From Hydractinia symbiolongicarpus (taxonomy: Eukaryota > Cnidaria > Hydrozoa > Anthoathecata > Hydractiniidae), in NCBI RefSeq assembly GCF_029227915.1, contig NC_079877.1, forward strand, positions 21,479,851-21,543,850: 64,000 nt of DNA. The letters are read 5' to 3'. Position 1 is the stretch's first letter. The number at the start of each line of letters is the position of its first letter. The position numbers and the translations under genes are program-made. The notes beneath the pieces were generated by a model. That model had not been told where the DNA came from, did no database searches, and saw only the letters and a list, made by a program, of their open reading frames with translations. This document shows positions 1-64,000 of this stretch, piece after piece.

Positions 1-1520
1 TTTATATCCAAAAAAATTTTCAGAAATTTTATAACATGTTGCCTCTATTGTATAGAGCTGGAAGTGCTGATTAAGATAATGTATCGCATCATGTGCTTTT
101 GACAAACAGTTAGATATTGGGTTAAAAAGTCGTTTGACGATGTTATCAACCCGTCCATTTCCTGGTTTAGGAAACCTACTAAATCTGGTCCCAGGTTGTA
201 TCTAATTACACGGGCAGTGAAAAATGACTGACGTCACTACCCCGTTTCCAAATTATTTGGCCTCAAAATTTTAAGACCATTGTAATGGCTTTATTAATTT
301 AAATTTAAGCTTGATGTTAAATTATTGTTATTAACGTCGTGCCGTAACATCAGAAAATTTAACATTTGAGTCATAACTTTTCAGCTACATCATGCGTATT
401 GAAAATAACATTTACTTACAGAAAAAAGGATTTCAAATCCCTAAACAACAACAGCAACAACAAAAGTCAAAATATGTTCGCGTTGAGATTGAAACTCATT
501 ATTGTTTAGATATGATAAATAGGAATGGTTTAATGCCCCACGAATACGTGCACTACTATTTCCTTGCAAAGAACTGACAGCTTTGGAAGCGAAAAGAAAA
601 ATTGTTGCAAGGTGGTGCGGAAAATGATTGACTATTACTTGCATCCATTTCTCATACAATCTGCCATTTGCGACATTGCAACGAATTAATGCTGCGAATA
701 CAGTATTTGATTCCTTTATTGATTCACATAGCTGACATCGAAAAAGGGCGTCTTTAGATTCTTTGAGAAGCAAATTGTCTCTTTCTTTTACATATAATTA
801 TTTGTTCTAGGTGTTTTTTGTATATTCTTATTATCCATCCCTTGATTTTACTACTGGTACTACTGCAATGACGATTACCATTTGTACATTGTTTACAACC
901 GTCTTTGTTACCTACTTCTCTGATGGCTGAAATACTTTCATTGACACCGGTAATTTCAGAAGACTCGTGATCAAATGGTACAGGTTTGGTAGAAGCAGTT
1001 CCTCCCCAAGTTCAAAAAACTCAAAAACTTTCCACTATTATAATGTCCCTTGGGAGCATAAGTGGTAGTGAGTAGTGGGTTCTTTTGTGTTTTCTAAACA
1101 TCTAAAGCAACATCTGGATCAAAATATAGAGACAGAGAGCAATATAACTGTCGCCGATTATTTTTCTCGCTTTTCGTATCGCTGCGATTTCTCTGCGTTT
1201 AAGGCAAATTCTATAGAATCCTTGAAATCTTTTAACACATCGATTAAATCTGTACCAATTGTATTTGTCCATTTGGAGTTAAAAGATACTAGAGCAGGAG
1301 GCGCTCTCCCTCATCTGCAATTCTTATTTTTATTGGAGCATGCGTATTTTCGCACTTCAATTCTTGTCCGTTCGAGCCAGCCTGGTTGAAACGTAATTAC
1401 ATTAACTTCGAAAACGTTCGGACCAAAAAATGTCGGACATTATCGCAACTATTTTTCGGACATACTTAATGCTTCAACAAAATTAATTTAATGGTTAAAC
1501 CAAACAAAACAGCAATATTT
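1..1520. other. No recognisable gene; AT-rich sequence
   Basis: I see no recognisable protein, RNA gene or bounded mobile element here. A 110-codon reading frame on the minus strand (441-773) has ordinary residue content but matches nothing I know. A 104-codon plus-strand frame (1075-1389) is equally unassigned. Either could be a chance frame. Confidence 0.4.
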
Positions 1521-1588
1521 ATCAATAATCTACCCGTATCAATAATCTACCCGTATCAATAATCTACCCGTACCAATAATCTACCCGT
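1521..1588. repeat. 17-bp tandem repeat, 4 copies
   Basis: Four consecutive copies of ATCAATAATCTACCCGT. The first three are identical and the fourth has one T-to-C change at its second base. No coding signal overlaps it. Confidence 0.95.
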
Positions 1589-1672
1589 ATCACACCTCTA
1601 AAATAAAGTATCTAATAATAATACAAGGTACATAGTATAAATGTGAAAATGAGCAATTGTTTCCAATAAGAT

Positions 1673-1700
1673 GATACACGATCCAATTAATCGAATTCGA
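1673..1700. repeat. Dispersed repeat, copy 1, left of the DIRS element
   Basis: The motif GATACACGATCCAATT followed by an ATCGAATTCGA block recurs in direct orientation at 6715-6742 with one change. The two copies bracket the DIRS-type element. They could be parts of its termini or of an older repeat into which it inserted. Confidence 0.55.
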
Positions 1701-2183
1701 TTTGTCGAAATTATATTGAGCATTAAAATAAAATCGAAACTTCACAGGTGATACACAAAGACAGATTTTTGATATTTTCCTTTTGATAAAATGTCTTCAG
1801 AGAGCGAAGACGGAGTTGAACTCGCTGCTGTTGCAGTTATTATTTCAGCAAATTCAAGAAAACGTCGGAAACGTCATATGGGGATAAAAAAAATGAGAAA
1901 AAGGCGTGTCAAACAGTCGCTACTTTTGCACACACTAAGGCCAGGCAGACATCGTTGAAAAATTTCTAGTCGCATTTTCTAGCACGCCCACACACCTAAA
2001 TAATCCACTTTTTCTTTTACACTTTAATAATCTATACAAATGTATTATATCTATACCTTTTTAATTTATTTATTTTTTTCGTTTTTATCATGTTATGGTG
2101 TTTTTATCATGTTATGGTGTAATATTCCTTCATCATAATTTTTGCAGGTAAAAGCAAAGATCTTTGATCACCACTATCACACC

Positions 2184-2235
2184 AATCACCACTATTCACT
2201 TCATGATGTTAATCATGAAGTGAATAGTGGTGATT
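2184..2235. repeat. Perfect 23-bp hairpin with 6-nt loop
   Basis: Positions 2184-2206 are the exact reverse complement of 2213-2235, separated by TGTTAA. The stem begins AATCACCACTATTCACTTCA. It sits just upstream of the DIRS gag-like reading frame, so it may belong to that element's leader. Part of the arm (ATCACCACTAT) is also present a few bases upstream. Confidence 0.9.
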
Positions 2236-2282
2236 TGGGAGAAACGACCCCTGGAGCATAGTATCCAAGAGGATACTATGAC

Positions 2283-2930
2283 TATGAAACTTGCTTTAAA
2301 CGACAACGGTTTGAAGCTTTATCTGATGAAAGGATGAATGAATACGAACTGCCCATTGAACTAGGAGAGTATGCTAACAAATACATGCAGCGTTTCGTCC
2401 TAGACAAGGAATTGAAAGACAGTGTGCTGGAAGAAAATCCAGTTCCTAAAAATATCACCAAACCAAAAAAATTGGATATATTCTGCAAAGAATTGTTAGA
2501 AGAAAGCAGAAAACGTATTGAATTGAATTTAGATTGGGGATTGGAACAAATCCAACAAAAAATGTGCAATGTTATGGGCTTTGAGCCGTACTTGGTATGC
2601 GATTAAAGCATCACTTGGTCCATCCAGGGAAAACCCTGGGGAGATTTCCTGGAAGGATCTATCTCAATCAGTTGAGAAAACTGAACTGTTATTGGGACAA
2701 ACCTTTAATACTGTTTCATATCACCGAAGATTAAATATGTTGCCGGCTATCATGTCAGACAAAAAGAAAGCGAAAGTCACGTTAAAAGACGAGTCGAAAC
2801 TTTTGAAAATTCCAACAGAAGATAACCTTTTTGGGTAAAAATTTCAGGAGCACGTAATCGATACTGCAAAGACACAGAAGAAATCAAAAGAAGTTTATGG
2901 TTTGGCAAAAAAGTTCTCATCATCGACTTA
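2283..2930 (+). pseudogene. DIRS-type gag-like protein, frameshifted
   Basis: Two overlapping frames (about 2283-2606 and 2569-2838 onward) together resemble the capsid-like first protein of DIRS retroelements: an N-terminal block with EYANKYMQRF and LEENPVPKN, then a block with SVSYHRRLN-like sequence (here TVSYHRRLNMLPAIM) and KKKAKVTLK. The frame changes near 2575, so the gene is broken by an indel. A further stop follows LFG at about 2836, after which the same frame continues with DIRS-like residues. It is directly followed by the reverse transcriptase region on the same strand. The assignment rests on motif memory of DIRS gag. Confidence 0.65.
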
Positions 2931-3099
2931 ACAATAAACAATTTCAAACGGCCTTTTCAAGGGAAGCCCTCATTGGAAAAGAAACAATGGGGGCGTTTTA
3001 AGCCAGACCCACGCAACAACCAACAACAAACCAGTAACTTTAAGCAGGCAAGTTTTTCAAGACTTGGAGGTAAGAAATCAAAATTTAAGCAAAACCTTC

Positions 3100-4640
3100 A
3101 CCAGGAGAGCAGTTAACCTGAAATTTTCAGTAATAATTCCTTTAAAGAAATCTGCAACACGTTCATCCCTCAGTGAGGCATTTGTTTACCGAAAACAAAA
3201 CACTGAGTGTCGAAAATACCAATTACCCATTGACGGACTAAAATGTTTTGTAGAAAACTGGAAATTACTAAGAAAAGACATAGAAATTTTGGAGTATGTT
3301 TCAGGATTGCAGATTCCTTTCATGGAAAAACCAACGCAACAAAAAATACCTCAGAATTTCCGAATGAATCAGAAGGAAGTTGCTCTAGTGACCGAAGAGG
3401 TGGAGAGCATGCTGGTGAAGGGAGCCATTCAGCCTAATGTCATGTAAAAGGGGAGTTTCTGAACAATGTATTCCTAGTTCCCAATAGGGATGGGGGAAAC
3501 AGACCTGTGATAAATTTGAAACATCTTCAAGTTTGTACCTTACCATCATTTCAAAATGGAGGGACTTTATCTGATACAGGAAATGATACAGGAAGGGGAT
3601 TATATGTGCAAAATAGACCTGAAAGATGCTTATGTTTCGGACTGGGGCCCGCTCCACGGATATTCACCAAATTGGTGAAAATTCCAATCTTAATTTTACG
3701 AAAAATCAACGTTCGAGTAATCATCTATTTGGACGACATGTTGCTTTTAAGCCAGTCGAAGGAAAAATTGTTTTAAGCAAGAGATACTCTCATTTTTCTT
3801 CCACAAAATTAGGGATTTGTCATCAATTTGTCCAAGTCCATTCTGGAGCCAGTTAAAACAATAAGTTTCCTAGGTGTGGAGATAGATTCAGTGAACATGA
3901 GCATGAACTTGTCCCTCTAAAATTCTGAAGAGAATAGAGGAGAAATGCAAAAAGGGACTGACAAAGCTCTCAATTACTGTGTGGGAACTGAGCAGTCTGG
4001 TGGGAAAACTATCTTCAACCTCCCCAGCGGTCATTCCAGCAAACCTACAGATAAGATAATGCAAAAGTGCTTGATAAAAGCTTTGCAATTAAACAAAAGT
4101 TACCAGCCAGTTGTTCATTTAGACCCACAAGCTCTATGGGAAATCCGGTGGTGGCTAAACAACTTGGCACTGAACGAGGGAAGATCATTATTAAAATCCC
4201 TCCAGGAGGTATTAATTCAAATAGATGCATTCAAACAAGGTTGGGGAGCAGTTTGTCAGGGAAGGAATATAGGGGGGGGGGCATTGGTCTCTGCAAGAAT
4301 CCAACCTTCACATTAACATCTTAGAATTAAAAGCAGTCTATCTAGCTACACTAACTTTCCACAAAATGATTCCCCTAAAACATATTCACTGTTAAATAGA
4401 CAATATGACAGCGCTAGCTTATATAATGAAAACAGGGGCACCAAGGACCCTTGCTTGTTTCAGTTATCGAAACACCTGTGCAGTTTTCTATTACCTAAGG
4501 AGATCACAATTACAGCAGAACATCTACCAGGGAAGCTGAATGTAAAGGCGGACTGGATGTCCAGAAACTTTGTGGACTCGAGCGAATGGGTTCTAGATCC
4601 TAGAATATTTTATGCAAAAGGTGGGGCACACCATACATAG
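3100..4640 (+). pseudogene. DIRS-type reverse transcriptase and RNase H, broken
   Basis: The frames across 3064-3860 contain reverse transcriptase landmarks: an N-terminal block around MNQKEVALVTEEVESMLVKG (about 3360-3420), a PNRDGGNRPVINLKHL-like block (about 3480-3530) and the catalytic YLDD box at about 3730. Frames at 3945-4640 continue with a connection/RNase H region, including an AEHLPGKLNVKADWMSRN block near 4520-4565, as seen where DIRS and Gypsy RNase H ends. Several frameshifts and stops separate these pieces, so no single protein can be made. Order and strand agree with a DIRS element: gag, RT, RNase H, then tyrosine recombinase. Confidence 0.75.
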
Positions 4641-4984
4641 ACCTATTTGCGTCAAGACTTTTTCATCAGGTGCCGAGTTACATGTCTTGGAAACCAGACC
4701 CAGGTTGCTTAGCGATGGATGCATTGCAACAACCATGGGGAAACCATTACCTGTATGCCTTTCCTCCGTTTTCCTTAATAGGGAGAGTGTTAGCCAAGGT
4801 CCCAAGGGAAAAAGTGTGTATGATTTTGATAACTCCTGCTTGCCAAACACAGACGTGGTATGATCCTCTCCTAGAAATACTAGTGACCAAGCCTTTACTC
4901 CTGCCGCAAAACCTGTCACTTCTAACAAACCCTCAAGGAAAGAGCCATCAACTTCTGGAAAACCAAACTTCGAGGCTGGTGGCT

Positions 4985-5948
4985 TGGATAATTTCAGGAA
5001 AATTTTGAAAGGTGAGGGAATATCAGGAAAAGCTGCAGAGCTTATCACAAGTGCCAGAACAGAGAGCACACTCTCTAATTACGAATCGTCCTGGAGTAAG
5101 TGGGCTAGCTGGTGTGGTCAACAACAAGTTGATCCCGTTAAATGTTCTTTGGTTTATATTTTAAATTTTTTAGCTGAAATGGAACAAGGGTTCAGTGTAG
5201 CACTATTAATAGATAGAGATCAGCTATCTCTGCGTTTCATGCCCCTTTTGATAGTTTAGATGTAGGCAAACATTCGAGGGTGTGTAAGTTAACCACGGGT
5301 GTGACAAATAAGAGATCTCAACAACCCAGATTCGTGTTCGTGTGGGATGCTCAACAGGTCTTATCTTATTTAGAAAATTTGTCGGAAAATGAACATCGCC
5401 TGTTAGTTTTAAAAACTGTCATGTTGTTTCCATTATGTTCAGATCCCAGGGGATCAGAACTGAAACTATTAGATATCCGCTACATGGTTAAACACAAACT
5501 TCGTATATTTTCGAACTTTCTGAGAGTACAAAAACTCGGAAAATAGGAAGTCCCCGACCAAAAATTGAGTATCATGAGTTTTTTAGAGAACAGAAAATTG
5601 TGCATTGTTTCTTGCTTGAACCAATACATTGTAAGATTCCAGGGTTGGCGTTGTAACCAGCAACGTCAATTGCTACTAAGTGCAGTAAGACCTTATCGTA
5701 AAGTAGTTCGTAGTACTATTGCAGGTTGGATCAAGACTGTACTTAAAAACGCAGGGTTAGACATCAAACTTTTCACGGCACACTTCTGTCGATCAGCATC
5801 TTCATCTAAGGCAAAGCCAATGGGTTTGTCCCTGGAAAGTGTACTTCATCGGGGACAATGGTCTTCAACCTGGCAAAAACAATATCATAGGCCTATTTTG
5901 AATAAGGCTAAAATATACCAGGACAAAGTGTTTGAAAATAAACTTTGA
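4985..5948 (+). pseudogene. DIRS tyrosine recombinase, frameshifted
   Basis: The segment begins with an N-terminal core-binding type region (ESTLSNYESSWSKWASWC, about 5060-5120). It continues with a catalytic-domain block in which DPRGSELKLLDIR holds the first catalytic arginine (about 5445-5480). It ends with AHFCRSASSSKA and RGQWSSTWQKQYHRPI, matching the HxxR and W...Y boxes of DIRS recombinases (about 5775-5900). DIRS elements integrate through this enzyme instead of an integrase. The frame is interrupted near 5259 and 5546, so the copy is dead. The presence of this recombinase separates the element from LTR retrotransposons. Confidence 0.8.
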
Positions 5949-7304
5949 ACTGAGGCAGAGCGGCACTCAGGGTGCCATTATGAGGCAGAATGGGCTTGAT
6001 TATCCAATATTAAATCGTATGAAATAAAATTCCCCGATTATGTAGAGGCGTAGCGCCGCAATGTAATTGAGATTTTATGAATATAAAATTGAAATAAGAT
6101 CTAATATTGGTTAATTGGGGAATTGTAACACAAAATATGCTGTATTCTCGGAACCACGTGTTGTTTTGAGTAAAAAAGCAAAGTTTTTTAGAGCCGAATA
6201 AGAGCTTCGCAATCATACGTTTTTCAACAAACAAAGATTTTACTTAAAATTTTTTACATAATTTTTATGAAAATATTTCACCACTCTAGAAATAATTTAT
6301 TTGGCTTTCAGAATATATATATTTGTTAGGGTTAATATAGCGAGCAGATGGGATATTTTAAATATACTGAGTATGTGTCTCAGGGGGTGGTTACCGTGTC
6401 CTTAACATATTTGGCCCAACATATTTTGACCAAGATTGTAGTTTCTCCAAAATTAGTTCTTTTCTAAGTTTCGAATTAATTCTTTCGCATGCTTTTTTCT
6501 TCTCGTCCTTATTCTTGTATTTTTCGGTTTTGACGTTTCAGAGCGCTTTTTCCAACATACATTCACTGCTAAAATCTCTTGAAAACATTTTTTGAAGACC
6601 TGATTTTTCTGAACGCACATTTGATGTACATCATTTTACTGGTTAAAAACCTTTCGATTTATTGAAAAAGCAGACTCTTTAAAAATATAATTGGACAATT
6701 CACGATTTTTACATGATACACGATCCAATTTATCGAATTCGAAAAATTGAATCGTGTATCGCCGCCTTTATTGAATATTTTGATTATGAGCTGCTGAGAA
6801 TTTTTCAAATTATCTTAAAACCAACAATCCAATAATCCATTAAGTATAAAAGGGTTTCATCACAAATAAGGCTGGTAACGACAATATACAGATTAAAAAA
6901 AACACCATTAAGCAAATGTGGGCAATTAAAAAGTTCGAACATAAAAAAAATCGAACACATAAAAATTCGAACAATTAAATTTTGAAGTTGATGTATATGA
7001 AGAAAACATGTGCTGAGCCATATTGACAAACGGGCTGGCTCGATTGTGCAAATTATCGAGTTAAAGAAGGTGATCTAGCCCGCATACAAAGCCAGCTGGC
7101 CTAACAGGTACTATACAATCATCCACACAAAGAAATTCTGGATCATGCGACAACACTTTCTAAGCATCTCTCAAAAAATCAATTTACGGAAATTCCGTTA
7201 CTGGCTTTTGTCAGCAAGACTTATCGTCATTCCAATATCGCATATCGTGCTTCTGAATTTTAAACTTAAACTTAAACAAAAACCTGGTCAGTGTTCTTGC
7301 TTAC
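5949..7304. other. No gene recognised; contains dispersed repeat copy 2
   Basis: This stretch probably contains the DIRS 3' region. At 6715-6760 the repeat seen at 1673 recurs and is followed by an imperfect inverted copy ending CGTGTATC, so it can fold back on itself. I could not identify the last exon(s) of the minus-strand membrane-protein gene here, although the exon ending at 7305 has a good donor and must continue to the left. Confidence 0.5.
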
Positions 7305-10300
7305 CTCGACATGTTTGTGTTGGATGTTGACAAGAGCATGGTACTCTGTAGCGTATCTTCTTTCTTCAACAACTTCAGAAGCAATTGGCTCATTTGAGTA
7401 GAGGTCATGCAAATAACGCATGGCTTTCTCCGAATTTATGTTTCGATCACATAGCTTCCAAGTAACAAGCGGGACATCGCTTGTTGGTCTTTCTTGGTGG
7501 TAGTATGGAAAACCAACGACCTGTATGTCAAATTAAAATGATATAGTAAAAAAATTATTTAAAACAAAAACCTTAATTTGAGCATAATTAAATTTTTATT
7601 TCAAAGGTATCGATTCGACTTTCTCTTTTCAAAAACGTAAAGTTATGAAAAACGTTTTTTAAAAGCGTTCTGACATTTCTCCTTAAAAAAATATAAGGCT
7701 AAAATTTATAAGTTATCACCCCATACCTTTAACACCCTCCTGCGAATGGATAGTACCCTCTCCCATCGCAAATAGAGAATACCATTTTCTTGACTTAAAA
7801 TTAAAGAAAATGGGGAATTAGGTGTATATTAATGTCTGAGCTATACGGTAACGTAAGTTAAGCATATTTATATAATCTTGTTTGTTATGGGATGGTGACA
7901 TTGAATAGTTATTGTTGCAAAAAATGCCATCCTTAAAAAACCGCCCTCCGAATAAACATCCAGGTAAAAAAAAAAGGAAAAATTGGCCCAGTAGTTAGAG
8001 CCAGATTTATTACAAAAATTCATTAATGTAACGACATTCACAATTTTGTTTCCTACACTAAAACGAGCTATTTTATAGTTTTTTAAAAATGTTATTGTTC
8101 AAGACGTGTTCCACTTTTAGTAAAATATATTTTGCTAATTGTTGGAGCACAAAAACGAAATTTTGTTAACACAACCTAAAAAAGCACGAACCTGTACATT
8201 AACCATGCCGTTTTCTCGAACGTGATCTAATCGACTCGGATTCAAATAGAAAAGAACATTCTGCGAATACAAGTCCAATATTTCAACAATTGTTTCACGA
8301 ATGTTATTTAGGTCTCCGTCGATGAAACCAGGAAGGTGTACAAAATTAAAATAACTATAAGGATTTTTCTCTGGGTCAATTTTATAGAGCTGAATGCCGT
8401 TGACCGTCTGAATATGCTGAAGATTAGGTATGTTCAGGGATATGCGATTGAAAAACACAGCAGAGATAACAATGTAACGCACATTGTAAAGTTCCAACAA
8501 GGTAGCAGACTTCTCAAGAGAACTGTCTTCTGCAGCTATTTTTGTGAGATAAAATGTTGAAAAGATGCTACCCTGAGCCAATGACTGCTTGGGTAATCCT
8601 ATAAAAGTGATAATGACTAACAACAAAAAAATTTAAAGCTAGCATAGAGATTTTCGTCAGCGAAGACGCAGTTTAGCGAAAAAACATTCAGTCACTATCT
8701 CACCTGGTTTACTGGTTAAATGTGGAATACTTTCTAGATGCCAAGCTCCATCAGCTCCATTAGTTCCTAGTAAAAGCATTTAGTATCAAGTAAACACAAT
8801 GTAAAAATAAAATTGATCAGTTTAATGAACAAAGAAAAAATCAACCATTACCCAACTGATCATACACTAACACCCTTCCATCAGTACAATTTTGATTCAT
8901 CCAACTCAACATGTTCTGAATATTTGTACTTATTTCTACCAACGAGACTCGATCCCTAAGTCTTTGTCCACCGGTTTTCATCATGGCTAGCGAAAAGAGT
9001 GCAAGAATAAATATTCTTGTCATTTTTCTCAACTGATCATCCTCCACCAACCATAACAATGTGTTAATTACAGACCCTGTTGACATGGCAGCAAGAAGCA
9101 AGCCACAAAAATGCAGGCCAAGTATACAACCATCTCTCTTAAAATCTGAAGGTATCATCCAATTGATTGCTTTTACAGGAACATCGCTCAGATATAGAAA
9201 AGATGAAAATAACGTAATTAACAGCAACCACGTAGAAAATATTTGATTATGATTTAAATATGTCATGCTTGAGTTTCTTATGTCATATAGTCGCTTCGTA
9301 ATAACACAACCACCAAGAGCTGTTGCCATGGTAAACCACATAGCTTGGCGCTTATTATCAAACAAGTGACCATTCGTGTAAATATCAAGTAAGCAGGCAA
9401 CAGACACGCGTTCTGGCTTGGTGTCTGGCTGTTCTCCATAATCAGGATAAGATAAAATATGCGGTATAATCCAACCAGATAAATATACAAAGACACCAAG
9501 ATGAAGACTTGTAAATTCCTTTAACGAATTTTTTGCATACTTTTTGCGGAACTTTTTAGTCATCAAGTACACAAGCACGGTGCAAAAAGCTAGCATTGAA
9601 CAGTAAAGGCCTAATGTTTTGTGACACAGGTAGGTGAGGCAAAGTAAATATACAGGTGATGAAGACCCATCGGTACCAATACGCAAACCGCTAACATATA
9701 TTCTGGAAGCTAAAAAAAATACAGACATTAATGTGAAATCTCACTAGTTATATTTTTGAGCTAACTAAGTCTTCTACGTTCGAAAAGAACAAAATTACCA
9801 GTTAGAGGTAGTAATACCATGCCAAACAGCTGTGGATAAAGTCCATGCAGGAAATAAGCATCTAATTCAAGTCCAGTATGTTTAACACTGTCAATGCAGA
9901 GTGAAAACATCGCTAGTGCTATGCCTTCCACTCGTGACAACATGAATATACGTGCTCCTCTATACCATGTTATTGGAATCATTGCCGTAAGCAAAAGAAT
10001 GAGCCAACGGAAGACACAAAGATTTGTTACATAACTAAAATGAATAGAAAATTTAGGTAAAAAGTTATGGCTAAAGTTATGGTAAACCCAGTATTGAGGG
10101 CAATCAGAATTTACAAAACTACCTTAATAAGAGTAGAAATTTTGCGATCCGCAAAAAGGTTGGTCAAAATTTGCATTCAAGATAATTTAAAATATTCGAT
10201 CATTCGCTAAATTAAATCTACACGAAATTTAAAACAAAGTTCACCAATTCCTTTATAAATAAAAACGATATTGCTCTGGTTGATTTTAAGCACAATACTT

Positions 10301-13300
10301 TTTGACAGAATATTCGAAAATACACAAGCACGGTATATTATGCATTACGCATGCATGTCTTGATTTTTAAGAAAACTAATACTATTCTCTATTAATCGCT
10401 TTATTAAATCTACGCCAAACTATATCAAGGTAAATTTAAAAAAAAAGGAAAGGGAAATGTAAAAATTTTATCGTACGTTTTATATCATTTGCTATTACCC
10501 TTGTAAAAGTCAAAACCGAATGGTATAGGCAAATGTTATTTTTGGAATCTCTAAAATAAAGCATCTTCTTTCTTCTTGTTGTATCTTTGTTGTTCTCCTA
10601 AGCGTACCTCATTCACAAGCTAGACATAAAATACATAGCTTTCTTACCTTTTGCACAGAAAAAAGACTATTTTACGCTAATGGCTTTATTCAAACTAGCG
10701 AACGTTGATATTACATTGCTTGAATAGATATAAAAGTAATTAAAAGTGACAATGTTGTTGGTTGAGGTTAATATTGTTGTGTTGAATTATTTATTGTGGT
10801 TGTGTTGTTTAAATTTTTGGAGTTACGTTGAGTTGAAATTTACATCACTGAAGATATTGTTGTATTAATCAATATCGTGTGGGACATTGAATCCAAACAA
10901 TTGCTAGTAGAGAAATAACGGCTGCTGGTAACGATTATAGAGCCCAACTATTGCTAACTGAAAACATATCTTTTGAGGACTGGAGAGAGATACTCTGAAC
11001 CCTGATACCGATGTTAAAAAATTGCGCGAAACTCCAGATGGACTATTTTAAAAGGATAACCTGCAGTTAGGTTTTACTACCTACGACAACTTGGAACGCT
11101 TCCGATAGTGACAGTATGTCCATGAAAAATTATATTATTGAATTCGAACATTAACATTCTAAACCTAAGCAGTACGGACTCGAACCACCTGACAGAACTT
11201 TAGCTTACATACTGTTAATAAATGCATCCTTGCTTGAGCAATATGAAAAGTTAGTTAAAGCAACAATAAAAATAGTCAGCATACCATAAAGCTCATTAGA
11301 CATAACGAAGGATTGGCGAGGGAGTGCGAGCAATGGGAGATTTAGTGGTGATTAAGAGAGATTTTCGACCAAAAAAATACCATGGATGAAGATGGCGAGG
11401 TTGGTCAATGCTCAATACGTGGTATATCTTATTGGCGAAGAAAATGTCCCAATTCCAAAGGAAAGAGGCAGAAGTGACATTACCCACAGCTGTTTTAGAC
11501 TCTGGATGTTCGTAAACTGTATGTGGTGAAAGTTGGTTAGAGGAATATTTACATACTTTGAATAGTGTTGAAAGAGTGACTGTTTCAGAAAAAGAAAGCT
11601 CTGCGATATGCAAGTTCGAAGATTGGAGAGAAATGAGATTTGTTAAACAGGTAGTGTTACTTGCCAGAATTAGTGTGAAAATTCAATATAGTTACTGATA
11701 TAGTGAAAGGAGATTTACCGTTGCTCTTCAGCAAAGATGCGATGAAGAAAGAATATGCGAAAATTGACTTTTATAAGATACAATCGAAGACAAATGAAGC
11801 AGAAGGTATTCTTAACATCATCTGGACAGTAAAGTGACTACCTCAAACCTCTGACGTCTCATCACCACCCAGCAAAATGCAAACACCACCCCAAAGCAAT
11901 ACGGACCCACATGTGACGACTACTTTGTATACTCAAAAAAAAGTGGTCGTCTTAGGCAAGTGGTCATCTTAAAAGCACTTCTGTAAGACGGCCAGCCTTT
12001 GACGTGGCTGTTTCAGACAGGTTCTTTTTTATTCTTCACCACAACTTGTTGAATGCAAAAAAACTATTTCAAATTATGCAAGCGCTGTGATTTTTTTTTT
12101 CTTATTTAAAATCTTTTAGGGTTAAAAATGGTTTATTCTGAACATGGAAAACTACTTCCTTTTTTTGTCAGTTTACCCAAAAGTAACATACATTAACTCG
12201 AACCGTTTTAACTTATTGAGGGCATACTTATTAACGAATTAATGGAATAGTATAAAAAAGGATAAGAAAGCAGCGAGAAGAATAGGTTAGGAGGTCAAAT
12301 GAAAAGAAAACTTGATTAGAAATCAACCCTCAATCTCTGCGCCACTCCAAAGTTATTTTTAAAAGCATAATTTTTCATTCTTTCATTCTTTCAATTGATG
12401 TCTGTGCAACAACAAACTGAGTTTATATATAACATATTTATTTCATTAGAGAAAATAATAAAGTCTGGGCGTGACTAACCTAATCCAAAAATCAATTGGA
12501 TTTTCGGGCAAAGTTCAAATTGCAATTTTTTATGTGAATTACGTAAAAAACGAAAAACGTATTCAGACAAATATAATATTTATAGAAAAGCATCATGGAT
12601 GTACATAAAACTGTCTTGTTTACCCAATTCATCTTGTCTCATATCCCCAAACCACCCTGACTTGACTGAGGATATATAAATAGGGGGGGGGGTCAGTCTC
12701 ATTTACTTTCTCATCTGTGGCTGCAATTGCTTAACAGTTTTCCCACCCACCCTACCCCACGTCAGTTAATTAGCTTTTTTTTCTCTTTATACGGCATACC
12801 TGCATCGCTGTTGATACAACGTGCTCATCGAGGCAACATACCATCGTCATGCGTTAACAGCTGTCCAATTGCTTTAGGTCTCCTTGAATTGGCCCAATTT
12901 GACTTAAAAGAACCAAGGGTTTTTAGTCCAGCGGTGGAAACAATTGCCAACCTTGCTCACAATCGTGCTGAATTGTTAACGTATATTTGTGGAGTTGCTG
13001 GGCTGCTACAAGGTGAAGAGATGCGCTTGTACCCCTGGAAGAATATGGCGAATACGGTACAGATGCGAGCATACGCAAAACAAGTACTCACATGAGTAAG
13101 ACATATGAATGAGAAAATAACAGGAGTCGGATGCTTCATGCTCCGACACGTGTAACAATTCATGTGACATGTGTAACAAATGCAGCACCACGAAGTGTAA
13201 GATAAAAAAAAAGTTAAAGCTCAAAAAAGGGTTCTTGTGAGTTAAAATAGAAAAAAATCATAGAAAATGAATTCCATATATGATTAAGAGGCTCAGTTAA

Positions 13301-13859
13301 GATGGAGAACACTACAAGAGAAGAGCTCCGGATGTAGTGTAGGAGTGAATTTATACAGGGTGCATTCACTTGTTAGTTTGACAGTTTTTCTATAGCCTAG
13401 CATCAAATTATCCTAAGTTTATCTTATTTATAAAAATCGAAATAAATTTTCTCACTCTTGAGTTCGTGTTTTTGGGAATAACATCAATAAATATTTGTGA
13501 GAACCACAAACATAGTAACATTACTAAGGCAAAAAACATTGTACATACCTTTCTGACAATAGCATTATTACAGCTGTTGCAAAACATGGTAAAGGTTCAT
13601 TGGAGATAAACATAGGATATCCTAGTGCAGTGTCACTGAACCAGAAATTCAAAGTTCCATTTCTTAGCAGCTCCTTCATTTGAATTGCTTCATTTAAATG
13701 AGTGTATAAATGTATTCCATCTATGTATGCTGTTTTACTTGACAAAACGTTAGGTAGCTTCAAATAAATATGCACAGGAAAGTAGAAAAATAGGATAACT
13801 AATACCAATACTGAAAACCATTTAGGGATGTCCCTGCGTATAAGATTTTTGTTTGGCAT
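7305..13859 (-). CDS. Multi-pass membrane protein, PTPS-related/YfhO-like (6 exons, 3' end missing)
   Basis: Six exons on the minus strand join with GT-AG borders and matching phases: 13859-13549, 10034-9799, 9709-8852, 8766-8704, 8598-8192 and 7520-7305. Together they encode 697 residues with no stop. The start ATG at 13859 precedes a hydrophobic segment (FSVLVLVILFFYFPVHIYL). Reading continues upstream to an acceptor at 13890, so an earlier exon is possible. Landmarks are LGYPMFISNEPLPCF in exon 1, many membrane segments in exons 2-3, an NGADGAWHLESIPHLT block in exon 4, and LYNVRYIVIS plus an ordered tail in exons 5-6. GYP..PLP, DG..HLE and YNVRYIV motifs are typical of the 6-pyruvoyl-tetrahydropterin-synthase-related and YfhO-like membrane families, thought to act in lipid-linked glycosyl transfer or export. 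Substrate unknown. Exon 6 ends in a donor, so the C-terminus lies further left, unidentified. The 3.5-kb first intron holds retroelement debris. Confidence 0.8.
10975..11930 (+). pseudogene. Copia-like gag-protease remnant
   Basis: Plus-strand fragments resemble a cnidarian copia-like polyprotein. The gag part near 11110-11270 includes PPDRTLAYILLINASLLEQYEKL. Around 11490-11570 a protease-like block reads TAVLDSGCS, a stop, then TVCGESWLEEYLHTLNS. Near 11700-11800 there is DIVKGDLPLLFSKDAMKKEY. The DSG triad marks the aspartic protease. Many stops and frameshifts make it non-coding now. It lies inside the long first intron of the membrane-protein gene, on the opposite strand. The same family recurs at 16.3-17.6 kb, 24.9-26.9 kb and 31.6-36.3 kb. 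Confidence 0.65.
11931..13548. other. Intronic sequence; one unassigned 122-codon frame
   Basis: This lies in the large intron of the membrane-protein gene. The only long frame (12727-13095, plus strand) contains an even, protein-like stretch from about residue 44 (SCPIALGLLELAQFDLKEPR) but no motif I recognise and no intact start context. It could be a fragment of an old element or an exon of an unrelated gene. Confidence 0.35.
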
Positions 13860-13890
13860 TATTACTTTCACTTGATCATCCAATGAATAT

Positions 13891-14601
13891 CTATAAGGAA
13901 AAAATACAAAAACTTGATCCAACACATAATAGCATATTGTAACGAAGTTATCTCTCTTTCATCAAGGAAATCACAACAATGCAGTGCAGACCATGTTTAA
14001 AAACAAATTTTCTACTACCACACCCCACAGATTCAGGAATTTCAAAAATTGTGCACATTTTTAAGTCATCATATGTTGCTAGCGCAACATTAATATTGGA
14101 AGGATAATAGACAGCTAGCGTTTTGTTGCACCTAAAAAAGGTAGTGCAGCACAGGAAGGATCCTGATCAGCATTTCCTGTGTTAGGCATATTAGAGTTAT
14201 ATATTGATAATTGTTATTCATAGCTAGCCATCTACATTAGTCCTTTACAAAATGCGATAGCAGCAATTCTGGTACTGTTTGTTACTTTTGTGTGTAACAT
14301 TGTCTCAGCAAATAGCAGAGCTGCACAGAAAAGCAGTTTCGTGATGCAATCTTTTTTTTTAACTTTAGCTATATCTCTTTCCACACCTCAGCATGTCATT
14401 TATTTTTCTTAATAGGCCCTGTAAGAGAAAGAGGTTGGAAATAAATAAAAAAATGTCGCACTTTAAAAAATTCTTTTACAAAGGTCGAAACTGAATTCCA
14501 AAATAAGTCAAAACCAGTCATCCACAAATAATTTCTTCTGCGAAATATCTTGTATTTACAACAATTTTTACCACAAATTCATTTCTTTGCACTTTGAATT
14601 A
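13891..14601. other. No feature recognised
   Basis: AT-rich sequence upstream of the first identified exon of the membrane-protein gene. It may contain its promoter or an upstream exon, but I see no convincing exon or repeat boundary. Confidence 0.4.
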
Positions 14602-15285
14602 GAGCCTGATTATATAAGGCAAGTTGGCTCGGTGTTGGCTTGCCACATGCTCAGCATGATAAAATTAACAGCTCGGCATAATGGCAGATCACTACTAAAA
14701 AACATTTGACATTATATGAGGTGAGCCAACCTGCCTAGGCAAGCTGGCTTGTTTTTCAACCCAGGACGGGTTGGTTAGGGGGGTTGACTCGGTTCATATA
14801 ATATCACTTTGCTAAGTCAAAGTCGGGTTAAAAAATAAGAGCAAGCACATTGCGATGCAAAACAGAAGAAAAGACAATAATGGCGAGCGAAGCAGCTAAC
14901 AAGAAGTTTAAATGGACTTTCTTTAGAGCTTGTGGAGCAGATTACATGGATTTCCCTGTTGGTGTTACAAACGTTTTAAGAGTTTTCCTTTGTTAAAAAA
15001 TATGTTAATGTGTTCTGTATTAGGCGATTTCTCTGAAGCAATGACAAATACAGAACACCTTGGATTTGGAATAACAAACTATTGGTGACCAAAATACTTA
15101 ATGATGATTTTGATTTAATTTCGCTTGTTTGTTTACATCTTGCATCCACCATTTTTAAAATACAATTCGCCCCTTTTTTTTCAACCCGGCAGCAGTGTAG
15201 GACTTGACCAGGATTGACTTTTCCCATATAATATGTAATTTTTTAAAACCAATAACGAGGCAACTCGCCTCACATAATCAGGCTC
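14602..15285. mobile_element. 684-bp MITE with terminal inverted repeats and TTA duplication
   Basis: The left end GAGCCTGATTATATAAGGCA is mirrored at the right end (reverse complement GAGCCTGATTATGTGAGGCG), and both sides are flanked by TTA (14599-14601 and 15286-15288). A 3-bp TWA target duplication is typical of PIF/Harbinger transposons. Further inverted blocks with CAAGTTGGCT, GAGCCAAC and CATATAATAT motifs lie inside. A short plus-strand frame at about 14880 (MASEAANKKFKWTFF) could be a relic of a SANT/Myb-like accessory gene, but this is weak. No transposase is present, so the element is non-autonomous. Confidence 0.8.
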
Positions 15286-16320
15286 TTATTGTAGACCCTA
15301 AACCATTGAGTTCTTTGTTGCTCATTATTTTAATAATAATTTTTTTTATAAAAGCTATGTTAAGCAAAATAGTGATGTTGCCACTAACAAAATTACTAAA
15401 TCTTCAGCAACTTCTTAAATTAATTCCACAAATTTTGGAAAATAAAGCCACCTACAAAAATATATTCCACAAATGCACCAGGTTAAGCAAAAAATTTGTA
15501 CCTGTAAGGTAAAGTTAATACAAGGTCAACAAGCACAGTACAAACAAAGTTCTTTTAGTCCAACTAAGTAAGAATAAAATCTGAGAAATAATACTGCAGT
15601 TTTCAAAGCATTCATAATCCAGACTGTTAGTGATTAGAGGAGTTTTGCTCAGGAATAATGGGCATGGGCATTGACAGTGTAGCAAAAGAATTAAAGTTAT
15701 TTAAATGTTAAATAAATTGCTTCTAAAATGATTATATGCATGCAGCTTATTATTTTATGTAAGACTGGATAATAAATCTGTTGACAATGATTGCTAGGCC
15801 TTATTTTATGGCACAAGGAAAAAGAAATATAAACCTTTTCAAAACTAATTTTTGAAATGAGTATGTGTTTGTGCATTTTGTAGTGTGTTAGCTCTCTATA
15901 CCACATTGTCGATAAAAAAGGTTAGGATATTCAAAAAGCACATAGCACCATACAGGGCTAGCTATTGTTTGAATTGTACTTTTCAGAAAATCTAAAAATG
16001 AGTTATATAAAATCAAGGAATATGGTAAGAATTATCTGAGTTAACTTTTTTGTGTTTGTTACTTGCTCATTATTTTAATTCACCATTTACCTATAAAATA
16101 AGTACACACACATTCAATTATCCCTCACATGTGCCTTGTAATATTTTGTTAAAGCATAGTTTTCACTATCTTAGATTAAAAAATGTTGGTCACCAAGTAT
16201 AACTTCTAATGTTTATTTCACCTTTTAATACTGGTAGCAGAGGGTGTACTAACCTGTTAAAGACGGGGCACTACAAAGCCTCACCGACACTTGGTGATAG
16301 CACTGATATATGTGTTATGA
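15286..16320. other. No feature recognised
   Basis: AT-rich intergenic sequence. The two longest frames (15204-15512 plus and 15697-15906 minus) have skewed composition and no recognisable motif. Confidence 0.45.
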
Positions 16321-16329
16321 AAACTGGAA

Positions 16330-17560
16330 GAAAGAAGTACAGATATAGCAATTGTTTACTTCGCTAGAGAAGAAGATTCAAGCACCTGCTGTTTTTTTTT
16401 TACTTTGACTGGTCACGCAAGAGAAGAAATTTAGAGATTGAATTGAAGTTTTAAGTTCTGATAACGGTATTAAGGAAGAAGTTAGATATTTTGTATCTTA
16501 AGGACTCACACTATTCAGCTTATGAAGCATATGAAAAGTTTGAAAATTTTTGCAGATCCTCATCAATGAGGATGAATAATTATATTATTGAATTTGAAAG
16601 ACTATACAACAAGATCTATCAAGAATTAAGATATGAAATTATCTGAAAGAGTTTTAGCTTATCGTTTTACTAACAGTTAAAATATTTCGGAAAAGCATAA
16701 GCAGCTTATTAGATACACGTCAAGAGCAGGAAAATAAAACAAGACAAGCACCAGATGAAGTTCAGGTAACCCTTATTGAAGAATGCACGTTAAGTCTTGT
16801 TGGAAAAACTTTAAGCATGGCAATATTAAACTCTGGTTACAAAACATTATGTGGCGAGGAATGCTTGTAATTTTATCTAACACATTAAATGATATAGAGT
16901 AAAGAAGAAGTGCAACAAAATTCAAGCTTGGAAGTGGTAAACATGTGACATCTGTTAGATAACATCACGCTTTGTCCAGCAATTAGTGTAAGTACGTGAC
17001 ATTCTAACAGATGTCACATGTTTACCACTTCCAAGCTTGAATTTTGTTGCAACAAAATTCAAGCTTGGAAGTGGTACAGATATACCATTACCCTTATTGC
17101 TAGCCAAGGAAGCTATGAAAAAAATAAACACTAAAAAAAACTTTGCTAACGATAAAATATATATTTTTAACAGATATACCAGTTTTTTTTCCTGTGGTCA
17201 CTACTGTATTCCACTAGGAAGTGTTGAAAAGTTTAGAGAAGGAAACATTACAGAAGAAGCAGTTACGATATGTGATGTTTTACAACAGAAAACACCACTA
17301 CAGAGGAAGGCTGCCGCAGTCAAACTTCATCGCCAGTTCAGTCATCATACTAGTTCAAGACATAAAACAGTTGCTGACAGATGCAAATATTAATGATGTG
17401 AGATCTTTAATCATTTGATGAGCTTGAGCATTCCTGCCAAATATGTTTGGAGTACAAAACGTCAAAGCCAACTCCGATTGTATTTTTTTCAATGGCAAGA
17501 CGATTCAATGAAACAGTAGCATTAGAACTTGTAGTATTATAATTATATATTATATTTCCC
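16330..17560 (+). pseudogene. Copia-like gag, protease and pre-integrase remnant
   Basis: Scattered plus-strand frames match the same copia-like family as at 11 kb. A gag-like block FFTLTGHAREE lies near 16400. A protease scar (AILNSGYKTLCGEECL, with DSG changed to NSG) lies near 16820-16870. LPLLLAKEAMKK lies at about 17080-17120. A GAG-pre-integrase block (AAAVKLHRQFSHHTSSRHK, then CQICLEYKTSKPTPIVF) spans about 17310-17490 and is followed by ARRFNETVALEL, the start of an integrase core. Numerous stops and a fold-back insertion (16913-17049) show it is long dead. Confidence 0.7.
16913..17076. repeat. Perfect 47-bp inverted repeat plus a third partial copy
   Basis: The arm 16913-16959 (starting CAACAAAATTCAAGCTTGGA) is the exact reverse complement of 17003-17049, with a 43-nt spacer. 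Immediately after it, at 17050-17076, the first 27 bases of the arm recur in direct orientation and continue into the copia-like coding sequence. The layout X-Y-loop-Y'-X'-X is what a fold-back template switch would leave. Confidence 0.95.
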
Positions 17561-17689
17561 CTTGTTCTTTTAGTTTAACATTTATTGAATGCATATATAA
17601 AGTATATAGATGAAAAGGACATTTCTTCATGTTAAATTTATAACTTACTGGCCTAATAAACATTGAGATATGGTTGAGATAGAGTGCCA

Positions 17690-18820
17690 TGTACAAGGTT
17701 GTAATTATAAGACTCCGCATAAATCCTCAGAGACAATTGCATGTACCTTGTTATCTGCACACAGTACCATTTACATGGGCTGTGCACCGGTAACCCATGG
17801 GCCAAAGTTTATTACATACTGATCCAGGAATTGTGTCCAAACCTACACCGAACGTCCTTGTTGCAGTGAAAAAGCCTTGCTGTAATTGTTGTCGCAAAGG
17901 GAGTCACACGTGTGGAACTCATAGTCATGAAGCAAGAGTGCGATGAGCAATTCCGAACATTTGAACAGATGTTCGTGGTAAAGCCGAAATCTGCAACTAC
18001 AGAAGAAGATGCCAGTGCAATAACGAAGTCAACTTCACTGACTCCATTATTCGCAATGTGCTTATCGCTGGTATTGAGGACACTGATATTTGTAGAGAAA
18101 TACTTGTTATGGTAGACATACTAGACACTCCAATAAATAACATAGCGTTAGTTGAGAGTAAGGAGATGACATGAAATGATCTTCCACCATCTACAGTCTC
18201 AGAGGCAGCGTCATAGTTATACGGTAGACACAAGGGCAAGTCACAAGAGCACCCTGGGAAGTTATGCGGAAACCCTTTTTCTCAATACACAGAGGGGAAG
18301 AATGGTTTGAACACAAAGCCCCACAAATAATGCAGTGACTGCTACCGTGCTAATCGTTCACGTCGCCAACACAGACCATCGCATCATGTTCAAAATGCTG
18401 CCAACTCTGCTTTCGTACAAGTTTCTAACATTCAGCCATTGTCACTTGGACACCATATTTTCTCGAAAGGTTGCTGGCGAAAGGCTCGTTTTCTGCAGCT
18501 GCCAAGAAAGACAATCACCATATCAGTTCTGCCTTGCAACTACCGCCAGTTTGGAAGGAAGTGTCCTAATGTCTTGTCAACATAAATTGATTCTCTCACA
18601 AACTCTGGCACTCAGGCGAACCTCTGGTCATTGTTGGAAATTCTATAGACTGATGATCTCATACCTTTTTCCATAGCACTAATTGCTGCTAATAACTCCC
18701 CAATCACTGTTGATGGTGCAATTGTTGCTTGTATGAAATGTCAATCCACTAATGGCTCAACCAGCATTGTGCCTCTATGGTGTACATCAGTACGCAAGCT
18801 TGACAGTTATATCTGTCTGC
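17690..18820 (+). pseudogene. Gypsy-type gag-protease remnant
   Basis: Frames on the plus strand resemble gag and protease of a Gypsy family common in cnidarians and molluscs. Landmarks are a histidine/cysteine-rich stretch near 17690-17930, a block near 18400-18500 reading VQVSNIQPLSLGHHIFSKG (in a frame different from the longest one), and WRKAR followed by a region leading to ITVDGAIVACMKC near 18700-18745, which follows the protease in this family. Stops and shifts occur throughout. It leads directly into the reverse transcriptase part. Confidence 0.55.
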
Positions 18821-18899
18821 CATAATGGACCTTGGCATCTTACTGTCTAACCTCCCTGCTGCTGATAGTAATACACCTGACAACGACCCTGTGACAGTT

Positions 18900-20160
18900 T
18901 ACATGAACGTCCTGCAAATGCTAGCCACGTGCACACACCTAGTGATTCTCCTGTAACCTGCTGTGCACCAAGAACAACCGTCCTTGATATGCCTGACCAC
19001 TTATCATTCGCATGTGTCCCTGAAAACAGCTCCAAGATGAAGCAGTGGCTGCTGGATTACTTCTCCTCGTCTACCTTCAATACATGCCCTTTTACACCTC
19101 TTCCATGTATGGTTGGCCCACCTTCGCCTCTATTACACTGTTTCAGGCAACTTGCTGCATCCCGCCTAATACGTGGCAAACTGTTGTAGTCGACTGGAAC
19201 GGGTATCACAGCGTCCCATTACGTGAGTCTGAGAGATCTCTGACCACATTCATCACTCCGTTCAACATGGAGGTATTTGACGACTCCCCAGAGTTTCGTT
19301 TAATATGGAGATGCAATTTGCAACACCAACATCCATCATGGACATACGCAGCTGGTTTAGACTGGTCAACCAAGTTTTCAACTTAGGTCAACTGCAAGAC
19401 TTAATGGCACCGTTCAAGCCCTTCCTTAGTCCGAAATACTCTTTCAATGGACCCCAGAACTTGATGAGAAATTTCGCTTGTTGAAACAAATAATTATTGA
19501 CTCCACTGTTCATGGGATAGAAATCTTTAAATATTTGAGATAAACATGCTTGTGACCTGACTGACTTCGTCAAGGTATCGGCTATTTCCTACTGCAAAAA
19601 CATTGCAACTGCGTTTCAAATTTACCTGATTGCTGCAACAGGGTTTCCACCGAAAATATGGTATCAAATTTTCTGACTTTCCCTGACTTTTTGAGGTCAA
19701 ATTCAAGAAATTCTACAGCCAAACAGAAAATTAAATTAACTAAAACCGTTTAAACCAAGTATGACGCAACATAACTTACAAGATCAGAAACACGGCATAA
19801 CATTAATAAGGCATGCAATTTTTGAATTTATAGAAATAAAGTTCTATCAGTCTAAGTCAAGTTAAAAGACAAAAAAATCCCTGACTTTTCCCTGATTTCC
19901 CTAATGTCCCTGACTCGGTGGAAGCCCTGTGCAACAATGGTTGGAGAACAGTATTAGCTGGTTCCTGTTTTCTTTCTAATACGGAACAAGGTTACGCACC
20001 AATCGAGGGCGAATGCCTTGCTGTTGCCTGGGCCCTCGAGCAAACGAAATATTTTACCCAGGCTTGCCCTAACCTCATTGTTGTCACCAATCACAAGCCC
20101 CTTAAAAATTCTTGGGAATCGCACTCTAGATGAGATATCCAATACATGCATATTCCAACT
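18900..20160 (+). pseudogene. Gypsy reverse transcriptase/RNase H remnant, interrupted by a MITE
   Basis: A pre-RT block with MKQWLLDYFSSSTFNTCPF lies at about 19035-19100. Reverse-transcriptase palm fragments with WNGYHSVPLRESERSLTTFI lie at about 19195-19260. A thumb/connection block DLMAPFKPFLSPKYSF lies at about 19400-19450. RNase H fragments with QGIGYFLLQKHCNC lie near 19570-19610. After a 291-bp insertion the RNase H resumes at 19935 with NNGWRTVLAGSCFLSN, EQGYAPIEGECLAVAWALEQ and TNHKPL. Part of the RT palm between about 19270 and 19330 appears deleted. The order fits Ty3/Gypsy pol, and stops show it is dead. Confidence 0.75.
19639..19929. mobile_element. 291-bp MITE, CAGGG...CCCTG ends, TGCAA duplication
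   Basis: The ends CAGGGTTTCCACCGA and TCGGTGGAAGCCCTG are inverted repeats, and both sides carry TGCAA (19634-19638 and 19930-19934). Removing the element and one TGCAA rejoins the RNase H reading of the host Gypsy copy (DCCN followed by NGWRTVLAGS), which independently confirms the boundaries. CAGGG termini suggest the hAT superfamily; a 5-bp duplication would fit the hAT5-like group rather than classical 8-bp hAT. Confidence 0.85.
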
Positions 20161-21110
20161 CAAACAGGGTACACTACTATGAAGCTTTGACATCTACCAC
20201 CCACCCACCCCCCACCCCCCAGAAAAACCTATCCAGCTGCTGATGCCACCTCTCATTTACCCTCCGTAGAGTTAAATGTTGTAACTGTTGCAGCCATGCT
20301 ATGAACTATTCCATTCGCAGTGAGACATGCAGTGTATATAACCTCTCGTGGGAGCTGATCTCAAATGAAACCTCTAACGATCCCACCCTAGTGTCACTGA
20401 GAGGTGCTATCGAAGGAGGCCTGCTAGACAACCCCCCTCACCAGATTTACGACAATCTGACTACTGGCAATACCGTGACTCCATCCATGTCCTTGATGGT
20501 GTTGTATTGTTTTGTGATCGTGTTTCATTCCTCCCAAGCTACTTCTTTCAGTCCTAGATATCATGCATTCAGCTAACAAGGCGTTACTTCAATGAAATCC
20601 CATGCTTGAACCATTTTCTGGCCAGGTATGACAAAGGACATTGATTAAAGCGTAAAAAATGCATGACCTACAACCATATAATGCTCCTACACAAGCAATG
20701 CTTGGAAAGGCCCAGGTAGTGTCATAGGACAAGATGGGAAACAGGTTTTAATAAAGTATGGCAGTTCGTACGTCATCCTTGCCATATCCAAAGACACAAA
20801 GGTTCTTTTCTGATTGATGCTTCTCCTATAAAAAGTTGCAGAAGTGAACCACATCTGGTGATCGTGTTAATGCCAAAATAATTGTTGATAGAGATAGTTA
20901 TAACAATGGCGAAGAAGAAAATTTAGATATTGATTTGCACAATTCCAAAGTAATAGACCAGAAACAAGGGATACCATTAGAAACGAGAGGCAAGTTGCAT
21001 CAAATTACAAGTATGAACTTTTTATTGATATATATACAGTTGGTAAATTCCCTAATTGATAATTAAAATAAATAAATAATAAATACACTAATTAAAAAGG
21101 TACAAAGGAG
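20161..21110. other. No feature recognised (possible Gypsy 3' part)
   Basis: The sequence may hold degraded integrase of the Gypsy copy: a frame at 20301-20576 contains DNPPHQIYDNLTTGNT, loosely like the region after RNase H in this family. I see no long terminal repeat. A C-rich run lies at about 20190-20222. Confidence 0.4.
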
Positions 21111-21119
21111 CCGAAGTTA

Positions 21120-21420
21120 TATTCTTATTAAGTATAGATGGGTTTGTCTTTTTGAATAAAAAGAGTTTCTTTAATCTCCAGAATATAATTTGGCATCGGA
21201 TGTCAAAACTGTGAAATTATCCAAGCTAGCCTGGTGTGACGTCAACAATAGATGATCGTTAGCCAAGATAGAGGTTCTTTGTCCATAAGATGGGAAATTT
21301 CAAGGTGCTCACAAGATCTGACCTTCAGGTGTCGTATAGTTTTGCCAATATAAGATGATTGCAGCCACTACACGAAAATTTATATACAACACCAGAAAGT
21401 AAAGACTTTGGAAGACAATC
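21120..21420 (-). pseudogene. Penelope-like GIY-YIG endonuclease fragment, degraded
   Basis: Reading the minus strand from about 21415 gives VVYKFSCSGCN followed by a damaged YIG-like part and LKVRS.LVSTLKFPI-like residues. This matches the GIY-YIG nuclease segment that follows the reverse transcriptase in Penelope-like elements. It is a different, more degraded family member than the pair at 22.4-23.9 kb. Confidence 0.6.
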
Positions 21421-21751
21421 CTTGAAACGAAACATGGCATGCAACCTTAACAAATACAAAAAACAACCTGTAAGGAACAACTGGGCAAGTGTTTACAGGC
21501 TATCAAATGCGACCCTAGCTATCGCGAATCCATTTTGATTCTTGCAACTACCACTTCGCGAATCCACCGAATCTAGTTGCATTCTCATGATTTTTACCTC
21601 TTGTGATTCCAATTTAGATTCTCATAAATTCAATACGCGAATCCCATTTTTATAAGTTCTTTCTCTAGTATTCTTATGATATGAAACACTTTATTTTCTT
21701 TATAGGTGAGTGGAAGATCATTATCACAGCTGACTGTCTGGCCGAAACTTG

Positions 21752-21905
21752 CCTTCAAGAAATGCGCCATTTTGATATTTTGCGGTTTGAGATAAAAGGA
21801 AAAGTACCGAATCCACGTAAGGGAACTATACCTTACTCAAGAAATGCGTTATTTTGATATTTTGTGCCTTGAGATTAAAGGGAAAGTACCGAATACCTTA
21901 CGGAA
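21752..21905. repeat. Tandem duplication of about 85 bp
   Basis: The block TCAAGAAATGCGCCATTTTG...AAAGTACCGAAT occurs twice in direct orientation (starting at about 21754 and 21838) with a handful of differences, sharing TTTGATATTTTG and GAGATAAAAGG/GAGATTAAAGG. No coding sense is apparent. Confidence 0.75.
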
Positions 21906-22290
21906 ATACCCTTTGAATACGGGGTCGTGGGAGAGACATGAACTATCAAAACCTATCATCGAGACGAGACGTCGTTCATTTAATAAACTTTGGAAAAGAT
22001 GATAATAAAAAAAAATCACACCTTATGATTATGTAATTATATAGGAACATTCCTAATTCTTCACAAGAAAGCAACCTTGTTCCCAGTACTTCTGTTTATT
22101 TCGAATATTGATGGGACAAAGTATTTTAATACTGGGATCAAGGTTGAATTAAACAGTTTTTCTTTTATCACCAGCAGTTATCCTTCCATTTTAGTTGTCA
22201 AGTTGAAATTTTGTCTGTTGCCATATCATCATAATTTTTGCGATTATTTGACCAAATAAATAACCATAAATAAATAAATAAATAAATAAC

Positions 22291-22324
22291 CAAGTCTGGT
22301 TATTGAAGTCAATAACCAGACTTG
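22291..22324. repeat. Perfect 16-bp hairpin with 2-nt loop
   Basis: CAAGTCTGGTTATTGA (22291-22306) is followed after AG by its exact reverse complement (22309-22324). It stands beside an (AAAT)n run and the left end of the inverted Penelope-like pair. Confidence 0.9.
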
Positions 22325-22379
22325 TCCCGATAATTAGGTTCCAGATGATCTGCGCACAAGGGCTTGATGCTTGATGATC

Positions 22380-22995
22380 AATAACCTAATTAGCAAATAT
22401 TTCTTGGGTTTAAGGCAATAAATAACAAATTAAATTTGATAAATTTTCTCCCTGATCTTTGTCAGAGCATCTTCAGATCACAACTAAAAAACGTCTTTCA
22501 ACATGCATGTACAAAATGTTAAAAATTCTCTTGACAAAAATAAAATGTATAAAAATCGTTTATTAACAATAAAAGTCGTTAAAAATTATAATATGTTTTC
22601 CCAAATTTCAGATAATCGTCTTATTTCATCTTTTTCGTTTAATAAATCCGATTTGTGTTGTTTAATCGCTAATGCCTCTTTAAATTTTCTTTTAATAAAA
22701 TTGTTTTCCCTATAGAGAATTTCTATTTTCTCAAAGTTCATTTCGTGTTTTGTTTCTTTAATGTGTTTGGACATTCCAGAGACGTTTTCTTTATCGTTTT
22801 TTGCGCCATTTTTGTGTTCTTTTATTCGTGTTGTCAACTTCCTTCCTGTTTCTCCTATGTAATATTTTCCACAATCTCCACACGTTACTTTATATACAAC
22901 ACCTGATTCATTGTCTTGGTTTCCGTTTTTCAATATTTTGTTGCCTTTTACAACATTTTTTAGCGCTTTGTTTTTCGTATGTGTTAATTTTACAT
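22380..22995 (-). pseudogene. Penelope-like element, truncated copy (minus)
   Basis: The minus-strand frame 22933-22586 encodes a complete GIY-YIG endonuclease segment: VVYKVTCGDCGKYYIGETGR (GIY-YIG motifs with the CxxC insert), then RIKEHKNG and a tail ending IWENIL. These belong to the C-terminal nuclease of Penelope-like retroelements. The 3' untranslated part runs to about 22380. The copy is cut off at about 22995, where the opposite copy begins, so only the 3' end of the element is present. Apart from NEKDE versus YKKDE near the end, it is nearly identical to its partner. Confidence 0.85.
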
Positions 22996-22999
22996 TAAA

Positions 23000-23878
23000 T
23001 TATAAATATAAAAACTTTAACGAGAAGAGCAAAAACCATTTGCACAGAAGAAACAGACCTCAAAGAAGAATTGAATTATATACAAAAAACTATGCAATTA
23101 AATGGATTTTTCCAAAAGAACATTGAACAAAAATGATAAAAGAAACATTAAACAAAGGATGTAATGGAAGAAACCAGACAGATGACGACACGAATTCAAT
23201 TCGATTGTTTTTACCCTATGAAAAAGGCATCTCAGAACAAATCGCCAGAGTATGCAAGAAATTTAATGTAAAATTAACACATACGAAAAACAAAGCGCTA
23301 AAAAATGTTGTAAAAGGCAACAAAATATTGAAAAACGGAAACCAAGACAATGAATCAGGTGTTGTATATAAAGTAACGTGTGGAGATTGTGGAAAATATT
23401 ACATAGGAGAAACAGGAAGGAAGTTGACAACACGAATAAAAGAACACAAAAATGGCGCAAAAAACGATAAAGAAAACGTCTCTGGAATGTCAAAACACAT
23501 TAAAGAAACAAAACACGAAATGAACTTTGAGAAAATAGAAATTCTATATAGGGAAAACAATTTTATTAAAAGAAAATTTAAAGAGGCATTAGCGATTAAA
23601 CAACACAAATCGGATTTATTGTACAAAAAAGATGAAATAAGACGATTATCTGAAATTTGGGAAAACATATTATAATTTTTAACGACTTTTATTGTTAATA
23701 AATGATTTTTATACATTTTATTTTTATCAAGAGAATTTTTAACATTTTGTACATGCATGTTGAAAGACGTTTTTTAGTTGTGATCTGAAGATGCTCTGAC
23801 AAAGATCAGGGAGAAAATTTATCAAATTTAATTTGTTATTTATTGCCTTAAAAACCCAAGAAATATTTGCTAATTAAC
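23000..23878 (+). pseudogene. Penelope-like element, longer truncated copy (plus)
   Basis: A short frame at about 23014-23129 reads TLTRRAKTICTEETDLKEEL and NYIQKTMQLNGFFQKNIEQK, the thumb region of a Penelope reverse transcriptase. After a stop and frame change, the frame 23133-23675 (180 residues) carries the linker LPYEKGISEQIARVCKKFN and the GIY-YIG nuclease VVYKVTCGDCGKYYIGETGR. The 3' part continues to about 23878 and is the mirror image of 23000-22380. The catalytic palm of the RT is missing, so it is a 5'-truncated copy. Penelope elements are known for inverted and tandem partial copies. Confidence 0.85.
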
Positions 23879-24156
23879 TATGAAAAGGCAAACCTATAAA
23901 GAATTCATTAAGATCAATAACCGTTCTGTAAAGTATTCAACTTCAATAAAGGGAAAAAAAGGTAACCATCAGCAGCGAATGGTGGACCCTGGCGGTGAAC
24001 AAAGTGCTTGTTCGTTGATTCACCAATATTGGAAGAGTAGAAATAGAGTAGAAATATGGTGACTAATGTTATTAATAGCGCAAATGTGATTGGATTCGTG
24101 GTATCAGAGGCCACAAGAGTCAACATGCGAGTCAGATTTGCAGATTCACATTGGAT

Positions 24157-24363
24157 TTAACAACCTGGTTTAGAGAACACTTTTCTAAGAAGAGACCCAG
24201 CCTGTAATAAAACTGTTTCTAAATATGGTAATACGACCGATACCTTCTTCTTAGGCACATCAATACGTAAAGGTATAGCATGTGGTCTTTGTGCCTTATG
24301 AAATCTGAAACAATAGTAAAACATTGAAATAATAAGGAAAAGACTAATCCATATTTGTAACAC
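24157..24363 (-). other. Exon-like minus-strand segment, unassigned
   Basis: An acceptor-like TTTCAG precedes a frame reading FHKAQRPHAIPLRIDVPKKK, followed by a GT that could be a donor at about 24242. The hydrophobic stretch before it (WISLFLIISMFYYCF) is probably intron translated by chance. I do not recognise the protein. Its phase does not match the first known exon of the membrane-protein gene downstream. Confidence 0.2.
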
Positions 24364-24539
24364 TTTGGAATAAAGCTAGTAAAATTCGTGTAAACACCAC
24401 AGTTTCAAAAAAAAAAAAAAAAAGAATGGTGACAAACTTATTATTTTCTCTACTAATTTTTACATTTAAAAAAGAAAAAGAGTTATCTTTTTCTTTTTCA
24501 AAAGTAAAGTTAATATTCAAATGCTTTGATTCCTATAAT

Positions 24540-24665
24540 CTTTAAAACATACAGGATGGTTTACAGATAAAAAAAACAAACAAAATAATAAAATCAATGT
24601 ACCGTTTATACCATAGAGGTTTAAATGCATTTGGACAATATTCGATCCACATACCTTTATAAAAA
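24540..24665 (-). pseudogene. Small Penelope/LINE reverse transcriptase scrap
   Basis: The minus strand reads WIEYCPNAFKPLWYKRYIDF, which resembles the segment just before the catalytic YVDD box in Penelope-like reverse transcriptases (FKP..YKRYIDD). Only about 35 codons can be followed before the similarity fades. Confidence 0.45.
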
Positions 24666-24879
24666 CAAAGGAAGACATTTGCCAAGGTAGAACCTTTAAT
24701 TACTGACACTGACGTTGATACAATTTACAAGTTGCATCAGATGAAATTGATGAAAGTTTACATGACATCAATAACCTAGCCAGTAGCATAAGTCGACTCT
24801 CCTTAGATGTTAGATGTAACAAGCAGTAACACACAAGACAAAAAGTGGTTTGGTGGTTCCATTAAACTGAAAGCTAAGT

Positions 24880-26870
24880 CGTTTGCAAAGTGTAAGTTCC
24901 CGAACTGTGATACAGGTTAAAATGTGGAGTTTTTATAAAGATGTGGTAAAGAAACTGGTAAATAAAAATCCTATTGGAATAATACAAGATATGGATAGTA
25001 ATTCATTGTCATGTGTTGATTGGGGGGAAATTGAAAGATGGAAGCCAATGACCTGTAAAGAGGTACTTCCTTTCGTAAGTAACATTTGCAAATATAGATG
25101 TTTTGGATGCTAAAATTGATGAATTGGAGAAACAGAAAAAGAACAAGGTTTACGAAAATGTTGAAAACCATGGACAAAAGGCATTGTCGGTGAGATGGTT
25201 TAAGACTGAGAAAATACTGAATAGGAAAATAAAGATAAAAGCCATATTAGTTGCACATTACATTTTCAATGACTACCCAACTTGCTCAAAGAAACGTTTG
25301 CATTTGATACTCACCCTCATTGCTTACAATAATTCGAGATGCAATTCTATTGAATTCAAATTGAAAGAACTGTTTATTTAAACCTCCAAAAGAAGTCAAT
25401 AATGAAAATTCCTTGTGAAAGCTTAAAAAGTGCATTCAAGGTTAGATGGATGCTTCTCGCTGTTGGTATTTGCGGGTAAAAGAAGAGCTTATAAATCTCA
25501 ATGTCTTGGTGGGCAAGAGTGATCCTGCAATATTCTACTGGCACCATGTTCAACAAATATCTGGAGTAATGGCCACACATGTTGATGATTTTTGTTGGGA
25601 AGAAAATAAGAATTTCATTGAAAAATGTTATACAGTACCACCTGAATGTAATGCTTGATAGTTATTACCTTTACACGAGCTTTCCGTAGCGTCAGAACTT
25701 TCATTTTTAATATATATCCATTGTTAAATACATGAACTATTTTTGCATGTCAAAAACAATAGAGTTCATGTCCCACACATGAAATTCAACAATCACATAA
25801 AATTTTTGTGTGGCTTGTTTTTTTATAATTACTGCAGCTGCTAAGGGATTAACACAAGAAAATATTTAAAATTTAATTACCCTTCCTGTATCTATTGTTC
25901 AGCACACGAACATCTTTTATTCACACATGAATTTATTTGTTAAAGTATCTCCGATTTTGTATACGCGTATCCGAATGTTATTGTTCTGCACACAAAAGAA
26001 ATGTTGTATCTTTTGTGTATACATGCAACAAAGTTATAAAGAATCTTTAGTCTTCTCATTTTAATGTGTTCGTTTGCACACGCGCGCCTCTGCACACTCC
26101 TAAAACCGAATTGGGCTCTTGCAATTTTAATTTCTTTACGTGATTTGCAACAAGAATTAATAATCTTACTACGTACACTACATAGTGAGATTATTTTTTT
26201 GCTAAAATTGTTATTCTTTAAGTGAAAAACAAGATTGATTGTTATTGTCGTAACACCCTCCTTCATTATCATTATTTGTTATGGTAAAAATAGGCTAGTT
26301 AAAATGTATATTCTTTTGATTAAAATAGTCGATACCATATAGGAAAAATGACATAAAAGCAAGGCAGAATAAGCTTGTCATAACATCCTCCTTTGTTATG
26401 ATTTTTAAATAACTTCAATGCTGCGAAAGACTTAAAATAATAATAACCCTAACGATAAGAAAAAACAGTTGCAAGAAAACCAAGTAAAAAGAGTGTTAAT
26501 ATTATCCCTGAATATTATAGTTGATATTTTATGATTGTTAGCACATTAAAACAATAACATGCATGTCTTAAATTTGAACCAAAGTTTTTCGTATATATTA
26601 TTGTTTACACACGCAATTATGGATAACAATAAAAACATGCAAAATACATGTGATAACAATAGACACATGAAGTTCTTTTATGTAAACATGACTTCATTCT
26701 GCGATATCCTGAAATGCGTGTACATGTAACATTACATTCAGGTGGTACTGTACAACCTTTATGGAAAGTGTTTCTTGTGGGATCTGAGTGTTCAACTATC
26801 GTACGTTATCTTGGGTTGAGCTGCAGCCAACAAAGTGATTTTGATAAATTTCAACTGTTATAACATATTT
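24880..26870 (+). pseudogene. Copia-like reverse transcriptase fragment, split by a MITE
   Basis: The frame at 25103-25380 reads DELEKQKKNKVYENVENHGQ and ALSVRWFKTEKI, the start of copia reverse transcriptase. Next comes PTCSKKRLHLILTLIAY, then a shifted frame from about 25440 with DASRCWYLRVKEEL and the catalytic box THVDDF (about 25580). After the 1118-bp insertion, similarity resumes near 26765 with FLVGSECSTIVRYLGL, the RT block that follows YVDD. Stops and shifts make it inactive. It belongs to the same copia-like family found elsewhere in the window. Confidence 0.8.
25633..26750. mobile_element. 1118-bp TA-flanked MITE
   Basis: CAGTACCACCTGAATGTAAT at 25633 is the inverse of the right end finishing at 26750, and both sides are flanked by TA (25631-25632 and 26751-26752). 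The TA duplication and CAG start point to the Tc1/mariner-pogo superfamily. No transposase frame is present; the only long frame is a chance minus-strand one. The host copia-like reverse transcriptase reads on at either side, confirming insertion. Confidence 0.85.
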
Positions 26871-27130
26871 TAAAAAAATTTATATTGCATATAGTGTCAG
26901 CCACCAAATCTGCTCACACTTATAAAGATGAGTTTGCAGTCAGGAAATACATTCATTTATTCAACATTTCTCTGTTACAAAATTGATTAGGGGTATTTTT
27001 GTTGGTGGAAAAAAGTCTAATAATATAATGTTCTTGTTTAGTACTACTACTAGCATTACTACTCACTTATTTAGTATTGCAGATTAAAATTATAATGGCA
27101 GCTAAAAGCTAAATGAGATGTGAACCTATG

Positions 27131-27230
27131 TATGTATATATATACACATGTATATATATACACATGTATATATATACACATGTATATATATACACATGTA
27201 TATATATACACATGTATATATATACACATT
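27131..27230. repeat. 16-bp minisatellite (CACATGTATATATATA)n
   Basis: About six copies of a 16-bp, largely self-complementary unit. Because the unit is nearly palindromic, it leaves long open frames on both strands (IYTHVYIYTC repeats) that are artefacts. Confidence 0.95.
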
Positions 27231-27447
27231 TATTCCATGTTGCACACGAACCACGATAGCCCACAATGCGTATTTTTTAACAACCGTGTACTTTACGATC
27301 ATTTTTCGTGGACTACACAAACAAAAATTAAACACTACACCATCGCGTCCACGATAGATCACTTTCATTGTGGAACAACAAAGACTATTAGTTTATCAAT
27401 TAAATTAAAACCAACAGCAAAAAAATAAATTAACATTGGTTGTTTCA

Positions 27448-27632
27448 CAGGGTTCCCACTCATTTTGCAAGTAACTTTTTTACGATATTTAGGAGAATTT
27501 TGGAGGATTTTAGCTGTTTTTTAGGAGATTTTTTCAATAATCAGGAAAAAGACATACAAAAATTTAGGAGATTTTAGGAGAATTTTATTTTTTAAAGATT
27601 TTTTAGGATTTTTAGGAGGCGTGGGAACCCTG
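27448..27632. mobile_element. 185-bp MITE, CAGGG...CCCTG ends, TTTCA duplication
   Basis: CAGGGTTCCCAC at the left is mirrored by GTGGGAACCCTG at the right, with TTTCA on both sides (27443-27447 and 27633-27637). The inside is rich in TTTAGGAGAATTTT-like repeats. The ends and the 5-bp duplication match the element at 19639, although the interiors differ. Confidence 0.85.
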
Positions 27633-28129
27633 TTTCAATTCTTTGTCATAAGGCTAGTTATTTTATCGTTTTTAATCCTTCGTGAATTAAGCGGCATCAA
27701 AAAGGTATTAGACAACTCTAACTTAATTAGTTGTTGTATATACAGGCAGTCAATAGTAGCTCATGGTCGGTTGGCAAAATAAAAATAATTTTATCGAGAA
27801 TTTATGGTCGGAACAACAAGAAAAAAAAGAAAAAAGAAAAATGGAGGAGGGTGTTACGACAAGCATATTTTTCTATGTATTTTTTTAAAAAAATTTTTGT
27901 CTTCTTTTATTGTTTTTTGCGTTAATAATCATAACAAAGGAGGGTGTTCCAAGAATAATAATATATATAACTATTTTAGCGAAAGAAGCTAATTTAATTA
28001 CATTAAATTAAATTAAATTACGGAAAGTCAAACAGCCGCTTATAATGATATATAAAAAATCTTATGTTCGATGAATCATAAAAATTATTACCTAAAAGAA
28101 TATTTCATTATTAATTAGTTTTAACGGAC

Positions 28130-30655
28130 ATGGTGGTTTGCAACACATCATTCAGTAAGAGACAGAGTAGGCTGATAACATATGAGTCAGGTGGTTGTAA
28201 GACACAGATAGATTACTTCCTGGTTAGAAAGTCAGACAAGAAAGTGGTGAAGGACGTGAAAGTTATATCGGGGGAAGAGTGTGTTTCCCAGCATAGGTTG
28301 CTGGTTTGTGATATTATCTTGAAGAGTGTTAAAGAAGCCAAGGGAAAGTACAGGCCCCGTCGAAAAGTCTGGAAGCTGAAGGAAGAGATTGTAGCAAGAC
28401 AATTTAGTGCAAAAGTTCAGCAGTTAGCCTACAATAGTCAATGTGATAGTGACAATGTTGAAAGTACTTGGACTACTTTGAAGAATTGTCTTCTAGAAGC
28501 TTCTGATGATACCTGTGGGTGGACGAAAGGACCAGCTAGACATAGACAGACCTGGTGTTGGAATAATGAGGTTGACTAGTGTATAAAGGAAAAGAGGAGA
28601 CTTTGAAAAGAGTGGAAGTCAGGTGGTAGTAAAAATAATTACTTAGAAGCTAAGCGTCGCGCTCGTACAGCAGTGTATAAGGCAAAATCAGAAGCAGAGA
28701 GAAACAGATTTGCAGATGTGTTAAGAAGGGAAGACCAGCGCAATGAGGTATTCAAGATAGCAAAGCAAATGAAGAAGACTAATCAAGATATTGTAGGTGA
28801 GAAGTGTATACGTAATGATGAAGGTGTTTTGGCTAGCACAGAGGAGGAGAAAAGGGTAGCTTGGAAGAATCATTATCAGAGGTTGCTTAACACTGAGTTT
28901 GATTGGGACGAGGATAATTTGTCTTATGATGATGTCGTAGAAGGGCCAGCTATGCAGATCAAGACAGAATGGGTAGTGGAGGCTACTAGGAAATTGAAGA
29001 TTGGCAAGGCTGCAGGAGTATCAGGTATTGTTGCAGAGATGGTAAAAGCATCTGGATATATCAGAGTTGAGCTTATTACAAGTCTTGCTAACCAGATTAT
29101 AAAGGATGGTGCTATTCCGAGTGAGTGGCAGTCAAGTGTAATAGTGAATTGTTTCAAGGGAAAGGGTGATGCATTAGAAAGGGGTAACTATTGAGGTTTG
29201 AAGTTGGTTGATCAAGTAATGAAAGTTATTGAAAGAGTGATTGATAAGTTACTTAGAGAAAGAATTGATATAGATAAGATGCAATTTGGTTTTGTTCCAG
29301 GGCGTGGCACTACAGATGCAATATTTTTACTCAGACAGCTTCAGGAAAAGTATTTAGGAAAGAGAAAGAATCTCTATTTTGCCTTTGTAGATTTAGAGAA
29401 AGCTTTTGATAGAGTGCCACGTAAAGTTATTTGGTGGGCTATGAGAAAATTAGGTGTGGATGAGTGGCTAGTTACGATGGTACAGTCTATGTACAGCAAT
29501 GCTAGAAGTCGTGTCAGGATTAACGATTCACTTAGTGATGAATTTAGTGTAAATGTTGGTGTACATCAGGGTTCTGTACTTAGTCCTTTGTTGTTTATTC
29601 TAGTCTTAGAAGCACTGTCGATGGAGTTCAGAACAGGTTGTCCATGGGAGTTATTGTATGCAGATGATTTGGTTCTCATAGCAGAGTCGATGGAAGAATT
29701 AGTTGAAAAGTTTGAGAAGTGGAAGAAAGGACTAGAAGAGAAAGGGCTGAAGGTAAACACAGCAAAGTCTAAAGTCATGATAAGTAGCGTTGCAGCCAAG
29801 TGTGACCTTGTAGTTGGAAAGTGGCCTTGTGGAGTTTGCAGGAAAAGTGTTGGTAGTAACTCAATTTTTTGTCAGACTTGCAAGCATTGGGTACATAAGA
29901 AGTGCAGTAGTATTAGTGGAAGGTTAAGAGCTGACATACAGTTTGTATGCAAGCGTTGCAAAGGTGAGATTATAGAGAATGAAGTATTTCCAGCTTTAAT
30001 GATGTACAACAGTGGCTCGTTAGAGATAGTTAAGAACTTCTGTTACTTAGGTGATATGTTGGGCAGTGAAGGGGGTGTTGGAAGAAGTGTTACTTGCAGG
30101 ATAGGTTCTGCTTGGAAAAAGTTTAGAGAGTTACTTCCTTTATTGACAAGCAGAGTCCTGTCAATTGAGGTAAAAGGTAGGTTGTATGAGGCCTGTGTAA
30201 GAAGTGTTATGTTGTACGGTAGTGAGACATGGGCAGTGAAGCAGGAAGATCTTGACCGTTTAGAAAGGAATGATATGAGAATGGTTAGGTGGATGTGTAA
30301 TGCCAGTCTGAGAGACAGAAAGAGTTCAGATGAGCTAAGAAGCAGGCTAAGTCTCCGTAGAATTAAAGATGTTATCCAGATAAGAAGATTGAATTGGCTG
30401 GGGCACTTGGAAAGAATGGAGGAGGATAATTGGGTAAGAAAGTGTAGAGACTTGATAGTTCCTGGGGCAAAGCCCAGAGGCAGACCGAGAAAGACTTGGC
30501 AGGAGGTTATAAGGACAGACTTGATAGAGAGGAAGTTGAGTTTAGATCTAACACAGTCTAGATCAGATTGGAAGAGGGTCATTAATATACCCCGTCCAAC
30601 CCATGCTAGCATGGAACACGGACGTTAAGCCGAGAATGATGCTGATGATGACTTT
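28130..30655 (+). pseudogene. 5'-truncated LINE with an internal PHD-type zinc finger
   Basis: One continuous frame from 28130 to 30628 is interrupted by only three stops (28577-28579, 28604-28606 and 29192-29194), with no frameshift. The first part is the C-terminal half of an apurinic-type endonuclease (LITYESGGCKTQIDYFLVRK, SQHRLLVCD). Reverse transcriptase follows with FGFVPGRGTTDAIF, AFVDLEKAFDRVPR, HQGSVLSPLLF and the catalytic YADD (about 29655). Between the RT and the C-terminal region lies a C4HC3 zinc-binding segment (CGVC, FCQTC, WVHKKC, FVCKRC; about 29830-29965). A C-terminal block with RGRPRKTW ends the protein. The 3' end (CATGGAACACGGACGTTAAG, then a GATGATGCTGATGATGA run) is typical of RTE-like LINEs with GATGA tails. 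Its clade is uncertain. Confidence 0.85.
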
Positions 30656-31339
30656 TAGTTATTTATAAGCTTAAATAATGCTGTCTTTCTTCTAAATTCT
30701 CCAAAAGGTGACCTTACAAAGATTAAAATATTGCTTCATTTTTTTATAAAATCATTAAAATGAAGCTCGCAAAGCCTTAATATAGCGTAATAAGGACTTA
30801 TTCTGCTGCTTTTCATTACTATTTCAGAAACATTTGGGAACAAGGCAAAAAAGACATCGTAAAGTAAAGTTGCATGCCGTGTCAAAATATTTACAGGAAG
30901 ATCAATCTTCAAAACTAAAACAAATGGATCACTTTAATTATCAGATTCCTTGAAATATTTAGCTAACTCCTCGATTTGGTCAACACCGTATGAAGCATTG
31001 CCTGACCGGTTTTTTGGATCAATCCATCGCATGCATCAACAGGGTTTTCAAAATTGTCAAATTTGTTTTGGAATAATGTTCTTAGTAAGTCGGCTAAGGC
31101 ATTTTTTTTTCTTTTCAAACGAGACCTCTATCGCTCTTTCGTCTGCTTCAGTCATTCCTGGTTCGTGTGCACTACGCTTGTTACACAAATACAATGTTAG
31201 CAAACCTTTTAATAGTACTGTAACTGCAAAGGAAATTAAACACATTCACTTTTCCTGTCAGAGACAGACAAACACACTCTTCATATATTATATCAAATAA
31301 GCAAAAAACTTTGCTTATATATATAAGTTTAAATAAGGA

Positions 31340-31460
31340 TTTCATGCGAAGTCACTTAGGCCGCCATCAAAAATATGTTATGTTTGCGTCCTCCAACGAC
31401 TTACTCTTGGTAATAAAAACCCGAGTTGGTAAGTCAGAAAAAACCTGGAAAAATATTTTG
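31340..31460. repeat. Left arm of a divergent inverted repeat flanking the copia-like element
   Basis: GCCATCAAAAATATGTTATG followed by TTTGCGTC and a GAC/GAGT-rich stretch is found in inverted orientation at about 36320-36400. The copia-like LTR element lies between the two. This suggests it inserted into an older palindromic repeat, or that two opposite copies of a repeat flank it. Confidence 0.6.
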
Positions 31461-31648
31461 CGACATTTTGCGACAAACTTTTTTTGCGAGAACTAATTTT
31501 CACAAAATTGACAAAAACTCACAAAAATTAAATTCCATGAAAATTTATTCCTTTAGGGGACTCCTGTGGCTACTGAAACTTTACAGGGCGGCAAAAAAAG
31601 GGTCTGCAAACGATGTCAAGTGGCGTTATACTGTTTTTCAGCCCTGTG

Positions 31649-31758
31649 TGTAAAATTGATAATAACCATAGATAGTGAAACGATGTACACGTACACCCAC
31701 CAGTTATAATGCTACACTATAAAGAAACAAATAATAAACATAATGATCAACACTAACA
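31649..31758 (-). repeat. 3' LTR of the copia-like element
   Basis: 110 bp, TG...CA ends on the minus strand, matching 36177-36287 with a few differences (for example an added GATA near the end). The CTGTG duplication lies just outside. Confidence 0.9.
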
Positions 31759-31890
31759 CACGCCTTCCTTTTTTCTTGTAGTTCGTAGAACGCCCATAAT
31801 GTTTGAAATGTCTGCAACAAAAGGAGGTACACAACCTGTGTGCACAATGAAATAAAATGAAACACTTTGATAATAGTCAATTTCAAAATG

Positions 31891-32424
31891 TCACACATCA
31901 AGTTTTCCAATCGACAGAATATCTTGTAAACTCTGACAACTAGCACCATGTTTTGTCAGACAATCAGCCAATTGTCTTTCGGTGGGTATCCATTCCACTG
32001 TACTGATTTCTTTATGAATTAGCATCTCTTTTATTGCTGCAATATCAATACACAGTCGTTTTTCACTTATTACTTTCGTTGAATATATAAGGGAATGTAG
32101 ATTTTTATTATCAATCTTGGCATTTATTGTAATTTTCTTTACGTCTTTTCTTAGCAATTCCTCCAGCAATTCAGATAGGTACAGTGCATCATCCAACTCA
32201 TCTGATAATGCTAAACTTTCTGCAGCTGTGGTACTCTTCACTAGCCTTTTAATTTTGTTTGATGACCAATTTAGTATACAACAATCATTATTTTCTCCAA
32301 CTAATAAAATGATATGTGCACCTGCACTAGATGTGCACCTGCACCATCTGGCAAATTTGCATGGGAAGACATTCATTTTTGAATATATCAGTTTAAACTG
32401 ATCAGACTTAATTTTCTTTACCAT
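31891..32424 (-). CDS. Copia-like RNase H remnant
   Basis: The minus-strand frame encodes a copia-type RNase H. After SKMNVFPCKFARWCRCTSSA (a slightly damaged start of the domain) come HIILLVGENNDCCILNWSSN, KIKRLVKSTTAAESLALSDE (holding a catalytic E) and TVEWIPTERQLADCLTKHGA, the conserved C-terminal block. About 177 codons are open, so this is the best-kept piece of the element. It lies directly after gag sequence, showing that the protease-integrase-RT part was removed by an internal deletion. Confidence 0.8.
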   Translation of the reverse strand: MVKKIKSDQFKLIYSKMNVFPCKFARWCRCTSSAGAHIILLVGENNDCCILNWSSNKIKRLVKSTTAAESLALSDELDDALYLSELLEELLRKDVKKITINAKIDNKNLHSLIYSTKVISEKRLCIDIAAIKEMLIHKEISTVEWIPTERQLADCLTKHGASCQSLQDILSIGKLDV

Positions 32425-32526
32425 TTTGTTAGCTTCAATGAGATGTCTTACTTATGGACTCTGGTTGATACACATGCTAAAGTGCAAAACATCAAAACTA
32501 ACATCAGGCCTGGTCTGACTGGTCAT

Positions 32527-32788
32527 CTAATTTGCCTTTCTGAGAGCAGTTTTCATTTGATCAAATAACTGCTCTTTCTTTGAGTAATCAACACCTGTTA
32601 ACACCAGTTGTCTCTCCTTGTGAAAAGGTTTTGAAGCATCAAGTAGTTTAAATGCTGAAGAGACTGAAGAAGGCAATTTCATATCTTTTTGCATTATTCG
32701 GTTGTACCTTTTTTCAAATTCCAATACAAAAGTCTCAACTTTCTGGTTAGCTTCACGTATGTATCTATTAAATATGGTATACGAACGT
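32527..32788 (-). pseudogene. Copia-like gag, 3' portion
   Basis: Reading the minus strand from the right-hand edge at about 32788 gives EANQKVETFVLEFEKRYNRI, QKDMKLPSSVSSAFKLLDAS and QLVLTGVDYSKKEQLFDQMK. These are gag-type sequences continuous with the piece at 35875-36141 once the pogo-like insertion is removed. The frame ends at 32527. Confidence 0.75.
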
Positions 32789-33497
32789 TAGTCGAGGCAC
32801 CTGAAAAATACGCAAGGCAGAGGCCTCTTGAAAATACTCTACCATCAAAACTGACAATAGAGATTGTTTCTCTGTGCTCTTTTAACTTCATCAACAACTT
32901 GGAATATAATACAAAGTAGCTAACTATTCAAAACATATATATCGCCCGTTGGTGGGTTATAATTAGACATGTTCTAACATGAAACTGCAAAAGTCGAAAT
33001 CAGGTTTCCCAAACACTCACAAGATTTGCGACGAGAGCATCATTATGTGCGTTCCGCACTTCATTTCACTTTGTTTTGGTTTTCCTGTGGCTAAATTTTA
33101 AATGTCCCCAAAAAGATTAAGCTTAATTCGGGCAGATACCACTATATAAGTTGCGTTTTCTTTAGGTGCCCATATATTTGCTTGATCGCCAAAAAATATG
33201 CAAGGCCTTTATGTAACATAATTTCTTTATTTAAATCATGAATAAAGCGTTAAAGGTTACTGTGATGCTGTGATATTGATTTTAACGTATTTCTTTATTA
33301 TTTGCTAGAATACTATTATAACTATTACCATTGAAAAAAGTTTTAAAGAGCTTTTTTGGTTATATATATATATTGTTGTGTTAGGTGTTATTGGATAATT
33401 TTTGTTGGAATATTGTAAGCAGAGGTAAGTTTTTACATTTTTGTTTTAGCGCTAGTGAGTAATGTTGTACTTTCTTGTCTGTCTCCCTGCTCTTTGT

Positions 33498-33845
33498 GAA
33501 TTGAATGGATAGCAAATAATATATTACACAATTATATTCTTAATTCACTCCAGGTTAACTAACTGAGGTATTATCATTGACTGTCCTTCATCTTTGGCTA
33601 TAGAGGCAATTTTGTAAGCACTTCCTCCTTTTTTGGTTTATTTTCTTTATGAATTGAATGGTTAGCAAACAATCTGTACAGAAAATTTTATTTTTGATTG
33701 ATTTTAGGCTACAAAACTGAGCGATTATCCTCCACACTGTCTGTAACCCTTGGTTATAGAAGCAATTTTGTAAGCATTTTCTCAACTTTTTTATCTTTCT
33801 TCTTCATGAATTAAATGATTGGCAAATAATTTATTTAAACGATTC
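33498..33845. repeat. Three imperfect ~155-bp tandem repeats
   Basis: GAATTGAATGGATAGCAAAT-like blocks start at 33498, 33651 and 33808, and TATAGARGCAATTTTGTAAGCA occurs in the first two intervals. They lie just upstream of the transposase start, inside the pogo-like element, and might act as transposase-binding or promoter repeats. Confidence 0.75.
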
Positions 33846-33875
33846 TCTTTAGAGCTTTAACCTTATCTCTCAGTC

Positions 33876-35224
33876 ATGTCTAAACGCAAATTGCAGAAGA
33901 AAAAAAGCTAGGAGAGAAAAATCGTGGAATAAGGCTGACATGGAAGAAGCAGTAACGGAAATATCAGCAGGAAGCCAAATACAACCAACTTCCAAAAAAT
34001 ATGGTATGTCAGAGGTGGTTTTACGACAAAGAATAAAGAAGAAAGCTGAGGGGAAAGTACTTGTGGGATCAGGACGAAAGAATACACTGAGCCCAACAGA
34101 GGAAAGCGATTAGCAAAATGTATTGCATCGCTATGCAATCTTGGTTTTAGCCCTTCCAGTAGCCAAATAAAAGATTTTGTAAAGGACTATGTAAAGCTAC
34201 ATCGTATGACAACTCCCTTCAAAAACGATCGCCCTGGAAAGAATTGGCTAAGTCAATTCATGAAAAGGAACAATCTCAGCAAAAAAAAGCCAACATGATT
34301 TGTGCTGCACGTAAATCTGTGACCAGCAACCCTTTCATTATTTATGATTTTTATGATACAATAGAAAAATTGTTCAATGAAAAGCAATACACCCTGGCAC
34401 AGGTATGGAATTGTGATGAGTGGGGATTCCTAACAGATCCATCAAGAGCGAAGGTCATTGGACCTAAAGGAAAGGTTGCCAACAAGCTGATATGGGGTGA
34501 AGGCCATGAAAACATATCAACATTAGCTGCCTGTAGTGCAGTTATTACTGAAGTTAAAGTTATTACTGAAATGGAGTACCTCGCCAAGTTAAAGAAAATA
34601 GATGAAGAAGCAAAACAAAAAGAGGAGAAACGTCTCAACAGAAAAAGAACTCAGCCATCTGTAGCAGGAAAAAGACCTACAATAAAGAAGAAAATCAAAT
34701 TTGGGAAAGGTAATGGAAATGACAGCAGTATCGAAGAAAGTACAGATGAAGAAGAAGAAAAATCGACAGATTCTGATGATGAAAACAGTAGCAATGAGAG
34801 CAACAATAGTGATGACAGCAGTGAGGATGACGATGAGAGTCAAAAGGAAATGACAGCGGAAGAATCTTTGTTGGACTTATGGAAAAGCTTAAATCCCCTT
34901 GCTGAGGAGAGTGATGTTATACAAAAGTGGTATGGATGCATTTAAGAGACCAAAGGAAAATCCCGCCTTTATGTTGGTAAAGCCATACGACGATTTTTGA
35001 TTGAATGGAATGGCCCCATATCTGCAATGGAAATAGAATGTTTAAAACCACATTCCATTCTCGAGTCTGTTCCTGAGCACCTTGGAAGAGATATAGAAGT
35101 GTTTCCTATACACAATATTATTGGGGGACTGATTGAAATGTTGCCGTTGAAGAATAATCGCTGGAACGTGCCATCGTATCCACAACTAAAAACGAAATTT
35201 GAAGAATATATACTTGAGAGTTGA
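33876..35224 (+). pseudogene. Pogo-like transposase with internal deletion
   Basis: From ATG 33876 the frames give an N-terminal helix-turn-helix region (KSWNKADMEEAVTEISAGSQ, KKYGMSEVVLRQRIKKK), then CENP-B-type DNA-binding sequence (KNDRPGKNWLSQFMKRN in a shifted frame), then WNCDEWGFLTDPSRAKVIGP with the first catalytic aspartate. Right after NISTLAACSA the sequence jumps to VITEVKVITEMEYLAKLKKI, which belongs to the C-terminal region, so the catalytic core with the second and third acidic residues is deleted. An acidic serine-rich stretch (about residues 150-205 of the frame starting 34244) and, after a stop at about 34943, a conserved C-terminal domain (RLYVGKAIRRFLIEWNGPIS...EEYI, to 35224) follow. 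Several single-base shifts occur. It cannot be active. Confidence 0.8.
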
Positions 35225-35877
35225 CAGAAAAGCTCTTTTTACGAAATTTCAAATTGTAGCTAACCAACAATAAAGGCTTTGCTTAAACATTGGATTGTTC
35301 TTTTTTTTCACCCACCACCCCTCCACTGTTGCTCCGTTATTCCCAACTCCCATCAGAAAAAGGAAGAATGAAATTATTGACAACTACTGATTCTTTGTAT
35401 TTTTGATATTAAATAGAAAATATATAAGCACATATTGTCATTACAAGTTATAAAAGCACAGCTTTGATTTTATCATACAATGATTAAATACTTTTAATCA
35501 AGCTTCAATAAATTTTTGTTTGAATACAAAGGCTACCCTTAAACACCACTCTATACTATATTTTGAGATGCATATATTCAAAAGTACCCAATGCGTGTCT
35601 TTCAGAGACCATGCGTATGTTTTAGCGGTAAGGGGTTCTGAAAAATACGCAGTGGAAAATTTTAAGGACCGTTGCGTATTTTCTATTGGACTTGACTTTT
35701 AAAAAATACACACATATTAATGGGATTTATTGCGATGGTTAGGACGTAAGAAATTTATGTTAACGCAAAATTTAAAGGCTGGGAAACTATCAATTTTATA
35801 TACAGCCGCTCTGGGTGTAACAAAACAAAGAAATTCGAAAGTTTGAGAAAATGCGTATTTTTTAGGTGCCTTGACTA

Positions 35878-36141
35878 TAACTCATCTTTTTTAAAAAGTT
35901 TATCCAAATAATCAATAAGTTTCTCTACGCCATCATCGGCATTAATACTTTCCAGTTTCAGTTCATTAAACACTTTGTCTCCAACACCACTTGGATCATC
36001 TTCCGGAAAAGACAATGCTACTGCAACTCCCCGTTTCTTTTTATCTAAATCTGTAACAATGCACCAAGCATGTAACTCTTCACAATATCTGTCATATGGT
36101 TTGTCTTTGCTATTGAACACCGGTGGGTTTTTTATAGCCAC
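35878..36141 (-). pseudogene. Copia-like gag, 5' portion
   Basis: Starts at ATG 36141 shortly after the 5' LTR and primer-binding site: MAIKNPPVFNSKDKPYDRYC, then HAWCIVTDLDKKKRGVAVAL, SFPEDDPSGVGDKVFNELKL and LIDYLDKLFKKDEL. It is the N-terminal part of a copia-like gag, cut by the pogo-like element, whose right end is at 35875. The remainder is at 32527-32788. Confidence 0.8.
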
Positions 36142-36176
36142 TCATCTTCAAATTCTTCAACTACCCTTTGCTACCA

Positions 36177-36287
36177 TGTAAAATTGATAATAATTATAGT
36201 GAAACAATGTACACATTTATTACACCCACCAGTTATAATGCTACACTATAAAGAAACAAATAATAAACATAATGATCAACACTAACA
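36177..36287 (-). repeat. 5' LTR of the copia-like element
   Basis: 111 bp, starts TGTTAGTGTTGATC on the minus strand and ends TTTACA, followed by the TGGTAGCAAAGGG primer-binding-like sequence. CTGTG lies outside at 36288-36292. Confidence 0.9.
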
Positions 36288-36289
36288 CT

Positions 36290-37440
36290 GTGAACGAATT
36301 TATTTGCTCCAATCTGAAGATCCCTGGAAAAAATATGCCCGACTCATTTTTGCCGGGTCTTCCAGACGCGAACATAACATATTTTTGATGGTTGCCATAA
36401 GGTGAATTTCCACTCAACAACAATTTATAATGAATCAGAATGGACATTTTGATTTCTGGAATTTGATTGGTTGATAAAATTTTCCATGATTGGATTTTGC
36501 ATTGAGAAAAATGGACAAGTGCACGCATGTGCACAGGCAAAAAATATAAACAACAGAATGCGACAACTGAAAATATTGAGTGTAATAAAATAACTGACGC
36601 TAAAATTGGTAAAGTCTGCTCTTAGAAAGACAGGATAATAGTTGAGAAACACAATACCCATGCATTTTCAACCTTATATTCGAGATGATCGTTTTGTGTT
36701 GTTCCTGTAGTGAAGAAAGGGTCATTTTATAAGATTCGTTGCGCTAGCTTGGCTGTTTAAGGAGTACGATTGTTTAATGGTCTACCAAGGGCAATACGCA
36801 TCCTATCTGATTGCAGCATAGACTGTTTCAAGTAGAAGTTGGATTGCTTTCTTGCTACTGTTCCTGATGAGCCACTGATACCAAATTATGTTCAGTTTCG
36901 AAAGGCCAACACGAACAGCATCATTGACAAGATGAACATTGGACTCGCCGTGTTGGATGCGTGAAGATCTCACAAAATCTACTTCAAAGTATTCAAAGTA
37001 AGTATATTCCCAAAAATCTATAAATTAGCATGAAGAGCTAATTTGGCTGTATATAGCTACGGAACTTTGTAAACATTCGTAACTCATCTAAAAGTTTTGC
37101 ATGAAATGATTCCTTCAATATCTCAAACAGAGAGAGAGAGAGAGATTTATTTTTTATTAGGAGTTTACAATGAAAATATATAATATGAAAAATATATTGA
37201 ACATTTACCTAATAAAAGGATAACTAGCACAAAGCACTTTATGTGCTTAAATAACGTGCTAGCTACCTGGGAGAACAACAGGTAGGACGAAGCCACAGGA
37301 CAACACAGGGACAAGACGAACATTCAGACGAGGATATCACAGAGTCAAAGTCAAAAATAGCATGAAATGTCTGGAAGCTGCTTAAAACAAACCTTCAAGC
37401 AGGAAAAAGGAATTTGGACTGGGTGAAATAAAATAAAATT
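36290..37440. other. No gene; contains an (AG)n run
   Basis: AT-rich sequence with the right arm of the inverted repeat described at 31340 (about 36320-36400). A GAGAGAGA run at about 37132-37146 may be the 3' microsatellite of the minus-strand LINE fragment that follows. Confidence 0.45.
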
Positions 37441-37444
37441 GTAA

Positions 37445-38230
37445 TTAGATTTTATATGTGTTAATAAAGTGACTATGTAAAAAAATTTTTAGCTCAGAGG
37501 TATTTTTACTCAAGATTTTAAAGGGTAAGGAATTTTGAAGACGGTTCCATGAGTTTATTGCAAAGAACTTAACAGACTTTTTACCAAACGCAGTTGAATG
37601 AACAAGAGGTAGATTCAAAAAGCCTTTGTCAGCAGCACGGGTGTGGTGGGAATGGGCGAAGTCGATTGCGAAAGTATTGATGAGGCTAATAGGAAGAGTT
37701 TTATAATAAAGGTTCAGTAGGAAAATTATATTATGTATACAGATCATGTCAGAGAATTTAATTAAGTTAAGGTTCCCGTATAGTGGGGTAGGAGAAGCAT
37801 TGAAAGTACTAAAAGAGATGATACGGATAGCATGGTTTTGTAAAATTTCTATTCGACGGGTAAGAGAAGATTTTTGGCCCCATACCAAGGAGCAATATTG
37901 TATTTGGGAGTAGAAAATAGCAAAATAAATTTGACGAAGAACACATTTTGGAACAAAATGACGAGCTTTGGCAAGTGCTCCATTAGATTTTTTGAGGTTG
38001 GAGATGGTGATGTTAATTTGAGATTTCCAGGAGAGGTTTGAGTCAAGAGTTATACCAAGGTATTTGACAGTATCACTAGGAACGATTTTAGTTCCATTGA
38101 TTAGAAATTTAAAATTAAATAAAATTGGTTTTAACGGAGTTTTAAAAATAACAAGTTCAGTTTTAGATTTATTTAATGAGATTTTATTTGCATTGAGCCA
38201 TTGACAAAGGAATTTGAATTATTCATAGAA
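37445..38230 (-). pseudogene. LINE reverse transcriptase C-terminal fragment
   Basis: Minus-strand frames give QWLNANKISLNKSKTELVIF (about 38220-38150), VPSDTVKYLGITLDSNLSWK (about 38090-38030), CVLRQIYFAIFYSQIQY (about 37950-37895), and after frame changes VWGQKSSLTRRIEILQNHAI plus a C-terminal tail ending INTYKI. This is the post-YADD and C-terminal region of Jockey/CR1-like LINE reverse transcriptases. The catalytic part is missing, so the insertion is 5'-truncated. Confidence 0.75.
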
Positions 38231-38788
38231 CACATATTGCGTTTTTGCTAGCTAATGATTATCTGACATAAAACTCAACAAGTTATGAAACAAGAACTAT
38301 ACTAGGCAGAATTAAGTCAACAAGATTAAAACTTTATTACTTTTTTACTGTAACACGTGTTCGTAGCCCATAAAAGTTGTTTTAGAAAAAGGGTAGAGTA
38401 TAATTTCTTTGTTTTCATTCAAAGAAAAACTATCGCGTGAAGTAAAACTTTGCAAAATAAAATAACAACAAATGACTGACCGTTGCTTCTTGCCATATGG
38501 CTGTGTATGTAGCTAAATCTTTACCACTCACATTAGCAAGATACCCAGTAAAAGAAATATAAGAACAGGAAAATTCTTGGAAATCATTAACCCCTCCTGC
38601 GTTGGGTTCACTTCACAGAAAACCAAGTCAGGAGATTCGGCATAATTTTTCTTAGCACCAAAGCAAACTTATACCTAAAAAACCTGAATAGGCTAGGACG
38701 GGACGCTGTTTTCTGTTTCAATTTCTTCCCAGGGCAGCGAGAAAAAATCGAGACAACAACAACAACAACGATGCGCCAACAGAAGATA

Positions 38789-39297
38789 TAGTGAGGGCTG
38801 CTATGTTCTGATATAAAGCTTCGTGTGCACATGTGTGTTAAAAATGATTTTTTGATTTAAAGTTGTTCCTTAGGTCCCAAATTACCAAAAAAATATGGGT
38901 GGCAAACTTTTTTATCCCATCGGACCAAATTAGATGACGTCATCACTTTTACAGTCAGCAAAAAAATAATTTTACATTTATATGTCATATTATATATCGT
39001 TGGAAAGAGGAGATCGAATGGATCAAAAAAAATGTAAGAACCATGTCTTCAAAACGTAACGTTCGAAAGATATTACTAGTCAAACTTTTTACAAATTACA
39101 GACCGGTAATTTACTGACCCAGCACAAAAATGACTATAACCTGCTCAATAGCGAAGTTTTTTTGTTGAATTTTAGTATGGTATTGGGTCACCCTAATGTC
39201 TTTCTGTTTGATCAAAATTTATTGTTCAAATCACTTCAAGGGATAATTTACAGACCAGTAATTTACAGACCAAAGCACGTGTTTAGTTGTTTACTTT
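38789..39297. repeat. Left terminal inverted repeat of the Academ-like element
   Basis: About 509 bp, from TAGTGAGGGC to GTTTAGTTGTTTACTTT, matching the inverse of 41926-42132 plus 44643-44932 at high identity. It contains TTACAGACCGGTAATTTAC and TTTACAGACCAGTAATTTAC repeats. Confidence 0.85.
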
Positions 39298-39552
39298 AGT
39301 TTTGAAAAGCAAGTAGCGAATTTCACTTAGACATTTTGTATGTATTAGTATCAGTATAATAACAAGTTTTGTTTTATAATTGTTCGATTTCATAGACATA
39401 GACATAGAATTCGAATTTTCTATTTCTAGAAAACATTCTATTGTTCAATTTCATAGCTAGACTGTTTAATTTCGAAGTGTTAGTGAAGTGTAATGTGAAG
39501 TTTATAGTATAGACATACATGCATAATAATAAAATGAATAGACCGAATTAAA

Positions 39553-41840
39553 ATGGATGTTAACTGTGTAAAAACAATAAATGTGCTGGATTTTGGGAAA
39601 TGTATAGTGTGTCAGAAAGATACATCAAAAAAGGTACCGCCTTACTTAAACATTTTTTCCCATTCCTGTTCTGAGTTCTGAGAGTTTTGAGAGAAAGATT
39701 TTTGTTTGATACTTTGACCAAGATGTCGTATTTTGTTGTTGGCAACCCAAAAGAGCAGTATTTGAAAAAGTTATTATCATGTCTGGAGGAAAGAGTTAGT
39801 TGTGGTGATTCGAAGTATCTAGATTGTTGGGAAAAACTGAAGTCATATGATATTGTACAGCTTGTTGAAGGAAAGTCTTCATACCATTCTGATTGTTACA
39901 AAATGGCCACAAATAAAACAGAGATAGACAGGTTAAAGAAACGGCCAGTATCAAAAGAGTCTTCGGACAGTTTTAGCCCATCATTTGTTGTATCTGTGAA
40001 ACAAAATGAAAAAAAAACATTGCGCTCAAGTGGAATTATGTTTCAAAAACACCTTTGCATTATTTGTCAAGAAAGGGGAGGAAAGATATATAAAGTTATG
40101 TCTAAGACGGTAGCAACAAAGATGCTGGAGGTCTCGAAGCTTATAGCAAATAAATCATTTTTCATCCGTATGAACAATATTCCTAACGCTGATGCTATAG
40201 CAAATGATGCCCAATATCATTTAGCATGTTGGGTGAAGGTTCAGAGAGAGGCTTTAGCATTACATCAAGACATATCACAGCTACAAAATATGGAAGATAC
40301 AGACCGCGCACTTGCAGATGTTGAAATAATTAACATAATCAAACATTTATTGGGGGAATCACACGACAACGTAATAAGTATGAACGATGTTAACTATACA
40401 TACAACAACTTAATGGGAAACTCCGAAAGCAACCAAATCAATTACAAGCGATATTTAAAGCACTTGTTAACAGAAAATATTGAGGACATAGTGTTTTCAA
40501 GACCTCCATCAAGAACAGAATCAGAAAGAATTTGTACAACCCAGACGCAATCAAAAGCAATCGAGTTGAACTTTCAAAACCCCGTAGATGATGTCGCTAC
40601 AATATTCGAGTGCGCAAAACTAGTTAATTTTTTAGGATTTCGCATCAGCTTTCACAGAACGTGTACTACAAATTTCAAGAGGATGTGATGAAATACGATT
40701 GGTATTTGATCGCTATATAGAAAACTCCTTGAAAGCACGGACAAGAAAGCATCGTACATCTGGTAATGAAGTTCGATACAAAGTATCAGACAACACCAAT
40801 ATTTCATCCATTAGTCTCAAGCAATTTCTTTCCCACATTGATACAAAGCAAGCTTTAACCATCTACCTGGCAAAGAAAGTGATGGAGGCTCTTTCATCAT
40901 TGCATATTCGGTATATAGTGACTTATGATACTAAAATGGAATCAAATTTTGTTGATTGCAGAATACACGACCACGAAGAAGCTGACACAGCACTTATATA
41001 TAATGCTATGGATGTTCACAACAATCTCCTTTCACCAGTTGTATTGTTTACTCTCCGGATACTGACGTGTTTCTACTGCAAATTTACTACTATGAGATGT
41101 TACCAATAAATACCATTTTTAGAACAGGGCGAGGTTCTACTCTACGTGATATTGATATTCGTAATTGCTTTGAAGCCCTTGGTGCAGTACACGCGAAAGC
41201 TATTCTTGGTTTTCATACGTTCACAGGGTGTGACCAAACTGGACGTTTCAACAAGAAATCGAAGTCTGCTTGGCTGAAGATTCTTTTACAGGCAGATAAT
41301 GAGGTGGTTCTGGCATTATCGACACTTGGAAGTACTGTCGAACTTCCTAATCTGGAAACACTGGAAAGCTTAGAACGTTTCGTGATTTCAATGTATAAGG
41401 GGAATAAATGTCCTGCAGACGTGGTATCACTATCTCAATTGCGTTGGCATTTATTCTCCAAATTCCAGTGTGATGCTGATATGTTGCCACCAACATTAGC
41501 TGCATTGAAGTACAAAATATTCAGGTGTCACTTCATTTCAATGGTTTTACGAAGCTCGCATATCCTCATTCAACAACTTCCGAATGCAGTCAATTATGGT
41601 TGGGATACAGATGAAGTCGGTAACTTATCCCCCATAATGACTGATGAACTTCCTGCACCGTTGGCACTCATCGAGTTAAGTTCTTGTAATTGCAAAACAA
41701 GTTGCATATCCAACCGATGTAAATGCCGTAAAAATGGTTCTTTGTGCACTGACATGTGTAAATGTACGACGTGTCAAAACAGTGGTGGCGCAAGCGATGA
41801 ATCCGAGTCAGATGAATATAATTCTAGTGATGATGAGTGA
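39553..41840 (+). pseudogene. XPG-like/CXC transposon protein, broken
   Basis: A first exon 39553-39633 (MDVNCVKTINVLDFGKCIVC...) appears spliced to 39723 (MSYFVVGNPKEQYL) with matching phase. Cysteine/histidine pairs follow (CIVC with YHSDC; CIICQERGG with YHLACW), suggesting two similar zinc-binding modules. After a disruption at about 40670 comes CDEIRLVFDRYIENSLKAR (about 40685). Then come DHEEADTALIYNAM (about 40973), SPDTDVFLLQ after a one-base shift at about 41055, and ILGFHTFTGCDQTGRFNKKS (about 41205). These three acidic clusters resemble the I-region of XPG/FEN1 nucleases. The C-terminus (41680-41780) is a tesmin/TSO1-like CXC domain (CNCKTSCISNRCKCRKNG). The region expected to hold the first catalytic aspartates seems deleted, so this copy is probably inactive. 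Confidence 0.65.
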
Positions 41841-42132
41841 ATGAAACATTGTACAAGCATTGCTGAAGTTGTTTTTTGTCATTATTTTCAGCAATTTTTT
41901 TAACTTTGTGAAATTACCAGAAAGAAAGTAAACAACTAAACACGTGCTTTGGTCTGTAAATTACTGGTCTGTAAATTATCTCTTGAAGTGATTTGAACAA
42001 TAAATTTTGATCAAACAGAAAGACATTAGGGTGACCCAATACCATACTAAAATTCAACAAAAAAACTTCGCTATTGAGCAGGTTATAGTCATTTTTGTGC
42101 TGGGTCAGTAAATTACCGGTCTGTAATTTGTA

Positions 42133-42133
42133 C

Positions 42134-42166
<33 letters not shown>

Positions 42167-44642
42167 ACAATATTTATACAGGATTTTTTACACTTCAGTA
42201 AAATGAACTACTGCTATCATCGTGTGTCCTGTCAGTAAAAATATATAAAAGAAAGAAAAATATAAGCAAAAACTATTATCTACTACATAACCACTCATAA
42301 GTTAGCTAAGAAATTAATATAAAACGCATGTACGTACCAAGAAAAAAGAAAAAGGGAAAAAAGAAAAATGTGAAACTAGAATGCGCAAAAGTTAGAAACA
42401 GAAGCTACTTAAATAATTACTAAAAACATATAAAACATATTTTAAAAGCGAATATTTACATAAAATGTTGATAAACTAATTATTTGAACTGAAATAAGTT
42501 ATCGCAACAACGTATTTTTAATGGTAAGTCATTGTATAATGCTGCACCAAGATATTTGAAGGATCTTTTTCCGAACTCCAATTTTATACGAGGTAATTTC
42601 ACTAACATATTTCGATTCCGTGTGTTAATTGAATGCTCGTTGATAACAAAATAATTATTGAAATTTTCGCAGACAGTGCTCGTCAGATAGCTTTTTACCA
42701 GAACGCATGCCCGTCCTTTCATCTTTCCTTCAATACTCCCAATCGTATTTTTTCCTCCAACTATTTGTCCGGCTCGATTTTCTATTGATTGTAACTTTTT
42801 TCGTTGGGTGATCGTTAATTTTAAATTTAAAAGAGAACTATACAACAAAATGGTATCAATTACCATCTGATAGATTTTATATGCAGCTTCAAAACTCAGA
42901 AATGGTCGCATTTTTCTAAGAAGGTTCAATCTTCCGGCTGCTTTCTTATATGACTTCTCGAAATTATCAACCAGGGTTAGTGACGAATCCAGTTCGTTTC
43001 CCAAATATATGTAAGACGTGGAATGATGAATAGGTTGACCCTGCATTGCCAATTGGATTGTATTTTTGGTATTTTTACGGGATAATCTTTTAGATGTTCT
43101 AAATAGCACAGTTTCTGTTTTTCCTTTCTTTAGATTTAGTATGAGTTCGTTATCGTTCAAATAAGTGGATACGTTTTCTAATTCATCGTTCAATGTTGTT
43201 TCTATTATATAGGGGTCAGCATTTGCAACATAGATGACGGTATCGTCAGCAAATTGAATACACTTACTTTTCTCAAGGTGTTCCGAGAAGTCATTAAAAA
43301 ATATCAAAAATAGTATAGGACCGAGTATCGATCCTTGCGGCATTCCACTTACAACATTAAAACTTTCTGATGTTCGATTGCCAACTTCAACAACTTGTGA
43401 TCGGTTAAAAAGATAATCTGTAAACCACAACAATTCTACATTGTCAACACCGTATAATGAAAGTTTTCTTAAGACTACATCGTGACTGATCGTATCGAAC
43501 GCTTTACTTAAATCCAGGAACAGCGCTCCAACTAACTTTCCGTTCTCGGCAGCTTGTCTTACTTCGTCAACAAGTAGTGTTGTTGCAAGATGTGTTGAAC
43601 GTTTAGCTCTATAGCCAAATTGGGAGTCATTTAGTAATTTCTCATTTTCTAAAAATTCCATTAATTGTGTGTGTATTGCTTTTTCCAATAATTTAGAGAG
43701 TATAGGCAACACTGAAATTGGACGATAATTTTCAGGTTTGTTTGTGTCTCCTGATTTAAAAAGTGGGACGATTTTTGCTTGTTTCCATGCGTTCGGAACT
43801 GTACTGGAGCGTAAAGACTGGTTAATAATGTGATGTAACGGAACAATTAAATGTTGCGCACAATCTTTAAGCATTCCAGGAGGGAGTTCATCAAGCCCAG
43901 TGGATTTCTTTCTCTTTAATTTCTTTTTAAGAAAATCCTTAATAAAAACTTTAGACACATATTGAAAATTAAAAGATTTTCTAGTTCTGGAGCAAATGTG
44001 ATTTGGCGGTTTCCAGATAAAGTTCTTCAATTTAAATGCGGATGACTTCAGATTATTTACGACTGTTGAAAAGTAATCACGGAAGGCATTGGCGCGAGTT
44101 TGATTATCTTTCTCGTTATTAGACGCATTTTTTGTGTTAGCCTTTGTCGGAAATATAGTTTTCACTGCTTTCCAGAAAGCTTTGGGATTTGTGCGGTTTT
44201 CGTCTATTAAGTTCTTGTGATGTTTAGCCTTAGCGTTTTTTTGCATATTGTTGCATTTATTTCTTAAGTCCTTATATTTCCTCCAATCACTTGCACTGTT
44301 GCTTTTTCTAGCCTTTCGTAAAAGTTGATCACGCTGGTTCATTATTGATTTCAAGTTTTCGTTAAGCCAAGCGCATGGGCGACCTTTCACTCTTTTTTGA
44401 ATGATCGGCGCATGTTTGTCGAAAATATCTTTTACAATACCATTAAATGTGTTAACAGCGTCATTAACGTTTGATAAAGATAATACCGGCAACCAATTCA
44501 CTTGTTCAAAATCACGATTCATATTATCAGGATTGTATTTGGCATAATTTCTGGTTTTGACTGTTTTTGACGTGTACTTTTTGTTGTTTAATTTTCGTAC
44601 GCAACCTACTAAATCATGGTCACTGAGACTAGTCGGTATGAC
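42133..44642 (-). mobile_element. LINE (Jockey/CR1-like), inserted in the right inverted repeat
   Basis: Minus-strand, 5'-truncated. It starts at about 44642 with the endonuclease motif LSDHDLVGCVRKLNN and ends in a (TAA)n tail at 42133-42167. A single open frame runs 44522-42480 (680 codons). Reverse transcriptase motifs are PNAWKQAKIVPLFKSGD, NYRPISVLPILSKLLEK, FLDLSKAFDTISHDVV, GMPQGSILGPILFLIFFNDF and the catalytic FADD (QFADDTVIY). The RT frame is intact, unlike the host transposon's gene, so this insertion is comparatively young. Confidence 0.9.
42480..44522 (-). CDS. LINE reverse transcriptase, open frame
   Basis: 680 codons without a stop. Before the RT there is a basic coiled region (WRKYKDLRNKCNNMQKNAKA) typical of the linker between endonuclease and RT. 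The RT spans about residues 210-470 with FADD near residue 425. The C-terminal part has SYIYLGNELDSSL, LLRKMRPFLSFEAAYKIYQM and RAGQIVGG blocks. The true protein would begin further upstream, in the missing endonuclease, so this is a truncated product. Confidence 0.85.
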   Translation of the reverse strand: MNRDFEQVNWLPVLSLSNVNDAVNTFNGIVKDIFDKHAPIIQKRVKGRPCAWLNENLKSIMNQRDQLLRKARKSNSASDWRKYKDLRNKCNNMQKNAKAKHHKNLIDENRTNPKAFWKAVKTIFPTKANTKNASNNEKDNQTRANAFRDYFSTVVNNLKSSAFKLKNFIWKPPNHICSRTRKSFNFQYVSKVFIKDFLKKKLKRKKSTGLDELPPGMLKDCAQHLIVPLHHIINQSLRSSTVPNAWKQAKIVPLFKSGDTNKPENYRPISVLPILSKLLEKAIHTQLMEFLENEKLLNDSQFGYRAKRSTHLATTLLVDEVRQAAENGKLVGALFLDLSKAFDTISHDVVLRKLSLYGVDNVELLWFTDYLFNRSQVVEVGNRTSESFNVVSGMPQGSILGPILFLIFFNDFSEHLEKSKCIQFADDTVIYVANADPYIIETTLNDELENVSTYLNDNELILNLKKGKTETVLFRTSKRLSRKNTKNTIQLAMQGQPIHHSTSYIYLGNELDSSLTLVDNFEKSYKKAAGRLNLLRKMRPFLSFEAAYKIYQMVIDTILLYSSLLNLKLTITQRKKLQSIENRAGQIVGGKNTIGSIEGKMKGRACVLVKSYLTSTVCENFNNYFVINEHSINTRNRNMLVKLPRIKLEFGKRSFKYLGAALYNDLPLKIRCCDNLFQFK

Positions 44643-45008
44643 AAAGTTTGAATAGTAATATCTTTCGAACGTTACGTTTTGAAGACATGCTTCTTACATT
44701 TTTTTTGATCCACTCGATCTCCTCTTTCCAACGATATATAATATGACATATAAATGTGAAATTATTTTTTTGCTGACTGTAAAAGTGATGACGTCATCTA
44801 ATTTGGTCCCATGGGACAAAAAATTTTGCCACCTATATTTTTTTGGTAATTTGGGACCTAAGGAACAACTTTAAATCAAAAAATCACTTTTAACACACAT
44901 GTGCACACGAAATTACATAGTGGCCCTCACTAATAGACATTAGGGAACTTGCGCAAACCCCTATTTTACGAACGTACGAGCCTCCGGGGCGCGGAAATCG
45001 GTCCCGAT

Positions 45009-45040
45009 ATCTTTTATATCTTTAAGTATCTTTTATATAA

Positions 45041-45072
<32 letters not shown>
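45009..45072 (+). mobile_element. Tiny poly(A) retro-insertion with 14-bp target duplication
   Basis: About 35 bp of AT-rich sequence followed by about 30 A's is flanked by AAATCGGTCCCGAT on both sides (44995-45008 and 45073-45086). Perfect duplications and a poly(A) tail are the marks of LINE-mediated retroposition. The inserted body is too short to identify and shows no SINE promoter boxes. Confidence 0.8.
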
Positions 45073-45077
<5 letters not shown>

Positions 45078-45181
45078 GGTCCCGATCGTCGGTCCGTTTT
45101 GATGTTTACAATCGAACTTGCGCAAAAGTCAAAAGGTGGCGAACGGTGGCGCGAAACATTTTTTAAAACTTGTAAACACAC

Positions 45182-46249
45182 ATGGAGGATGTGTTAATGT
45201 TCCAACTTGAGAATGGTTTCATTGATGAAGAAGAATATTTTTTTTTTCTTGACGAAACACGAAATAAAAAGAAAAATCCTGTGTTTCCCTATTGGGAGCA
45301 AGATAAATTTTCTCTTGATAATTGGTCAGATGATGAATGTTGGGCAGATTTTAGATTTAGAAAGACAGATTTGTTATGTTTGTGTGATGCCCTAGGGTTG
45401 TCAGGTGAAAGAGTTAAAACAGAAAATCGGTTGACCATAGACCCAATGGAGGCCTTATGTTTGAGTTTGCGTCGCCTTGCCTTTCCATGTAGGTTTTCAG
45501 ATCTTATTCCGCGGTTTGGGCGGTCTGTACCTGATATGTCCTACATATTCAACAGAACTTTGGATATCATACACAATAGATTTGGACGACTTCTCACATC
45601 ATTTAATCAGGCGTGGTTGTCAAAGGATGCTTTGAAAGATTTTGCAGACTGTATACACGCAGAAGGTGCCCCACTTGATAACCGTTGGGGTTTTATTGAT
45701 GGCACTTTAAGGGGGATTGCTCGACCAGGTACAGATCAGAAAGCCATGTACAGTGGCCATAAAAGACACCATGGCTACAAAATGCAATCTGTTTCCACTC
45801 GCAATGGTCTCATTGTGAATTTGTTTGGTCCAATTGAAGGCTCGAGACATGATTGTTACCTTCTTGCACAATCTGGCTTTATGGATATTCTCTAAAGATA
45901 TTCAATTGCTCCTGATGGCACAGTTTTATGTGTTTATGGTGACCCTGCATATCCTCATAGGGAGCAGCTACAAACAGGTTTTAAAAATCCCCTATTGGAA
46001 GAAGAACGTGTTTATAATGAGCGCATGTCATCAGTCATGGTGTCAGTTGAATGGGTGTTTGGTGATGTTATCGAAAGATTTAAATTTACAGACTATTCAA
46101 AGATGCAAAAGATAGGTTTAAGTGCTGTTTCAAAACAGTATATTGCATCTGCTCTCTTAAGTAATGCAAGGACCTGTATTTATGGCTCTTGCACATCAAC
46201 ATTTTTTAACTGCCAGCCCCCAACATTAGAAGCGTATTTATCTGGATGA
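45182..46249 (+). pseudogene. PIF/Harbinger transposase, one nonsense codon
   Basis: The frame runs from ATG 45182 to 46249 and is broken only by TAA at 45893-45895. The N-terminal part (to about residue 120) has the helix-turn-helix-like block ALCLSLRRLAFPCRFSDLIP. The catalytic DDE core has the first aspartate in RWGFIDGTLRGIARP (about 45690), the block HHGYKMQSVSTRNGLIVNLF, GPIEGSRHDCYLL, the second aspartate in VYGDPAYPH (about 45940) and the glutamate in VSVEWVFGDV (about 46045). The length (355 codons) is normal for the family. The Myb-like partner gene faces it from the opposite strand at 46477-47130, the usual two-gene arrangement of Harbinger elements. Confidence 0.9.
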
Positions 46250-46476
46250 TTGAAATTAAAACGGCTATTTTTATAGCCACAAATCTTCTAAGAAACAATA
46301 TTGAGGCAAATGTATATTTTCTTGCTGAGAGCTCAATTCGCAAAAATAAATCCCGTAAAACTCATTTTTTTTGGACCTTTAATCCCAAAAATTAATATCG
46401 CAAAAATTTATCCTGCATTAATTTATACGCTTAAGGACAGCAAATTCATAAATTCTTTATAAAATACATAAACGTT

Positions 46477-47130
46477 TTATTTTTCAAGTTTCTGTAACAG
46501 CAACTGCATCATTTGGCTCTGTTGAGCTTGCATTTGCAGTAATGAATCTTGAAAAAGTTTCTGCTGGTCTTTCATTAAACCAGTCTCTTCCTTTCTTAAG
46601 TCCAATTCCGCCTTTCTCAGCTTCCTTTCCTCCTCTCTATCTCTCATCATAGATTCATTCCTTTCTCTAAAAAAATCCATCCTGTCATTATCCTTGTTTT
46701 TTTTTCTTTTTCCTGGATCTCCCATTCTTTCCATACACCTTTTCCTTATATTTATAGCTTTTTCGCGGTCATGTTCTGTGTTTTCTTTTTTACTCACAGT
46801 TGCTTCTTTCTCACAGTCGCGCTATAAATCAATTAAATCCTGCATCAACTGCTCCAACTCACTGTATGTACATGTGATTCCACTGCCTTTTTCTTCTGCC
46901 CTCATTTTTCTTAAAAACTTGTCTTTTACTATCTGGAACCTCTCTCTCACCACTCTTTCGGAAACAGGAATTGTTATGCTTGACTTCTCGCAATTTTCTG
47001 CAATGTCTTGCCATGCCATTCTTTTTTGCGTTGATCCTTTCTTTGTTTGAAAGGGGTTTCTTACTGATATCTCCTTCATCACGATCAGTAAGTCACCCTC
47101 TTGCCACCTAGACCTATAGACAGGAAGCAC
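46477..47130 (-). pseudogene. Harbinger Myb/SANT-like accessory protein, one stop
   Basis: The minus-strand frame starts MLPVYRSRWQEGDLLIVMKE at 47130 and includes KRMAWQDIAENCEKS, VRERFQIVKDKFLRK and CTYSELEQLMQDLIDL, then a TAG at 46822-46824. The same frame continues with RDCEKEATVSKKEN to 46477. The helix-rich N-terminal region with spaced tryptophans resembles the Myb/SANT trihelix proteins that bring Harbinger transposase to the nucleus and its DNA. The second half is a highly charged coiled coil (REEERKLRKAELDLRKEET) ending in a Q/M/L-rich helix. Confidence 0.75.
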
Positions 47131-47786
47131 AAATATATATAAATTGTAATAAATATACCCTTTTGAACTGGAACACTAATCAATGCTAAATAGTATAATT
47201 TACCCCTTTTCTGTTAAACTGATGGTGTTTTTTTGTTGTTGTTTTTGTGGCGGTTGAAATTTTTGATTTCGTTATGTTACCTGATGATCCCAATGTCTGA
47301 CTAAATATATAAAAAACTTTACAACTAATTCCTATTGCAAGATCTACTAGTCTAGCAAACTATATAATTATTAAGGCTAAAATATGATCTAAAAATATGA
47401 TATAAAAATTCTCGGATCCGGGTTAATCACTAACGGTAATTTTCTGCGCATGCGCGATTTACCGCAGTGAAAACAAACGGTAAGTCGTCCACGTATTACT
47501 TCCTGAATATGAAGGAGATGTAGTATTCAACATGCGTTAGACCTATGTACGTTCCCAAGCCTTATGGAAATAGCGAATTCCTATTCTCCATATGCCCACT
47601 TTAGCACACAATAGCCTAGACTCTAAACAACAGTGTAGCATGGAGCGTATTTTCATGTAGCACACTGTAGTGAGGCTCATCAATGTCTGTTGTCGAGTGT
47701 AGCAAGTTCTTTCTTACCTTGTAGTACAATTTAGTAAAGCGTAATTTTTCGTAGCGATGTGTAGCGGTACGTTATTTTCTATAGCA
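47131..47786. other. No gene recognised
   Basis: AT-rich stretch probably including the right end of the Harbinger element. I could not find a match to its left end. A GGATCCGGGTTAATCACTAA and TGCGCATGCGCG block at 47415-47455 stands out in base composition. Confidence 0.35.
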
Positions 47787-48509
47787 GGCCGTAGTAGAAC
47801 GTATTTCTTTGTAGTAGAGGGTGGTAGCCTGTAGTAGCATGTAGTAGAGTGTAGTAGCCTGTAGTAGAGCATAGTAGAGCGTATTTTTCTGTAGTACAGT
47901 GTAGTAGCCTGTAGTAGAGTGTAGTAGCCTGCAGTAGAGTGTAGTAGCCTGCAGTAGAGCGTAGTAGCTTGTCGTAGAGTGTAGTAGAGCGTATTTCTCT
48001 GTAGTAGAGTGTAGTAGCCTGTAGTAGAGTGTAGTAGCTTGTAGTAGAGTGTAGTATCCTGTAGTAGATCGTAGTAGAATGTATTTCTCTGTAGTAAAGC
48101 GTATTTCTCTGTAGTAAAGCGTATTTCTCTGTAGTAGAGTGTAGTAGCTTGTAGTAGAGTGTAGTAGCCTGTAGTAGAACGTAGTAGAATGTTTTTCTCT
48201 GTAGTAAAGCGTATTTCTCTGTAGTAGAGTGTAGTAGATTGTAGTAGCCTGTAGTAGAGTGTAGTAGCCTTTAGTAGAGCGTAGTAGAATGTATTTCTCT
48301 GTAGTAAAGCGTATTTCTCTGTAGTAGGGTGTAGTAGCCTGTAGTAAAGCGTATTTTTCTGTAGTAGAGTGTAGTAGCTTGTAGTAGAGTGTAGTAGCCT
48401 GTAGTAGAGCGTAGTAGAAAATAATTTTTCTGTAGTAGAGCGTATTTCTCTGTAGTAGAGTGTAGTAGCTTGTAGTAAAGTGTAGTAGCCTGTAGTAGAG
48501 TGTAGTAGA
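47787..48509. repeat. Minisatellite of GTAGTAG-type units
   Basis: About 720 bp composed of 10-bp units (GTAGTAGAGT, GTAGTAGCCT, GTAGTAGAGC, GTATTTCTCT and relatives) arranged in higher-order blocks of about 50 bp. The minus strand stays open for 272 codons (LLHSTTSYYTLLQRNTLYYR repeats), an artefact of a repeat whose unit lacks stops in that frame, although the first 28 codons (GKAMRDEYGGMRFVRGRRLP) lie outside the repeat and look protein-like. Confidence 0.95.
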
Positions 48510-48599
48510 TGCTTCTAATACTTTTAGAGGAAGTCTTCGCCCACGAACAAATCTCATCCCTCCGTACTCATCCCGCATGGCTTTGCCCACATTAATAAT

Positions 48600-49745
48600 A
48601 ACTCATTTTTCTAAAAAGAACAACAAACATAAAGAAATATTTCTTGACAGAATTAAAATGAGAATGCGCTAACACATTAACAAATAAGATAAAAAATAAT
48701 AACCAAGAGAATCCAAGTCTAGGTGGTTCTTACAAAAAAACTGTCACTTCATTCCTCACACACTCTTTTTTTCTATTACGAGAGCAAAATATACACTACT
48801 ATACATTTTCTATTGTTAAATTGAAAAAATCGGGAAATGAAACATCTCAATCTCATCAACCACATGCTATTTGTTGCGAAGTGCTATTCGGTCTTCTGAA
48901 CAAGAGAAACATCCTGACTTATCCATACAAGTTTCGGCAATTGCTTTTGGTAGCTCAATGTTTGATTGCAATCGATTTGGAGAATACGGATGGTTGTTTA
49001 CGATAGATTAAAGCCCTTTTAGAGTCCCGTTTCTCATATTTAAAGCTGATCACGCTGGACAGCCATCCCAGCTCGTATTTTTCGTGCCTTGTTGAATCAG
49101 ACGAAACACTTTTTGTAAAGGAGATTGCAACAAAGAAAGTAGTTAAAGACATGTAACGTCTTTTTCAAAATGATATTTTATATCAACTTTCTGAAAATAT
49201 ATGTAAGCATGTTTTAAAATTTATTTGTTCTGAAGCGTCTTTTATACGTTCTTACTGTTGTGCAACAGTCAATGATGAAACCTTCGATAAAAGCATCGCC
49301 ACTATCATCAGAAGTCGACAATATCGAAGTAATATGAGAGAATGTCATTAGCAGCGTCAAGGAAGGAAGCCCTGGCCAAGTTCTTACCCAGTATTTTTTT
49401 GAATTGTTTGGCAATTGGGTTAAGAGTCACACTGACTGACTATAAACATAACTGGCCTGTATCTATTCTTGTTATCTCTAAATCACTCTTTTCGACCTTT
49501 GATTTTATCGACATCTTTCTTTTACAGTTGTTAGCGTTTCGATATATTGCATCAAGATCAGATAGATCTGTTACAGGTTTGGTCCTAGGAAAACGTTAGA
49601 GAATGTAGGCAATCAATCTGACACTGATAGTGATATTTATTATATTATATTATATTATCCTGTTTGTATTTGTTGAAACATCTCGTTTCTTATGTAATAT
49701 TTTTTATATTTTCAGCTATACAATTTATTTTACTTTAAATAGATG
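48600..49745. other. No feature recognised
   Basis: AT-rich sequence with short unassigned frames. A TATAT-rich run (ATATT repeats) lies at about 49638-49660. Confidence 0.4.
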
Positions 49746-49748
49746 TGC

Positions 49749-50352
49749 AGCCGTACTTTCATTTGGATAGCCGTACCTAATCTAATTTCGTTTTTATGGA
49801 ACAATTTTAGCATTTGAAGATGTTTCTTTATACGATAGGACCTAGCCGTACCTTAATATTTTCCAACCGTACCTTATTTTGGCCAAACGTACTTAACTTA
49901 ATTTCGTTTTTATTAAACATATTTTAGCCTTTAAAGTTGTTTCTTATATGATAGGACCCAACCTTAAAATATATGTTGTCTTATAATTTTCATATTTTTC
50001 CTCTCTTTTCCTAACCTATCCTCTTTATTTTACTTTACTTGATGAGTCGCATTGAAGTTCACCGCTCGTACTAACCACCTTTTTATTGCCAGCCGTACTT
50101 AAATTGTTGATTTGGGAATCACCTTCCCGCGCTCTCCCCCGTTTGGTTTCTATAAGAGCAAGATGTTTTGTTAACATTTTTCGTATTTTGCGGGTTCATT
50201 GGCGATTGAGAGACAGAAATTCAGTGACAAAACAAATTTACCACTACGATTAGCTCAGTTTTTCTCCATTAAAATACATTACCTCACCTTAAAAAGAAAA
50301 GTGTAGTTACGTACGGCTAAGGTACGGCTTAGGTACGGCTGTTATGTACGGC
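49749..50352. mobile_element. Candidate MITE with clustered GCCGTAC / GTACGGC motifs
   Basis: GCCGTAC or close variants occur at 49750, 49770, 49845, about 49866, about 49886 and 50092. The inverse GTACGGC occurs at 50311, 50322, 50333 and 50346. The orientation flips between the two sides, as in transposons with multiple subterminal transposase sites. A ~118-bp tandem duplication covers 49771-49980. I could not fix exact ends or a target duplication. Confidence 0.5.
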
Positions 50353-51067
50353 TAGCTTTACCTAACCTTCAAGAAGTCATATGTATGCCTGGTAAAAGTG
50401 TTTCTTTTAAATTAAATGACTACAAGGAAGACCTTTGTAAACCATATTCCCAAATTTTATTTTACCTGTGTTTGTCATCACAATTTTATTATAATAGCAA
50501 AAAAAGTGACAAAATCGATTACATCAATGTTGAAAATACGTCCACCAGAGTTGATAATGGTTACAATTTTTTGACAACAATTGACGATGTAGACAATCCA
50601 TTCGGCTTACTTAATGATGGACACGGTTGCAGTTCTATCCCTTCAACAGAGTATAACAGTACACACAGTGCATTTCTTACACTTGATAACAACATCTATT
50701 CAATTGAAAATTATATTGACAATGGACCATCTTTAACAGACAAACTTGAAAACTCGCAGGCATCTCTAAAAATAGTAGGAACTGTGGAGCTTTCAGTGAG
50801 TCGGAGAAAAATTTGGCTTGACACATTAGAGAAATTACAACGTTTATACAGTAGAGTCTCCATAACTCGAACAGCCACGGGGAAAAGGAAATCGTTCGAG
50901 TTATGGAGACATTCGAGTTGTAGAGGTTTTCAACTTTTAGCGCAATATCCTCCCTTTACGTGAACCAGCTGGATAAAAACGTTATATTTAATCTTAAGTC
51001 TAACTTTAAGGCGGCTATTAGGTTAATGAAAGTCAAAACAATACACTTTTAATGAATTTTTTAATGT

Positions 51068-53386
51068 TTATTTAGAAAAGAAGTCGGTGATAACTGTTTG
51101 CTTACAACTCATATCAAAATCTTTGGCGATATTACGATTCAAGTCCCTCAGGGAAGCTATCATTTCTTCTTCAAAATGTGAAAAAATACTCAAGTCTTCG
51201 AAGACGTTGATAGCTGTACGCACTTGCTCGGCCGTCGGTCTTGTGATCTTATCTTCTTCCTCCTTGTCTTCTTCGTCGACCTCTTCTAATTCTTCGTCTT
51301 GAGTCCCAGTGATCTCAGCAATGATGTCAGCAGTCTTCAGACGCCCATGGGATGTACTGACTTCAATGTCAAAATCAATGAAATCTTCAGTTGATAAGTC
51401 AGGATCAATGTGGTCAGGAAACCTTCGTTTTATGTAAGAGAGTTCAGCATCGAGGGTTGGAATTGGGTCTTCTTCTACTTCGCTGGTTAAACTTTTAAAA
51501 GGGTCGTCATCTTCGTTGATCGCTCTTTCTGCATCCTTTTGGGAAATTCCTGATTTTCGAAAGCAATTGGTGAATGTTTTGTTGGAAACATCATCCCATG
51601 CTTTCCTTAGCATGTACATAGCTCCAAGAATCGAGAACTTCGGAGTCGATTTTTCCTCGTCCAAGGCTTTTATCAATTTCCGCACTGCTAGCGATCGATA
51701 TTTTGCTTTCAGGGCGCGGATAATTCCTTGGTCCATAGGTTGGGTTAGGGACGTGGTATTTGGAGGAAGAAAGATCAATTCTACCCATTCCAGGTTTTCA
51801 ACATGAGGATGTGCGGTACAATTGTCAATAATCAAAGCAATTTTTCGCTTAGAGACAGAGAATTTTCGATCAAGCTCGCGTACCCACTCTTCGAACAGCT
51901 CTCCAGACATCCAACTCTTCTTTTGCGAACGGTATCGACAGGGTAGTGTTTTGACACCTTTAAAGCAACGAGGGTTGGCGGACTTGCCGATTACAAACAT
52001 TGGCAATCGTTCCCCCAAGGCATTACCAGCAGCTAAACCAGTAAGTCTAACTTTGCTGTGTTTTCCTCCAGAACACTTATCACCTTTCATGTGCAAAGTT
52101 TTACTGGGAAGGCATTGAAAGAAAAGCCCAAATTCGTCGGCGTTAAAAATGTCTTCCAGAGGATAGCGGGAGAGAATGGTTGGTAATGTTGTCTCCGACC
52201 ATGGCGCTGTCATTTCCTCAGTGACGGACCGTGATTCTCCAGCGATGGTTTTGAAGGATACTCCATACCTGAAAGGAATGGATGAGAAAAACGTTTATCT
52301 CTGTAGTTGTGACTAGTGTAGATGGAGCTTTACATTTTGTTTGATTCGAATCATGGAATTCTAAATTTAGAATGCCATGGCCATGATTCGAATAGAAAAC
52401 ATTCGATTGTTACCATGTTTTGATTTGTGAAAGAATTCAAATAGAAAAAGATTCGATTTTTACCAAGTTTCGAAGTTTTGACGAGTGAAAGAAAGCATGG
52501 AAGCCATGAAAGTCCAACAAGTCAAAAGATTAACAGACATTATTTGTTGTATAGAACTTCCTATCATTAAACTTACTACGTACGAAATCGACGCTTTTGT
52601 CATGGGGTATCATGTTTATAAAAGTAATTGGACACCCTCTGTTGGAGATGAATTTTATGGTTTCATGGAACCAACAAATAAAATGGATAAATATGCAGTT
52701 GCAGTCAAGAAAAATGATGGAGAAATCATTGGACATCTACCACTAGGAAAGTCAGGACGCTTTGCAAAAGTCATATTTTACTTTCTGAAGAATGACAGCT
52801 TCAATGTATGCAAAATAACAATTACTGGAAAGTCATTGAATGCTGGTGATGGATTAGGGATGAAAGTCCCATGCAAATTATCCTTCCTCTCTGAAAGAGA
52901 GTCTATTGATATTTTGAAAAAACAACTACCAAAGCTATTGTAACATTTTTTTAGATTTTATCTTCACGAAGATAAACAAACAAAATCTTAGTCAACTAAC
53001 CTGGTTTTCCATTTAGCCATCCACCCCTGACAAGCTTGAAATGACTCGACACCCAACGCTTTGGCAAACTCAAGAGCTTTCTCTTTCAGCATCGGGCCAC
53101 TGATTGGGATATTCTCACTCCTCATCATAAGTAACCATTTATGAACAGCTTTGTTCACATCTTCGAATTTTTCTGGCTTTGATCTCTTCGATGTTTGCCC
53201 GTTGTTAAACTGCTTGTAAATCTTTTCTTTATTTTTTTTCCAAGTTGACAGGGTGCTTGGAGGAATTTTGAACTCTTTTGCCACATCCTTTGGCGCAGTA
53301 CCCTTTTCCAACGCTTTAAGAGCTTTGTACTTGATTTTGCACGACTTATTGTCAATTCGACGCTTTGATCCTGCCACAGACGACAT
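51068..53386 (-). CDS. Pogo/Tigger transposase, two exons, intact (528 aa)
   Basis: Exon 1 is 53386-53001 and exon 2 is 52268-51068. The join (KWKTR|YGVSFKTIAGES) keeps phase across a GT-AG intron and gives 528 residues with no stop. The N-terminal part has a psq/CENP-B-type helix-turn-helix (EKGTAPKDVAKEFKIPPSTL, residues about 25-50), followed by the second CENP-B-like DNA-binding domain (VNKAVHKWLLMMRSENIPIS). Exon 2 carries the DDE_1 catalytic core: aspartates in DIFNADEFGLF, ALIIDNCTAHP and TQPMDQGIIRALK, the DDD triad of pogo elements. The C-terminal third is acidic (EEVDEEDKEEEDK). Start ATG 53386 follows upstream frame sequence without good Met context. It cuts and reinserts DNA at TA sites. 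Confidence 0.9.
52344..52395. repeat. Palindromic block upstream of the HIRAN gene
   Basis: ATTCGAATCATGG and CCATGATTCGAAT form a 13-bp perfect inverted repeat around an AT-rich centre that is itself partly palindromic (TTCTAAATTTAGAA). It lies about 100 bp before the HIRAN start codon, within the transposase intron, and could be its promoter/operator. Similar ATTCGA words recur up to 52460. Confidence 0.7.
52497..52943 (+). CDS. HIRAN-domain protein in a pogo element (148 aa)
   Basis: An intact frame from ATG 52497 (MEAMKVQQVKRLTDIICC) to TAA at 52943. The middle matches the HIRAN domain: AFVMGYHVYKSNWTPSVGDE, FYGFMEPTNKMDKYAVAVKK, DGEIIGHLPLGKSGRFAKVI, then KVPCKLSFLSE at the end. The GD.F....EP.N..DKYAVAV....G..IGHLP signature is characteristic. 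In HLTF and related proteins HIRAN binds the 3'-OH end of DNA strands. It lies antisense, wholly inside the transposase intron, with its own AT-rich palindromic upstream region. No other domain is present. A start GTG at 52485 would add four residues. Its role in the transposon is unknown; a function in handling DNA ends after excision is my inference. Confidence 0.8.
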   Translation: MEAMKVQQVKRLTDIICCIELPIIKLTTYEIDAFVMGYHVYKSNWTPSVGDEFYGFMEPTNKMDKYAVAVKKNDGEIIGHLPLGKSGRFAKVIFYFLKNDSFNVCKITITGKSLNAGDGLGMKVPCKLSFLSERESIDILKKQLPKLL

Positions 53387-54813
53387 TGTTATGAGAGTGT
53401 CTTTCTTTTGAAATTCTTTAGATTTTCTCGAAAACGTTCGAAAAAGACGTTCGAAAGGTTTGGATGACGCATCATTAATCATTCGAATTAATAATAAGGC
53501 CTGCAAAACACGTATTAACAAGATTTTTAGACCCAATTTATCAGGAAAACTGTTCGAATTTTGATTATGATGTCAGAAAATTCGAGTTATGGAGAGAAAA
53601 GTCTCCAAGGGACAAAAAAATTTGTTCGAGTTAAGGGAAGATTCGAGTTATGGAGGTTCGAGTTGTAGAGGTTTTTTTATAAGAGTTTATTAGGAAATTT
53701 TCACGGTGCCAACGAATTTGTTCGAGTTAAGGAGAGATTCGAGTTATAGAGGTTCGAGTTATGGAGACTCTACTGTATCATGAAGGTGTTAAACCGTTTA
53801 CAATTACATTCATTGGTGAAGAAGCACAAGATGGTGGTGGGCCACTTAAAGAGCTCTTTGCAGCACTTTTTGATGATGTGAAAAAATATTTATTGCAATC
53901 AGGTGATAATGGCTCAACATTCCAGCATGACTTCGAGAAATTACAAAAAGGACATTTCAAATTATTTGGTAACCTAGTGTCATTAGCACTTATCATGAGT
54001 TGTGCTGGGCCAAGGTATTTTATGCCTTGTGTTGTATCGATGCTCTTGGATGGTGGTACAGAAGTTTTCAAAGTCGATGACGTCCCCGACAAAAACTTAA
54101 AACTATATTAGCTGCCACCAGACAATGCTGCCTTCAAGACAGCTATACAGCTATTCCCAGAGAGATACGCTTTAGGAGTTACAAAAGTCAATGTAAGTTT
54201 AACATCATCAGACACTGCTGTTTATCCACTTGTGCAGAAGAAATTGCCTCATTTTTAAGTGGGTTGGATATTCTTGGAATGTTAACAATTTTAAAAACAC
54301 ATTACAAAGAAAGTGAAATCGAATTCGCTATTTCCAAATCATGTCAATCCTCAGATGTATAGAAAATTTACACTACAGTAGAATACACAAGTAATACAGA
54401 AGATAAATCACTACGTGAAGCAGAAGAAGACATATGTTACAACTGGACAAATTTTTTAGAAATTTTAGAGCACGAGGGATAAAAAAAAGTCAAAATTATT
54501 TGTCTGAACGAAGAAAGGGCATGAGTCAAACAAAGAGCATGTAATCACTTTAAGTGATGTTGTTCAATTTTGTACTGGTTCAAAATTTGTTTTGTCATCA
54601 ATGTATGGAAAAGGGAAAATATCTTTTAATCATGTCAATGATGAGCAGTTTGGGAAATGTGTCAATGTAAGCATATGCTTAATGATCATGACATTCCCAG
54701 TAACACCAAGATACTTGGAGAATTTTACTGAAAGTTTTTGTACAGATATCTGCCTGGATTTGGACAAATTTGATCAACTTGTGTTTATGAAGTATATGTG
54801 TAGAAATTTTTGA

Positions 54814-55320
54814 AGGTTTTATTGCATTTATAATTTATGATGAGTTTTAGATATATATAATCAGGGAGGAATGAAAATTTTAATTTATAATTAAGGGGTG
54901 AAAATAACTTTTCTATGTGCTAGTTAATTCTCTTGAATACACGAACACCTAAATACATGAACTCATAATTTTTACTACTCTTTCTCCCTGATGCATATGA
55001 ATAAGTCGATTATTTTTTGTTTATTCACTTCTTCAACACCATGTCATGTTAGTTGCATTTTGGTATATTATATATTTATTTGGTATATTATATATATATT
55101 GAAAAAAGTCTTCACAAGAGACAGTATATTGTACTTTTTATGTTTGACATAAATTTTGTTAATGTTCATATGCAGACTCCTTTTCTTACTACTTATGTTT
55201 GACTGCACGCCAATATCATTCGACTTACATGAAAAATAGGCTTGTTTATACTACTATGTTATATTTCTATGGATGAAAATTATGTTATTAGTTTCAAATG
55301 TCTCTTTTCTATGTTCATAG
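54814..55320. other. No feature recognised
   Basis: AT-rich sequence between the HECT remnant and the minus-strand integrase gene; contains a short TATATTTATTTGGTATATTA duplication at about 55062-55100. Confidence 0.4.
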
Positions 55321-57086
55321 TTTATACACAAAGTTTTGTTATCTGTTCGAACAAACCCTGACCATTGTGCCATTTTTTTGGTGGATATTCCATGTTCTCT
55401 GATTGTACCACATATTTAAAATATTGAAGAAGTTCAGTATGGACCTCTGTCATAGCGTTCCTACCTTCTGAAATTACATCTCTTTGCGATGTTAATTTAT
55501 GTATATCATCTTCTGATATCAAGCGTTTTTGGTCATTAGCATTAACTGCAGTTGGCAAGTAAAATAAGATATCTGGAATTCCACTCACACTGTCGTGGCG
55601 GGACTTTCGTATAAAGTGGGTATTCCATTGGTAGCGAACCTGGTATAGTTGAGATTGTAATAAATCAGAAAACACAAACCAAACACATTCCTCATGAATG
55701 TGATTCCCCGGCAATAACACTCCTTTCTCTACCATATTCTTTAAAAAAATTATTATCCAACTTGTAAAAGATCGTCGATAGAAGGACTACCAATTTTCGA
55801 TCCTTTGATTGGACAGCGATGACTCATATCTGTGTGCGTTAGCGTCTTGTGTTAAGTAACACCGCATATCAGCCATAACACCGTTTTCGGTACCACAATC
55901 TGTTTGAACTAAAAGTGGACAAAACCCTAACTCTTTTACTTTTTCTAAGAACAAGTGAGCAGATACTAGTGGGTTGTTATTGCTCCTGGAAACTTTCAAC
56001 CATAAAACTTTTCGCGAGAAACCATCAATACAACCGTGAATGGTTTCAGTTTATCATACCCATCCACATGCCAGCAATTGTTAGGACCGGGTGATGTGTA
56101 TTCTCTACGGCGTAGACGGCGCGATCTTCTTTGTTCAGTACCATCCGGGTCTAACTCTCTTAGCAGTTGCATCACGGTGTCACGTGTAGCCATTATGAAC
56201 ATCGAAGTGAATGCCAAAGCCCTTGGTATCCTTTCACTGCAGCTGGACCTTGTAGTTCTTGTTCAATTATACTACGTAAAACTGCCTCGTTAACATTACT
56301 ACGTCTCCTTTTCAACCCAAGACTTTGACATTAATGTGCTGACATATTCTTAAAAACAGAGAACGATTGCATTGTATGGGAAATGCTTCCCAAAGTAGCG
56401 TAATACGGGGCAAGATGGGACACTTAAGGTTATTTTCCTAAATAACACCTGCTGTTAAAATGAAGTAGTTTAGAATTTCACCTGAAATGAACCTATACCT
56501 ATTACAATTTATGTGCAGCCAAATAATCAGCAAAAAACTATCATCAAATTTGGGAAAAATGACTAAAACGTAATGGGGAGGTGTTGTCCCATCTTGCCCC
56601 GCAATCGGGGTAGAATGGGACATGAAAAAAAAAGTTAAATTAAGCAGATCATGTTTATTTTATAATAAAAGTTACAATAATATATCATGGATGCCTACCG
56701 TAAACACACACAAAATTATTAGAGAAGAAAGCATGTTACAAAAAGTTATATTATAAGTGGTCAATCGAAAAGGTAAAAAATAGTAGCCACTTTAATTGGA
56801 GAAACTTTCGCCAGAGAAAGTTTCGCGAATTCGCGATTTTTCGCCATTTTCGCAAAAGTTTATCTCGCGAAAATTTGCGAGTTTCTTAATTCGCGAAACT
56901 TTATCTCGCGAAATTTTCCGAATTTCTTCATTCGCGAAAGTTTATCCAGTAAGCTATTTTATCATTTTTCACCAAAAACGCACAAAATACTTAGAAATCT
57001 TATTTCGAGAAAGAAAATTTATAACATTTACAATCGAATCCAGTATTCAATACTAATATCTGTGTTGATACAAAGATACAAAAAAA

Positions 57087-57713
57087 TTAATCTATGACGA
57101 TAGTCTCTGTGTTTTCGTCTCGTCTTTTCATGTTTTCGTTATTTGCGTCTTCACTCTTTGACCTTTTCGATTCTTTGTTTTTATATAACATGTCTCTTAT
57201 GTCATGTGATTTTGTCTCTTTCACCTTTTTTCTTTTCTCACCATTTGGTAAATTCTTCTTGTAAATCTCATGGGATACACATTCGACCTCCAATTCGTCC
57301 GCAAAGATAGAACCAAGGATGATGGGTGCTGTTGGTTCACTGTACACTGCGTCTACTAGTTCCATTAGGCGGTCAAGAAGTTGTCCATTTTTCAATGTTG
57401 GAGACATTTCCACCGTCACTTTACAGGGAATTTCTATGCCGCCTTGAACCAATGGTGATTTTCTGTAGTGTGTCGATGTCAAAACTGCCAGAATTCTTGC
57501 CCCTCTGTCCAAAATAAACTTTAGAGTTCTTGAAAGCTCACGTGGCAAATGACCAACAATTGTACCATCTTCTTGACACGTTTTGATGGCAAAATAGTCG
57601 AAGGCATTGTTTTCTTCGTGGAGGCAAAAAAGCTTTTCTTCCTTTTGAGGAGACCAATATTTTCTGAAATAATGGAAACCACGAACAGCCGCATCAAATG
57701 TTCTTGACAACAT
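57087..57713 (-). CDS. HIRAN-domain protein in the second pogo element (208 aa)
   Basis: An intact frame from ATG 57713 (MLSRTFDAAVRGFHYFRKYW) to TAA 57087. The N-terminal 110 residues form a HIRAN domain: SPQKEEKLFCLHEENNAFDY, FAIKTCQEDGTIVGHLPREL, LKFILDRGARILAVLTS, EIPCKVTV. The DYFAIK....G.IVGHLP core matches the DKYAVAV....G..IGHLP core of the gene at 52497, but the two differ at most positions, so they are old relatives, not recent copies. A lysine/serine-rich C-terminal tail (KKVKETKSHDIRDMLYKNKE) follows and could be a nuclear localisation or DNA-contact region. It is divergently oriented to the transposase, possibly sharing a promoter. A catalytic helicase or ring domain, as in HLTF, is absent. 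Confidence 0.8.
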   Translation of the reverse strand: MLSRTFDAAVRGFHYFRKYWSPQKEEKLFCLHEENNAFDYFAIKTCQEDGTIVGHLPRELSRTLKFILDRGARILAVLTSTHYRKSPLVQGGIEIPCKVTVEMSPTLKNGQLLDRLMELVDAVYSEPTAPIILGSIFADELEVECVSHEIYKKNLPNGEKRKKVKETKSHDIRDMLYKNKESKRSKSEDANNENMKRRDENTETIVID

Positions 57714-57986
57714 TCTTACTGGCCTCTTCAATCATCAATGATAACAAAGTTTCGAATGTTATTGTTAAAACAATAGAAAGAGGATGATATTTTCGAATGT
57801 TATTTTTGAAACAATAGAGGATGAGATTAAACAATAGAAAGAGACTCTCCTTCGTGGGACTTATTTCTGTAGTTAGCTTTATTTTGCAGCATTATTACCT
57901 TTGGTGGAGGGTGTCCAAAAATTGATACGTTTGTTTATTTCCGTAAAAACTCTCTACTCTCGTAATTTCATATCGGAGTGAACAAG
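57714..57986. promoter_or_regulatory. Divergent spacer between HIRAN gene and transposase
   Basis: 273 bp between two opposed ATG codons. It contains two near-copies of a GTTATTNTTAAAACAATAGA/GTTATTTTTGAAACAATAGA stretch and AGAGATGAGATTAAACAATAGAAAG, so repeated AACAATAGA words occur three times. It probably serves both genes; no TATA box was assigned with confidence. Confidence 0.45.
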
Positions 57987-59845
57987 ATGTCGTTTCTAAG
58001 AGCTTCTGTAAAGAAACAAACAACTATCACTGCAGAAAAAAGTAATGAAAAACAAAACTCTCAAGAAGAAAATGAAAAGCAAAACTCTCAAGAAGAAAAT
58101 GAAAAGCAAAACTCACAAGAAGGAAATGAGAAAGGTATGAATCATAATGAAAATTTATTTTGCTTTATTTAGAGGTTTGAGATTATTATCGCTTAAAAAG
58201 TACCTAACAGTACAGTACTACTCAAATCTTAAGTAAATACTACTCTAATCTTAGGAAATGCTTCGAACAACACTACACTTGGCGATATCGATTTTGAAAC
58301 AATGCAGGATGGAAAAGCTGCCAAGTCTGCAACTTACATCAAATGGACCGACGAGAACCGTTATACGATTGGGAAGTTTGCCTCTGAACATGGAAACACT
58401 TCAGCTGTCCGGCATTTTCGGAAGCAATTCCCAAACATAAAAGAAAGTACTGTAAGGGATTTCAAAAAAAAGTATGAAAGGCTTATTCAAGAAGCAAAAA
58501 AAAGAAATGTCGAACCACCTAAAATGATCGAAAAGTACAGTTCAAAGACTGGACGACCTTTGCTCTTAGGAAAATTTAATCATATGGTCCAAACGTACAT
58601 CGAAGGAATGAGCAATCGGGGTGCTGTTATAACCTGGTCTATCGCTAATGCCGCCGCTAAAGCCTTGATCAGAAAATACCCTAACATTATAGGAGACATC
58701 AATCTTGAATCTTCGTATTGGTCGCAGAGTTTATTTCGAAGAATGGGATTTTGTCGTCGCCGAAAAACTTGTGCCAAAATTGATCTCCCAGAATCTGCCC
58801 GAAAAGAGATCGAGTACCTTTTCTTGTACGAAATTGTATCAAAAGTGGAGAAGTACACGATTCCAGATTGTTTGATAATCAACTTCGACCAAACACCATT
58901 GAAAATGGTTCAATGTGGAAACAGCACCCTTGCAAAGAAAAACAGCAAAGCAGTTACAATTGTAGGAGCTGATGATAAGAGATCTATAACAGCCACTTTT
59001 TCTGTTACCTTATCAGGAAAATTTCTCCCAATGCAATTAATTTACGGTGGGAAAACATTGCAAAGTTTATCGCGTTACAAGTTCCCCAAAGATTTTTCCT
59101 TAAGTGTAAACAGGAAACACTTTTCCAACACCACCGAGTCCATTAAATTGCTGAATGAAGTAATTGTTCCGTATGTTAAAAAAGAGCGGGAGCTAAAAGG
59201 TCTTGATAAACGACAAAAGGCACTTGTGATAATGGACGTATTCACGGGGCAAATGACTTCCGAAGTCAAAGAAGTTTTAGAGAAAAACGACATATTAGTT
59301 ACCAATGTTCCTGCAAACATGACCCGTTTTTATCAGCCATTAGATCTTACAGTAAATGGGAGCGCCAAAAGATTTATTGCGAAGAAATTCCATAACTGGT
59401 ACTCGCAACAATATCCGATGAGCTCGAATCTGGCAAGTCATTGGAAGAAATCGAAATCAAACTGCGTCTTTCTACCCTCAAACCACTACACGCGGGTTGG
59501 ATAATGGATTTCTACAACTACATAACGTCAGGCGAAGGAAAAAAAGTCGCCATGAATGGTTGGAAAAGTGCAGGCACTTACGATGCTTTAAAGCAAGGCA
59601 CCGAAAAATTACCAAACATAGATCCTTTTCATGATATTGATCCGCTGATGGGTAACAATCCTTCAACTGTTGCAACAAATTTAGACGCAGTCTGTCAGCT
59701 ACGCCAGGAACAGTTTGATTCATTTCGCAGCCAGAGAGATATCAACGGAGATTACGAAGATGATGAGGAAGTATGGCAGCCTGAAGAACATCATACCAAT
59801 GCATTCGATCTATTTGACGATTTTGATGACGAAACATCTTTGTAA
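57987..59845 (+). pseudogene. Pogo-class transposase, two exons, one late frameshift
   Basis: Exon 1 is 57987-58134 and begins MSFLRASVKKQTTITAEKSN, with a 9-residue repeat NEKQNSQEE three times. Exon 2 starts at 58255; the join (NEK|G|NASNNTTLGDIDFE) keeps phase. The DNA-binding part has EHGNTSAVRHFRKQFPNIKE and a CENP-B-like domain (WSIANAAAKALIRKYPNIIG). The catalytic core has LIINFDQTPLKMV, VIMDVFTGQMTSEV and TRFYQPLDLTVNGSAKRF, giving the acidic triad. A one-base loss near 59415 shifts the frame; the family sequence continues in the next frame as DELESGKSLEEIEIKLRLST to 59845, where an acidic tail (DDEEVW, FDDFDDE) ends it. Only this shift prevents full translation. Confidence 0.8.
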
Positions 59846-60070
59846 AATATAAGAGTTTTTGAAAACTTATATTATGGCTAGAGAAAGTGACGATTATGCT
59901 AAGAATTTTGAAGTTTTTTCTAACAGAAAAATCCTTGTTCGCGAAAGTTTATCTCGCGAAATTTTCCGAATTTCTATCTTCGCGAAAGTTTATCCAAAAA
60001 ATTTCGCGAATTTTTTTTCTCGCGAAACTTTCTCTCGCGAAAGTTTCTCCAATTAAAGTATATATATATA

Positions 60071-61802
60071 TTAACATAAGTCACATAGAGTTTCACCACC
60101 TGGAAACGTGCAGCACACTTCGTGGCACCAGGTCACACAACATACACAATGGACCCACTTTTCACCCTCCTTTGCATTGCTCCACAGTCCGTTGCAAACA
60201 TAACACACCCAGTCTTCAAGAACAAGCTTTACTTTTGCTTTCGATTTACCTTTCCCGCGATCCTTTTTTGGTTTTAAGCATTTTTTTATTTATATTTTCC
60301 TTTATTTTGTTCTTCTTCGGCAAATTTTCTTCCAACATATTACGATGTGGTGATGCTGTTATAATAATTGATTTCTCACCCTTTTTTGCTGGCATTTTAA
60401 CGTTTGGTACAGGAACAATGTTTTCAGAACTTGTTTCAAAGGAAAATTGAACAGCTTTTGAAGATGAAGGTTCTTCAACAGGTGTTGAAGAGAGCACAAC
60501 AGGTGATGATTGAGGTGTGTTGGTAACAGTGGACGATTGAGGTGCAGTGGTAACATTGGGTAAAGTGGTCTCGACTGATAAACGTGCATCATCAGCATAT
60601 TCACTATCAGGAATAACATCACGATTTAATGGTACAATTCCACTTGTTCTAAAACCAGAAACTGCATTTTGAGTTGTCGCTGCTTTACAATATGCAGTTG
60701 AAAAAATTTCACCAATCTGGTCAACACTTATTTTACGTCCCGGGTGTTCCCTCATCCATAGACTACATTCTATGTGAAAAGCAGTCTTCAGTGGCTTAAA
60801 AAAACTTCGATCTAGAGGTTGTAACTTATGGGAGGTGTGCGGTGGTAGGGACAATAAAACCATACCATTCTCTCTGCAATAATCTATAGTTTCTATGTTT
60901 TTCGTATGTGTAACATGACCATTAAGAATCAGTAAGACTTTCTGATCCTTTAAATAACGTACATGTACACGAAAGTGTTTGATATATGTGAGAAAAAGTT
61001 TAGTTGTTATCCAGCCATTGTCCGAGCACCCTCCTATTGTACCAGGTGGGGCATCAATGAGTTCAGGTTTCATTCTTTTCCTTTTAAAAATCAGTAAAGG
61101 TGGCACATAATTTCCTGTAGCACTGGTGCAACACACAATTGTTGTAGTGACTCCCTTCTCACCGCTGGTAGCTGAGGAGACACAGTGTTTGCCTTTTAGG
61201 GCAATCACCTTTATTAGTTTGTGTACTGCTGTTATGCCAGATTCATCACAATTATAAATTTGGTGGATCGAAATTTATAAGTGTCTAAAATATTTTCTAA
61301 ATTGGTGAAATAGTTTGATAGACTCTCGGTTAAGTCCATAAATTCGATTAAGAGCAACGCCCTGTGGTTCTCGTAAAGATAAAATTGGGTTTCTTTTAAG
61401 AAATCCTTCAACAAAATCTCTTCCAGCAAGACCCGAGACCACATTGAAAGGGTGAGGAATCTTGTTTTTATCGACATATTGAAAAACAATACGTTGAATG
61501 TCATTAATCGTCAAACCATAAAATACAGTGTCCATATCTATAATATACTTGACAAGCTTATCTTCCTGGTCCTTGGTTAGAACTGTCCTTTTAGGACCCA
61601 GTATTTTTGTATGTAAGTTATCCTCAATGAGTAACTTTAACTTACCAGTTACCCTTCTGTGAAGAGCATTTTTAGGCACATAGAATGCATCTGCAGCTTT
61701 ACGTAAACTCATCTCTTTATTTTTGACAGCTCGTATGGCTTCCAGCATTGAATCTTCAGACCACAGCCATCTCTGTGTTTTTCTGACATAATTTCTAACC
61801 AT
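60071..61802 (-). pseudogene. Pogo-like transposase with C-terminal PHD finger, inactive
   Basis: Start ATG 61802 (MVRNYVRKTQRWLWSEDSML). A helix-turn-helix region (EAIRAVKNKEMSLRKAADAF, VPKNALHRRV) and a CENP-B-like domain follow. Between about 61300 and 61230 single-base shifts break the frame around YNCDESGITAVHK, which holds the first catalytic aspartate. Next come GEKGVTTTIVCCTSATGNYV, then VLLILNGHVTHTKN, where the second catalytic aspartate (normally LDGH) is asparagine, and LSLPPHTSHKLQPLDRSFFK with the third. After a serine/proline-rich linker, a final shift at about 60260 leads into a C4HC3 PHD-type finger (CYVC, HCVCC, WCHEVCC, LCDLC) ending at 60071. PHD-like C-termini are known in some pogo relatives. 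This copy cannot be catalytically active. Confidence 0.85.
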
Positions 61803-62460
61803 TTTGAATTGTAATCTAAAATATAGGAATAAACTTAAGTTGTTCGGAACCAAATCATATACAAAAACAAACCTAGAATAAGGCCCGAAAAATTATACTC
61901 TTGTTCCATCTTGCCCCACTATCATAACCTTAAAGTTAACCTAAATTTCCAGGTACCACTGCCCAGTTGAGTTAAAATTATTTTGTAAAGTTCAAGACAT
62001 ACCCTGGCTCTAGCTAAAAACACATAAATAACTTTTAAAACCGTAAATAAAACAAAACACAAGAAATTCTAAAAACTAAAAAGATTTTAGACATAGCTAA
62101 AATTTATCGCACATTCCACCCTCCTCACAAAATTATATAAAAAAAGAAAGTTTCAGTTACTTACACGAAGTAGAATGACGTGTTCCACGGCAGCTCTTTA
62201 TTTTAACACATTGTAAATTGCCGAACGACAGAAAAGCGAATTAAATATAAAAATGTCCCGTCTTACCCCATGTCCCGTCTTGCGCCGCATTACGCTAATA
62301 AACTATCAATTCTCGCTCATCTGCTGTAGCTGAAGGACTGTCTGAGGTAGTACATAAGTCTTTTCGTGATCCACATTGAGTACAAAATAATAAATCGTCA
62401 GATAACTGCCTATCACACTGCGTACAGAATGAATGGAGAAGAAACGGATCAGTGCCATGC

Positions 62461-62807
62461 TCATATCATTTAATTTTACTTATAAATATTTTTATTCCAT
62501 TTTTTTTTTGTACTTGTTTTTTCTTTTTTTGATTGGTGAATTTTTTTTTTTTTTTTCGATTTCGATTTTATATTCTCGATCGGAATTTTTTTATTGCTTA
62601 TAAAGAAATTTAGTTTTCAATTCAAATTTTCGTTTTGGAATTCGAATTCTATTTTTAAGATTTGAATTTTCTTTTCTCGATCCAAATTCTTTTTTCTCCC
62701 TTTAGACATTCTTTTCAGTGTCCCCTCTCGGCTTCCGTAGTCAAGTACCAACCAGGAAGGGAAAAATTTCTGTTAGCACCATGTTATGGCTTAGGTATTG
62801 GAGTTTG
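62461..62807. other. No gene; T-rich spacer
   Basis: T-rich sequence with long T runs (62498-62560) and repeated TTCGAATT/TCGAAT words around 62550-62690. It separates the integrase-gene start from the polymerase fragment. Confidence 0.5.
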
Positions 62808-64000
62808 AGAAAAATACGCTAAAAAGGTATGGAACTGTATCACCCCGAAGGGTGATAAGGTTACTATGGGCGACTACCATGATATCTACTTGACCACGGA
62901 CGTCCTGCTATTAACCGACGTATTCGAAACGTTTCGAGACGTGTGCTTGACAAACTATAAGCTTGATCCTGCACACTTTTACAGTGCACCAGGTCTTGCC
63001 TGAAAAGCAGCCGTCAAGTATACCGGAATTAAGCTGGAGCTCCTCACGGACCCTAATATGCTCCTGATGTTCGAGAATGGTATAAGAGGAGGTATAACCC
63101 AGGCCGTGCATCGCTATGCGAGGGCTAATAACAAGTCTATGGGAGATCAGTACGATCCAGAGGTTGAATCCTCCTACCTGCAGTACCTCGACGCCAACAA
63201 CCTCTACGGCCATGCCATGTGTCAAGACCTGCCAACAGATGGCTTCAAATGGGTGCCAAACGTTGAGGAGTTTACAGAAAGGCGAATCGCGAAACTCGTT
63301 GAAAAGAACAAGTATGGGTACATTTTAGAAGTTGACATCAACTACCCCTCAAGGCTACACGATACCCATAATGAGTTGCTGTTCTTACCGGAACGTATGG
63401 TGATTAAAAAGGTTGAAAAACTGGTACCTAATTTGAAAAACAAGCGTGGATATATGGTACATATCAAAGCCCTTTACGAGGCTATAAAACATGGGCTTGA
63501 ATTGAAGAGGGTGCACAGGGTCATCCAGTTTAACCAGAAGGCGTGGCTGAAAGGGTATATCGATTACAATAGGAGGCTAAGAACAGCTGCCAACAATGAC
63601 TTCGAGAAAGACTTTTACAAGCTCATGACCCTCTCAGTGTTTGGCAAGACCATGGAGAACATTAGAAACCACCGCAACATCCAGCTGGTTACCAACGAGG
63701 ACAAGTATACGAAGCTTGTCATGAAGCCAAATTTCAAGGGTGGAAGCTGGTTTAGCAAGCACCTCCTGGGTGTAGAGATGGGCAAGACGGAGGTCAAGAT
63801 GAACAAACCTGTATGTATAGGGTAGGCCATATTGGACATGTCAAAGGTGGTGATGTACGAGTTCCACTACGACTATATGCAGCCCAAATATGGTAGCAAA
63901 CTACAGCTCTGTTACATGGATACAGACAGCTTTGTGTATCACATCCACACAGAGGACTTTTATCGCGACATTGCACAAGATGTCGAGACACGTTTCGACA
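62808..64000 (+). pseudogene. Polinton/virus-type protein-primed DNA polymerase B, partial
   Basis: One frame from about 62808 to the window end, with two in-frame stops (63001-63003 and 63823-63825) and no frameshift. It starts in the exonuclease-to-polymerase region (MGDYHDIYLTTDVLLLTDVF), continues with HFYSAPGLA (stop where a tryptophan is usual) and the palm motif YLQYLDANNLYGHAM (about 63180). Then come KDFYKLMTLSVFGKTMENIR (about 63609) and the catalytic CYMDTDSF (about 63912). These are family B, protein-primed polymerase motifs of Polinton/Maverick elements and related viruses. The terminal-protein/exonuclease part upstream is missing, and the rest lies beyond the window. The region is visibly more GC-rich than its surroundings, consistent with a recent or foreign insertion. 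Confidence 0.85.

What the first reader, a model, noticed from the sequence alone, without database searches (positions are those of the whole stretch)
50849..60058. Two different pogo-class transposons each carry a HIRAN-domain gene
Both elements have their own ends and DDE_1 transposase, and each has an intact, separate HIRAN-domain gene on the opposite strand to the transposase. The HIRAN proteins (148 and 208 aa) share the core DK/DYxAxK...G.I.GHLP but little else, so the association is old or arose twice. HIRAN is known to bind 3' DNA ends (HLTF family). I infer a partner protein that protects, senses or directs repair of ends left by excision, or helps copy the element at stalled forks. 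I do not know of a description of HIRAN genes in pogo/Tigger elements.
Basis: partly seen in the sequence, partly recalled or inferred. Interest (0 to 1): 0.92.

Follow-up and report, generated by a model that had tools for sequence, protein, structure and literature searches.

The report
Pogo jumping genes carrying HIRAN genes
Two distantly related pogo-type jumping genes in what looks like a Hydractinia genome each carry, beside their transposase, a second gene whose protein is predicted to have the fold of the human HLTF module that grips the 3' ends of DNA, which hints that these transposons aim at, or shield, replicating or cut DNA.

Summary
Confirmed and extended. Element 1 (50849-53775) and element 2 (56790-60058) are TIR-bounded pogo elements with DDE_1 transposases from different groups (DD30D, DD35D) and a HIRAN gene on the opposite strand. 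Predicted models of both HIRAN proteins match HLTF HIRAN best in the PDB; element 1's is below the Pfam cut-off.

The gene belongs to the transposons. Element 1 has at least 24 full-length match rows genome-wide; 6 of 7 copies read have unbroken HIRAN and transposase, though two deleted copies lack HIRAN. Of 24 HIRAN loci read (not a random sample), 18 lie opposite a pogo transposase or remnant. HIRAN is constrained as protein, like the transposase.

New here: a PCNA-type motif goes with the pair. In element-1-type families it is a PIP box at the transposase C-terminus; in element-2-type families it is on the HIRAN protein, as a DIRxFF-like motif plus a SUMO-binding-like end (Srs2-like layout).

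Best reading (0.4): 3'-end binding plus clamp binding, a functional analogue of Tn7 TnsE, couples transposition to replication. Main rival: end cap/HLTF decoy. No biochemistry was possible. The searched open literature gave no description. Spread among animals is unknown: the homologues found are almost all unnamed.

The parts
50849..53775 (.). Element 1, pogo (Tigger-like, DD30D) transposon; TA at 50847-50848 and 53776-53777
   Evidence: inverted repeat; boundaries; 24 of 54 match rows cover the whole query genome-wide
50849..50872 (+). Element 1 left TIR
   Evidence: I1, 100% complementary
53752..53775 (-). Element 1 right TIR
   Evidence: I1
51068..52268 (-). Element 1 transposase, exon 2 (DDE_1); exon start is a splice prediction
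   Evidence: PF03184 6.4e-39; CAG acceptor before 52268
51077..51100 (-). PIP box QTVITDFF at transposase C-terminus
   Evidence: 5 of 20000 shuffles have one in the last 20 aa
53001..53386 (-). Element 1 transposase, exon 1 (CENP-B_N + HTH_Tnp_Tc5)
   Evidence: GT donor at 53000 and frame kept
52269..53000 (-). Predicted transposase intron, which contains the HIRAN gene on the other strand
   Evidence: GTTAGT...TTTCAG, exon lengths keep the frame
52497..52943 (+). HIRAN gene 1, 148 aa
   Evidence: PF08797 21.7 bits, below cut-off; model pLDDT 82.6; HLTF HIRAN best fold match; 140 homologues at E<=1e-3
56790..60058 (.). Element 2, pogo (DD35D) transposon; TA at 60059-60060, CA at 56788-56789
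   Evidence: family end TA-CTTTAATTGGAG in L018, L019
56790..56828 (+). Element 2 left TIR
   Evidence: I1, 98%
60020..60058 (-). Element 2 right TIR
   Evidence: I1, 98%
57087..57713 (-). HIRAN gene 2, 208 aa
   Evidence: PF08797 29.9 bits; fold match HLTF HIRAN; 180 homologues at E<=1e-3
57186..57203 (-). DIRDML, degenerate member of the DIRxFF (PIP-like) motif of the family
57090..57101 (-). C-terminal IVID, SUMO-interacting-motif-like end
58302..59504 (+). Element 2 transposase ORF (DDE_1), broken by a frameshift at about 59.42 kb
   Evidence: compared with P0241
59441..59845 (+). Element 2 transposase, remainder in another frame
57987..58135 (+). Possible first transposase exon (MSFLRASVKKQ...)
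   Evidence: ORF and position only; in place like the N-terminus of P0348; inference

Best explanation
Shown: several families of pogo transposons in this genome carry a HIRAN gene opposite the transposase, and between families it is constrained at the protein level like the transposase. Inferred: the HIRAN protein is a DNA-end/fork adaptor. Its HIRAN fold grips 3' DNA termini, and a PCNA-binding motif (on the transposase in element-1-type families, on the HIRAN protein's tail in element-2-type families) ties the transposition machinery to the sliding clamp. Together they couple excision or insertion to replicating or gapped DNA, a functional analogue of Tn7 TnsE, which also combines recognition of 3' ends with a clamp motif. 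The tail of element-2-type HIRAN proteins (PIP-like plus SIM-like end, the layout of yeast Srs2) suggests a preference for SUMO-modified PCNA.
For: Predicted fold of both proteins matches HLTF HIRAN best. The asparagine equivalent to HLTF N91 (changed with N90 to disable HIRAN) is kept in 24 of 24 rows of each alignment. Element-2-type HIRAN homologues with a tail of 40 aa or more (87 of the 120 listed of 180 found): DIR-type motif 52 of 87 (tail shuffles mean 0.1, max 1), strict PIP 9 of 87 (mean 0.08, max 1), SIM-like end 42 of 87 (mean 4.5, max 11); the 222- and 236-aa families of this genome read KQKDIRNFF and NQKDIRSFF. Strict PIP in 0 of 120 element-2-type transposase homologues (best 120 of 749; shuffles mean 2.7) and 0 of 120 HIRAN1 homologues (best 120 of 140; shuffles mean 0.7), but at the C-terminus of both Tigger-type transposases examined. 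Opposite-strand layout in 18 of the 18 loci that have a transposase match, of 24 read. Constraint: HIRAN pS 0.75-0.85 with pN 0.20-0.40. HIRAN and transposase identities correlate, r 0.80, 23 of 5040 permutations as high. pogo transposase binds PCNA; TnsE binds recessed 3' ends and the beta-clamp (review passages). Rad5's HIRAN domain itself mediates PCNA binding in yeast (passage).
Against: No binding, expression or insertion-bias data. The window's own element 2 has a degenerate motif (DIRDML), and 35 of 87 tails lack the DIR-type motif. Element-1-type HIRAN proteins mostly lack the aromatic residues aligned with HLTF Y72 and Y93 (V41, M64; a tyrosine one place further, Y42, is kept in 22 of 24), so 3'-end binding may be altered there. 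HLTF's own HIRAN domain shows no detectable PCNA binding (passage). Four of the seven pairs in the correlation rest on equal contig lengths; 4 such coincidences were seen where shifted controls gave mean 1.0 and up to 4. Two internally deleted element-1 loci lack HIRAN. Shuffles ignore shared ancestry.
Confidence: 0.4

Rival explanations
1. End cap / HLTF decoy. The motor-less HIRAN protein binds the 3' overhangs of excised transposon ends and donor gap and keeps HLTF from stripping the transposase off the post-cleavage complex, or blocks resection.
For: The isolated HLTF HIRAN domain acts dominant-negatively: it inhibits HLTF removal of Cas9 and resection, the N90A-N91A form much less so, and it binds best where a 3' overhang is exposed (PMC11237066 passages). 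Pfam finds no SNF2 or RING domain in the transposon HIRAN proteins scanned.
Against: Does not by itself explain the recurrent PCNA-type motif; whether HLTF removes pogo transposases is unknown.
Confidence: 0.25
2. Donor-site repair director. HIRAN and PCNA/SUMO-PCNA binding steer repair of the excision gap (for example towards copying from the sister), raising copy number.
For: Tandem PIP and SIM in Srs2 recruit it to SUMO-PCNA and restrain homologous recombination (PMC10127746 passages); the family tail has that layout. Copies are many: 24 full-length rows of element 1.
Against: Srs2 is a helicase, and no helicase domain is present here; no excision footprints were examined.
Confidence: 0.15
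3. Regulator of the transposase gene or its silencing: the opposite-strand gene gives antisense RNA or a repressor, and the fold is used as a DNA-binding subunit at the TIR repeats.
For: Opposite-strand layout in 18 of 18 loci with a transposase match, and in element 1 the gene sits in the predicted transposase intron.
Against: Antisense effects alone would not conserve a protein fold and a pocket residue.
Confidence: 0.1
4. Passenger: a captured HLTF-type exon without function.
For: The host genome has an HLTF-like HIRAN exon (L026). In 12 internally deleted element-1 loci HIRAN is untouched no more often than random placement of the deletions allows (9 of 12, random mean 6.7, 2605 of 20000 as many).
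Against: Protein-level constraint between families; 180 and 140 homologues at E<=1e-3; repeated association in several families.
Confidence: 0.04

Closest known systems
pogo/Tigger superfamily DNA transposons
   Same: TIRs, TA flanks, DDE_1 transposase with CENP-B_N/HTH_Tnp_Tc5 (element 1), DD30D and DD35D spacings as described for pogo groups, C-terminal PIP box in element-1 type as reported for pogo and Tigger
   Different: A second, conserved HIRAN gene on the opposite strand; the word HIRAN does not occur in the main text of two pogo surveys (PMC7325037, PMC7386202)
HLTF/Rad5 HIRAN domain
   Same: Best PDB fold match for both proteins; N91 and D94 equivalents conserved
   Different: Stand-alone proteins without SNF2 or RING; an extra W-x-P segment; aromatic pocket residues kept in element-2 type, mostly lost in element-1 type
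Tn7 TnsE
   Same: Predicted combination of 3'-end recognition and sliding-clamp binding in a transposon accessory protein (review passages)
   Different: No sequence relationship claimed or tested; bacterial Tn7 versus eukaryotic element
Yeast Srs2 C-terminus
   Same: PIP-like motif followed by a SIM (passages)
   Different: No helicase; here the motifs follow a HIRAN domain; SUMO binding untested

Membership tests
pogo superfamily transposon | DDE_1 catalytic domain with DDxD | tested here: met
   (6.4e-39; 1.1e-6); DD30D and DD35D (the 35 was measured on copy L019)
pogo superfamily transposon | TIRs and TA target duplication | tested here: met
   element 1: 7 of 7 copies read flanked by TA; element 2: TA on the right only in the window, TA on both sides in L018 and L019
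pogo superfamily transposon | HTH / CENP-B-type DNA-binding domain | tested here: inconclusive
   met for element 1; element 2 has no Pfam HTH hit; its 222-aa-family relative only HTH_Tnp_Tc5 E 0.035, below cut-off
HIRAN domain PF08797 | Score over the Pfam gathering cut-off | tested here: inconclusive
   met for element 2 (29.9), not met for element 1 (21.7 against 24.7)
HIRAN domain PF08797 | HIRAN fold | tested here: met
   Foldseek best matches HLTF HIRAN, prob 1.00; on predicted models, not solved structures
HLTF/Rad5 family | SNF2 translocase and RING domain in the same protein | tested here: not met
   no SNF2 or RING match in the 148- and 208-aa proteins
3'-end-binding HIRAN | Binds 3'-OH DNA ends | not testable with these tools
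   pocket residues only: N91 equivalent 24 of 24 in both alignments; Y72/Y93 equivalents aromatic in element-2 type, mostly lost in element-1 type
PIP-box protein | Qxx[ILM]xxF[FY] (allowing Y first) | tested here: met
   transposases of element 1 and the 192-aa family; HIRAN of the 222- and 236-aa families by reading; NOT met by the window's element 2 HIRAN (DIRDML)
Srs2-like tandem PIP-SIM receptor | SUMO-PCNA binding | not testable with these tools
   sequence layout only
TnsE | Homology to TnsE | not tested
   proposed only as a functional analogue

The most novel reading that the evidence does not exclude
A eukaryotic cut-and-paste transposon superfamily has its own replication-targeting module: a HIRAN 3'-end reader joined, in one protein or across two, to a PCNA (possibly SUMO-PCNA) handle. 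It is a convergent counterpart of Tn7 TnsE that also competes with the host HLTF. The clamp motif has moved between transposase and accessory protein in different pogo groups.
Probability: 0.3. Interest if true: 0.92.

Novelty: new variant of a known kind. Interest (0 to 1): 0.76.

Why it matters
Pogo elements are usually described as one-gene transposons (recalled; one survey says that extra ORFs can occur in DNA transposons), and what the PCNA motif of their transposase is for has stayed unclear (review passage). A conserved accessory gene for a likely DNA-end reader makes that question testable: does a eukaryotic cut-and-paste transposon recruit or block host fork-remodelling proteins? It would also matter for annotation, since multi-copy HIRAN genes in such genomes would be transposon genes rather than host repair genes, and it offers natural motor-less HIRAN proteins as possible HLTF inhibitors.

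Tried and rejected
Chance host-gene capture without function: thought unlikely, because full-length copies keep the gene and it is constrained. HIRAN of this type in prokaryote or viral contigs: none confirmed (28 pattern stretches, 0 relatives; 10 stretches, 0; 1 and 7 stretches, 0). Linkage in other datasets by equal contig lengths: 4 pairs for element 2, but shifted controls averaged 1.0 with a maximum of 4, and the HIRAN1 control list gave 1, so it is weak. Preferential keeping of HIRAN in deleted element-1 copies: 9 of 12 loci untouched against 6.7 expected, not significant; two loci with the same breakpoints lost HIRAN, one lost its first 21 bases. Selection within the 214-aa family: too few differences to read; L020 left out for length. 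Better survival of HIRAN than transposase in that family (open HIRAN frame in 6 of 6 copies, one without its ATG; transposase unbroken to its end in 0 of 6) was noted but not pressed: small sample, and the loci were found through HIRAN. Tree of 61 columns: three groups (element-2 type; element-1 type with the 192-aa family, support 95; HLTF with L029/L030, support 96); it cannot tell one capture from two without an outside root. Share of all pogo elements that carry HIRAN, and the genome-wide copy count of element 2: not obtained, because the genome search stayed busy. Literature: HIRAN with transposon and pogo 0 papers, 'HIRAN domain' with 'transposable element' 4, with 'transposon' 13, HIRAN with transposase 7, with transposable 5. 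From titles and abstract starts none describes this; I looked inside only one of those papers (there HIRAN is a person's name). One search was uninformative.
Full report
The sequence. Element 1 spans 50849-53775 with TA on both sides, and element 2 spans 56790-60058 with TA on the right and CA on the left. [quoted passage not shown] Element 1's transposase is in two exons around a predicted 732-bp GT-AG intron, and the HIRAN gene (52497-52943) lies in that intron on the other strand. Element 2 has the HIRAN gene (57713-57087) head to head with the transposase; its transposase copy has a frameshift near 59.42 kb. DDxD spacings of 30 for element 1, 32 for the 192-aa-HIRAN relative, and 35 for element 2 (measured on copy L019) put them in different pogo groups by the scheme of PMC7325037 (section 10 read, passages elsewhere).

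Are they HIRAN proteins? Element 2 passes the Pfam cut-off; element 1 does not (21.7 against 24.7 bits). AlphaFold models (mean pLDDT 75.3 for element 2's protein, 82.6 for element 1's) both find HLTF HIRAN as best PDB match, then bacterial 3k2y and Rad5. TM-scores against HLTF chains, normalised by the target, are 0.64-0.75, with 18-22% identity. By sequence, a profile of element-2-type proteins finds HLTF at E 5e-7 and one of element-1-type only at 0.04. The two profiles match each other at E 1.5e-14. The HLTF pocket residues Y72, Y93 and the N90/N91 pair are from PMC4666394 and PMC11237066 (passages). The N91 equivalent is invariant in 24 of 24 rows of both alignments. In element-2 type the Y72 and Y93 equivalents are aromatic in 23 and 24 of 24 rows; in element-1 type they are mostly V and M/L/K (rows chosen by me: 23 of 120 listed homologues plus the window protein for each).

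The genome. The window lies in a 480.9-Mb assembly of 76 contigs. One contig length (C4, 35,952,230) equals that given for a Hydractinia symbiolongicarpus protein (P0348), so I take the host to be that hydrozoan; this is an inference. PF08797 gives 91 matches, 82 of 91 without internal stops, from 150 of 251 candidates scored, so the count is a lower bound; element 1's own HIRAN is not among them. They include repeated frames of 192, 214, 222 and 236 aa. I read 24 of these loci (20, 4), chosen to sample the frame lengths, not at random. In 18 of 24 a pogo transposase or remnant lies on the opposite strand beside HIRAN. The other six are L024 (degenerate), L025 (a 1,007-bp TIR-bounded copy with HIRAN only), L026 (HLTF-like host exon), L029 and L030 (apparently another element type, below), and L031 (a 222-aa-family HIRAN without its transposase in the 6 kb read). 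Inverted-repeat ends were sought in 19 of the 24: clear pairs in 17, a partial pair in L021, none in L024. Ends read TA-CAGT... in element-1-type families and TA-CCTTAAGGGAA... or TA-CTTTAATTGGAG... in element-2-type families.

Element 1 is young. A DNA search gives 54 match rows (40 of 429 candidates scored), 24 of them covering 1-2928 of the query, the window copy included. Of seven copies read (window and L033-L038, picked from those rows), 7 of 7 are flanked by TA in unrelated surroundings, and 6 of 7 have HIRAN and both transposase exons without stops or gaps; L038 is broken in both. Against a fixed association: from the same rows I read 12 internally deleted loci. All 12 lost transposase sequence; 9 keep the whole HIRAN stretch, one lost its first 21 bases, and two with identical breakpoints lost it. 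Random placement of the deletions would keep 6.7 on average, so this says nothing for or against retention.

Constraint. Between families of this genome HIRAN shows pS 0.85, 0.76, 0.75, 0.79 with pN 0.20, 0.30, 0.40, 0.37; transposases show pS 0.83-0.84 with pN 0.26-0.39. Synonymous sites are saturated, so no ratio is given, but HIRAN is held at the protein level much as the transposase is. HIRAN and transposase identities correlate over seven pairs (r 0.80; 23 of 5040 permutations as high); four of those pairs are linked only by equal contig length, which is weak.

PCNA-type motifs. The element 1 transposase ends in KQTVITDFFSK and that of the 192-aa family in KQSSIKDYFK: PIP boxes (5 and 15 of 20000 shuffles have one in the last 20 residues). 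A strict PIP occurs in 0 of 120 element-2-type transposase homologues (the best 120 of 749) and in 0 of 120 HIRAN1 homologues (the best 120 of 140). Of the 120 HIRAN2 homologues listed of 180, 102 had the anchor used to cut the tail and 87 a tail of 40 aa or more; the other 33 were left out. Of the 87, 52 hold a DIR-type motif (shuffled mean 0.1), 9 a strict PIP (0.08), and 42 a SIM-like pattern in the last 10 residues (4.5, max 11). The 222- and 236-aa families of this genome read KQKDIRNFF...IINID and NQKDIRSFF...IITIDSD. So the clamp motif sits on the transposase in one group and on the HIRAN protein in the other; only two transposases of the first group were examined. The likeness of DIRxFF to the N-terminus of RFC1 is recalled. 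'PIP' and 'SIM' here are pattern matches.

Mechanism. The pogo transposase was found as a PCNA interactor, and its PIP box is conserved in Tigger and Lemi1 with unclear purpose (PMC5371812 passages). Tn7 TnsE binds recessed 3' ends and the beta-clamp and so directs insertion to discontinuous replication (same review). A HIRAN fold plus a clamp motif would give the same pair of activities; that is my first choice (0.4). The isolated HLTF HIRAN domain is dominant-negative against HLTF at Cas9-cut ends and binds best where a 3' overhang is exposed (PMC11237066 passages), which makes an end cap or HLTF decoy the chief rival (0.25). The Srs2-like tail (PMC10127746 passages) leaves room for a repair-steering role (0.15). 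These can overlap. None was tested.

Known or new? The searches listed in Tried and rejected gave no paper on HIRAN genes in pogo elements. The library holds open-licence PMC papers only, so most subscription journals and Repbase reports were not covered. No relatives were confirmed in prokaryote or viral contigs by the pattern scans. The homologues listed carry no organism names, so the spread among animals is unknown here.

Noticed in passing
L029:1897-3221 and L030:1949-3221 (minus), with plus-strand ORFs at L030:278-1765: What looks like a different repeated element type also carries a HIRAN gene (183 aa; L030 copy 35.8 bits), next to a PHD-finger-like ORF (below Pfam cut-offs), opposite plus-strand ORFs without Pfam hits; no match to the pogo transposases and no clear terminal repeats found. 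In a short tree this HIRAN groups with HLTF rather than with the pogo ones.
   Followed up: partly
L022:4458-5678, L025:4543-5549, L028:3812-5382, L011:3668-5493, L015:4392-6504: Short TIR-bounded derivatives that keep a HIRAN ORF but have lost most or all of the transposase (1.0-2.1 kb). Whether HIRAN is kept by chance or for use in trans is open.
   Followed up: partly
60246-61853 (minus): A third pogo-like DDE_1 transposase (1.9e-22) directly beside element 2, with a separate N-terminal ORF (psq-like by recall), and no HIRAN match of its own in the window stretch searched (40001-64000), so not every pogo-type element here seems to have the gene. Its ends were not mapped.
   Followed up: no
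50385-50846 and 53778-54111 (plus): Element 1 appears to interrupt an ORF; the right-hand part has only a weak HECT match (E 0.15, below cut-off).
   Followed up: no
L012:2349-5835 and L013:2371-5857, element ends: The bases outside the TA are themselves inverted copies (AAATA/TATTT, GACTA/TAGTC), hinting at a preference for palindromic target sites in the 222-aa family.
   Followed up: no
56799-56946 and 59941-60049: Element 2 has several degenerate GATAAACTTTCGC/GAGAAACTTTCGC repeats inside each end (12 matches in the window with up to 2 mismatches, one of them outside the element; 1.45 expected), probably transposase-binding subterminal repeats.
   Followed up: no
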